Source: Syntrophobacter sp. SbD2
GTDB lineage: Bacteria > Desulfobacterota > Binatia > UBA9968
Direction: 5' to 3'
Assembly: GCA_945889495.1 (NCBI GenBank)
Contig: CAMDBU010000030.1
Location: forward strand, 1-42,900
Length of the DNA: 42,900 nucleotides
The notes under the pieces were generated by a model. The model had not been told where the DNA came from. It saw only the letters and a list, made by a program, of their open reading frames with translations, and searched no databases. Made by a program: the position numbers and the translations under genes. Position 1 is the first letter of the stretch; each line of letters begins with the position of its first letter. Positions 1-42,900 of this stretch are shown piece by piece.

Positions 1-129
1 TTTTGCTCTGTGGGTGCGACTACGTGACCAAGTCGCTGCTCATCGGCGCCGAGGACTCGATCGGAGAATATTTATGATCTCTCGTCACCGCCTCGCACTG
101 ATGCCTAGCGTTTTGTGAAAATCGGACTT

Positions 130-915
130 CTACCACGGGCTGCTAGGGATATTTTCCCAATTTCCGCCCTGGGGGATATAGCTATACCGCTTAATGATGT
201 GAGGAGCGTTGTTAGTGACTAGGTTGTTGTGGCACTTTCCTAATGCGCCGCGCAATCGCTTAGCGTACTGGGTGCGAGCCGGAATAGAGTACTTCGCTTC
301 ATCGGGCGCATCACCATTGTCCAATTCCGGCAAATCATCAAACGCTTGAGCCACCGTTACGCGCTCAGTGACTGACGTCGGCTTAGGTGCATCAACCTCG
401 ATCCCGTGAAGGGAACCGACGATGAAGAGCCGGTATCTTTTTTGCGGGACACCATAGTCAGCTGAATTTAGAACGAAGCGAGTCGCCGAGTAACCCACGT
501 CTTTAAAACCTCGCAAAACAGCTTCCAAGAAGAAGCCGCCTTCGGTCTCAAGAAGGCCCTTTACGTTTTCAAAAACTACCCAGTCCGGTCTTACCTCTCG
601 AACTAAACGTAGATACTGGCGGAATAGCCAGTTATTTTCGTTATCGGCGCCACGATTTCTTTGGTTCGAGGTAGAAAAGCCCTGGCATGGCGGCCCGCCA
701 AATAAGAGAACAGGCTGGCTACGGTCAATCGAAGTAAAGTGAGAACCTTTAACCGATCTTATATCGCGCTTAATCAACGTCGTATTCTTGTGGTTGAGCG
801 CAAAGGTGGCAGCAGCATCACGATCGGACTCAACAGCGTAGCGAACGTTCACGCCGCATGATTCTGCACCCGTAGACATTCCTCCAGCTCCCGAAAATAA
901 ATCGATCCCTTGCAT
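130..915 (-). CDS. C5-cytosine DNA methyltransferase, C-terminally truncated
   Basis: This is a Dcm-type enzyme that transfers a methyl group from SAM to cytosine C5. Motif I (DLFSGAGG, residues 5-12), the catalytic motif IV with PPCQGF and Cys78, motif VI ENVKG (116-120) and motif VIII QKRYRLFIVG (158-167) are all visible. The protein stops at residue 261, just after the IPQGGNW segment that normally leads into the target-recognition region, so motifs IX and X are missing. Reading past the TAG in the same frame gives KSDFHKTLG, which resembles the RSDHTKRYG-like stretch expected there, and then a second stop. This suggests a decayed 3' end rather than a naturally short protein. The start has AGGA 8 nt upstream. 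GC content is visibly lower than in the metabolic genes to the right, which suggests horizontal acquisition. No cognate restriction gene is visible, but the window edge is close. Confidence 0.85.
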   Translation of the reverse strand: MQGIDLFSGAGGMSTGAESCGVNVRYAVESDRDAAATFALNHKNTTLIKRDIRSVKGSHFTSIDRSQPVLLFGGPPCQGFSTSNQRNRGADNENNWLFRQYLRLVREVRPDWVVFENVKGLLETEGGFFLEAVLRGFKDVGYSATRFVLNSADYGVPQKRYRLFIVGSLHGIEVDAPKPTSVTERVTVAQAFDDLPELDNGDAPDEAKYSIPARTQYAKRLRGALGKCHNNLVTNNAPHIIKRYSYIPQGGNWENIPSSPW

Positions 916-1064
916 GGCTTAATCCTGGACAAAGAAAAAGATGGACAGTAGAGTCAACTTCCTGCTCCTGGCGTTCACAGACCGCTAGGGTTCAACGTTG
1001 ACAGATCAATACCACAAACGACGTTTCGACAGCAATTCACCCCTCGAATCCCGAAACCAACGTT

Positions 1065-1934
1065 TCAATACTTCCCCTCCCGCCCCTCCGGCAGATAATC
1101 CTGCCACAGATGGCGCGGCTTGAAGCCCAACATGCGCCGCGCTTTGGCTGAGTCGACGCAGCTCCAGTGGCTGCCGGCGGCTTTTTTGAAGCGCGTGCCT
1201 TTGGGCAGATATTTTCGCGCTAGCTCGCGGCTCGGTTGGAACATACAATTTTTCGCCGCCGAGGCGATGAACACTTCATGGCCTTTGAACTTGGCTTCCA
1301 GCGCCAGCCGGCAAGTCGCCGCCGCGTCGCGGGCATCGATGTAGGTCCAAAAGCCGCTGGCGCGGGTCGCCGGATTGGCCCAGCGGTCGCGAAAACTCTC
1401 GTAGCTGAGATCGAAGTTGACACCGGGGAAGCGCAGGCTGCTGACGGTCATGTCGCGGTGGACGGAAACGATGGAGTCGGCGATCTGTTCACCCAAGACT
1501 TTCGACAGGCCGTAGGAGTCCTGCGGCTTGGACGGATGCTGCTCGTCCATCGGCAGATAATCCGGCGCCCAGAGTTCATGCGCATAGATGAAACCGAACG
1601 CCGCCGTGCTCGACGCCAGCACCACCCGCTTCACTTTCATGTCCGCGGCGGCGCGCAGTACATTATAAGTCGCCGACACGTTGTTGCTCAGCGTCTCGGC
1701 GTCCGGCACCCAATTAGGCGCTTGATAGGCGCCTAAGTGAACGATGCCCTGGGCGCCGCGCAGCGCTGCGAAAATATCGCCCGGCTGGCGCAAATCGACC
1801 ATCCAGGTCATGCACAGCTTTTCCCGCGGCCGGACTTTGTCGATGTTTAGAACTTGATAGCCATGCGCCAACAAATCGCGGATCACGTACTGCCCAAGAT
1901 TCCCGCTGCCACCGGTAACGACAACTTTTTTCAT
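1065..1934 (-). CDS. NAD-dependent epimerase/dehydratase (extended SDR)
   Basis: This 289-residue protein is an NAD(P)-dependent extended short-chain dehydrogenase, the family that includes nucleotide-sugar epimerases and dehydratases. The N-terminal Rossmann motif is TGGSGNLG (residues 7-14). Asp32, after the second strand, favours NAD. The catalytic Ser lies in LASST (106-110) and the YxxxK pair is Tyr141 and Lys145 in DSYGLSK. Length is at the short end for UDP-sugar epimerases. The substrate cannot be read from the sequence, and the neighbours (binding proteins, aldo/keto reductase) argue for small-molecule catabolism as much as for cell-wall sugars. It is probably the last gene of the minus-strand run that starts near 6755, 57 nt downstream of the peroxiredoxin. 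A repeat arm lies in that gap, so it could also be transcribed separately. Confidence 0.8.
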   Translation of the reverse strand: MKKVVVTGGSGNLGQYVIRDLLAHGYQVLNIDKVRPREKLCMTWMVDLRQPGDIFAALRGAQGIVHLGAYQAPNWVPDAETLSNNVSATYNVLRAAADMKVKRVVLASSTAAFGFIYAHELWAPDYLPMDEQHPSKPQDSYGLSKVLGEQIADSIVSVHRDMTVSSLRFPGVNFDLSYESFRDRWANPATRASGFWTYIDARDAAATCRLALEAKFKGHEVFIASAAKNCMFQPSRELARKYLPKGTRFKKAAGSHWSCVDSAKARRMLGFKPRHLWQDYLPEGREGKY

Positions 1935-1944
1935 GCGAATTTAT

Positions 1945-1972
1945 TTTGTGCCCTTTGTGCTCTTTGTGGTTA
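1945..1972. repeat. TTTGTGCCC-type intergenic repeat, single arm
   Basis: This short purine/pyrimidine-biased stretch (TTTGTGCCCTTTGTGC followed by TCTTTGTGGTTAA) sits between the SDR and peroxiredoxin genes. It has the same vocabulary as the arms of the hairpins at 9868-9963 and 39900-39972 but no partner arm nearby. It is probably a half element of the same dispersed family. Confidence 0.5.
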
Positions 1973-1991
1973 AATTTCCCAATCCCAAATC

Positions 1992-2522
1992 CTATTTGCC
2001 CTGATTGATTTTCCCGATCTCCTCGACCAGTCGATCGTTGGGCACCAGCGGCTCGCCGCGCTCCAGGACCTTCTTGTAGCGCACGATGCCTTGCTTATCG
2101 ACGATGAAGTAGGAGCGCTGCGCCAGTTTGGACTGGGGATTGAACACGCCGTAGGCCTGGATGGTTTTGGCATCCGGCGCATCGCTCAGCAGCGGGAAGT
2201 TGAGCTTCAAGAAATCGGCGAACGCCTGCTGGGAAAACTTGAGGTCCGCGCTGACCCCGATCACTTCGGCGTCGACGGATTTGAACTTGTCGTAGTCATC
2301 CCGACTGGATGACAGTTCTTCAATTCATGTCTTGGTGAACTCCAGGAGGTAGAATTCCAACAAGACATTTTTCTTGCCGACAAAACTGCTGAGCATGAGC
2401 CGACCGCCCTGGGTGCTCGGCAACTCGAAGTCGGGGGCTTTGTCGCCGACCTCGATGGCTACGGCCGCCATCGGATTGGCCAATAGGAACAACATAACTA
2501 ACGCACCAAGAACTTTTTTCAT
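1992..2522 (-). CDS. Exported selenocysteine peroxiredoxin (in-frame UGA = Sec66)
   Basis: This is an AhpC/TSA-fold peroxiredoxin that reduces peroxides in the periplasm. Two reading frames, 2522-2325 and 2324-1992, are in the same phase and are separated only by a TGA at 2327-2325. Read through, they give a 176-residue protein with a signal peptide (cleavage after AVA, residue 22), the start of the fold at VGDKAPDFELP, the segment LLEFYLLEFTKT-U at 55-66, then GVSADLKFSQQAF and a normal C-terminus. The UGA occupies the place of the peroxidatic Cys in the TxxC motif. The protein contains no Cys at all, so it would be a 1-Sec enzyme. A SECIS-like hairpin follows the UGA. The start is supported by GAGG 5 nt before the ATG. 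The gene lies 31 nt downstream of a TctC gene in the same run. The alternative is a nonsense mutation, but no other lesion is present. The selA/B/C/D genes lie outside the window. Confidence 0.85.
2295..2313 (-). promoter_or_regulatory. Bacterial SECIS-like hairpin
   Basis: On the minus strand the mRNA forms a perfect 7-bp stem GTCATCC/GGATGAC closing a 5-nt loop AGTCG. Eighteen nucleotides separate the UGA (2327-2325) from the loop, and the second loop base is G. Both agree with the described bacterial SECIS rules (16-37 nt spacing, a G among the first two loop bases). It lies inside the coding sequence, as expected for SelB-dependent recoding in bacteria. Confidence 0.75.
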
Positions 2523-2553
2523 GTCGACCTCACAAGTAGATGAGCGGTCCCGA

Positions 2554-3579
2554 TTAACGTTTGGGAATTAAAATATCCTTCAACTTCGCAACTAGCGCCG
2601 GGTTCAAGTCGTACAGCCCGGCAAAGGTCTTGGCCGTGGTCGGCCCGTCGATCGGTTCCACTTCCAGCTGCGACTTGTCGGCTTCGGCGACCAACTCGCG
2701 GTCGCGAAAGGTTTTGACGAACGCTTGCTGCAATGCGCGCAAGCGCTCCGGCGGCGTGCCCGGCGCGACGGAAAATGGGAACTGATAGACATGCACGTTG
2801 TCGGCGACGCGCAGGAGCGTTTTCGCCTCTTCGGTCTTGGCGTAGTTGATCGCCAACGGGACTTTTTTCAGATCGGGATGGGACTTGAGCGTCGCTTGGA
2901 GGACGACATGAATCTTGCCGGTCTCCATCTGGCTGCGCCAGGTCACCTTGGTCGCTTGCCAGGACGCGCATAGCCCGTCGACCTCGCCGCTCTCCACCGC
3001 GATGCGCGCCTCGGCGCCGCCTTTGTAACCTTCGACCATTTCCAGCGGCAAGTTGAGCGCCGCTTTCAAAAGTTTCGGCACGTCGGACAGGCTCGTACCT
3101 GGACCGATGGAAGCGATCTTCATCGGCCGCTTGGCGTTGATCCAGTCGTCCATAGTCTTGATGCCGCTCTGGCTGCCGAAGTGGCAAGCGGTGTCGTAGG
3201 GTCCGGGGATGCCGACCCAACCGACTTTGCGGCCGTCGAGCTTGAGCGCGTCGTTGCCCATCACATGCTGGAGAATCAGCGGCGACGCCCAGGCGGCGAC
3301 GGTGAGACCATCGGGCTTGGCGCGATTGTAGAGATGATTGGCCGCGATGATGCCGCCCGCCCCCGGCATGTTCTCGACGATGCGCGTCGGATTGCCCGGC
3401 AAATACTTGCCGATATGGCGCGCCATCAGCCGCGTATACTGATCGTAAGTACCGCCGGGCGTATAACCGACGATAAACGTCAGCGTCTTGTCCTTAAACG
3501 GATCCTGCGCCCGCGCCGCAACCGAAAAACTCAGCACGATCACCGCCAAAAATAATATCGATCGAATTCTCACCAACAT
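2554..3579 (-). CDS. TctC/Bug-family periplasmic solute-binding protein
   Basis: This protein of about 341 residues belongs to the tripartite tricarboxylate transporter receptor family (TctC/Bug), which binds carboxylates and other small acids in the periplasm. It has a signal peptide ending AARAQ, then the typical GYTPGGTYDQYTRLMARHI strand-helix start, the ENMPGAGG motif and the KPDGLT motif. The longest frame starts at 3603, but GGGAGG lies 5 nt before the ATG at 3579, so I place the start there. It is a tandem paralogue of the next gene upstream, separated by 132 nt. No TctA or TctB membrane subunit is present. The downstream peroxiredoxin begins 31 nt later. Confidence 0.88.
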   Translation of the reverse strand: MLVRIRSILFLAVIVLSFSVAARAQDPFKDKTLTFIVGYTPGGTYDQYTRLMARHIGKYLPGNPTRIVENMPGAGGIIAANHLYNRAKPDGLTVAAWASPLILQHVMGNDALKLDGRKVGWVGIPGPYDTACHFGSQSGIKTMDDWINAKRPMKIASIGPGTSLSDVPKLLKAALNLPLEMVEGYKGGAEARIAVESGEVDGLCASWQATKVTWRSQMETGKIHVVLQATLKSHPDLKKVPLAINYAKTEEAKTLLRVADNVHVYQFPFSVAPGTPPERLRALQQAFVKTFRDRELVAEADKSQLEVEPIDGPTTAKTFAGLYDLNPALVAKLKDILIPKR

Positions 3580-3711
3580 CTCGCCTCCCATGAATCCTGC
3601 CAAAACCTACTACAACTCGAACCAACGGTCCATCGCCAGCGGGAATTCCGATTTCTGGAATATGGAATTTGTAATCTGTAATCGAAGTAATGGCGCCGCA
3701 ACGCGGGGCCA

Positions 3712-4728
3712 TTACTTCAGAGCATCGCGCAACTTGCCAATCAGCGCCGGCGGCAGATTGAACATGCCGGCGACCATTTTCTGCACTTCCTCGCCGGCGA
3801 TCGGCTCCAAATCGATACGCGATTTCTTGGCGTCGGCCATGAACTCGGGATCTTTCATGGTCGCGTCGAAGGCGCGCCGCAGCTGCTGCACGCGATCCTT
3901 CGGCGTGCCCGGCGGCACCACGTAGGGACGGTTGGTGATCGCCGGAATCGTCACGCCGGCTTCGATCAATTGGCGCGCGTCGTCCGACTTCGCGTAGCTG
4001 ATCGCCAGCGGCACCTTCGGCATATCGGGATGGGGCTTGGAAACCATTTGCACCACCATCACCGCGTCGCCGCTTTCGAGCGCCCGCTGCCAAGTGGATT
4101 TTATCGAGTCCCAACCCCAACAGCCGCCGGCCAGCTCGCCCGACTCGGCGGCCAGACGAATGTCCGCCGTGCCTTTGTAGCCCGACACCAGATGGATCGG
4201 CAGACCGAGCGCTGCTTGGAGAACCCTCGGCCCATCATGCACCAGATCACCCGGTGCCGTAGTACCGATCTTCACCGGCGTCTTGGCCGCCATCCAGCGC
4301 TCCATGCTGGTGATGCCGCTCGCTTTAGTAAAGGCGCAGGAGCGGTTGTCCTGCACCGGCACGCCCAAGAATTCGAAGCGGCGCGCGTCGAATTCGATAC
4401 CGGCGCCGCCCTTGAGTTGCTGCATGAACAAGCCGCCGCCGAAGTTGCCGATGGTCAAACCGTCCGGGCGCGCCACGCGGTAAACATGATTGGCCGCGAT
4501 CAAGCTGCCGGCGCCGGCCATGTTTTCGACGACGATGGACGGATTGCCGGGAATATGCCGCCCCCAGTAGCGCGCCATCGCCCGCGAGTAAGTATCGAAG
4601 CCGCCGCCGGCCGCGAAGCCAACGACGATGCGCACGGTCTTGCCTTTGAAAAATGGCTCCTGGGCGGACGTCCACGCGGGACCACTTAGAAGTATTGCGG
4701 CAAGCATCGCAGTTGCTAGCAGCGCCAT
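3712..4728 (-). CDS. TctC/Bug-family periplasmic solute-binding protein
   Basis: This 338-residue protein is a close relative of the downstream TctC gene. It has a signal peptide ending WTSAQ, GFAAGGGFDTYSRAMARYW, VVENMAGAGSLIAANHVY and ARPDGLT, all at the expected places. GGAGG lies 4 nt before the ATG. The aldo/keto reductase stop is only 12 nt upstream, so the two genes are almost certainly co-transcribed. An orphan receptor could share a TctAB pair encoded elsewhere or act as a periplasmic scavenger or sensor. The sequence does not decide. Confidence 0.9.
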   Translation of the reverse strand: MALLATAMLAAILLSGPAWTSAQEPFFKGKTVRIVVGFAAGGGFDTYSRAMARYWGRHIPGNPSIVVENMAGAGSLIAANHVYRVARPDGLTIGNFGGGLFMQQLKGGAGIEFDARRFEFLGVPVQDNRSCAFTKASGITSMERWMAAKTPVKIGTTAPGDLVHDGPRVLQAALGLPIHLVSGYKGTADIRLAAESGELAGGCWGWDSIKSTWQRALESGDAVMVVQMVSKPHPDMPKVPLAISYAKSDDARQLIEAGVTIPAITNRPYVVPPGTPKDRVQQLRRAFDATMKDPEFMADAKKSRIDLEPIAGEEVQKMVAGMFNLPPALIGKLRDALK

Positions 4729-4740
4729 AGCTCCTCCAAA

Positions 4741-5697
4741 TTACTGATTGCCAGTCAATCCAGCAATGCCGCCGAACAGCTCTTTCAAGCGCTGTTGCAC
4801 CGCCGCCGGCAGCGCCGGCCGGCACAGCGACTCGACATTGGCTTTCAAATGTTGCGGATTGCCGGTGCCGGTAAGCACCACGTCGACACCCGGCTCATGG
4901 CGGCAAAAGCGGTAGGCTGCGTCCTGAATGGAAACCGCGCCGCCGTCGCGGAGAACGAAATCCAGCGGCTCGTCCATATTGACAGCGCCGGCGGCGATGG
5001 CGCCCTTGCTGACCAGCTCGGCGCAAAGTTTTTTCAGCCGCTCCGGCTGGCTCAAGGCCCGGCGCAACGCGTAGCTGACTAGAACGCCGACACCGTTGGC
5101 CGCGGTCAACGGGAAAATATTTTCCCGCGCGCAGGGATTGAGCAGATTGAAGCCGACCATGATCACATCCCAGAGATTATCACGCACGGCGCGCTCGGCC
5201 ATCTGATGGCCGGAGTCGACGACAAAGCGCTCGGTGATCCCGACGGCGCGGATTTTTCCCTCGTCACGCAGCCGCAAGAGCGTCGGCAAATGGCGCTCCA
5301 AGGCGTTGGGATAATCCTTCGGCTCGGCGCCATGAACATGGTAGACGTCAACGTAATCGGTGGCGAGATTTTTCAAGCTCTGTTCGAGCGACCGGCGAAT
5401 CTCGCCGGCGGCATCGGCATGATCCTCCGGCACGAGGTTTTTCTTGGTCGAGATCACCAACCGGTCGCGCGCTACGCCGGCAAGCGCCTTGCCGACCACG
5501 ACCTCGGTGCCATACCACTCCGCGGTGTCGAAAAAGTTGATCCCCAGATCGACCGCCCCGCGCACATGAGCGATGACATCGCTCTCGCTACCGCTCTGCC
5601 CCTTCAACCCCGCCAACCCCAACCGGCTCGGCCCGCCACAGCCCAGCCCAGCAACGCTAACCTTCAATCCCGTACGCCCGAGTATTTTATATTCCAT
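4741..5697 (-). CDS. Aldo/keto reductase
   Basis: This 318-residue cytoplasmic NADPH-dependent oxidoreductase has the (beta/alpha)8 aldo/keto reductase fold. It begins EYKILGRTGLKVSVAGLG, with a plausible catalytic set of Asp57 and Tyr62 (FFDTAEWYG), Lys85 (STKK) and His122 (YHVHGAEP). A 348-codon frame extends up to 5787, but its first 30 codons read through the dispersed intergenic repeat at 5728-5752 (PVLSLSKG is its usual translation). The ATG at 5697 begins exactly at family-like sequence, so it is chosen. It lies between an NMT1-type binding protein (86 nt upstream) and a TctC protein (12 nt downstream), which hints at a role in metabolism of an imported carbonyl or acid. The substrate is unknown. 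Confidence 0.88.
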   Translation of the reverse strand: MEYKILGRTGLKVSVAGLGCGGPSRLGLAGLKGQSGSESDVIAHVRGAVDLGINFFDTAEWYGTEVVVGKALAGVARDRLVISTKKNLVPEDHADAAGEIRRSLEQSLKNLATDYVDVYHVHGAEPKDYPNALERHLPTLLRLRDEGKIRAVGITERFVVDSGHQMAERAVRDNLWDVIMVGFNLLNPCARENIFPLTAANGVGVLVSYALRRALSQPERLKKLCAELVSKGAIAAGAVNMDEPLDFVLRDGGAVSIQDAAYRFCRHEPGVDVVLTGTGNPQHLKANVESLCRPALPAAVQQRLKELFGGIAGLTGNQ

Positions 5698-5727
5698 GGT
5701 TCCTAGTCCGAACTTAGCGCCTTTGCG

Positions 5728-5752
5728 CCCCTTCGATAAACTCAGGACAGGC
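5728..5752 (+). repeat. CCTTCGA-CTCAGGACAGG dispersed repeat
   Basis: The sequence CCCTTCGATAAACTCAGGAC continuing into AGGCT belongs to a short dispersed element also recognisable in degenerate form near 14476-14502 and, inverted, at 25769-25795. It lies immediately upstream of the aldo/keto reductase start and creates a spurious N-terminal extension in the longest reading frame. Confidence 0.6.
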
Positions 5753-5783
5753 TTTGCGAGAGAAAATCCGATTCCGAAACCAA

Positions 5784-6755
5784 TCACCGCAGCCCCTCCG
5801 CCGCTTTGCGCGCAAAGCTGAAATCAAAAATCCGCTCCGGCGCCACCTGCGGCGGCGGCTTCAATCGCTGGGCGGCGAGCTGGATCATTTCGCGCTGCAA
5901 CTTTTCGTCGACCACGCCGTTGGCGAGGTAGCCTTGCGTCGCGGCTTCGTAGGCGCGCTCGGCGAAGCGCTCGCGCTCTTTGCCCAGGTCGACGTAGTTT
6001 TTCTTGGTCAAAACTTCCAGGCCGTACTTCCTGTCGCTCTTGAGCAGGCGCACCGCGCGCAGCGTCGCGCGCACGACTTTGGCCACGGCTTCAGGCTTTT
6101 CCGTCAGCACCGCTTTGGTCGCGGTGAGACCGCCTTGGACGGCGCGATAGTAGTCGGCGCCGGCGGCGATTTTGCGGAAGCCCTCGTCCTGGGCGAGGAA
6201 GGTGTTGGGGAATTGCAGCATCACCACGTCGATGACGCCGGCGCGGAGCGAAATGAACGACACGTCGCCGCCGCCGAGTGAAAGAAAGGTCACTTGGTCG
6301 ATGGGAATTTGGTTGGCCGTGAGAATCTGCCGGATGATAATCTCCGGTAAACCGCCGACGCCGCCGTAGCCGATCTTTTTGCCGCGCAGCTGTTGGATGT
6401 TGGTGATGCTCGCATGGCCGATCAGATCGAAGGATGGCCGCTCGCTCATGGCGAGAATAACTCGCACGTCGGCGCCGCTCACCGCCGCGCTCACCACGGT
6501 GCCCGTCGCCGTGCCAAAATCGATGCTGCCGCCGAGCATGCCCTGCACGGTCAAGCTGGCTTTGAAAAGAATGATCTCGGCGTCGACCCCTTCGTCGCGA
6601 AAAAAACCGCGCTCGCGCGCCACCCAAAACGGCAAGTCCAGCGTGCCGCGGGAGACCACCGCGATGCGCACCGGCAAGAGCTTGGCGCTCTTTTCCGCCG
6701 CCCATGCGGAACCGCACAACAACGCCAAGTTGCAGAGAATCAGCAGCGCGCGCAT
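5784..6755 (-). CDS. NMT1/THI5-like ABC-type solute-binding protein
   Basis: This 323-residue periplasmic protein belongs to the SsuA/TauA/ThiY (NMT1) superfamily, whose members deliver sulfonates, pyrimidines, aromatics and similar ligands to ABC importers. The signal peptide ends AWA. The family pattern is clear: PFWVARERGFFRDEGVDAEII, a mid-protein LRGKKIGYGGVGG loop, then a long helical C-terminus. The frame opens at a GTG at 6767, but GAGGG lies 5 nt before the ATG at 6755, which I prefer. It appears to be the first gene of the minus-strand run down to 1065 and is divergent from the cupin gene at 6936. No permease or ATPase is adjacent. Confidence 0.87.
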   Translation of the reverse strand: MRALLILCNLALLCGSAWAAEKSAKLLPVRIAVVSRGTLDLPFWVARERGFFRDEGVDAEIILFKASLTVQGMLGGSIDFGTATGTVVSAAVSGADVRVILAMSERPSFDLIGHASITNIQQLRGKKIGYGGVGGLPEIIIRQILTANQIPIDQVTFLSLGGGDVSFISLRAGVIDVVMLQFPNTFLAQDEGFRKIAAGADYYRAVQGGLTATKAVLTEKPEAVAKVVRATLRAVRLLKSDRKYGLEVLTKKNYVDLGKERERFAERAYEAATQGYLANGVVDEKLQREMIQLAAQRLKPPPQVAPERIFDFSFARKAAEGLR

Positions 6756-6869
6756 TTTCACCCTCACCCACCCATTGATCTTATGATCGTGGCACCGGAG
6801 AACCGGATTACCGCACAGCGTTTATAGTGCCGCGCTGGAGCGCAGTCAAATCATGCGCACCGGTTGCCG

Positions 6870-6898
6870 TTGACGCTCGCCCCAGGACTTTGTTAATG
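6870..6898 (+). promoter_or_regulatory. Possible sigma-70-type promoter for the cupin gene
   Basis: TTGACG at 6870-6875 is a good -35 box. A weak -10 lies 16-17 nt downstream (GTTAAT or TTAATG, 6892-6898), about 37 nt before the cupin ATG. The spacing is right but the -10 match is poor, so this is only a candidate. Confidence 0.3.
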
Positions 6899-6935
6899 CT
6901 CTTACCAGCTGGTTGAAACACAAGGAGGATGAACC

Positions 6936-7436
6936 ATGAGTACTACGCTTGAATCGTTCGCGGCGGATGTGAAACGGATTCTTACCGCGGACCCGAGCCG
7001 CACCGGCCGGGAAAAAGTCCGCGACCTGGTCCAGGAAGCGCTCAAAGATCACGAGTTCATCGCGACCTACATCAACGACAACACGCCCGACCGCCAGGTG
7101 ATCTACGAAGATGCCGAGTTGGGTTTCTGCGTCTGCGCCCATGTCAATCGCGAAGCGCGCGAAGCCAATCCCCATGACCACGGCAGCTCCTGGGCGATCT
7201 ACGGCCAGGCCTGGGGCGAAACCCAAATGAGCGATTGGGAAATCCTCGAAGCCGCCGCCGAAGGCAAGCCGGGCAAAGTAAAGCGCGGCCAAGTCTACAT
7301 GCTCAAACCGGGCATGGCACATATTTACCATGAAGGCGATGTCCACTCGCCCAAACGCGAAGCCGCCACTGGGCTATTGCGCATCGAAGGCAAGAACACC
7401 ACCAAGCTGAAACGCTATCCGTACAAAGCCGTGTAG
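6936..7436 (+). CDS. Small cupin-fold protein (putative metal-dependent)
   Basis: This 166-residue cytoplasmic protein has a single predicted cupin barrel. The first metal-binding-like motif is NPHDHGSSWAIYG with His80 and His82. The second is PGMAHIYHEGDVHSP with His129, His132 and His137. The arrangement resembles cysteine-dioxygenase-like or other single-domain cupins, but I cannot name a substrate. AAGGAGG precedes the ATG by 8 nt. The gene is followed 12 nt later by an NMT1-type binding protein on the same strand, so the two are likely one transcript and may act on the same ligand. Confidence 0.75.
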   Translation: MSTTLESFAADVKRILTADPSRTGREKVRDLVQEALKDHEFIATYINDNTPDRQVIYEDAELGFCVCAHVNREAREANPHDHGSSWAIYGQAWGETQMSDWEILEAAAEGKPGKVKRGQVYMLKPGMAHIYHEGDVHSPKREAATGLLRIEGKNTTKLKRYPYKAV

Positions 7437-7447
7437 CGGCTGGCTCC

Positions 7448-8491
7448 ATGCAAAATATAATCAGTGGTAAGCCGCCTGTCTGGTCGCGCTTCATCTTCGC
7501 CGTGGCTTTTGTGCTGGTCGGCGGCGCCGTGCCAAGGCCGCTTCTTCACGCCGCGGCCGCGCCCACTCGCGTGAGCATCGCCTACCCGTCGCCCAGCCCG
7601 CGGGTGGCGCCGCTGTGGGTCGCTCAAGACATGGATTTTTTTGGCAAGTATGGCGTGCGCCCGCAGATCGTCCTGGTGCGCAACAATCAAATGCTCAGCG
7701 CCGGCCTGATCTCCGGCGATCTCGAAGTCGGCTACACCGGCGGTACCACCGTGCTCGGCGCCGCCGCCGCTGGCGCGGAATTGAAAATGGTCGGCGGCTT
7801 CATCAGCCGCGGCCGCGGTTTTCTCACCGTCAAGCCGGACATCAAAAAGCCCGCTGACCTGGTCGGCAAACGTTTCGGCGTGCAAAGCATCGGCGGGACG
7901 ATCTGGATGTACGCCATGCTGACGCTGGAACATTTGGGCCTCGATGTCGCCCGCGACAAGATTCAGCTTTTAGTGGTCGGCGATCAGACCGTCATGGTGC
8001 GGGCGTTAGAAGCCGGCACCGTCGACGCCGCGGTGATGACCACCCGAGCCTATAGCCTGGCCCTCAAGCAAAAGGGCTTCAACGTCATGGCCGAAGTATT
8101 TCCGGCCATGTCGTCCACCGGCATCGTCGCGCGCAAGAATTTTATCGAGAGAAATCAATCCACCATGGAGAACGTCATCAAAGCGCTCATCGAAGCCGAG
8201 TATTTCATCCTCGCGCCCAGCGGCAGAGCGCACACGGTGAAGACGATCATCAATCGCTTGCGCCTCACCGACCCGAATCTGGCCGAGGAAGGCTACGCCG
8301 ATGTGGTCAAAGAGTTTGACGCCAAACCTTATCCATCGTTGGAAGGATTGAAAAACATGCAGCGGCTGATGGCCATGCAAAACCCCAAACTCGCCGACAT
8401 CAACACCGCCAGCATGATCGACAGCTCGTTCATTAAAAAGCTCGACGACAGCGGCTTCTTCGCCCAAATGCAGGCGCGCTACCGCGAATAG
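7448..8491 (+). CDS. NMT1/THI5-like solute-binding protein
   Basis: This 347-residue protein has a long signal sequence with its hydrophobic core at about residues 15-38. The mature part opens VSIAYPSPSPRVAPLWVAQD, followed by FFGKYGVRPQIV and the loop DLVGKRFGVQSIGG. It ends with the paralogue signature IDSSFIKKLDDSGFFAQM. No clear Shine-Dalgarno precedes the ATG at 7448, which is only 12 nt after the cupin stop. Translation may be coupled, or the true start may be slightly further inside. It converges on the MFS gene with 12 nt between the stops. The transport partners are absent. Confidence 0.87.
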   Translation: MQNIISGKPPVWSRFIFAVAFVLVGGAVPRPLLHAAAAPTRVSIAYPSPSPRVAPLWVAQDMDFFGKYGVRPQIVLVRNNQMLSAGLISGDLEVGYTGGTTVLGAAAAGAELKMVGGFISRGRGFLTVKPDIKKPADLVGKRFGVQSIGGTIWMYAMLTLEHLGLDVARDKIQLLVVGDQTVMVRALEAGTVDAAVMTTRAYSLALKQKGFNVMAEVFPAMSSTGIVARKNFIERNQSTMENVIKALIEAEYFILAPSGRAHTVKTIINRLRLTDPNLAEEGYADVVKEFDAKPYPSLEGLKNMQRLMAMQNPKLADINTASMIDSSFIKKLDDSGFFAQMQARYRE

Positions 8492-8503
8492 TTCAACCCA
8501 AAC

Positions 8504-9820
8504 TCAGGCGGGTTTGAGATCTGAGATGTGAAATTCCGCCGGCAATGCCGGCGGTCTTTCCCGTCGAATCATCAGCGCCATGCCAGCGGCAAGTAAGCCC
8601 ATCAGCGCGCCGACTAAAAACGCGTAGTAATATTCGCCGAACTGGCTGTGAATCCAGCCGGCGCCCAGCGCCGCGATGGCGCTGCCGATCTGGTGCGAGA
8701 CGAAAACCAAACCGAACAAGACGCCGACCCGGTCCTGGCCGAAATGTTTGGCGATCAACGCCACCGTCGACGGCCCAGTGGCGAACCAATCGAAACCGTA
8801 GAGCAGCGCGAATACGAACAAACTCGACGCGTCGGAAACATAAGGCAGGACGAACAGCGACAGGCCGCGAAACAGATAGGCCGCCGACAAAACCTTGCGC
8901 GCGTCCATGCGGTCACAGAGCCAACCGGCGAAAGTGGTGCCGACGAAACTCGCCACGCCCATGATCCCCACCGCGGTGGCCGCCGTCACCTCGGCGATAC
9001 CGCGCTCGATGGCATGGGGAATCATATGGGTGCCGACCAATCCGTTGGACGTCATGCCGCACACGAAAAAGCTGCCGCTCAACAGCCAGAAGGTCGGCGT
9101 CTTGATGGCATCGCCAAAAGTCGCGAAGGAAAACGGCCGCGGCGCGGCGCGCGCCTGGCTGCGTTGCTCGGCGGTGGTGGTCGCATCGGTGTAAGGTTCG
9201 AGGCCGAGCTCGGCGGGATAATCGCGCAGCCAAAACCACACCGCTGGCAGCAGCAACAACGCCGTGCCGACAATCAACAGCATCGCCGGCCGCCAACCAT
9301 GGGAAACGATCAGCGCCATCAGGATCGGCAGGAAAATCACCTGGCCGGTGGCATTGGCGTTGGTGAGAATGCCGATCGCCAAGCCGCGCCGGGCGATGAA
9401 CCAGCGGCTCGCCACGCTCGCCGACAACGCCGGGGTCACGCCGGTGGCGACGCCGAGAACGATTCCCCAGAGCAAAACGAAGTGCCACAACTCACGGACG
9501 AACACCGTACCGGTGACGCCGACGGCGATCAGCGACAGACAACCGATCACCACCCGGCGCGCGCCAAAGCGGTCGAGCAACCAACCACCCACCGGTGCCA
9601 TCAAACCGTAGGTGAGTAAATTCAGACTAGCCGCCGAAGAGATCGCCGTGCGCCCCCAACCGAACTCTTTTTCCAACGGATGAATCAACACCGACGGCGC
9701 CGACCGCACCGCCGAAGCGGCGAGGTAAGCGATGAAGCTCAACCCGATAATGAACCAGCCGTAATAAAACGGCAGCGCAAACGGCGGCCGCGGCGCCGGC
9801 TGGTTATCTTTGTCGTCCAT
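8504..9820 (-). CDS. Major facilitator superfamily transporter
   Basis: This 438-residue inner-membrane protein has about twelve hydrophobic segments. The loop 2-3 signature GWLLDRFGARRVV is intact and the second-half equivalent GWLCDRMDARKVL is also visible. The opening FYYGWFIIGLSFIAY followed by FGWGRTAIS resembles the oxalate/formate and monocarboxylate (OFA/MCT-like) branch of the family, which suggests a small organic anion as substrate. That assignment is inferred from general pattern only. The N- and C-terminal tails are short and hydrophilic. It ends 12 nt from the convergent binding-protein gene at 8491. The gene upstream on the same strand is 149 nt away across a large hairpin repeat. 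Confidence 0.88.
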   Translation of the reverse strand: MDDKDNQPAPRPPFALPFYYGWFIIGLSFIAYLAASAVRSAPSVLIHPLEKEFGWGRTAISSAASLNLLTYGLMAPVGGWLLDRFGARRVVIGCLSLIAVGVTGTVFVRELWHFVLLWGIVLGVATGVTPALSASVASRWFIARRGLAIGILTNANATGQVIFLPILMALIVSHGWRPAMLLIVGTALLLLPAVWFWLRDYPAELGLEPYTDATTTAEQRSQARAAPRPFSFATFGDAIKTPTFWLLSGSFFVCGMTSNGLVGTHMIPHAIERGIAEVTAATAVGIMGVASFVGTTFAGWLCDRMDARKVLSAAYLFRGLSLFVLPYVSDASSLFVFALLYGFDWFATGPSTVALIAKHFGQDRVGVLFGLVFVSHQIGSAIAALGAGWIHSQFGEYYYAFLVGALMGLLAAGMALMIRRERPPALPAEFHISDLKPA

Positions 9821-9867
9821 CGTTTTTGTCTATCACAAACCAGCGCATCCACGAAGAGAAGATGATC

Positions 9868-9965
<98 letters not shown>

Positions 9966-9969
9966 ACTC

Positions 9970-10710
9970 CTATTCCGATACGGCTGCCGGCGGGGCCACC
10001 GGCACGCCGTAGACGCCGGCGCGTTCTAGCGCTTGGGCGACAAAGCCGCTGGCTTTCATTTCCTCGATGAACTCGCGCACCGCCAGCAACGCCGCCGGAC
10101 GTCCGTGCGGCATGCCCATGGCTTGGCCGATCGCCATGAAGCTTTCGGCGAGCACCCGCGCGCCGGGCAGCTTGGCGCTGTTGGCGACCAGCGTCTGGCG
10201 CACGCCGGCCAAGACATCGGCCCTGCCGTCGATGAGTAGATTGAAGGTTGCGTTGGGACTGTCGGCCTGGACCATTTGCGCCTGCTTCATATTGCGGCGC
10301 AAAAAAAGTTCGTAGGCGCTGCCGGTGGACATGCCGACGCGCACGCCGGCACGATCGACCGCGTCGATGGATTGAATCGGCGATCCCGGCGGCAGCAAAT
10401 AAGTTCCTTCGATCAACAGATAAGGCGCCGTGAAAGCGATCTCATCCGCCCGCCCCGGCTCGGCCGCGCAAAACGCCACATCCCAAGCGCCGCCTTTCAG
10501 CGCGCCGGTCATCTGGCCCGCCGCCGCAAAGCCCACCAGCTCCACCGCCAGCTCACAGCGCCGCCCAAGCTCCCGCGCCAAATCCACCGCCACCCCGCTC
10601 AACTCACCGCTGCCCGCGTCGCGCCGCGCCAACACCGGATTGCCATAGTTAATGCCGACGCGAAGTACCCCCGACGGCGCCAGTTGATCTCTGACCGCTT
10701 GTGAAATCAT
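9970..10710 (-). CDS. Amino-acid-type (SBP_bac_3) binding protein without signal peptide
   Basis: This 246-residue protein has the fold of family 3 solute-binding proteins (polar amino-acid ABC receptors). The first lobe begins GVLRVGINYGNPVLARRD, followed by SGVAVDLARELGRR, the characteristic WDVAFCAAEPGRADEIAFT and SPIQSIDAVDRAGVRVGMSTG. No N-terminal hydrophobic signal is present; translation begins MISQAVRDQLAPSG. The protein may stay in the cytoplasm as a ligand-binding sensor or lyase-like enzyme (cyclohexadienyl dehydratase shares this fold), or the annotated start may miss an exported form, though no hydrophobic stretch lies upstream in frame. The start codon has only a weak Shine-Dalgarno. 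Confidence 0.8.
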   Translation of the reverse strand: MISQAVRDQLAPSGVLRVGINYGNPVLARRDAGSGELSGVAVDLARELGRRCELAVELVGFAAAGQMTGALKGGAWDVAFCAAEPGRADEIAFTAPYLLIEGTYLLPPGSPIQSIDAVDRAGVRVGMSTGSAYELFLRRNMKQAQMVQADSPNATFNLLIDGRADVLAGVRQTLVANSAKLPGARVLAESFMAIGQAMGMPHGRPAALLAVREFIEEMKASGFVAQALERAGVYGVPVAPPAAVSE

Positions 10711-10860
10711 CTCGCGAAGCTACGCGCTCCAACTCCATGGGTCAACAGCCATGAAGTAACAAGATCCGATCATTCTCCATTATCAATTATCCATTCTTCA
10801 TTATTTTTCGCCCTTGCTCTCGCCGCCAATCGACAATACAAAGTGACAGGAGAATTTCTC

Positions 10861-11769
10861 ATGGGTTATTTACCGAAAGCTGGCGTTGGATTTGAACTGA
10901 TCGAGTTTCGTAGCAATGGCCGCGACGTCCAGGGCGGCATCTTCAGCCCCGATCCGAAACTGTTCCAGCCGGCGACCACCGCAGTCGTGCTGGTGCATGG
11001 CGTGGAATCCTACTGGTACTCGGCGCCGACCATGTTTCTCGGTGCCTATCTCGCCGAGGCCGGCTACACCGTGATCGGCTACAACGGTGTCCATTCAGGC
11101 GACAACTTTCGCACTTCGGAGTTCGAAACCGCGGTGAGCGAAGCCGGCGACGCGGTTTCTTTCATGGCCGGCCGCGGCTTCGATAAAATATTTCTCGTCG
11201 GCCACAGCCTCGGCACGCCTATCGTCGAACATTACCAAGGCGACCGGCCACACCCAGCGGTCAAAGCGTTGGGCGTCTACGGCCCGCATATCGATATTCC
11301 AACAGTGACGCGGGACTCGCTGCTCGGCCCCGAGCTTTATGAAACCTTCGCCAACGAATGCCGCGCGCTGGTCGCCGCCGGCAAAGGCGACGAGATCAAA
11401 CTCCTGCCCTTTCGCGAAGGCAAGTTCGTCATCACTTCGGCGAAAACCTTTCTCAGCTACCGCGACGTGAAAACCAGTAAAGCCAACGTCGAAAAGATCA
11501 TCGGCAATATCGAAGTGCCGTTTCTGATCGTCTACGACGACGGCGACAACATCCAGGGCAAAGGCGCCATCACTCGGCGCGCCACCATCGCCGATCGAAT
11601 CAAAAAGAACGCGGTGAATTCGCCGAAAGCCGACATCGTCGTCATCCCATCGCAACCCGGCAACTCGCCATTCCAAGCCCATCTGTTCCTCGGCAACGAA
11701 AGATTGGTGACGGAAAAGACGGTGGAATGGTTAAAGAGCGTCGGTCTGCCGCCGGCGCCACGCTGTTAA
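10861..11769 (+). CDS. Alpha/beta hydrolase
   Basis: This cytoplasmic serine hydrolase of 302 residues has the oxyanion-strand motif VVLVHGVE (42-49) and the nucleophile elbow GHSLG with Ser116. A catalytic Asp is likely in the YDDGDN segment and a His in the C-terminal PFQAHLF segment. The frame opens at a GTG at 10843, but AGGAGA lies 7-8 nt before the ATG at 10861, so the shorter form is chosen. It carries no signal peptide. The gene stands alone between the divergent family 3 binding protein and tex. Whether it is an esterase, a C-C hydrolase or a dienelactone-type hydrolase cannot be told. An AT-rich stretch at about 10771-10806 upstream could hold the promoter. Confidence 0.85.
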   Translation: MGYLPKAGVGFELIEFRSNGRDVQGGIFSPDPKLFQPATTAVVLVHGVESYWYSAPTMFLGAYLAEAGYTVIGYNGVHSGDNFRTSEFETAVSEAGDAVSFMAGRGFDKIFLVGHSLGTPIVEHYQGDRPHPAVKALGVYGPHIDIPTVTRDSLLGPELYETFANECRALVAAGKGDEIKLLPFREGKFVITSAKTFLSYRDVKTSKANVEKIIGNIEVPFLIVYDDGDNIQGKGAITRRATIADRIKKNAVNSPKADIVVIPSQPGNSPFQAHLFLGNERLVTEKTVEWLKSVGLPPAPRC

Positions 11770-11874
11770 GCCGCAGTTTCTCCGCTGAATTCACAACTTT
11801 TCTCGCGGCAGGCTTCTTTCTGTTCGCGCCATTGCTATACTTCGTCGATCCAATCAGCCAAGAAGGTTTCATCC

Positions 11875-14259
11875 ATGACGCAAAACAATTCTGACGCGAC
11901 CCAAAACAAGATTACCCAACTGATCGCCAGCGAACTCAATGTCGGCGCCCATCAAGTGGCCGCCGCGGTGGCGCTACTCAATGAAGGCGCCACCGTGCCG
12001 TTCATCGCCCGCTATCGCAAAGAAGTAACCAACAATCTCGACGACACCCAGCTGCGCAATTTGGAAGAGCGACTGCTCTACCTGCGCGAACTGGAAGAAC
12101 GGCGCGCGACGATCCTCGGGTCTATTGAAGAGCAGGGCAAGCTCACCACCGAGCTGCGCGCCGCCGTCGAGGGCGCCGCCACCAAGCAAGCGCTGGAAGA
12201 TATTTACCTGCCCTACAAACCCAAACGCCGCACCAAGGCGCAGATCGCCCGCGAGGCTGGACTCGAACCGCTGGCCGACGCTCTGCTCGGCGATCCGACA
12301 CTCGATCCCCAGGAAGAAGCGGCGAAATATCTCAACGACGCGGCGGAGAACGGCGTGCCCGATGTCAAAGCCGCTCTTGAGGGCGCCCGCGACATCTTGT
12401 CCGAGCGCTTCGCCGAAACCGCCGAGCTGTTGGCCAAGCTGCGCGCGCGGCTGTGGGAAGAGGGCGTGGTCACCGCCAAAGTAATGAAAGACAAGGAGCT
12501 CGCCGAAGAGGAAAAATTCCGCGACTACTACAACTACAACGAAACCATTCGGACGATTCCCTCGCACCGGGCGCTGGCGCTGTTCCGCGGCCAGGCCTTG
12601 GGCGTGTTGTCCATCGATTTAACCCTCGACGAGAAACTCGAAGCGGTGGTGCCGCACCCCTGCGTTGGCATGATCGCCAACCAATTCGGTATCGAAGAGC
12701 GCGGCCGGCGCGGCGATAAATGGCTCGCCGATGTTTGTAACTGGACCTGGCGCGTCAAGGCGCACCAACATATCAGCACCGAGCTATTGATGCAGCTGCG
12801 CGAAGCCGCCGAAGCCGAAGCGATTAAAATCTTCGGCCGCAACTTGCACGAACTATTGCTCGCCGCGCCGGCCGGACCGAAAGCGGTCTTGGGCCTCGAC
12901 CCCGGCATCCGCACCGGTTGCAAGATCGCCGTGGTCGACGCAACGGGGAAACTCTTGGAGACCGCGACGATCTACCCGCACCAACCGCGCAACGATTGGG
13001 ACGGCTCGCTGGCGACTCTGGCGCGGCTGACGGTGCAACATAACGTCGAATTGATCTCCATCGGCAACGGCACCGCCAGCCGCGAAACCGACAAGCTTGC
13101 CGCCGAGGTGATCAAGCTCATCACCGCGAAAATGCCGGAACGCAAAGTGAATAAAATCGTCGTCAGCGAAGCCGGCGCGTCGGTCTACTCCGCGTCCGCC
13201 TTCGCCGCCGCGGAATTTCCCGAGCTCGATGTCAGCCTGCGCGGCGCCGTGTCCATCGCCCGGCGCCTGCAAGACCCGTTGGCTGAGTTAGTGAAAATCG
13301 AACCCAAAGCCATCGGCGTCGGTCAGTATCAACATGACGTCAACCAGCGCGCTCTGGCGCGCAACCTCGACGCCACGGTGGAGGACTGCGTCAACGCCGT
13401 CGGCGTCGACCTCAACACTGCATCGATTCCGCTGCTCACGCGGGTATCGGGATTGAATAGCCTACTGGCGAAAAACATCGTTGAGTTCCGCAACACCAAC
13501 GGCGCCTTTCGCAACCGCAAGGCGCTCACCAAAGTGCCGCGCCTGGGCGACAAGACCTTCGAGCAAGCCGCCGGCTTCCTGCGCATCAACGACGGCGACA
13601 ATCCCCTCGACCGCTCGGCGGTGCATCCTGAAGCCTATCCGGTGGTGGAACGAATCTTAGATCGAGTCGGCAAACCGATCGGCGAAGTGATGGGCCAAGC
13701 GGCGGTGTTGAAAGAATTGAAACCGGAACAGTTCACCGACGACAAATTCGGCGTGCCGACGGTCAAGGATATTTTGGCCGAGCTGGAAAAACCCGGCCGC
13801 GATCCGCGCCCGGAATTCAAAACCGCGACCTTTCAGGAAGGCGTCGAGACCCTCGCCGACCTGCAGCCCGGCATGATCCTCGAAGGCGTGGTCACCAACG
13901 TCGCCGCCTTCGGCGCCTTCGTCGACATCGGCGTGCACCAAGACGGCCTGGTCCACGTCTCAGCGCTAGCGAATAAATTCGTCAAAGATCCGCACGAAGT
14001 CGTCAAGCCCGGCCAGATCGTCAAAGTCCGAGTCATGGACGTCGACATCAAACGCCAACGCATCGCGCTGACCATGCGGCTCAACGACACGCCGGGAGAC
14101 GCGCCACGCTCGAACCAACCGAGGCCGGAAGGAAATCAGAATCGCGAACGCAGCCAACGCGACCGCCCGCCGCCGCAAGCCAATCGGCCACAGAACCGCG
14201 CGCCCGCGCCAACCGGGCTGTTCGCCATCGCGTTGGAGAAAGCGAAGCAGAAGAAATAA
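11875..14259 (+). CDS. tex: Tex, S1-domain RNA-binding transcription accessory protein
   Basis: This 794-residue protein is full length for Tex, a conserved cytoplasmic nucleic-acid-binding protein related to eukaryotic Spt6. In order it shows the Tex N-terminal helical region ([20 protein letters not shown] near residue 45), a YqgF/RNase-H-like domain starting [16 protein letters not shown] (about 340), a helix-hairpin-helix region ([16 protein letters not shown], about 525), and an S1 domain at about 662-735 ([20 protein letters not shown]). A low-complexity Arg/Pro/Gln-rich tail follows. AGAAGG lies 8 nt before the ATG. It is monocistronic in appearance, and the downstream gap is packed with repeats. 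Confidence 0.97.
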
Positions 14260-14279
14260 CTGAAAGTGACTTCCGACTT

Positions 14280-14435
14280 CCTTCCCCTCTCAGACTGTGT
14301 CGCAATCGGATGTTCGCCCTTCGAGGGCCTCAGGACGAACGGGGAAGTGCTTGAATTCGTTGAACAGCAATTCCGTTCGTGGTGAGGTTCTCGAACCATG
14401 AACGGAATTGCGACACAGTCTGTCGACGGGGAAGG
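14280..14435. repeat. Palindromic MITE-like element with 16-bp perfect terminal inverted repeats
   Basis: CAGACTGTGTCGCAAT at 14291-14306 is exactly inverted at 14407-14422. Outside these, CCTTCCCC (14280-14287) pairs with GGGGAAGG (14428-14435). Inside, a second imperfect hairpin (CCGTTC at 14373 against GAACGG at 14401) and a degenerate CCTTCGAGG-CTCAGGAC repeat are nested. It encodes nothing. It fills much of the 326-nt gene-free gap between tex and the next gene and could act as a bidirectional terminator. Confidence 0.75.
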
Positions 14436-14460
14436 ATTGAGGAAGGGGTGCTCAATTTAA

Positions 14461-14525
14461 TTCCCCTCACCCTGGCTCCTTCGACGCCCTCTGGACAGGC
14501 TCTCTCCCGCACGGAGCGAGGGAAA
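14461..14525. repeat. Composite intergenic repeat, one element nested in another
   Basis: A CCCCTCACCCTGGC ... CTCTCCCGC ... GAGCGAGGGAAA element, partly palindromic, is interrupted at about 14476-14502 by CTCCTTCGACGCCCTCTGGA continuing into CAGGCTC. The inner part belongs to the same family as the repeat at 5728-5752. From here to 14585 I see no gene. Confidence 0.5.
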
Positions 14526-14585
14526 GTTCGGAACCATCGCCAAATTGCAGTTAAAATAATTGTCGGGCAGGGATTAGCGGATGGC

Positions 14586-15632
14586 TCACAGCCCGCGAAA
14601 CACCTGGGCGAGAAAACCTTCTTTGTCCAACTCATCAATGAAGCGATTGGAGATGTAATCGCGGGCGCGCAGGTTTTTCGCCTCCGGCCGGGACTTCTTT
14701 AGAACTTCGAGGGCGTAGTCCATGCCGTCGGCGCTCGGATAGGGGCGCGCCGGGAAAATCTTGCCGTAGTAGCGAAAGGTTTCATCGAGCTGCTCGCGGT
14801 CCTTGTCGCGGTCCAGCTTCAAAAATCTCGCCACCGCACCGGTGATCAGTTCCTTCTTCGCCGGATCTTTCCAATAGCTAGTGCCTTCGATGAAGCCTTT
14901 TAGAAATCGGCTCACCTGCTCGGGATAGCGCTCGATAAAATCGCGCCGCGCCGCCACATGGAGATGCGGGTAGGCGATGCCGGTTTCGGAAATATCGATG
15001 AGATCGCGAAAGCCCAGCCGGCGCGCGACTAAGTTAAACGGCGGACTAACGATGGTCGCGTCGATTGCGCCGGCGCGTAGCGCCGCGAAGCGCTCGCTCT
15101 GGCCGCCGATTTGGAGAATCGTCACGTCGCGGTCCGGACGGAGCTGCTCGCGCTCCAGCGCCAGCCGCGCCGAGGTATCCGACGCCGAGCCGAAGCGGCT
15201 GATGCCAATCTTCTTGCCCTTCAAATCCTGGGCGCTACGAATCTCGCTCTTGGAAACGATATTGTAGGGAAACGTGTTGACGTTGCCGGCGATGAACACC
15301 AGATTCGCCCCGGCCAGATTCGCCGCCAAGATCGGCGGCCCATCGATCAACCCCAACGGCATCTCCCCCGACAACATCGCCTGCACCAACTGCGTGCCGC
15401 CCTGAAACGCCACCAACTCGACGTCGGCGTTATGCTTGTTGAACAGCCCCAACTGCTTACTGACAAACGGATGGGAGTTGCTGCCGCTGATGCCGGCGAC
15501 GCCGAAGCGAATGGTCGGGCCGGGTTTCTGAGCTTGTGCCAGGAGGAGAACCGGAACGCCCAGCCAAAGAAAACCAGACAGCAAACCGCCAATGACACTT
15601 GCAAACGACCCTCGCGGAACCACGCTTTTCAT
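14586..15632 (-). CDS. NMT1/THI5-like solute-binding protein
   Basis: This 348-residue exported protein has a signal peptide with its hydrophobic core at about residues 13-32 (cleavage near LAQAQ). The mature part starts IRFGVAGISGSNSHPFVSKQ, then LGLFNKHNADVELVAFQGG, the loop DLKGKKIGISRFGSASD and TILQIGGQSERFAALRAGAID. The C-terminus is ISNRFIDELDKEGFLAQVF. The ligand-lobe pattern GSASDTSARLAL is shared with the gene at 34197-35201, marking the two as closer paralogues. It stands alone, with the repeat cluster downstream and an operator-like inverted repeat 76 nt upstream of the ATG. Confidence 0.88.
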   Translation of the reverse strand: MKSVVPRGSFASVIGGLLSGFLWLGVPVLLLAQAQKPGPTIRFGVAGISGSNSHPFVSKQLGLFNKHNADVELVAFQGGTQLVQAMLSGEMPLGLIDGPPILAANLAGANLVFIAGNVNTFPYNIVSKSEIRSAQDLKGKKIGISRFGSASDTSARLALEREQLRPDRDVTILQIGGQSERFAALRAGAIDATIVSPPFNLVARRLGFRDLIDISETGIAYPHLHVAARRDFIERYPEQVSRFLKGFIEGTSYWKDPAKKELITGAVARFLKLDRDKDREQLDETFRYYGKIFPARPYPSADGMDYALEVLKKSRPEAKNLRARDYISNRFIDELDKEGFLAQVFRGL

Positions 15633-15981
15633 AGTCGCCCTCGCCTTCCCTCGACATACAAAACCACCGAAAGCTCACGCTTGCAAAGCGCTGCGGGTCA
15701 CAGGTCCGTCAAAATGACATGTTGCAACCAGTCATTTCGACACATGCCGTGATTGATTTTGACAAGCCATATTGGTGAGAAATTATGAAATGTTGCAGTT
15801 GGCCTGGGCGCTCATAACGGCACCCAATTCATCATATTCGATGAAAAATTGTGGGTCTCCCAATCAGCCAGCTCATTAAAGACAGTCGTGATATCGAAGT
15901 CTTTATTCCCTTGGTTCCGGCCTGAACGTCGATAGTGGGATTGCTGCCGAGCCAGGAGCTTTGTGGAGTGAATAGAAGCGC
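15633..15981. other. 349-nt gene-free gap with an operator-like inverted repeat
   Basis: Between the binding-protein start and the TOPRIM-like gene stop there is no supported gene. It holds an imperfect inverted repeat, GTCAAAATGAC (15708-15718) and GTCATTTCGAC (15731-15741), flanking the perfect 8-bp palindrome GTTGCAAC (15721-15728). This lies 76-109 nt upstream of the minus-strand ATG at 15632, where a regulator could bind. Base composition falls to about half GC here, marking the edge of the acquired AAA/TOPRIM segment. Confidence 0.4.
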
Positions 15982-16458
15982 CTAAAACAAGATCGGGCGA
16001 ACACTCTTGCGTAATCGATCGAGCTCGCTGGAATTATGTTGCAGGAGTTCGTGCCTCCAGGTCACATTGGTATCCTCACGGCAATCTTTCGCCATCGCCA
16101 GACCAATGGACTCGTATTTGCCGAGAGCTTGTTTGAGGGATTCAGGTTCGTTCCACGCACCGAGAATAAAAACTCTATCATTCAAATAGTCTGGGATGGC
16201 GGCTTTGGCCCTGTGAAGTCTATCTAACTGACCATCGAAGTCGATCAAAAGAACCACGAATCGATTGGGATATTGCTTCATTCCAGCCACATGCTCGGAG
16301 TTGAAGAGGTCAAGCACGCTGGTCCAACCTCCCGCCACCGGAAGAACCTGCATCTGTCGCTGAATTTTAACATCCAGGTGAAATCCGTTTGCCAATTGCC
16401 GGTTAGCATCATCTTCTGGCAGCACCATCACATGTGGACGATAGCTGTTGACACTCAC
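15982..16458 (-). CDS. TOPRIM-like protein of a two-gene ATPase system
   Basis: This 158-residue cytoplasmic protein looks like a compact TOPRIM-type nuclease domain. Glu15 in MVLPEDDANRQ sits where the conserved acidic residue is expected, and Asp73 and Asp75 in VVLLIDFDGQ form the DxD pair after a hydrophobic strand. The C-terminus ERD-like and RPILF segments match a conserved hypothetical family I recall beside AAA ATPases. It starts with GTG inside the stop of the ATPase gene (GTGA overlap, 16455-16458), so translation is coupled. Function is inferred as DNA or RNA cleavage controlled by the ATPase, by analogy with OLD-family and PARIS AriA/AriB defence pairs. AriB is much longer, so this is not a simple AriB. 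Confidence 0.65.
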   Translation of the reverse strand: MSVNSYRPHVMVLPEDDANRQLANGFHLDVKIQRQMQVLPVAGGWTSVLDLFNSEHVAGMKQYPNRFVVLLIDFDGQLDRLHRAKAAIPDYLNDRVFILGAWNEPESLKQALGKYESIGLAMAKDCREDTNVTWRHELLQHNSSELDRLRKSVRPILF

Positions 16459-17564
16459 GGTTCAACGTCCCCGCGAATTAAGGCGCTGACCAGATCGCCG
16501 CTAATTTGCATGTTGCTGAGTGGCCGAACAATTGTCGGTTCAAGATGGCTCTTCCGATAGAGAACAAACGTGCTCTCATTGGAGAATCGGCGGATCGCTT
16601 CAGGATTGTGCGAAGTCGCGATGAACTGGCCACTCGATTGGAACGCTTTGCGAAGAGCCAAAACAAAGTGCCCTACCTCGTCCAAGGCAAGATAGTTGTC
16701 GGGTTCATCCCAGAAACAAAGTACCGGGCCGTAGGCTTTATTCCCAGCCAGCACCAGAGCGCATATCATGAAACACTTTTCCCCATCGGACAGGTCTTCG
16801 AATGGCAGACTCAGAGTTCCCTGATCGGTTGAAAATTGGACAACGAGGCTTCGCGAGTCCGCACCAACAACTGGGTTTCGGATGTCCTTCAGGTCTGGCA
16901 TCACTTGCCGAAGATAATCATCAATTTGGGTATACGCCGCGGGGGCGTGTGCCAATAGCCCGGCAAACCACGCGCCGAAATCGGTCACCTGAATATTTGG
17001 CTGCAAAGTCTCATGCTTAGATTCCCCAAGAATTAAACTGGGTATCGGCCGAAGGATGAGTATCTGAGCGAGCCATTGCTTGAAAATAAACAAGGGATCC
17101 TTAGTCGACTGCTCCTGTACTATCGGTAACGCCACGAGGTGCCAGTCAATACGAAATGTTGCTTCCTTCTCCTGCCCAATCTTAGCAAGATAAACTTGAG
17201 CTTTTTCTCGCGTATAGACAGGATTTCCTCCAACAACGAGTTTTTCTTCGAGCACGCGCAGTTCTTTGAAGCCCTCCGGATATTCAAAGGCGACAACATA
17301 CTCGTATATCTTGGCGCCCAACTTGACCTCAATTTCAAACCGCACGGGCACATCTTTACCTCCGCGAGTGAGATCCGCGGGCTTCACAAGGTTGGCCACA
17401 CGGTTTGTGCCTCGCGCAATCTTTTGCAGAATCTCTAACGCGAGCCCAACCGTTGTCTTGCCGGCGCCGTTTTTGCCAATTAGTAGAACCGACGTTTGAC
17501 CTGAGATTGGCAAGTCAAAATTTTCAAGACACCGAAAATTATTAATATAAAATCGACGTATCAT
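16455..17564 (-). CDS. SMC-like AAA ATPase (AAA_15/AAA_21 type)
   Basis: This 369-residue ABC-class ATPase begins MIRRFYINNFRCLENFDLPI, the hallmark start of RecF/OLD-like ATPases. It has Walker A GKNGAGKT (30-37 region), signature LSDGE (258-262), Walker B VLCFWDEPDN with Asp286 and Glu287, and the switch His319 in ATSHNPEAI. The middle insert is short, with no long coiled coil, so this is a small overcoming-lysogenization-type ATPase without a fused TOPRIM domain. That role falls to the overlapping downstream gene. GC is clearly lower than in the flanking metabolic genes, suggesting horizontal transfer. The upstream gap (17565-17818) is AT-richer and holds only a doubtful small frame; I see no other gene in it. 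Confidence 0.85.
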   Translation of the reverse strand: MIRRFYINNFRCLENFDLPISGQTSVLLIGKNGAGKTTVGLALEILQKIARGTNRVANLVKPADLTRGGKDVPVRFEIEVKLGAKIYEYVVAFEYPEGFKELRVLEEKLVVGGNPVYTREKAQVYLAKIGQEKEATFRIDWHLVALPIVQEQSTKDPLFIFKQWLAQILILRPIPSLILGESKHETLQPNIQVTDFGAWFAGLLAHAPAAYTQIDDYLRQVMPDLKDIRNPVVGADSRSLVVQFSTDQGTLSLPFEDLSDGEKCFMICALVLAGNKAYGPVLCFWDEPDNYLALDEVGHFVLALRKAFQSSGQFIATSHNPEAIRRFSNESTFVLYRKSHLEPTIVRPLSNMQISGDLVSALIRGDVEP

Positions 17565-17818
17565 AATGAGGAAATGATACTGCGATTCTGGAGAAGGCTC
17601 AACTTAAATCGAATATCTTTAAGAGGGCACAACGCGCTGTGTAACATCATCGCATCCTTGGCTTCTTACCCTCAAACTCTATACCGAGAAGACTGCGGTC
17701 AGATAACTCCTCGACCTGGTATTTACGCCGAGAACCTTCACTCAGCATCCAAAATTCATCGCATAAGGGTTTCGCCACAAAGAAGCCACTACCGCTCCAA
17801 CCGCTGGCCGGTAAATAT

Positions 17819-18811
17819 CTAAAACCGCCCCTCCGCTTCCAACTTCTTCACGAACCTCTCATCGATCAAATCCTCCGCCTTTAACGCGCGAATCTTGTCG
17901 TTGCTCGCGCCGAGAAAGCGGATCGTCGAGCGGATGCCGTCGACGTTGGGAAAGATTCTCCTTTGGTACATGCTGCCTAGCCGGTCGTAGCCGCCGGTGG
18001 CGTCTTCGACCTGGGCTAGGCGCAACCCTTTGGCCATGCTGCGCAGCACTAGCGATTTATTTCTCGGCTCGAGAACAAAAGCGATGGTGTCGGACAAGGC
18101 GCGCAGCAAGCGCTCGACGGTGTCGGGCGCGCTGTTTAAGAACTTGCGCTGGGCCAACAGCGCGGTGTTTTGATAGGGGATGTTGAGTTTGGCGAGGTCG
18201 GCCAAGACGCGGAAGCCCTGCCGTTCGAGCACGCTGGCAAACGTGTAATTGAAGTAGGCGCCGTCGATCACCTTGTTGGGCATCGCTTGGGCGAGCAAGG
18301 ACTCGTCGCCGACCACGCGCAAAGTGATCTTGTCGCGCTGCGGCTCCAGGCCCCAATGCTCGAAGGCGAGCATGGAGCGCATCCAGACGCCGCCGCCGAT
18401 GCTGGTCACGCCGATGTTTTTGCCGCGCAAGTCCGCCGGCACCTTGATCGTCGGCGCGACCACGAAGGTGCCTTCGAGCGTGTGAATCAAGCTAGTGATG
18501 AAGACCGCGTCCAAACCGTTGGCGACGGCGCCGAGAGTCGAGCCGGTGGCCGCGCCCATGTAGAACTGCGCCTCGCCGTTGGCCAACGCCGACAGCGCCA
18601 CCGCGCCGTTGCGCACATGCACCGCGCGCACGTCCAAGCCATGCTTGTTAAATATGCCGTAGTCCTTGGCGACAAAGAGCACCGTTTCGCGCTCGCTCAA
18701 ACTACCGAAGGTGATCAGCAGCTGATTGAGCGGCACCGCGGCCACCGCGGGGATCGCGGTGGCGCAGAGCAACAAGCACAGCCCAAGCATTCGCTCGATG
18801 GTATTGATCAT
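17819..18811 (-). CDS. NMT1/THI5-like solute-binding protein
   Basis: This 330-residue periplasmic protein has a signal peptide ending PAVAA. The mature start is LNQLLITFGSLSERETVLFV, then YGIFNKHGLDVRAVHVRNG, DLRGKNIGVTSIGGGVWMRS and ITLRVVGDESLLAQAM. The paralogue C-terminus is shortened: IDERFVKKLEAEGRF ends without the usual SGF-hydrophobic tail. The frame opens at 18826, but GGGGTGA lies before the ATG at 18811, which I choose. It follows the flavoprotein gene by 38 nt and is the last gene of a likely operon starting near 21738. The VWMRSMLAFEHWGL segment resembles that of the protein at 7448-8491, so the two may share ligand type. Confidence 0.87.
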   Translation of the reverse strand: MINTIERMLGLCLLLCATAIPAVAAVPLNQLLITFGSLSERETVLFVAKDYGIFNKHGLDVRAVHVRNGAVALSALANGEAQFYMGAATGSTLGAVANGLDAVFITSLIHTLEGTFVVAPTIKVPADLRGKNIGVTSIGGGVWMRSMLAFEHWGLEPQRDKITLRVVGDESLLAQAMPNKVIDGAYFNYTFASVLERQGFRVLADLAKLNIPYQNTALLAQRKFLNSAPDTVERLLRALSDTIAFVLEPRNKSLVLRSMAKGLRLAQVEDATGGYDRLGSMYQRRIFPNVDGIRSTIRFLGASNDKIRALKAEDLIDERFVKKLEAEGRF

Positions 18812-18849
18812 GGTTTCACCCCGCATGCCGATGGTTTCAAACTAATCGC

Positions 18850-20319
18850 TCACAGCCCCTGTGCCGCCGCGTGTCTTCCAGCCAACAGTGAAAACACCAC
18901 GTTGCGCGTCTGGCCGGTGCAGGACGGATAGTTGTGAAAAAATAGTCCGACGATGTCGCCGGAGGCGAACAGGCCGCGGATCGGCCGGCCGCCGGTGTTG
19001 AGCACCTGGGCGTCGCCGTCGATCTCGATGCCGCCGAAGGTAAACGTAATGCCGCCGGTTACCGGGAAGGCTTGGAACGGCGGCGCTTCGATGCGCGTCG
19101 CCCAATTGGATTTGCGCGGCGCGATCCCTTCAGTGCAGCGGCCATCGGTCTTGGTGGCGTCGAAGGGAATATCGTCGCGCACCGCGTTGTTGAATTCGCT
19201 GACCGTGTGGCGCAGCACCGCCGGCTCGATGCCGATCTTGCGCGCCAGCTCTTCGATGGTCGGCGCTTCCAGCGGCGCGGCGAACTGATAATAACTGGCG
19301 TCCTGCAACGCCGCGCCACGCTGGTCGAAGATCTGGTAGGCAACGCCGCCCGGCTCCATCAATACCGCCCAGCCGGTCTTGGCGTAGGTGTAGGAGATAT
19401 GCGCTTCGCCTTCGTCGAAGAAGCGCTGGCCGAGAGAATTCACCGTGATGCCGAAAGTATAACCGTAACGGTTCGCCTTGTTGCTCAACTCGACGTCGCC
19501 GAAGGTCGCGTCGATTGGAGTTGCATGCGCCCCCTGCCAATGGCCCGAAGCTTTGCAGCCCAGCGCCAGCGCCATTTGCAGCACTTCGCCGGTATCGTGG
19601 CGGCTGCCGCGCACCTTCATCAAGTCGGCGTTGGTGCCAAGATAGCGCGCGCGCATTTCCGGGTTGGCCTGAAAGCCGCCGGCGCACAGGATCACAGCGG
19701 TGGAACGCAGCTCGTATTCTTCATTGGCATCGGAGACCCGCACGCCTTCGACCTGGCGGTCGTTGCCCAACAGCTCGCGCACCCGCGATTCGTAGCGAAT
19801 CTCGACGCCCATGGCGGTGGCGATATCGCGCCACTGGTTGAGCTGGCTGATGCCGCCGCCGATGCCGCCGGTGGGATGGATGACGATGCCGGGCTCAAAA
19901 TAAAGTTTGCCGTCGATCTCGACATGGCCGGCGGGCTCCCACTGCATACCCAACTCATCCATCCAATGGATCGCGGCGTTGGAATGATTGACCAGCACCT
20001 CGGCTAAATTTTTGTTGATCCGTCCCCGCGTCACGCGCATAAGGTCGGCGGTAAAATCGCCGGGCGAGTAGCCGGGCAACTGCAAACGTTGGAACGCCGC
20101 GCCGTCCATGCCGCGCAAGAAGCCGCGAATCTCATCGGCGCCGGAGTAAGCGAAGCGAAATCCGGTGTGAGAGAAGCGCGCGTTACCGCCGAACTCCGGC
20201 TCCGGCGCTTTTTCCAGCATGACCACCCGCGGCGCGCCGCTTTGCTTGGCCGCCACCGCCGCCTCGAATGCGGCGCTGCCGCCGCCGACCACCACTACCG
20301 GGCATGTTTCAACTCTCAT
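18850..20319 (-). CDS. FAD-dependent oxidoreductase (tricarballylate dehydrogenase / fumarate reductase flavoprotein type)
   Basis: This 489-residue flavoprotein has the N-terminal FAD-binding VVVVGGGSAAFEAA (8-21) and the FGGNARFSHTGFRF substrate-loop start typical of the TcuA branch. An internal VILCAGGFQANPEMRARYLG segment and a C-terminal GGITFTFGGIEIDGDAQVL with GLFASGDIVG close the FAD site. Members oxidise or reduce C-C bonds next to carboxylates or ketones (tricarballylate, fumarate, 3-ketosteroids). TcuA-like is my best reading but the substrate is uncertain. No iron-sulfur or membrane anchor subunit (TcuB-like) is adjacent. GGAGA lies upstream of the ATG. It is sandwiched between two binding-protein genes with gaps of 38 and 54 nt, suggesting one substrate uptake-and-oxidation unit. 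Confidence 0.85.
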   Translation of the reverse strand: MRVETCPVVVVGGGSAAFEAAVAAKQSGAPRVVMLEKAPEPEFGGNARFSHTGFRFAYSGADEIRGFLRGMDGAAFQRLQLPGYSPGDFTADLMRVTRGRINKNLAEVLVNHSNAAIHWMDELGMQWEPAGHVEIDGKLYFEPGIVIHPTGGIGGGISQLNQWRDIATAMGVEIRYESRVRELLGNDRQVEGVRVSDANEEYELRSTAVILCAGGFQANPEMRARYLGTNADLMKVRGSRHDTGEVLQMALALGCKASGHWQGAHATPIDATFGDVELSNKANRYGYTFGITVNSLGQRFFDEGEAHISYTYAKTGWAVLMEPGGVAYQIFDQRGAALQDASYYQFAAPLEAPTIEELARKIGIEPAVLRHTVSEFNNAVRDDIPFDATKTDGRCTEGIAPRKSNWATRIEAPPFQAFPVTGGITFTFGGIEIDGDAQVLNTGGRPIRGLFASGDIVGLFFHNYPSCTGQTRNVVFSLLAGRHAAAQGL

Positions 20320-20373
20320 CGGATGAATTCTCCACGCAGGATAAGATTTACCAGTCGTTCAGGCGCCGCGCTC

Positions 20374-21369
20374 TCAGCGTTTCTTGTTCAGCCCCTGGAT
20401 AAAGCCCGAGCTGTCGAGCCGTTGCACGAACGAATCATCGATGACGCTCTCGACCTTGAGATCGGCGAGCTTCGGGTTGAGGGTGGTCATAAGTCCATGC
20501 AACCGCTTCATACCGTCGAGGGTCGGCAGCGGCACCCGGTCGTAAACGTTGACCACCGCATGATAGGCATCCTCGGCTTCGTTCGGATTGGTCAGGCGCA
20601 GGTTGCTCGCCATGATGCGCATGACCGATTCTTTGTTGGCCGGATCGAGTATGTAGGCGATCGCCTCGACGATACCTTTGACATAGCCTTCAACGACCAA
20701 TGGCTTGGCGGCGGCGATGCGCCGGGTGGTCACCAGCATGGTCTGCGGCATGGTCACGCCCGAACCTTTGAAATTGTATATCACTGGATAGCCTTTGCTG
20801 CCGTAGAGATCGCCGATCGAACCGTTGAGCGCGGTGCCGTCAATGCTGCCGCTCTCCAGCGCCAGCCGTCGGGTGATCTCGGTGCCGGAGATGGTTAGAA
20901 AAGTGATCTTCGCTTGATTGGGATCGACGGCCAACATTTGCAGCGCCAACAGCGACACCAGATGCGAAGTCGCGCCCGGACCGCTGATGGCGAGTTTTTT
21001 GCCACGCAGATCGTTTTTGTTTTTGATCTCCGGCCGGACGTTGAGCCGGTAGTCGAGTTTCTGCACGAAGTTGGCCACGCCGATGGCGTCGGCGCCGCCG
21101 GAACCGGCGTTGACCAGATGGCCCGGCCCGATCACCGCGACGTCGATCTCGCCGGCCAACAGCGCCGCCACCGCCAAGGGCGAACGGGGCATGAGAATAT
21201 ATTGGGTCTCCAAACCATACTTTTTGAACAGCCCCAACTGCCGGGCCACCCACACCGACGCCATGCTTTCGCTGGTGATGCTCGAAGCGAAGTTCGACCG
21301 GGTCTGCGCCGACGCGCCGTCCGGCAGCAGGCCGAAGACCAAAGTGGCAATTAGAAAAACCATCATCAT
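20374..21369 (-). CDS. NMT1/THI5-like solute-binding protein
   Basis: This 331-residue protein has a signal peptide ending GASAQ. The mature part begins SNFASSITSESMASVWVARQ, then LGLFKKYGLETQYILMPRSP, DLRGKKLAISGPGATSHLVS and a typical IDDSFVQRLDSSGFIQGL terminus. GGGGGA lies 6 nt before the ATG. Immediately upstream of that is the 14-bp perfect palindrome at 21381-21394. It lies 45 nt downstream of the ABM protein and 54 nt upstream of the flavoprotein. Confidence 0.88.
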   Translation of the reverse strand: MMMVFLIATLVFGLLPDGASAQTRSNFASSITSESMASVWVARQLGLFKKYGLETQYILMPRSPLAVAALLAGEIDVAVIGPGHLVNAGSGGADAIGVANFVQKLDYRLNVRPEIKNKNDLRGKKLAISGPGATSHLVSLLALQMLAVDPNQAKITFLTISGTEITRRLALESGSIDGTALNGSIGDLYGSKGYPVIYNFKGSGVTMPQTMLVTTRRIAAAKPLVVEGYVKGIVEAIAYILDPANKESVMRIMASNLRLTNPNEAEDAYHAVVNVYDRVPLPTLDGMKRLHGLMTTLNPKLADLKVESVIDDSFVQRLDSSGFIQGLNKKR

Positions 21370-21380
21370 AAAAAATCCCC

Positions 21381-21394
21381 CGGTAAATTTACCG
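21381..21394. promoter_or_regulatory. Perfect 14-bp palindrome CGGTAAATTTACCG
   Basis: This self-complementary site lies 12 nt upstream of the binding-protein start at 21369 and downstream of the ABM stop. It could be a regulator operator or an RNA hairpin that masks or frames the ribosome-binding site. No regulator gene is adjacent. Confidence 0.4.
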
Positions 21395-21414
21395 CGCGCC
21401 AGGCAACTGCAAAC

Positions 21415-21738
21415 TCACTCCCGCGCCGGCGCCGAGGGGCGCTCGGCGTGCTGGATCACTTCATGGATCTCGAACACATTGGGCCCGGCGAAGATCTCCG
21501 CCGGCGGGCGTTTGTTATGAGCTTCGCGAAACTCCGAGCTGTCGGTCCAGGCACGGAACGAGGCTTCATCCTCCCAGTGGGTCAAGACGGTGTAGTAATC
21601 GCTCTTGACCGGCCGGAGAATTTCCAAGCGGATGAACCCCGGCATGTTCTCCACCAGCCGGGCGCGGCCTTCGAAACGCTTTTCGAAATCCGCTTCGCGC
21701 CCCTTGGCCACTTGCAAGCGATTGGATACGACGATCAA
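21415..21738 (-). CDS. Antibiotic-biosynthesis-monooxygenase (ABM/HmoA-like) domain protein
   Basis: This 107-residue ferredoxin-fold dimeric protein resembles ABM and HmoA/IsdG-like families. VSNRLQVAKGREADFEKRFE opens the first strand and helix, GFIRLEILRP the second strand, and TVLTHWEDEASFRAWTDS the third strand and helix. Such proteins are cofactor-free monooxygenases or heme-degrading enzymes. The substrate here is unknown. The start codon is TTG at 21738 with a strong GGAGG 8 nt upstream; there is no usable ATG. It is probably the first gene of the run that continues through two binding proteins and the flavoprotein. Confidence 0.8.
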   Translation of the reverse strand: MIVVSNRLQVAKGREADFEKRFEGRARLVENMPGFIRLEILRPVKSDYYTVLTHWEDEASFRAWTDSSEFREAHNKRPPAEIFAGPNVFEIHEVIQHAERPSAPARE

Positions 21739-21865
21739 GTTAATTTCCTCCGTGGGCAGTTTCGAGCTTGGCCATGTTTACCCTTTGAGTTTGCGACCAG
21801 GCTAAGTAGCAGTTGTACCGTGAAGCGGTGAAATGCATGAAGTTCGGCGATTTCCCATTCCAAAC

Positions 21866-21893
21866 CTTCGCGTCCTTCGTGTCTTCATGGTGA
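21866..21893. repeat. CTTCGTGTCTTC-type intergenic repeat, single arm
   Basis: CTTCGCGTCCTTCGTGTCTT followed by CATGGTGA resembles one arm of the hairpin family at 39900-39972. No complementary arm is close. It lies in the 185-nt gap between the amidohydrolase stop and the ABM start. Confidence 0.45.
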
Positions 21894-21923
21894 GAAACAA
21901 CGATGGGTAAGAACTACCATCGG

Positions 21924-22946
21924 TCACAGCGCCGAGTCTAATCGGTAAAACCGCGCCGCGTTGTCGTGGAGCATTTTCTTTTTCACGCCGTCGGACAGAT
22001 CGGTGCGTTTGCGGATGCCTTGCACCGTGTGCGGCCAGTCGCCATCCCAATGCGGATAGTCGGAGGAGTAAAGGATGGTATCTTCCAACCCCCAGCGCAT
22101 GGCGTCGGGGATGGTTTTTTCTTCGCACTCGACGCCGAAGTAGATGCGCCCGCTCTTGACGTACTCGCTAGGCAATTTGGTCAGATAGGGCGCCTCGTCG
22201 GCGCCGCGTTTTTCCACTTCCTCATCGAGCCGGTCGATCATGTAGGGCACCCAGCCGATGCCCGACTCCAAGTAAGCGATGCTGAGTTTGGGAAAGCGCT
22301 CGAACACGCCGCCGACCACGGTGGCGATCAGCGCCATCATCTGCTCGGCCGGATGATCGATGGTGTGCGCCGAGAGAAATTTGCGAAAGCGCTGGCCGCC
22401 CAAGGAATCGGCGGAGGTGCCGGTGTGAAAACCGAGACCGACGCCGAGATTTTCCGCCGCGGCGTAGATCGGATCGTAAAAGCTATCGCCGAAGTCGGGC
22501 AGCTGCGGCAAATAGGTCGGCAGCACGCCGGCCACCGCGCCGCGCTGTTTGACCGCGCGGGTCAATTCCTCCGCGGCGGCTTGCGGGTCCTGCGGCGCCA
22601 GCAGGGCGACGAATTTCAAGCGCGCCGGATCGGTTTTGCAAAAATGATGGAGCCAGTCGTTGTACGCGCGCGTCACCGCGCTGGCGTAATCTCGTTCGTG
22701 CAGCGCCGACACATGCAGGCCAGCGGTGGGATACATCACCATGATGTCGATGCCGTCCTGGTCCATGGCCGCCAACTGATCCTTGGGCCCTTCCGGTTTC
22801 TGCCCCAGCTTGCCGCGCAGGTCGCGATCCCACTCGTCGTTGGGAAATAAATTGCGCCGCTGCCAGCGCGGCTGAAGAAACTCGCGCATGCCGGCGTTGG
22901 ACTCGCGCACATGGCCATCGGCATCGATGATTTGATAATTTTCCAT
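21924..22946 (-). CDS. Amidohydrolase_2 family metal-dependent hydrolase/decarboxylase
   Basis: This 340-residue TIM-barrel protein belongs to the ACMSD / gamma-resorcylate-decarboxylase-like amidohydrolase_2 family, which cleaves C-C or C-N bonds in aromatic and related compounds. The N-terminal metal motif is IIDADGHV (6-13), where Asp replaces the first His of the usual HxH. GFHTGTS carries the barrel His, and YSSDYPHWDGDWP carries the conserved Asp near residue 300. The frame opens at 22991, but AGGAGAG before the ATG at 22946 decides the start. It is divergent from the SPOR gene across a 289-nt gap in which I see no gene. It is related to the protein at 25858-27006 but not a close copy. 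Confidence 0.88.
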   Translation of the reverse strand: MENYQIIDADGHVRESNAGMREFLQPRWQRRNLFPNDEWDRDLRGKLGQKPEGPKDQLAAMDQDGIDIMVMYPTAGLHVSALHERDYASAVTRAYNDWLHHFCKTDPARLKFVALLAPQDPQAAAEELTRAVKQRGAVAGVLPTYLPQLPDFGDSFYDPIYAAAENLGVGLGFHTGTSADSLGGQRFRKFLSAHTIDHPAEQMMALIATVVGGVFERFPKLSIAYLESGIGWVPYMIDRLDEEVEKRGADEAPYLTKLPSEYVKSGRIYFGVECEEKTIPDAMRWGLEDTILYSSDYPHWDGDWPHTVQGIRKRTDLSDGVKKKMLHDNAARFYRLDSAL

Positions 22947-23235
22947 GAACTCTCCTTTCATCCCACCGGCGCTGCGGCGTGATGCAGCCATAACACCGGG
23001 TAAAAGAGCATGTCAATGCGGCGCAGAACCTCTCAAATGTTCCCACCGCGCCGATGATCCGTGTGATCAGCCAGCCACTCGGTCCGTTTTTCTTGCGTGC
23101 CAGCGCAATAACTGCTTTATTACGTCAAATACAATCGTCGTGGCGAGGTTTGGACCAAGCTGACCCAGGGCTCGGTCAGCAAACCGCGGACAGCGATCAG
23201 CATTACGACAACGATGTGAGCGATTGGAGTTTTTC

Positions 23236-24333
23236 ATGCCCTGGCAAAATAACGGCGATTTCTACAGCTTCAAGCAAGACTCGATTAGCCAACACGCACC
23301 GACCCTATCCGGGGTTTATGGAATATTTAATTTTCGCCACCAAATTGTCATCGCCAGCGCGGCCAATATTCGCAACGCCTTGCTGCATCATCATCGAAAT
23401 ACTAAGTTTCGTTTCCGCCGTTTCGAACCGACCGGATTCACATTTGAGATTTTCTCGCCGGAGCAGCGCGAGCAGCGCGCTCAAGAGTTGATCGCCGAGT
23501 TCGCGCCAATCATGCCATCCCAGGGCGCCATCGGCATCGCTACTCTGATGCATTCATGGCGCAGGCCCAAGGCGCGCGCCTTCACAGCCGAACCGACCCA
23601 GAAAAAACCGCTGGGCGAAACCGCCGCCACGGAACTGCCACGGCGCGAAACCGAATCGCCTTCCTATCTGAACCCCGAGCGATTCGGTCTTGCCGGCGCC
23701 ATCTGCGGAATCATCTTTCTCGCCATCGGCCTGGTCGGCTTGGTGCCGCACTTGAAAAACATGTTTGACAGCGTCGTGCGTAACCCAACGGCGATCGCCG
23801 AATCACGACAGAAAATCGCCAGCGGCAAGCTTCCATCCACGGCAGCGGAGAAACTCCCAGCCACTGGCAATGGCCCGAATACCGCGATTACCGTTGCGCC
23901 TAACAGCGTATCACCGGCCTACGTTCCCGACTCCCAAGCAGCGGCAAACTCGGCGACCGGTTGGCGCGCCGCGGCGGCACAAACCGCGCGTCCAGCACCG
24001 ACTCCGCCGGCGCAGCCACAGACCGTGACCGGTGAGCAGCCGGTGCACCGGGCAGCTCCAGTGAACTCATGGTCGGTGCAGGCGCTGGCCACCGCCGACC
24101 AACAACTTGCCAACGATCGGCTCAACAAACTCAAAGCCAAGGGTTACCAAGCCTTCGTCGTCATCGCTGAGATCAAAGGCCAGACCTGGCACCGCCTGCG
24201 CGTCGGTAATTTCGCCACGCGCCAGGAAGCCGAAGCTGTGCGCGCCGCGCTCCAAGCCAATGAGGGCTTTCGCGACGCCTATATCGCCGGTGGCGAACAA
24301 TCGGGCACAACACTGGCGTTCAACCGCCGTTAG
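23236..24333 (+). CDS. Membrane-anchored SPOR protein with degenerate GIY-YIG-like N-terminus
   Basis: This 365-residue protein has three parts. Residues 1-92 read SGVYGIFNFRHQIVIASAAN and later FTFEIF, which looks like a GIY-YIG fold (GxY, then strand, then NIR helix), but the YIG tyrosine is replaced (VIA), so catalysis is doubtful. Residues 150-172 form one transmembrane helix. Residues 175-275 are a Pro/Ala/Gln-rich linker, and residues 277-352 are a SPOR peptidoglycan-binding domain (SWSVQALATADQQLANDRLN; WHRLRVGNFATRQEAEAVRA). The topology is cytoplasmic head and periplasmic SPOR. The start at 23236 has GGAG 6 nt upstream; the frame itself opens at a TTG at 23224. The likely site of action is the division septum or damaged cell wall. 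The head's role is unknown. Confidence 0.75.
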   Translation: MPWQNNGDFYSFKQDSISQHAPTLSGVYGIFNFRHQIVIASAANIRNALLHHHRNTKFRFRRFEPTGFTFEIFSPEQREQRAQELIAEFAPIMPSQGAIGIATLMHSWRRPKARAFTAEPTQKKPLGETAATELPRRETESPSYLNPERFGLAGAICGIIFLAIGLVGLVPHLKNMFDSVVRNPTAIAESRQKIASGKLPSTAAEKLPATGNGPNTAITVAPNSVSPAYVPDSQAAANSATGWRAAAAQTARPAPTPPAQPQTVTGEQPVHRAAPVNSWSVQALATADQQLANDRLNKLKAKGYQAFVVIAEIKGQTWHRLRVGNFATRQEAEAVRAALQANEGFRDAYIAGGEQSGTTLAFNRR

Positions 24334-24454
24334 TTTTCTCGGACGCCTGATCCATCCGATAAGTCGTCCAAGACTCGGAATCCTCGGCACGGTCGATCGT
24401 CGTTGCATTTAGCATGCGCGCCAGCGCTGCTGTCCTTGGCATTATCTCTACTTG

Positions 24455-24471
24455 CCAAGTTGACACCTTGG
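24455..24471 (+). promoter_or_regulatory. Inverted repeat overlapping a -35-like TTGACA
   Basis: CCAAG (24455-24459) and CTTGG (24467-24471) flank TTGACAC. TTGACA matches the -35 consensus. Weak -10 options follow (TAATAC or TACTCT at about 24481-24489), 65-95 nt before the Rieske ATG. The layout would let a repressor cover the promoter. This is a candidate only. Confidence 0.35.
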
Positions 24472-24553
24472 TAAAATTTCTAATACTCTCACCGGCAACT
24501 AAGCCGCTACGCCATTGGCCGCGGCGCACTTCATCGCCAAGGAGCTCATCACC

Positions 24554-25726
24554 ATGCTCAGTCAAGAAGACAACGATTTTTTTTGCCGGGTCGGCCCCAC
24601 CACTCCCGGCGGCCAACTATTGCGCCGTTATTGGCATGTCGTCGGCGCCACCGCCGAATTGACCGACGCCAAGCCCAAGAAGCGTGTGCGCGTGTTGGGT
24701 GAAGATCTGCTGTTGTACAAAGACCGCTCCGGCGGCTACGGCCTGGTCGCCGAGAAATGCTCCCACCGCGGCGTGTCGCTTTACTACGGCTTTGTCGAGA
24801 AGGACGGCATCCGCTGCCCCTATCATGGTTGGAAGTATGACGCCTGCGGCCGCTGCGTCGACCAACCCTTCGAAAGCCCGGAAGCGGGTTTCAAGGCGAA
24901 GATCCAACATCCCGCCTACCCGGTGGAAAACCTCGCCGGCGTGCTGTTCGCTTATCTCGGACCGCTGGAGAAAAAGCCGCTGTTGCCCAAGTGGGATCTG
25001 CTGGTGCGCGACGACGGCAAGAAGCAAATCGATATCTGCGAAACCCTGCGCTGCAACTGGCTCCAGGCGATGGAGAACTCGGTGGACCCGACCCACACCT
25101 ATTATCTCCATTCGCATACCCTCAAGCTCAAGGGCGATCCGGACTTCGTGCCCTATCACTATCGCATGCTCAACAAGTTCGATTTCGAGTTCGTCAACTA
25201 TCCGACCTGGGCCGGCATCCAAAAGCAACGCATCTTCGAAGGCGACGACGCGCCGCCGGAGACGCCCCATCCGTTGATCTTTCCGAATATTTTATTCGTG
25301 CCGGTGCGCATGGGCTATGCCATGCACTTCCGCACCCCCATCGACGACACCAGCACCCAGGTCTACCAATTTCGTTTCAGCCCGAGCAAAGACGGCAGCC
25401 TGGTGGCGCAACCGGAAAACACGCCGATTGAATTTGTCGGGACTACTGACGAAGCCGGCGAGTTTCACATGGACAACTTCACTAGCCAGGATCACATGGC
25501 CTGGGAGACCCAAGGTCCGCTGGCCGACCGGTCGCGGGAACATCTCGGCGAAGGCGACCGCGGCGTCTTGATGTACCGCAAAATATTGCGCGAACAAATC
25601 CAGGCAGTGCAAAACGGCACCGACCCCATCGGCATCAACTTCGATTCATCCAAGGATGAAGTGATCAAGCTGATCCACGAGGACGGCTACGACGCCTTCT
25701 CCTTCGCGGCGGCGCGGGCCGGTTAG
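24554..25726 (+). CDS. Rieske non-heme iron oxygenase, alpha subunit
   Basis: This 390-residue oxygenase is of the aromatic-ring-hydroxylating / O-demethylase type (phthalate-dioxygenase-like, one-subunit). The Rieske [2Fe-2S] ligands are Cys69, His71, Cys88 and His91 in KCSHRGVSLYYGF and RCPYHGWKYD. The mononuclear iron site is NSVDPTHTYYLH, with the bridging acid position and His181 and His186. It needs electrons from a ferredoxin or flavin reductase, and none is encoded nearby. The frame opens at 24515, but AAGGAG 9 nt before the ATG at 24554, together with the family-typical start LSQEDNDFFCRVGPTTPGG, supports the shorter form. It is transcribed away from the SPOR gene across a 220-nt gap. 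Confidence 0.92.
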   Translation: MLSQEDNDFFCRVGPTTPGGQLLRRYWHVVGATAELTDAKPKKRVRVLGEDLLLYKDRSGGYGLVAEKCSHRGVSLYYGFVEKDGIRCPYHGWKYDACGRCVDQPFESPEAGFKAKIQHPAYPVENLAGVLFAYLGPLEKKPLLPKWDLLVRDDGKKQIDICETLRCNWLQAMENSVDPTHTYYLHSHTLKLKGDPDFVPYHYRMLNKFDFEFVNYPTWAGIQKQRIFEGDDAPPETPHPLIFPNILFVPVRMGYAMHFRTPIDDTSTQVYQFRFSPSKDGSLVAQPENTPIEFVGTTDEAGEFHMDNFTSQDHMAWETQGPLADRSREHLGEGDRGVLMYRKILREQIQAVQNGTDPIGINFDSSKDEVIKLIHEDGYDAFSFAAARAG

Positions 25727-25768
25727 AAGCCAGAAGGAATCGTCTCGATCACTTCAATCGGCTTGCCG

Positions 25769-25795
25769 TTCATCCTGAGCCTGTCGAAGGACTCC
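25769..25795. repeat. TTCATCCTGAGCCTGTCGAA dispersed repeat (inverted copy)
   Basis: This is the opposite orientation of the family at 5728-5752. It sits between the stops of the convergent Rieske and amidohydrolase genes (131-nt gap), followed by CTTCGTGGCGG-rich sequence of the other repeat class. A role as a transcription stop is possible. Confidence 0.6.
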
Positions 25796-25857
25796 GAATA
25801 ATCTTCGTGGCGGTTCGCTCTTCGCGGTGCTCGACATCTGCGTGGTAAATTTTTCGC

Positions 25858-27006
25858 TCAGCCAGTGCCGAATAGCGCCCGCGCATTGTCGCGGGTAATT
25901 TTTTGCACCGTATCGGCGGGGAGATTTTCGATTTGCATGGCGATGGCCGCTTGCGAGTCGGGCCAGGTGCTGGCCGGGTGGGGATAATCGGAACCGAACA
26001 TGACTTTGTCGGCGTCGAGCACGTTGCCGATCATTTTAATACCCAGCGGATCGTCGACGAAGCTGAGCCAGATCTGGCGGTGAAAATATTCGCTGGGCAA
26101 CAATTTTGGCAACGCGATCGGCCGTTCGCCGGTCAAGCGCCGGCCATCGCGAGTGCGTTGATACCAGATATCGAGACCCTGAATCATCCCCGGCACCCAT
26201 GCAAGCCCGGCTTCGGCCATGACGATTTTCACCCGCGGATGGCGGTCGAGCACGCCGTTGAAGATCAGCCCGGTCATCGGTTCGAGCAACTGGATACCCG
26301 GCGGCTCCTGGGCGAACCGCGCGGCCACGCCGATCGCCGGGTTAGCGGCGCTTTCATCGACCTGAGCGACGGGCGTGCGCTTGACCAGAACTGCGAGATG
26401 AAAGCCGATGGGCAGGCCAGTCTCTTCGGCCAACGCCCAGAACGGCTCCCAGCCATCGTCATACATCGGCGGCGCGGCGCGCGAGGCGAGAATGTTGACA
26501 TGGCGCAGCCCGCCGCGCTGGGCCAGACGGGCGAGCTCATCGCGCGCCGCCAGCGGATCTTCCATGGACAACTGCGGCACGCCGAACAACCGCTCCGGCG
26601 CCGCCGCGCAGAACTCCGCCAACCAATCGTTGTACGCCTGGTAGCAGAGGCGGCGCAGCTCCGGATCGCCGATCGCCATGGGATCGGTGGGGCCGTACAT
26701 GATCGAGGCGTCAGCGCCGTCGCGCTCCATGTCGCTCAAGCGCAGCGCGGCGCTGGTCGGGCGCAACTCGCCGGGGTGCATGACACCGCCGCGCTCGATC
26801 GCCCACATGGCGCCGCTCCCTTGAGCAGCGGTGTAGTAGCCATGGGGACTGAACAATTTATCTTCCCAGCTCCAAAACGCGCCGCCATCTTTGTCGATCA
26901 CCCGCGGGCCGCGCCCACGCCAGCGCGCCGGCAGCCGCTCGCTCCAGAGATCCTTGGGCAACCAGCGCAGATCGATGTGATCGTCGGCCGATATGAATCG
27001 GTACAT
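25858..27006 (-). CDS. Amidohydrolase_2 family metal-dependent hydrolase
   Basis: This 382-residue TIM-barrel enzyme begins YRFISADDHIDL, with Asp8, Asp9 and His10 as the N-terminal metal cluster. GFHLAVLVK holds the barrel His, EAGLAWVPGMIQ the conserved mid-barrel segment, and MFGSDYPHPASTWP the final Asp. The longest frame begins at 27075, inside the upstream binding-protein gene. The ATG at 27006 lies 1 nt after that gene's TAA (27010-27008) and starts at family-like sequence, so it is chosen. The tight junction means the two proteins are made from one message, implying the hydrolase acts on the ligand captured by the binding protein or on its product. Confidence 0.88.
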   Translation of the reverse strand: MYRFISADDHIDLRWLPKDLWSERLPARWRGRGPRVIDKDGGAFWSWEDKLFSPHGYYTAAQGSGAMWAIERGGVMHPGELRPTSAALRLSDMERDGADASIMYGPTDPMAIGDPELRRLCYQAYNDWLAEFCAAAPERLFGVPQLSMEDPLAARDELARLAQRGGLRHVNILASRAAPPMYDDGWEPFWALAEETGLPIGFHLAVLVKRTPVAQVDESAANPAIGVAARFAQEPPGIQLLEPMTGLIFNGVLDRHPRVKIVMAEAGLAWVPGMIQGLDIWYQRTRDGRRLTGERPIALPKLLPSEYFHRQIWLSFVDDPLGIKMIGNVLDADKVMFGSDYPHPASTWPDSQAAIAMQIENLPADTVQKITRDNARALFGTG

Positions 27007-27007
27007 G

Positions 27008-28003
27008 TTATTTGCCGTAGACGCCGGCGATGAAGCCGCTGGCTTCGAGTTCGCGCACGATCGACAGGTCGACAAAATCCCGCGGGTCGGCGTCCTTGGC
27101 CTTGGGCAGATCCTTGGCCAGGGCGTCCAAAGTATCTTTAATCGCCCGGGTCGACGGATAGGGCGTTTTCAGAAAATACGGTCTGATGTACCGATAGCTC
27201 TGTTGCAAAACTTCCCGGTCGGAAATCCGCGTGTGCTTGGCGAGTATGCGCAGCGAGTACTCTTCATCGGTGCTGAGAATCTTCGCCCCTTCGATCATCG
27301 CCATGACGAACTGTTTGGCTTCCTGGCGGTTGGCGGCGAGCCAACTCTTCTTGACGCCTAAACCGGAAGAAATGTAGTCGACGCCGAGACTGGTCATATC
27401 GAAGAGCACTTTGAAACCGGCCTTCTGCGCCACGAAGGACGACGGCGGCGACAGGGTGCCGGCATGAATTAACTTGGCGCGCAGCGCCGCCACCGTCTCG
27501 GGGACGCCGCCGACGCCGCGGATCAAGACGTCTTTGTCGGGCACCAAGCCGGCGTCGCGCAGCGCCACCCGGGTGGCGAAGTCGGTGCTGCCGCCGAGGC
27601 CGGAGACGCCGATGATCTTGCCACGCAAGTCTTGCAGCGAATTGATCTCCGGCCCGCTGTGCAACGTGAATAAAAATTTGTCGCTGAAGTTGGCGATCAA
27701 CACCGCGTCGAAGCCGGCAAAAACCACCGACGGCACGGTGCGGCTCGAGACTCCCTGGGAGAAATTCACCGAGCCGCTGACCAACGCCTGGATACTGCGC
27801 GCGCCGGCGACGATGTAGCGCGCCTCCATGCCGTATTTTTTGAACGCGCCGCTTTCCATGGCGGCGAACAACGGCGACTGCAACACCGACAGCGACGGCA
27901 GCGAGACGTCGACGATTTTCAATGCCGATTCCGCCGCCTGAGCGCCAGGCCGCGCCACCAGGGTCAGGGAAATTGCCAATGCCCAATAAAAGATCCGTCG
28001 CAT
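27008..28003 (-). CDS. NMT1/THI5-like solute-binding protein
   Basis: This 331-residue protein has a signal peptide ending GAQAAE. The mature part has LKIVDVSLPSLSVLQSPLFA, GAFKKYGMEARYIVAGARSI, DLRGKIIGVSGLGGSTDFAT and VLIRGVGGVPETVAALRAK. The C-terminus is VDLSIVRELEASGFIAGVYG. It belongs to the same sub-group as the proteins at 34197-35201 and 14586-15632 (GSxxDxAxxVxLRxxGL pattern). It is directly coupled to the amidohydrolase downstream. The upstream neighbour on the same strand is the anchored hypothetical protein 76 nt away. Confidence 0.88.
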   Translation of the reverse strand: MRRIFYWALAISLTLVARPGAQAAESALKIVDVSLPSLSVLQSPLFAAMESGAFKKYGMEARYIVAGARSIQALVSGSVNFSQGVSSRTVPSVVFAGFDAVLIANFSDKFLFTLHSGPEINSLQDLRGKIIGVSGLGGSTDFATRVALRDAGLVPDKDVLIRGVGGVPETVAALRAKLIHAGTLSPPSSFVAQKAGFKVLFDMTSLGVDYISSGLGVKKSWLAANRQEAKQFVMAMIEGAKILSTDEEYSLRILAKHTRISDREVLQQSYRYIRPYFLKTPYPSTRAIKDTLDALAKDLPKAKDADPRDFVDLSIVRELEASGFIAGVYGK

Positions 28004-28079
28004 GTTCGCTCCAATACTCGATCTTAACTATGCGCGGTTTACTCCATGCCGGAGAGAATGTCGAGGCGATCACCGCCGC

Positions 28080-28661
28080 TTACCAGGCATCGAGCGATTC
28101 CACCCAGACCAACTCGCAGGCGCCGCCGCCGGTGTCGTTGCGGGTCAGCGAACTTTTCCAACGGAAGCCGTTCCTATCGGTAACTTCCACCAGGAAGCCT
28201 CTGATCCGTACCAAATTGCCGGCGCGCAATCCTTTCAAGCGGCGCTCGACGTCGCCGTTGGCCGGGATCATGTGCATGTTGGCGCTCTGGGTTTCGATGA
28301 GGTCACGGGCAATCGGCAAGGTTTTCGCCCACCAGTTATAAAAACGTCCGCCTTGGGAAATCGTTAGCTGTCGCAAGACCTCGCTGTTAGACATGGCGCC
28401 CCAACCGAGGGCCAAATCCACCGGCGCCAACGCCGCGCCGCGGTCGAACCAATATCTTTCCGTGGCGAGTACCCTGGCGCGGACATCGAAGCTGGCGAGA
28501 AAAGCGATCCGGTGGCCCGCTTTCTCCGCCGTCCGGGTCGTAGAAACCTCGCGCTGCACCGGCTCCTCGGCCACCAACACGCCGGCGGGCCGGGAAATCT
28601 CCCGCCCGCTCCAAACGTAGACTCCGAGCAGCAGCCCGCCGATGATCAAAAATTCCCGCAT
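28080..28661 (-). CDS. Conserved membrane-anchored hypothetical protein
   Basis: This 193-residue protein has an N-terminal anchor (FLIIGGLLLGVYVWSG). Its soluble part contains the well-preserved stretches RYWFDRGAALAPVDLALGWG, LTISQGGRFYNWWA, SANMHMIPAN and SSLTRNDTGGGACELVWVES. I recognise it as a recurring conserved hypothetical family without a known role. The soluble part lies after the anchor, so it is probably periplasmic. The conserved Trp, Asn, His and Cys positions suggest an enzyme or ligand-binding role, but nothing more can be claimed. The longest frame starts at 28811 but overlaps the divergent gene region; the ATG at 28661 has GGACGG just upstream and starts right at the anchor. 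Confidence 0.65.
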   Translation of the reverse strand: MREFLIIGGLLLGVYVWSGREISRPAGVLVAEEPVQREVSTTRTAEKAGHRIAFLASFDVRARVLATERYWFDRGAALAPVDLALGWGAMSNSEVLRQLTISQGGRFYNWWAKTLPIARDLIETQSANMHMIPANGDVERRLKGLRAGNLVRIRGFLVEVTDRNGFRWKSSLTRNDTGGGACELVWVESLDAW

Positions 28662-28829
28662 GGCAATCCGTCCAAGCAATAACTTTAGCCGATCTTTCGC
28701 TGGCGAGGCAAAGGTAGGAATATTGGGCTTGGACCATTCGACTTGAATTATCGCCACTCCTTGAGTATCCAAGGCCTGGTCCTTGATGAGATGCCAAACG
28801 CTCACCCGCATAGAATTTTGGGAGGTTCG

Positions 28830-29441
28830 ATGAACGGTTTCTCATGCCGATTGATTTTCTTCTTGGCAACGCTCGCGGCGCTAGCTGGGCGCGGCGCTTT
28901 GGCCGCCGACGTCGCCCCCCACGCCGAGGACCGCAAGCAGTTGCTCCACCTGATGGCCGAAGTCGAGGCCGGCATCAATGCGCAGAACATCGACCGCATG
29001 CTCGGGCAAATGGCCGACGACGCCACGGTGACTTGGCTCAACGCCGAAGTATCGCGCGGCAAGCCGGAGATCAAAGCCTACTACCAGCGTATGGTCGGCG
29101 CCGAGCATGCGATCCTGAAGAAATATTTAACCAAGGCCAAACTCGGCGCGCCGGCAAAATTCTACGGCGACATCGCGGTCGCCGACGGCACCACCGCCGA
29201 TGAATTTTTGCCGTGGAAGCGCGCGGTCTTCAAATTTAACTCCAACTGGTCCGGCACCATGGCCAAGCTCGACGGCCAATGGAAGCTCGTGGCGCTGCAC
29301 TTATCGACCAATGTTTTCGACAACCCGCTGTTGGACGAATATAAGGAAATGCTTTGGTACGTCGGCTTGGGCGCCTTCGGCGCCGGCGTGGTCTTGACCT
29401 ATCTGGTCATGCGCTGGGCGCGCCGCCGCACTCACGCTTGA
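28830..29441 (+). CDS. Exported NTF2/SnoaL-like protein with C-terminal membrane anchor
   Basis: This 203-residue protein has a signal peptide (hydrophobic core at about residues 9-22, cleavage near ALAAD) and an NTF2/DUF4440-like alpha+beta domain beginning KQLLHLMAEVEAGINAQNID and continuing RMLGQMADDATVTWLNAEVS, VFKFNSNWSGTMAKLDGQWK. A final transmembrane helix follows (WYVGLGAFGAGVVLTYLVM, then an Arg-rich cytoplasmic end). Proteins of this fold are small-molecule isomerases or ligand binders. No catalytic assignment is possible. GGGAGG lies 4 nt before the ATG. It ends 8 nt from the convergent PAP2/phosphatase gene. Confidence 0.75.
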   Translation: MNGFSCRLIFFLATLAALAGRGALAADVAPHAEDRKQLLHLMAEVEAGINAQNIDRMLGQMADDATVTWLNAEVSRGKPEIKAYYQRMVGAEHAILKKYLTKAKLGAPAKFYGDIAVADGTTADEFLPWKRAVFKFNSNWSGTMAKLDGQWKLVALHLSTNVFDNPLLDEYKEMLWYVGLGAFGAGVVLTYLVMRWARRRTHA

Positions 29442-29449
29442 GCTCTCAA

Positions 29450-30775
29450 TCATTTCCGCTCATCGCCGTCAGCCGCCGCCGTAATCGCCGCGATATGCGC
29501 CGGCGACCAAGTCACGCCGGGTCGAATCTCGCGCAATTGGCACAGCGCCGCGTGCGCATCGCTAACGCGCTGCGTGCGCACCAACCATGCCGCCACCACC
29601 GCGGCGCTGCGCGATAACCCCAAGGCACAGTGGACATAGACCGGTCGCAGCAGGATTTGCTCATCGATAAATTCGACCGCCGCGCGCAGCGCCGCGGCTT
29701 CGGGCACGGCCAAGTCGAGCAGTGGAATGTTCAGGTAGGCGATCCGATCGCTGCCTCGGCAACTGGAGAACTCCGCCGTTAGATCGAGCACCGCCGCGGT
29801 TTTCAATTGTTTAATTTCGCCCCGGCGCGGCAATCGCCCCAAATGGAGTCCCGCAACAACTTCCTCACTCGCCGATCGTCCATGGGTAAAGCAGCGATAA
29901 GAAATCCACGCACCCAGTAAATACGGCGCGAGCAAACAGCGCGCCGGCCAGCTATGCCGGCCGTTTAACTTCTGAAACACCGCCGGGCCGGCGCCGAAAT
30001 AAGCTAGGGCGACCAGCAGCAGTGACCCCGCCGGCCAGAGCAGCGACCAAGCCCAGGATTGCAGCGTCACCGCGAGGACAACCAACAACCCGGACGCGGT
30101 CAGATAACAAGCGCCGAGGCGGCGCCGCTGGGATTCCAAGGTCAGGGCGAAGCCATTCCACTGTATCGGCGCGTCCGGCCAGGCGTAGAGACAGACCGCA
30201 CCGACCATGAAGCCGCTCCAGATATCGACGACATGATGTTGGTAGACAAAAAATATCGACATGCCGATCAAAACAAACCAGCCATGCAGCAACCAGCGCC
30301 ATGGTCCGGCGAGATGCGTGGCGTAGCGCGCCCACAAGATCAGCAACAAACTGACATGCAGCGACGGCGCCTGGTTAAACGGTTTATCGAAGCCGTCGAG
30401 TAGGCCAAAGAAAAAACCATTGACGCCGTCCACCACCGGCCGGTCGAAAGCGAATTTGAGCGGGGAAAAGACAAATCCCAGCGCCGAGATCATGATCGCG
30501 GCGATGATCCGATAAGCGTGGCGGCGTAGCTCGCCGCGGTCGCGGCAGACAAACAGCGATACGGCGAAGAAAACATCGATGGAAAAGTAAGGCAGGATCA
30601 ATGCCGGAACGAACGGAATGCTCCGCTCCCAAGAATAGTAAAACGAAGGAACGTCCGGCAATTGCGACGCGTACCAGTTGCACAAGCCATAGACGAGAAA
30701 AAAACCCGGCCCGAGAAACGACAGCCAAAGCGCCGCGGTGCGCCACGGACGCGGCGAAGGATTAGGATCGCTCAC
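29450..30775 (-). CDS. ynbD: YnbD-like PAP2 and dual-specificity phosphatase fusion
   Basis: This protein of about 441 residues matches the two-part architecture of E. coli YnbD. The N-terminal integral-membrane PAP2 (lipid phosphatase) half has NQAPSLHVSLLLI (about 134-146) and the His-x3-Asp motif in YQHHVVDIWSG (about 178-188). A further membrane stretch follows. The C-terminal dual-specificity/tyrosine phosphatase domain has the CX5R loop HCALGLSR with Cys383 and Arg389. The frame opens at 30829, inside the upstream gene. The GTG at 30775 follows that gene's TAG (30780-30778) by two bases and has AAGGA upstream, so it is chosen. The role is probably dephosphorylation of a phospholipid head group or intermediate at the inner membrane, together with the upstream YnbC-like enzyme. 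Confidence 0.85.
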   Translation of the reverse strand: MSDPNPSPRPWRTAALWLSFLGPGFFLVYGLCNWYASQLPDVPSFYYSWERSIPFVPALILPYFSIDVFFAVSLFVCRDRGELRRHAYRIIAAIMISALGFVFSPLKFAFDRPVVDGVNGFFFGLLDGFDKPFNQAPSLHVSLLLILWARYATHLAGPWRWLLHGWFVLIGMSIFFVYQHHVVDIWSGFMVGAVCLYAWPDAPIQWNGFALTLESQRRRLGACYLTASGLLVVLAVTLQSWAWSLLWPAGSLLLVALAYFGAGPAVFQKLNGRHSWPARCLLAPYLLGAWISYRCFTHGRSASEEVVAGLHLGRLPRRGEIKQLKTAAVLDLTAEFSSCRGSDRIAYLNIPLLDLAVPEAAALRAAVEFIDEQILLRPVYVHCALGLSRSAAVVAAWLVRTQRVSDAHAALCQLREIRPGVTWSPAHIAAITAAADGDERK

Positions 30776-30777
30776 GG

Positions 30778-32526
30778 CTAGTCCTTGCGCGCCACCGATA
30801 CGGTGAAGATACCCCAACGGTCGATCCACTGGTCGGCCTTGGTGAAACCCGCCGCTTCGACCAGCTGGTCAATTTCCATCTGAGTGCGCCGGCGCATCAC
30901 CCACGGCGCGCCGTCGCGGTGGCTGGTGAGCACCCGGGCGATCATTTCCAGTTGCGGATGCCAGGGCTGGTTGGTGTAGATCAAGTAGCCGCCGTCTTCG
31001 ATGGCGGCGCCAACGCCGGCCAACGAGGTCTGCACCGCGTCATTGTCGGGAAACAGTTCGTAAAGCCCCGATACGATGACCAGATTGGGCCGCGGGGTGA
31101 TTTGCGCCAGCGCCGCGCGGTCGAACGCATCGCCGGTTTCGAAGCGCGCCCGATTGGCCAAACCCATCTCGTCAATGAGCCGGCGGCCGCGCGCGACATT
31201 GACCGAACGGTAATCCTGCAACAGCGCTTGCACCGCCGCGCTTTGATCCGATCGCGCCAACACTTCCAATAAATAACGGCCATGACCGGCGGCGATGTCG
31301 AGAATATTTACCGCGCCGCCGTTGCCGCCGAGAGTCTGCGCCGTCGCGCCGATCAGCCGTTGCAAATGGAGTTTGCGTTGGCGAATGCCGCGCCAACCGA
31401 TGCTGTTGAGATAAAACCAATCGATCATCCGGCCCAGCGGCGTGATCCCCGCCGGGCGATTACGGTAAACATAATCGAGGGCCGCGCCGGAATCGAAACC
31501 CTGTTGCAGACTTTCGCGAATGCCGTCGGACAGACGGCCCGCCGTGCGCAGGGCGAATTTGGTCAAGCCGTAAGCGATGGCTTTGGGCGACCACGGCGCC
31601 AACGGCTTGGCCAGCGCGTCGTATTCGCGCTTACTTGGCCCCTGGCGGTGGGAGTCCAGCATCGATGGACGCTGCACCGGTTCGGCGAAGCGCAGCAGGA
31701 TGAACTCACGCGCCTTGGCGATCGCCAGCTGGCCGTCCTTTTCGTTGAGTGTGTCGTGAAAAAACTTCGCGAACAGATGCTTTTCCTTAGTGCGCGACGC
31801 CAAGCGCCGGTAAAACTCCTCCTGCGGTCGGCGCCGCACCACCCAGTCGGTGCCGGAGATCAACAGCTGCGTCGGCGTATGAATCGCCGCCGCATCGGCG
31901 ATCAGTCGACTACCGGTATCATAGAGATCGAGAAGAACGTTGACGGCGATGGTGCGCGAGATCAGCGGATCGTTTTCGTAAGCCTCGATCTGCGCCGGAT
32001 CATGGGTGAGGAACTTCGCTTTGACGTAGGATTTGATGAACGCCGGTTGTTTGACCAACAGCAGCAAACGCAAACCGAGCCGCGCCAAGGGCACGTACAG
32101 TTTCACTTTGAACGCCGGCGCCACCAGCACCAGGGCGCGGATAGTGGGCGCATAGTCATGCACCCATGCGGCGACGATCACGCTACCGACACTTTGCGCC
32201 AGGATCGCCATATTCTCGCTGGCAATTTGATGGTTGCGGCAAATATGTTTGACGAAGCAATCGGCATCTTTCACCAGCGCGCCCAGACTCTCGGCGTAGC
32301 CACGCGCGCCGGGCGAACGTCCATGACCGCGGGCATCCCAGGCGAACAGATGAAAATCGTTCAAACCCAGCCGGTCGACAACATTCTGCAAACGACCCGA
32401 ATGCTCGTGGCCGCGGTGAAATAAAATAATCGCGCGATCGCCGTCACCCGACAGCGCCGGCCAATGGCGATAAAACAGCTTGGCGCCATCAGCGGACTCA
32501 AAGAAGTGTTCAGTCGATGTGCGCAT
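30778..32526 (-). CDS. ynbC: YnbC-like alpha/beta hydrolase fused to SAM-dependent methyltransferase
   Basis: This 582-residue fusion is close in length to E. coli YnbC (about 585). Residues 1-285 form a lysophospholipase-like hydrolase with the nucleophile in ILAQSVGSV (Ser112, with Ala in place of the first Gly of GxSxG), the acid near SGTDWVV (Asp227) and His257 in FFHDTLNEKDG. Residues from about 365 form a class I methyltransferase with motif I NILDIAAGHGRYLL (407-420) and LVIVSGLYELFPD. AAAGGA precedes the ATG. In enterobacteria this gene pair belongs to the ynbABCD phospholipid-type cluster. Here the CDP-alcohol transferase (YnbA) and the cytidylyltransferase (YnbB) are missing, and an NMT1-type binding protein sits 54 nt upstream instead. 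The substrate is probably a lipid; this is inferred. Confidence 0.88.
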   Translation of the reverse strand: MRTSTEHFFESADGAKLFYRHWPALSGDGDRAIILFHRGHEHSGRLQNVVDRLGLNDFHLFAWDARGHGRSPGARGYAESLGALVKDADCFVKHICRNHQIASENMAILAQSVGSVIVAAWVHDYAPTIRALVLVAPAFKVKLYVPLARLGLRLLLLVKQPAFIKSYVKAKFLTHDPAQIEAYENDPLISRTIAVNVLLDLYDTGSRLIADAAAIHTPTQLLISGTDWVVRRRPQEEFYRRLASRTKEKHLFAKFFHDTLNEKDGQLAIAKAREFILLRFAEPVQRPSMLDSHRQGPSKREYDALAKPLAPWSPKAIAYGLTKFALRTAGRLSDGIRESLQQGFDSGAALDYVYRNRPAGITPLGRMIDWFYLNSIGWRGIRQRKLHLQRLIGATAQTLGGNGGAVNILDIAAGHGRYLLEVLARSDQSAAVQALLQDYRSVNVARGRRLIDEMGLANRARFETGDAFDRAALAQITPRPNLVIVSGLYELFPDNDAVQTSLAGVGAAIEDGGYLIYTNQPWHPQLEMIARVLTSHRDGAPWVMRRRTQMEIDQLVEAAGFTKADQWIDRWGIFTVSVARKD

Positions 32527-32580
32527 GGGATATCCTTTAACAGCAACCTCGATCCACCAGAAGCTGACCAGGCGATTTAT

Positions 32581-33561
32581 CTAGCGCGGCACGCGCTGGT
32601 AGCGCTTGGTGCCGAGTTCGTCGAGCAGGGATAAATCCATCACCCGGTTGACCGCGATGCTGGCTAACTTCTTGTCCATGTAGCCCGACATGCGGATTAA
32701 ATTTCGCACCGCATCCTCGGGCGGATAGAGCGACGCCTCGGAGTTGGCGTGCAAATACTGGTAGGCGAAGTCGAGCACCTCGGCGTCGTTGGTATTGAGC
32801 ATCTGCGTCAGCGGCCGCATGGTGCCGTCGCGGTTGTCGATGATGTAGCGGGTCGCCTCGGCGTAGGCTTTGACGAATTTTTTTAATGTCGCGCGCTGGC
32901 CGCTGGCGAAGGAACGCTTGACCGCGATGGGCGCGTTCATGAACGGCGTCGGCTTGCCGCGCAGCACATGGAAGCCGCGCTTTTTCATCAGCGGCTCGAA
33001 CATCACGTCGGCCAAGGTCGCGTCGATGCCGCCGCGCATGAGTGCGCCAATGCGTTCCTGGGAGCCGCCGCCCATTTGCAGCAAGGTCAAATCCTTCACC
33101 GCGTCGAGACCGGCGTCTTGCAAGAGCACTTGGACGATCAGCCAGGGCTTGCTGCCGGCGCGATTGACGCCGATCTTTTTGCCGCGCAGTTCACGGATAT
33201 CGCCGATCTTCTCCTTGGTCACCCAGACATAGGGAACCAGATTGTCCCAGCTACCCACGGCGATGACATCGGCGCCCTGGGCATGGCTCGGCAACAGACC
33301 GGTGGGCGCGCCGGCGGCGGCGTGGACATCGCCCGAGATCAGCGCCTGATAGGTGGTCGGCGCGCTGTTGATGCGGATCGGCTCGACGGTCAGGCCCTCG
33401 GCGCGAAAAACCCCCCGGTCCTGGGCCACCAGCAACGGAAACGCCGCCGTCGGAAACAGCGGGATCGCCACCCGCATGGTTTCCTGCGCCTGGGCCAGCC
33501 GGGCATATGCGCCCCAAAAAACTAGCAGCAAGGTCCAAGAGCAAATTCGCCAGATTTTCAT
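32581..33561 (-). CDS. NMT1/THI5-like solute-binding protein
   Basis: This 326-residue protein has a signal peptide ending RLAQAQ. The mature part has MRVAIPLFPTAAFPLLVAQD, GVFRAEGLTVEPIRINSAPT, ELRGKKIGVNRAGSKPWLIV and LTLLQMGGGSQERIGALMRG. The C-terminus diverges from the paralogues (MDLSLLDELGTKRYQRVPR, no SGF tail). GGAGG lies 5 nt before the ATG at 33561; the frame itself opens 12 nt earlier at 33573. It is the first gene of a probable three-gene unit with the YnbC- and YnbD-like genes, an unusual pairing of a periplasmic binder with lipid enzymes. The gap upstream, 33562-33817, holds nothing I can support. Confidence 0.87.
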   Translation of the reverse strand: MKIWRICSWTLLLVFWGAYARLAQAQETMRVAIPLFPTAAFPLLVAQDRGVFRAEGLTVEPIRINSAPTTYQALISGDVHAAAGAPTGLLPSHAQGADVIAVGSWDNLVPYVWVTKEKIGDIRELRGKKIGVNRAGSKPWLIVQVLLQDAGLDAVKDLTLLQMGGGSQERIGALMRGGIDATLADVMFEPLMKKRGFHVLRGKPTPFMNAPIAVKRSFASGQRATLKKFVKAYAEATRYIIDNRDGTMRPLTQMLNTNDAEVLDFAYQYLHANSEASLYPPEDAVRNLIRMSGYMDKKLASIAVNRVMDLSLLDELGTKRYQRVPR

Positions 33562-33817
33562 TTTCGCCTCCATTGCTGAATAATCGCACCGCGAATTACC
33601 GCGGAGTTCATCGCCACCCCCCTAACCTTAATTGCCGCGTCACTCGTCGGGAAATTCCTGCGCTTGTTCGGGATCGATTGTAGGCGATCGCCGCTATAGC
33701 CCATCCATCGGGCAGTTTCGACATACGAATTGTTCACCGGCGATGCGCATTCGTGCCGCGTAGCTGCCGGGTTTACCAAGGAGCAATGCTGGTACGGAAC
33801 CTGCGTTAAGGACGGGC

Positions 33818-33979
33818 ATGAGAATACTAAGACATAGCTTCATCATTTCGATACTCTACGGCATCGGCATCGCGGAAGCGGTCTATCTGCCGCGCTATGG
33901 CATCGAATACTTTCTCGGCGCCATCGCCGTGACGGTTTTCAGCGCCGGACTGTGGATGCGATCGCACTGGGATAATTAA
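33818..33979 (+). CDS. 53-residue membrane protein
   Basis: The reading frame starts ATG at 33818 with AAGGA 5 nt upstream and ends TAA at 33979. The protein starts MRILRHSFIISILYGIGIAE and ends FSAGLWMRSHWDN, with two hydrophobic segments (about 7-22 and 30-46) joined by a short polar turn (YLPRYGIEYF). It is too short for ordinary gene calling but has good start signals and codon use. The function is unknown. It may be a small inner-membrane protein. Confidence 0.5.
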   Translation: MRILRHSFIISILYGIGIAEAVYLPRYGIEYFLGAIAVTVFSAGLWMRSHWDN

Positions 33980-34196
33980 TCCCGAAGTGAGCAATGCCAT
34001 CTCGTCAGTCGATCCTGGCCGAACGCCTCGGCAGGGAAATCCATTGACCCGTCGAGGCGCAATGACCGCACTGCGCTCACCGCCACCGCCAATCCGTTCT
34101 GCCACAGCGCTCGATCATTTCGCAACATAACCCTTGCCTATCGGGTCGCGAGCCCATAAATTAGCGCCAGCCTAAGTGCCGGTACGAGTTGTGTTC

Positions 34197-35201
34197 ATGA
34201 CCACGAGAAAAATTCTGCCGCTCATCGCGACCCTGATGGGGATCGTTGCTTTAACGTTTTTCGCCCAAGACAGCCAAGCCCAGCAGCGCCTCAAACTCGC
34301 CTACGCCTCGGTGGATACCACCAACGCCGTCTGGTATGTCGCCAAGGAGCGCGGCTTTTATCAAAAACATGGTCTCGACGTCGAGCTAATTTTCATTCCG
34401 AGCTCGACCACCAACATCGCCGCCTTGATCGCCGGCGACGTGCAAATCGCCAACGGCGTCGCCAGTAACGTCGCCAGCATGGCCGTCGGCGGCGTGACCT
34501 TGATGATGCCGGCCTGTTTCCTGAGCACGCTCGCCTATGACTTCGTGGTCAGTGAAGCGGTGAAATCGCCCGCCGACCTGCGCGGCAAAAACATCGGCAT
34601 CAGCCGGGTCGGCAGCGCTTCCGATGTCGCCGCCCAGGTGTTTCTCCGCGCCCTGGGCCTTGAACCCAACAAAGATGTCGCGATCCTCCAAGTCGGCGGC
34701 GCCACCGAGCGCGCCGCGGCGTTCAACTCTGGGCGCATCAGCGGCTTCCCGTCATCGCCCGGCACCGCATATCTAGCCAAAGGCGTCCGTCCACGAGTCA
34801 TGCTGACCATGAACGACCTGCCAGCCCGCTTCGAGTTTCCCAATCTCTGCGTCACCGTCACCCAAAGCTATCTGCAAAGCCAGCGCGACACCGTCCGGCG
34901 CGCCATCATGGCGATCATCGAAGGGGTGCACTATTTCAAGACCAACAAAGCCGAGAGCAAAAAAATGATGGCCAAGTACAGCCGCCAGACCAGCGACGAC
35001 TATCTCGAAAGCTCCTACATCGGTCATACGAAATTGTTCGAGCGCGTGCCGCTGGTCGGCCGCGAAGGTTTGGAGACTCAGATCAAAGCCGCCACCGCGC
35101 GCAAACCCGGCGCCGCCCTCAAGCCGGAAGACATCGCCGACAACAGCATCGTCCAGGAACTGGTCAAGAACGGCTACATCGACCGGCTGTATAAGAATTG
35201 A
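34197..35201 (+). CDS. NMT1/THI5-like solute-binding protein
   Basis: This 334-residue exported protein has a signal peptide ending QDSQAQ. The mature sequence is LKLAYASVDTTNAVWYVAKE, FYQKHGLDVELIFIPSSTTN, DLRGKNIGISRVGSASDVAA and VAILQVGGATERAAAFNSGR. The end DNSIVQELVKNGYIDRLY is a variant of the paralogue motif. A GTG at 34176 opens the frame, but the ATG at 34197 begins a standard signal peptide and is preferred; the Shine-Dalgarno is weak for both. It converges on the aldo/keto reductase with 30 nt between stops. Confidence 0.87.
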   Translation: MTTRKILPLIATLMGIVALTFFAQDSQAQQRLKLAYASVDTTNAVWYVAKERGFYQKHGLDVELIFIPSSTTNIAALIAGDVQIANGVASNVASMAVGGVTLMMPACFLSTLAYDFVVSEAVKSPADLRGKNIGISRVGSASDVAAQVFLRALGLEPNKDVAILQVGGATERAAAFNSGRISGFPSSPGTAYLAKGVRPRVMLTMNDLPARFEFPNLCVTVTQSYLQSQRDTVRRAIMAIIEGVHYFKTNKAESKKMMAKYSRQTSDDYLESSYIGHTKLFERVPLVGREGLETQIKAATARKPGAALKPEDIADNSIVQELVKNGYIDRLYKN

Positions 35202-35217
35202 GAAGAACCTCAAGCCG

Positions 35218-35243
35218 CACGCGCGCTTCACTCATCGCGCGTG
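35218..35243. terminator. Possible bidirectional hairpin between convergent genes
   Basis: CACGCGCG (35218-35225) pairs perfectly with CGCGCGTG (35236-35243) around a 10-nt loop. It lies between the binding-protein stop (35201) and the last codons of the convergent aldo/keto reductase. No T-run follows on either strand, so intrinsic termination would be inefficient. Confidence 0.3.
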
Positions 35244-36050
35244 GGTCGGATCCCAGCAAGTGCGGAGATTTTCGTCGAAGCCGTCCAGCGTCCGCATATC
35301 CTCTGGGCTAATGGTGAAATCGAAAACCGCGGCATCTTCGGCAATCCGTTGACGATTCGCCGATTTCGGCAGCACGACAACGTCATGCTGTAACGCCCAG
35401 CGGATGAGGATTTGCGCCGGCGATCTTGAATACTTTTTCGCCATGGCGACGAGCTTGGGATCGTTAAGCCGTTCGCCATGGGTCAGCGGACTGTAGGCCT
35501 GGATGACGATATTTTTCTCGCGGCAAAACTCCAGCAGCTCGCGTTGATACAAATAAGGGTGGAGCTCCACTTGATTGGCGGCGGGAACCGTTTCGCTATT
35601 GGCGAGCAGCTCGGTCAAGTGGCGGATGGTGAAGTTGCTGACGCCGATGGAGCGCGCTTTCCCCTGGGCACGCAAGCCTTCCAACACCCGCCAGCTGCGC
35701 AAACGCTCCGCCACCGGGTAGTGAATCAGATAGAGATCGACGTGATCCATGCCGAGCTTGCCGAGACTGCGCTCGAAGGCTTGCTCGACCTTGCCGTGAT
35801 CGCTGTTCCATAGTTTGGTCGTGACATAGATCTCTTCGCGCGGAATGCCGCTGGCGCGGATCGCCTTGCCGACGCTTTCTTCGTTGCCGTAGAACGACGC
35901 GGTATCGATATGGCGATAGCCGACCTCCAGCGCCCCACGCACCGCCGCCTCGCAACTCTTGCCCGAGCTGATTTGCCAAACTCCCAGCCCCAAGCGCGGC
36001 ATGGCATGGCCGTCGTTGAGCGCGATGGTGGAATCGATGGTCAGTTCCAT
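35232..36050 (-). CDS. Aldo/keto reductase (2,5-diketo-gluconate-reductase-like, AKR5-type)
   Basis: This 272-residue NADPH-dependent reductase has the full catalytic tetrad: Asp49 and Tyr54 in HIDTASFYGNE, Lys79 in VTTKLWN, and His110 in YLIHYP. Other family marks are GVSNFTIRHL, NQVELHPYLYQRELLEFC and the C-terminal coenzyme segment VLPKSANRQRIAED. It is typical of enzymes reducing keto sugars, methylglyoxal and other small carbonyls, and unrelated in sub-type to the aldo/keto reductase at 4741-5697. It starts 12 nt after the phosphoglucomutase stop, so the two are probably co-transcribed, consistent with a sugar-related role. Confidence 0.92.
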   Translation of the reverse strand: MELTIDSTIALNDGHAMPRLGLGVWQISSGKSCEAAVRGALEVGYRHIDTASFYGNEESVGKAIRASGIPREEIYVTTKLWNSDHGKVEQAFERSLGKLGMDHVDLYLIHYPVAERLRSWRVLEGLRAQGKARSIGVSNFTIRHLTELLANSETVPAANQVELHPYLYQRELLEFCREKNIVIQAYSPLTHGERLNDPKLVAMAKKYSRSPAQILIRWALQHDVVVLPKSANRQRIAEDAAVFDFTISPEDMRTLDGFDENLRTCWDPTHAR

Positions 36051-36062
36051 TGGAAAACCACG

Positions 36063-37715
<1,653 letters not shown>

Positions 37716-37896
37716 CGCTTGTTTACCTCTTCAATAAGTTACCGCTATATTTCCGCCATCATAAACTTGCGAGTCTAGAATTGCTACGCAGTTTCCCCGT
37801 TTGACGGCTACCTTTGACTCATGGTCCATCCTTCTTCACGGTCAATCGACTTCGCTAACCAATTGCCACGCCGTATAGCTGTTGCTACAATGACCC

Positions 37897-38157
37897 ATGG
37901 CTGAAGTTCTGTTCGCAAGTTCAGCAATGCGCCATGGTTACACCCGTCAAGATTTTTACGAGGTTCTCGCGGGTGATTATCTCAAAGTCCGAAGCCAACG
38001 CGGGTTGGAGGATGTTTATGAGCTACTTGGACGGAACCTCGACGGCGCCTATCTCCATGTTGTCTACCGCATACTAGCCGACCGTCGGCTGCGAGTTTTT
38101 CATATCAACCGCATGAGCGAAGCTCAGAGAAAGCGTTACCAGAGGCATTCGAAATGA
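37897..38157 (+). CDS. BrnT-like toxin (probable type II toxin-antitoxin)
   Basis: This small basic protein of 86 residues has a C-terminal half, ELLGRNLDGAYLHVVYRILA then RRLRVFHINRMSEAQRKRYQ, that resembles the RNase-like BrnT (DUF497) and DUF4258 folds: a strand, a second strand ending RVFH, then a helix with ER/RK-rich ending. The N-terminus differs from classical BrnT. It overlaps the next gene by 4 nt (ATGA, 38154-38157), the standard toxin-first arrangement of BrnT/BrnA. It is expected to act as a ribonuclease held in check by the antitoxin. The identification rests on pattern and context. Confidence 0.65.
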   Translation: MAEVLFASSAMRHGYTRQDFYEVLAGDYLKVRSQRGLEDVYELLGRNLDGAYLHVVYRILADRRLRVFHINRMSEAQRKRYQRHSK

Positions 38158-38471
38158 AAAAGACCAAAGCCAAGGTTACCAAAATCCGTCCAACCGCCAG
38201 CGATGAAGATCTGATCAAGTGGACGCGATCCCACGATGTGTTCGACCGCCTCGCTTCCGGGGTCTCCGAAATCGTTCCCGATCATAGCGATTTGGACGAA
38301 ATACTCCGCGAGGCGATTTTTCAAGACAACACCGCGCAGCTCAACATGCGCTTGCCGCCGGCCATGAAAGCGGTGCTGAGTAAACTCGCGCGCCAACGCA
38401 CCACCGACGCGACAACATTAGCGCGCATCTGGCTCGCTGAAAGATTGGAGCGAGAACTCAAGGCCGGTTGA
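38154..38471 (+). CDS. Ribbon-helix-helix antitoxin (BrnA/CopG-like)
   Basis: The N-terminus of this 105-residue protein is basic and disordered (MKKTKAKVTKIRPTASDEDL). The middle includes a WTRSHDVFDRL helix, probably the toxin-wrapping part. The C-terminal AQLNMRLPPAMKAVLSKLAR strand-helix, followed by TTDATTLARIWLAERLERE, is a ribbon-helix-helix DNA-binding fold. As in other type II pairs it probably represses its own operon. It is translationally coupled to the toxin gene. Confidence 0.7.
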   Translation: MKKTKAKVTKIRPTASDEDLIKWTRSHDVFDRLASGVSEIVPDHSDLDEILREAIFQDNTAQLNMRLPPAMKAVLSKLARQRTTDATTLARIWLAERLERELKAG

Positions 38472-38572
38472 TCCTCTTCGGCGCACGGGCCTCAGCGATG
38501 CTCCGTCCGCGGCGCAACGTTGAAATTGTTTCTCGACAACTCCCAGGCCAACAGGCTGGAACGGAAACCAAC

Positions 38573-39877
38573 ATGTTTAGACTTTTGATCGCATTGTTAT
38601 CCGGTATCATCGGTATCGGCACAACCGCCCACGCCCAATCCAACCCGACCTTCGTCCAGTTGGGCCGCGCCAAGGGCGCGCTTTACAAACCCGACTCCGG
38701 GCCGGAGCCGCGCACCGGGGTTATCGTCATGCACCGGGAATCGAACTACATGAACCATGTCGCCTGCGGCGAGTTCGCCCGGCGCGGCTTCCTGGTGTTG
38801 TGCATGAACTCGCGCTTTGAGAACAGCGAAGCATCGGTGAAGTGGGAGTCGATTCCCCTCGACGTCGCCGGCGGCGTCAACCATTTGAAGAAACTCCTGG
38901 GCACGAGCGGCAAAGTGATTCTGTTCGGCCACAGCGGCGGCGCGGTCACCATGAGCTTTTATCAAGCGGTCGCCGAAAATGGCCCAGCGGTTTGCCAAGG
39001 ACCGAACAAACTCGTGCAATGCAGCGACGACCTCAAAGGTTTGTCGCCAGTGAACGGCATCATCATCTCCGACGGCCATCCGGGCAATCCGATTTTGCGC
39101 TTGCGCAGCGTCAACCCGGCGATCGTCGACGAGCGTACCGGCCGGGTCGACGCCAAGCTCGATCCGTTTTCAACCAAGAACGGCTTCAACCCCAACGGCC
39201 CGTCGCACTACTCTGACAATTTCAAGAAAAACTATTTCGCCGCTCAGTCGGTGCGCATGAACCGCTTGATCGCCAACGCCCAACGGCAGCTAAAAGACAT
39301 CGAAGCCGGCAAAGCGGTTTTTAGCGACGACGCGCCGTTCGATTTGCCCGGCTTCGATAACGCCCGGCTGATGTCGCTCGACTCAACCGTCCGCCACACC
39401 ACCGCCCAGCCGCAGAAGCTGCTCAAGAACGACGGCACGGTGGTCAAGCAGATCGTCGACAGCGTCGCGCCGCCGCGCCCCGAGCTGGCCAAGTTGAACC
39501 GCACCTTCGGCGAAGGCGCCCGCGGCGGTTTAACCGTTCGTTCGTTCCTCAGTAGCAACGCGATCCGGTCAACCAATTCCATGGACGAAAAACAGATCGA
39601 GCTGTGCTCGTCGAACAACTCGACCCCCTGCATGCTGCAGAACGTCAGCGTGCCGCTGCTCGCGGTGGCGCACCAGGCATCGTTTCAAAACTTGATTCAG
39701 GAAGTCGAGTATAATTACATAACCGCCAAGAGCGCCGACAAGGATTTCATCGTCGTCGAAGGCTCCATGACCAGCATCGGCGCCTGTACCAACTGCGCCA
39801 GGCCGGCGGCGGATTATGGCAACGCCAGGAAAAACTTTTTCGACTACGCCGCCAAATGGATCACCGATAGATTCTGA
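38573..39877 (+). CDS. Exported alpha/beta hydrolase
   Basis: This 434-residue protein has a signal peptide (LLIALLSGIIGIGTTAHAQ, cleavage after residue 22) and an alpha/beta-hydrolase core. VIVMHRESNYMNH gives the oxyanion strand and VILFGHSGGAVT the nucleophile elbow with Ser121. The long middle region (about 180-330) is family-variable. A C-terminal VVEGSMTSIGACTNCAR segment carries a CxxC and probably holds the catalytic His region further on, though no obvious single His stands out. The longest frame begins at 38468, but the ATG at 38573 starts the signal peptide with a GGAACGGAAACC upstream. It is located in the periplasm. The substrate is unknown. Confidence 0.8.
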   Translation: MFRLLIALLSGIIGIGTTAHAQSNPTFVQLGRAKGALYKPDSGPEPRTGVIVMHRESNYMNHVACGEFARRGFLVLCMNSRFENSEASVKWESIPLDVAGGVNHLKKLLGTSGKVILFGHSGGAVTMSFYQAVAENGPAVCQGPNKLVQCSDDLKGLSPVNGIIISDGHPGNPILRLRSVNPAIVDERTGRVDAKLDPFSTKNGFNPNGPSHYSDNFKKNYFAAQSVRMNRLIANAQRQLKDIEAGKAVFSDDAPFDLPGFDNARLMSLDSTVRHTTAQPQKLLKNDGTVVKQIVDSVAPPRPELAKLNRTFGEGARGGLTVRSFLSSNAIRSTNSMDEKQIELCSSNNSTPCMLQNVSVPLLAVAHQASFQNLIQEVEYNYITAKSADKDFIVVEGSMTSIGACTNCARPAADYGNARKNFFDYAAKWITDRF

Positions 39878-39899
39878 AACTGACCGGTCGGGAAGAAGA

Positions 39900-39972
39900 T
39901 TAACCACGAAAAACACGAAAGGCACAAAAGGGGAAATTTTATTTTCGAGTGTTTCGTGGTTTTCGTGGTTAA
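39900..39972. repeat. Inverted repeat, ACCACGAAAAACACGAAA family
   Basis: The arms 39900-39920 (TTAACCACGAAAAACACGAA plus A) and 39952-39972 are complementary at 20 of 21 positions around a 31-nt AT-rich loop. It lies between the secreted hydrolase stop (39877) and the phosphatase start (40026), both on the plus strand, and may end the first transcript. Confidence 0.75.
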
Positions 39973-40025
39973 ATCCCCATCCGATTGAATCGTCACAACC
40001 ATGACCAATCACTGGAGTTACCAGA

Positions 40026-40526
40026 ATGTTCCGTAGCGTCGAACTACCCGCCTCCGTCCCTGGCCGGCTGCTCTTGCATAGCATGCCGGGCCGCTTTGAG
40101 ACCCTCGATAAAGTCTGGCATCAGGTAAAGACCGACGCCGTCGGTGCGATTATTTGCTTGAACGAAGACTACGAGATTCGCCAGAAGTCGGCCAAATACG
40201 CCGAGGCGTTGGACGCCGGAACTGTGCCCTGTTCGGTGGTGCCGTTTGAAATCCGCGAAGGCGGCGTGCCGGAAAACAAAGCCGCCTTCTGGGCGCTCGC
40301 CAACGATGTCGCTGAGCGTTTGCACGGCGGCGAAGCGGTGCTAGTCCATTGCGCCGGCGGCGTCGGCCGCACCGCGCTGCTCGCCGTCTCGGTGCTGCTC
40401 GCCATGGGAAAGCCGATCAAGGAAGCCGAAAGCCTAGTCTCCCGCGCCGGCTCCATGGTCGAAACCATGCCGCAGATGGAAATGCTTTCCTGGTGCGTGA
40501 CCCAGGCGGCGGGCGCTAATCTGTAA
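40026..40526 (+). CDS. Dual-specificity/tyrosine protein phosphatase family protein
   Basis: This 166-residue cytoplasmic cysteine phosphatase has the signature VLVHCAGGVGRTA, with nucleophile Cys109 and Arg115. The helical GKPIKEAESLVSRAGS following the loop is typical of prokaryotic dual-specificity phosphatases. An acidic residue ahead of the loop that could act as general acid is not obvious (PFEIREGG). The substrate may be a phosphoprotein, an inositol phosphate or RNA 5' ends. It starts with GGAG 9 nt upstream. A binding-protein gene starts 46 nt after its stop, possibly on the same message. Confidence 0.85.
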   Translation: MFRSVELPASVPGRLLLHSMPGRFETLDKVWHQVKTDAVGAIICLNEDYEIRQKSAKYAEALDAGTVPCSVVPFEIREGGVPENKAAFWALANDVAERLHGGEAVLVHCAGGVGRTALLAVSVLLAMGKPIKEAESLVSRAGSMVETMPQMEMLSWCVTQAAGANL

Positions 40527-40572
40527 TCACGATGAACGGCCACAGACTTGCGCATTGCTAGAAGGAGTCTCG

Positions 40573-41586
40573 ATGAAAAAATTTGCCGGGTGCCAATCGA
40601 TCGTCACAGCGGTTTTTCTGCTCCTCATCGGGTTCGTGCAGTCCGCCCAGGCGCAAAACATCCCGGTCAATTTCGGCATGAGCTTTCGCAACGCGCGCTT
40701 GACGCCGCTCTGGATCGCCGAGCAGGAAGGTTATTTCAAAAAGAACGGTCTCGACGTCAAGCAGGTCAACGTCAGCGGCGGCACCCAGGGGGCGCAGATG
40801 CTGGTAAGCGGCGCCCTCGATGTCTCCTACGACGATCCGATCTCTTGCATCGTCGCCACCAGCGGTGGCGTGCCGGTGCAGGCGATCTACGGCGGCACGC
40901 CGTCCTTGGCGTTTCTCATCGTCGGCGGACCGGGGGTGAAAACTTTTGCCGATATTAAGGGCAAGCGGGTCGGCTCTTCGGGTCTCGGCCTGTCAGCTTC
41001 GCGGCTGGCGATCCTCTTGGGCTTTCGCCGCTTCGGCCTCGACGCCGACAAAGGCGATATCACCGTGGTTGCCGCCGGCCAGGAACCGGAGCGGATCGCC
41101 GCGCTCAGCGCCGGCGCTCTGGCCGCCTCGGTGGTCTCGCCCGAGTATCGCAACAAGTTGGAACCGCTGGGCATCAACATGCTCGCCGATCTGCGCACCT
41201 TGGGAATTCCCTGGGAAACCGCGTCGGTGATCAGCACGGCGAAAAACATTCAAACCAAGCCCGACATGATGGCGCGGATCGTCCGCTCGCTCTTGCAAGC
41301 CAACGCTTTTATACTGACTCCGGCCAACCGCGCCCGCGTCGTCGATCTGCTCACCGCCCAGTTAGCTCTCAAGACTCCTCAAGAAGCGGCGGCAATCTAC
41401 GACGATCTGATCAAATTCTATATTTTCAAAAAGCCCTATCCGACCCGGGACGGCTTCGCCAACGTGATCGCTGAAGTCGCCAAGTCGCTGCCCAAAGCCG
41501 CGGCGATAAAATATGAGGACGTAGTCGACGCGAGCTTCATCGAAGCCCTCGACAAAAGCGGCTTCATCGACGCGCTGTATAGATGA
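40573..41586 (+). CDS. NMT1/THI5-like solute-binding protein
   Basis: This 337-residue exported protein has a signal peptide ending QSAQAQN. The mature part has NIPVNFGMSFRNARLTPLWI, GYFKKNGLDVKQVNVSGGTQ, DIKGKRVGSSGLGLSASRLA and ITVVAAGQEPERIAALSAGA, and ends VDASFIEALDKSGFIDALYR. AAGGAG lies 5 nt before the ATG at 40573, so the six residues upstream in the frame are not used. It is the last of the nine NMT1-type genes here. The phosphatase gene directly before it may be a chance neighbour. Confidence 0.88.
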   Translation: MKKFAGCQSIVTAVFLLLIGFVQSAQAQNIPVNFGMSFRNARLTPLWIAEQEGYFKKNGLDVKQVNVSGGTQGAQMLVSGALDVSYDDPISCIVATSGGVPVQAIYGGTPSLAFLIVGGPGVKTFADIKGKRVGSSGLGLSASRLAILLGFRRFGLDADKGDITVVAAGQEPERIAALSAGALAASVVSPEYRNKLEPLGINMLADLRTLGIPWETASVISTAKNIQTKPDMMARIVRSLLQANAFILTPANRARVVDLLTAQLALKTPQEAAAIYDDLIKFYIFKKPYPTRDGFANVIAEVAKSLPKAAAIKYEDVVDASFIEALDKSGFIDALYR

Positions 41587-41629
41587 TCGGGGGAAAATAT
41601 AACTCAACGGCGACGATTAACCGGCGGCG

Positions 41630-41881
41630 CTAGGACGACTTGCGGATTCCCAGCGCCACCAGGCCGATGCCGCTGGCCAGCACCAGTCCAGAAATCAGCG
41701 GCGACAGCGCGAGAGTCTTCAGTGCGTCGACGCCGGCTTGAACTGGCCAGATTTGCAACGACCTTTCGCCGCCGAGCTCGCCACCACGATAAGTAAACGC
41801 CACCACGCCAATAAAGATCAGAGCGATACCGGCTTGGATGAGCGGTTTAGCGTACACGGATCGAAGTGCCTCTACCTTCAT
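41630..41881 (-). CDS. Small membrane protein (DUF3185-like)
   Basis: This 83-residue protein starts MKVEALRSVYAKPLIQAGIA and has two hydrophobic segments (about 12-30 and 60-79) flanking a polar middle with QIWPVQAGVDALKTLALSP. This is the layout of a recurring small inner-membrane family. A longer frame up to 42088 exists, but its N-terminal part is out of character and covers another gene. The ATG at 41881 lies 5 nt after the stop of the next upstream small gene. Both probably lie in one unit below the Crp/Fnr regulator. The function is unknown. Confidence 0.6.
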   Translation of the reverse strand: MKVEALRSVYAKPLIQAGIALIFIGVVAFTYRGGELGGERSLQIWPVQAGVDALKTLALSPLISGLVLASGIGLVALGIRKSS

Positions 41882-41886
41882 TAAGT

Positions 41887-42042
41887 TTAGCTGCCAACGC
41901 GCAGGCGCCCAATGCGGTGAATTCCGAACCCTGCCACGGCGCAAATCACGGCGATCAGCAGTCCGCCGCCCAGTAAGGAGTAGTTGGCGAACAAACCGAC
42001 CAGGCCAATAACCACCAGCAGCGCGAAAACTATCCAGAGCAT
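41887..42042 (-). CDS. Tiny membrane protein (lmo0937/DUF5670-like)
   Basis: This 51-residue protein, starting MLWIVFALLVVIGLVGLFAN, has two hydrophobic helices and a basic end (GFGIHRIGRLRVGS). It resembles the short lmo0937-type membrane proteins found in many bacteria, often stress-induced. AAAGGA lies upstream of the ATG at 42042. It sits between the regulator stop (42128) and the small membrane gene below. Confidence 0.6.
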   Translation of the reverse strand: MLWIVFALLVVIGLVGLFANYSLLGGGLLIAVICAVAGFGIHRIGRLRVGS

Positions 42043-42127
42043 AATCGACTGTCCTTTCGGGAGTCCGCCAGCGCGGCAGAGCGACCACCGGGTCGCGTTG
42101 CTGGCCAATTCTTGCGCGCGATTACCA

Positions 42128-42811
42128 TTAAGCGATCTGCGCCAGATAGTCGGTGAGTTTTCGTTCTTTGATGACGAAAAAGCGCTTCTTGTTGGTCTCG
42201 ATCAGACCGAGGTTGTGGAACCGCTGCATGAACAGGCTGATGCGCGGCCGGGTAGTGCCGACCATCTCGGAGAGTTCTTCATGGGTAATTTTAAACTCGA
42301 TGCGGATACTGCGCGGATCTTTTTTGCCCATGGTGCGGGCAAGTTGTAACAAGGTCTGGCCCAAGCGCTGCTCGCTGTCCACCGTCACCAGATTGGCGAT
42401 GATCTGCTGCTGGTCGGCGATGCGCACCGCCAGATAACGAACGAATCCCTCATACAGCGAATCGCGGCTCAGCCGGGTGAAGAACTGTGAGCATGGAATC
42501 TGTTTCAGCACCGTCGCCTGCATCGCCGTGGCGGTTTCCAAGCGCGCGCCCAACCCGGAGAGACAGAGCTCGCCGAAGATGTCGCCCTCGCTGTGAATCG
42601 CCAGCAGACACTCCTTGCCGTCGGACGACAGCATCAACAGTTTGATCTGGCCGCTCTCCACGAAATAAACCATCTCGTCGCGGTCGCCGCAGGTGTAGAT
42701 GTTGGCATGGCGCGCCACCTTGACGGCGCGCGCATTGGCGGTCTCGCGTTGCAAGGACACGCGCAGTTGCTGCTTGAACAGGTCGGCTTGGGGAGTTTGT
42801 TGAATCGCCAT
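42128..42811 (-). CDS. Crp/Fnr family transcriptional regulator
   Basis: This 227-residue regulator has a cyclic-nucleotide-binding-like beta barrel at about 30-125 (IYTCGDRDEMVYFVESGQIK, then LLAIHSEGDIFGELCLSG) and a C-terminal winged helix-turn-helix at about 170-225 (KITHEELSEMVGTTRPRISL with FMQRFHNLGLIE). It has Cys41, Cys68, Cys83 and Cys107, but not the N-terminal cluster arrangement of FNR, so an oxygen-sensing Fe-S role is not evident. GGAGA precedes the ATG. It may control the two tiny membrane genes downstream (minus strand), by inference only. The window ends 89 nt upstream, where its promoter should lie. Confidence 0.9.
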   Translation of the reverse strand: MAIQQTPQADLFKQQLRVSLQRETANARAVKVARHANIYTCGDRDEMVYFVESGQIKLLMLSSDGKECLLAIHSEGDIFGELCLSGLGARLETATAMQATVLKQIPCSQFFTRLSRDSLYEGFVRYLAVRIADQQQIIANLVTVDSEQRLGQTLLQLARTMGKKDPRSIRIEFKITHEELSEMVGTTRPRISLFMQRFHNLGLIETNKKRFFVIKERKLTDYLAQIA

Positions 42812-42900
42812 CGTGTCTCCATTCGAAGCCCACGACGCCGGTAAGAACCGATGATGTGACCAGGGGCTTGGTCAGCTATGTTGGCGTTGGCGCGCGAGAC

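Follow-up and report, generated by a model that had tools for sequence, protein, structure and literature searches.

The window, the whole stretch of 42,900 nucleotides from Syntrophobacter sp. SbD2 analysed here, contains an AhpC/TSA frame interrupted by one TGA, at the very position where a peroxiredoxin carries its peroxidatic cysteine. The locus raises the question of whether this codon is read as selenocysteine (Sec), and, if so, of what a selenoprotein that bears a signal-peptide-like N-terminus and no cysteine may do, and of what may keep it reduced.

Gene structure

The features of the locus are collected in Table 1. When TGA is read as U, a single open frame is obtained, where residue 66 is U and no cysteine is found among the 176 residues of the chain; the TGA at 2327-2325 is the sole interruption of the AhpC/TSA frame. 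A GAGG sequence, recognized by eye, lies five bases 5' of the ATG. The original prediction had joined two in-phase frames through a single TGA at the place of the peroxidatic cysteine, and had described a product devoid of cysteine: both statements are borne out, and the coordinates given for the gene, 1992-2522, are correct. Its strand had not been indicated: the gene is encoded by the minus strand, while the plus-strand reading of the same interval is not open and contains internal stops. As also anticipated, ordinary ORF calling under the standard code splits the gene into two pieces, at 2325-2522 (65 aa) and 1992-2264 (90 aa, with a GTG start); selenoprotein counts in such genomes may therefore be too low. 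When the window was scanned for other genes containing one TGA, only ordinary ORFs running past their TGA end were seen, by eye. No Rfam family matches the window at gathering thresholds, and no tRNA was found in it.

Table 1. Features of the Sec-peroxiredoxin locus and its neighbours, in window coordinates.
Feature	Position	Strand	Description
Sec-peroxiredoxin gene	1992..2522	minus	176 codons + TAG; ATG at 2522-2520; PF00578, 116 bits
Signal-peptide-like N-terminus	2457..2522	minus	residues 1-22, ending in AVA; by eye
Sec-UGA codon	2325..2327	minus	residue 66, peroxidatic Cys position; from alignments to homologues
bSECIS candidate	2295..2313	minus	7-bp stem, loop AGUCG, 18 nt from UGA to loop
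Arg136 codon	2115..2117	minus	position of the conserved peroxiredoxin active-site Arg; 6/6 rows
TAG stop of the Sec-peroxiredoxin gene	1994-1992	minus	
Upstream neighbour	2554..3603	minus	TctC-type substrate-binding protein; PF03401, 50.2 bits; no evident link
Downstream neighbour	1065..1934	minus	NAD-dependent epimerase family; PF01370, 78 bits; no evident link

Conservation of the TGA codon

Homologues were collected, as best-match loci, from public genome contigs, from 395 genomes of the phylum, from the AhpC/TSA genes of the window's own genome and from 25 genomes of its family. For the site count, 84 loci (L021-L104) were searched for domains scoring at least 25 bits: the resulting 80 matches were reduced to 73 by removing identical cores, as in the case of L081, which encodes the same protein as L023, or of L062, which is the window again. 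The aligned site features TGA in 39 of the 73 distinct homologues, cysteine in 34 and any other residue in none; six of the 34 cysteine rows correspond to CxxC or UxxC proteins, aligned through their second cysteine. The alignment to cysteine homologues, which the original prediction had proposed as a check, is thus in agreement with Sec at a cysteine site.

In a tree built from the 62 sequences scoring at least 60 bits, the nine closest orthologues, including the window, form a clade, here called A (support 0.934). TGA is present in all nine, and no cysteine member was found among these nine distinct sequences; the 18 sister sequences and a deeper one (L104) also feature TGA without exception. 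Overall identity of the window protein to the eight other members of clade A is 64-76%; the part following the TGA is 70-76% identical, the part preceding it, which includes the variable signal-peptide-like stretch, 48-62%. Within the clade, the third codon position is the most variable on both sides of the TGA. As for taxonomy, L023 is labelled as Deltaproteobacteria, L021 and L022 as Betaproteobacteria; the L023 protein and two tested DNA stretches match a genome of the same family as the window.

SECIS-like hairpin

Bacterial SECIS elements are described, in the part of PMC13188914 dealing with them, by a loop of 3-9 nt with a G in the first two positions, a stem of 4-16 bp, a spacing of 16-37 nt and an MFE of -7.5 or below. 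The hairpin following the TGA lies within these constraints (loop of 5 nt, stem of 7 bp, spacing of 18 nt); its MFE is -14.3 kcal/mol over 48 nt, with a z of -2.79 against dinucleotide shuffles. Covariation was counted in the nine clade A orthologues; the sister hairpins were aligned and left out of the count. Three of the seven pairs vary, each showing one two-sided change which keeps the pair, in one sequence apiece, a level of covariation reached by none of 500 shuffles. As read by eye from the codons, none of these changes alters an encoded residue, on either side of the stem. The outermost pair is broken in two of the nine orthologues.

Folding was also compared to a codon-resampling control. 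Relative to this control, folding is more stable in the U genes (mean z -1.32; p<0.05 in 13 out of 39), whereas cysteine homologues have a mean z of 0.00 (p<0.05 in 2 out of 34). Taken singly, four of the nine clade A hairpins score p<0.05, that of the window having p = 0.037. The scan for a SECIS element, another of the checks initially proposed, led therefore to a covarying hairpin which fits the bacterial model.

Selenocysteine machinery

The window belongs to a draft assembly of 5.64 Mb in 239 contigs, in which the complete set of genes named by the original prediction was found over the respective cut-offs: a tRNA-Sec is located on contig C78 (73.1 bits), while selA (614 bits), selB (411 bits) and selD (377 bits) are adjacent, in a row, on C26. 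One in-frame TGA is present in selD; selA and selB contain none, indicating that the genetic code is not generally changed.

Within the family, selB is found over the cut-off in 20 of the 25 genomes. In the other five no selB scores over it, and each of them has TGA-bearing AhpC/TSA matches: a clade A gene in G198, sister genes in G407 and G416 (in the latter, selB is matched in part, at 203 bits), and more distant ones in G404 and G415. We assume that these selB genes are missing because of gaps in the draft assemblies. Co-occurrence with selB is not discriminating: in 40 genomes of the phylum, hand-picked from the 395, selB scores over the cut-off in 14 of the 16 with a TGA-bearing match and in 22 of the 24 without one, among the matches listed.

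Decoding of the TGA

Judging from the comparisons described above, UGA66 is almost certainly decoded as Sec. A cysteine peroxiredoxin gene, turned into a pseudogene by mutation of TGC or TGT to TGA or made to look like one by a misread base, would need a single base change in a draft assembly of 239 contigs; the same TGA is nevertheless present in all eight other distinct orthologues, at 64-76% identity, the C-terminal part is conserved and the hairpin covaries, so that this explanation has a negligible probability. It is very improbable, too, that a suppressor or an altered code inserts some other residue at UGA, or that UGA acts as a true stop producing a short protein. Nothing specific speaks for either, the 65-residue upstream piece simply being open on its own, and the full Sec machinery, the cysteine found at this site in the cysteine homologues and the SECIS-like hairpin all argue against both possibilities; the absence of internal TGA codons from selA and selB is a further argument against an altered code. 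Conservation among the orthologues, covariation of the hairpin and the presence of the Sec machinery thus led us to reject the pseudogene, sequencing-error and altered-code readings. The product is a true selenoprotein and belongs to a known group, that of the TxxU Sec-peroxiredoxins.

Protein family and active-site motif

The score of the joined protein against PF00578 (AhpC/TSA) is to be compared to a cut-off of 26 bits. Sec-containing peroxiredoxins, including PrxU of Eubacterium acidaminophilum, share with the window protein the AhpC/TSA domain (PF00578/COG1225), Sec at the peroxidatic position and the TxxU motif. The window protein differs from them by the signal-peptide-like N-terminus, the lack of cysteine and the leucine in the motif, and scores 66.7 bits against the NCBIfam model peroxi_PrxU (NF040737), below the equivalog cut-off of 270.

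The best relatives of solved structure are Bcp-type peroxiredoxins (2ywn/4g2e, 3hjp) and the mycobacterial Rv2238c (AhpE; 1xvw, 5id2), with E values from 1.9e-26, for the closest one, 2ywn, to 4.9e-22. The window protein aligns to them over the domain, featuring Sec where 2ywn and 5id2 have cysteine and 3hjp, as deposited, has serine. All six rows of the alignment agree at Thr63, at the Sec/Cys column and at Arg136; the Arg136 column is, we presume, that of the catalytic active-site arginine of peroxiredoxins. An AlphaFold model, obtained from six sequences, is poor (mean pLDDT 64.6, pTM 0.66).

Compared to the PxxxTxxC/U motif, the window protein keeps T and U and replaces proline by leucine (LxxxTxxU). 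Throughout clade A the proline position is occupied by valine, in eight cases, or by leucine, in the window, and threonine is found at -3 in all nine. Proline is also absent from the 19 other TGA sequences (the 18 sister ones and L104), where the residue at -3 is Ser in 11, Asp in four, Asn in two, Ala in one and Gly in one. With leucine at the proline position, canonical peroxiredoxin chemistry is not guaranteed, and, the proline being lost, a different redox role is conceivable. The mature part is devoid of cysteine in 9/9 clade A members and in 17 of the 19 other TGA sequences, the two exceptions being the tandem pair on contig C177, with a cysteine at Sec+3. Among more distant members of the phylum, three loci (L030, L040, L045) encode exported-looking TGA peroxiredoxins, whose matched core lacks both cysteine and the motif proline; the exported, cysteine-free type may therefore extend beyond the family of the window.

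Probable export

The N-terminus consists of MKK, a hydrophobic stretch and AVA, followed by IEVGDKAPDF, and its likeness to a signal peptide was recognized by eye; hydrophobic N-termini are also found in the orthologues. Of the signal peptide originally predicted, a signal-peptide-like N-terminus stands, while export itself is judged by inspection: location of the protein in the periplasm is very probable on these features. Taking family and N-terminus together, we are fairly confident that the gene would encode an exported Sec-peroxiredoxin.

The best non-TGA match among 148 genomes of the class (L110; 110 bits, 45% identical) is an exported-looking protein with cysteine at the site. In a related family of genomes, four loci (L111, L112, L114, L115) encode exported-looking Sec peroxiredoxins, marked by DFTPGU or DFTSGU and containing cysteine elsewhere in the chain.

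Genomic neighbourhood

In the following, "TlpA-like" is our name for products matching Pfam AhpC-TSA, Redoxin and Thioredoxin_8 and containing WCxxC (three of the four loci were scanned), and "CcdA" for those matching Pfam DsbD_TM. A TlpA-like gene is located directly downstream of the peroxiredoxin gene in four of the nine clade A loci (L021, L022, L078, L079), its start codon ranging from an ATGA overlap to 16 nt past the first base of the peroxiredoxin stop codon. It is followed by CcdA in two of the nine, L078 (PF02683, 56.2 bits) and L079 (motif only, at the contig end). Cytochrome c' (PF01322) is the next gene in two other loci (L027, L080); neither neighbour is found in the remaining three of the nine (the window, L077, L023). 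Near the 19 other TGA sequences, a TlpA-like motif is found once and a CXXCH[KR] motif in nine cases, two of which share one cytochrome, some of the flanks being short.

On contig C3 of the window's genome, a gene whose product shares 61% identity with the L079 TlpA overlaps a CcdA gene, the latter being the sole DsbD_TM match of the genome at E<=0.001. The window itself, from 2554 to 8491 and beyond, contains many TctC-/NMT1-like substrate-binding proteins, the TctC neighbour being identified by Pfam and the others by eye.

Proposed function and reductant

According to the mechanism we propose, the ribosome would read UGA66 as Sec by means of SelB and tRNA-Sec, guided by the downstream hairpin, and the protein, a 1-Sec peroxiredoxin, would be exported to the periplasm, where its selenol would attack peroxide, yielding a selenenic acid. 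As a resolving cysteine is not available, reduction must come from a partner: the likeliest one would be a TlpA-like periplasmic thioredoxin, kept reduced across the membrane by CcdA. Family and gene linkage suggest that such a CcdA-TlpA-Sec-peroxiredoxin electron relay may operate in the cell envelope. The protein probably acts as a peroxidase, while for TlpA-CcdA as its reductant the chances appear about even. A comparable cell-envelope peroxiredoxin system, composed of ScsB, a DsbD-superfamily transporter, with TlpA and a periplasmic peroxiredoxin, was reportedly described by Cho et al. in 2012. An envelope peroxiredoxin, a TlpA-like reductant and a DsbD-superfamily transporter would be common to both; the locus under study differs in having Sec in place of cysteine, no resolving cysteine, a CcdA-type transporter and partners linked in some of the relatives only.

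The motif proline, absent from 9/9 clade A members and from 19/19 of the other TGA sequences, could instead indicate a Sec redox protein with the peroxiredoxin fold which is not mainly a peroxidase, such as a thiol/selenol reductase or a sensor for envelope cytochrome c or metal chemistry. The replacement of the motif threonine in those 19 sequences, by Ser in 11 and by Asp, Asn, Ala or Gly in eight, is consistent with such a role, as are cytochrome c' beside two of the nine clade A genes and the CXXCH[KR] motif beside nine of the 19 others; yet threonine is kept at -3 in the whole of clade A, Arg136 is present in 6/6 rows and the nearest structures are those of peroxiredoxins (2ywn, E 1.9e-26), which makes this role unlikely. 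If the protein is an exported Sec-peroxiredoxin, it may also draw its electrons from a source other than TlpA-CcdA: cytochrome c', small thiols or other Sec thioredoxin-fold proteins of the genome. The lack of a TlpA neighbour in five of the nine orthologues, including the window, and the presence of cytochrome c' in two render such a source conceivable, if less than probable, given that TlpA is directly downstream in the other four and that a TlpA-CcdA pair is encoded in the window's genome.

Going back to the CcdA-TlpA-driven peroxidase, we tentatively regard the clade, with a probability approaching an even one, as a lineage of exported peroxiredoxins that use Sec only, contain no cysteine, have lost the motif proline and are driven by a membrane relay from CcdA to TlpA, in a genome carrying a set of Sec proteins of the peroxiredoxin fold, several of them exported. 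If so, peroxide defence in an oxidising compartment would run on selenium, and a partner protein, not an internal thiol, would reduce the selenenic acid.

Relation to known selenoproteins

Sec-peroxiredoxins are long established, as 43 genes were found in the Sargasso Sea set (PMC1088965), and the family is also listed in PMC13188914 and PMC9312934. A role in peroxide defence is suggested here by family membership; if exported and dependent on selenium, such defence had been considered notable in this kind of bacterium by the original prediction. Since the family has long been known, the dependence on selenium is not new as such; the exported-looking, cysteine-free form is unusual. Features setting the window protein apart from known Sec-peroxiredoxins are the signal-peptide-like N-terminus, the absence of cysteine, leucine or valine in place of the motif proline and the membership in a clade where no cysteine form was found.

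In the passages of PMC1088965 devoted to Sec-peroxiredoxins, nothing is said of the periplasm, of secretion or of TlpA. PMC13188914 reports Thermodesulfobacteriota rich in Sec, as well as a selenoprotein of the TlpA family that contains UGC; in the portions considered, including sections 9-10, periplasm, signal peptide, secreted and CcdA are not mentioned. No exported, cysteine-free Sec-peroxiredoxin linked to TlpA-CcdA emerged from the portions considered of PMC2757866 and PMC7539508, nor from the literature matches at large, most of which were represented by the title or the start of the abstract. Aerobes are said to keep Sec rarely, because the selenol is so readily oxidised (PMC13188914): an exported Sec peroxidase without a resolving thiol would thus make it possible to test by what means a selenol stays reduced once it has left the cytoplasm.

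Other selenocysteine genes in the genome

The genome of the window (G000) looks rich in selenoproteins. One in-frame TGA is present in 12 of its 21 AhpC/TSA matches. Judging by context, it occupies the peroxidatic place in six of them: the window gene, two on C177, two on C29 and one on C16. The context is UxxC in four others and TUPPF, which we take to be deiodinase-like, in one, while in the last one, on C6, it is not evidently catalytic. The four UxxC genes encode Prx-like Sec proteins, which belong to the same Pfam family as the window protein (PF00578) and have a Sec active site; unlike them, the window protein features TxxU and not a thioredoxin-like UxxC site.

Apart from the window gene, there are thus eleven TGA-bearing matches. 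Ten look catalytic (L057-L060, L063, L066, L068, L069, L071, L075) and are located on contigs C29, C16, C89, C177, C151, C173 and C114. The eleventh (L072, at C6:64870-65268) contains its single TGA within YHPNUAAS, which may reflect a broken gene, an error or else an unusual place for Sec. Sec genes are paired at two sites. At C89:14459-15632 (L060, L075) a deiodinase-like gene (ITUPPF) and a UxxC Prx-like one form a convergent Sec pair; at C177:1053-2245 (L063) two exported-looking Sec-peroxiredoxins, with a cysteine three residues after Sec (UxxC), are arranged in tandem, adjoining a CXXCH protein.
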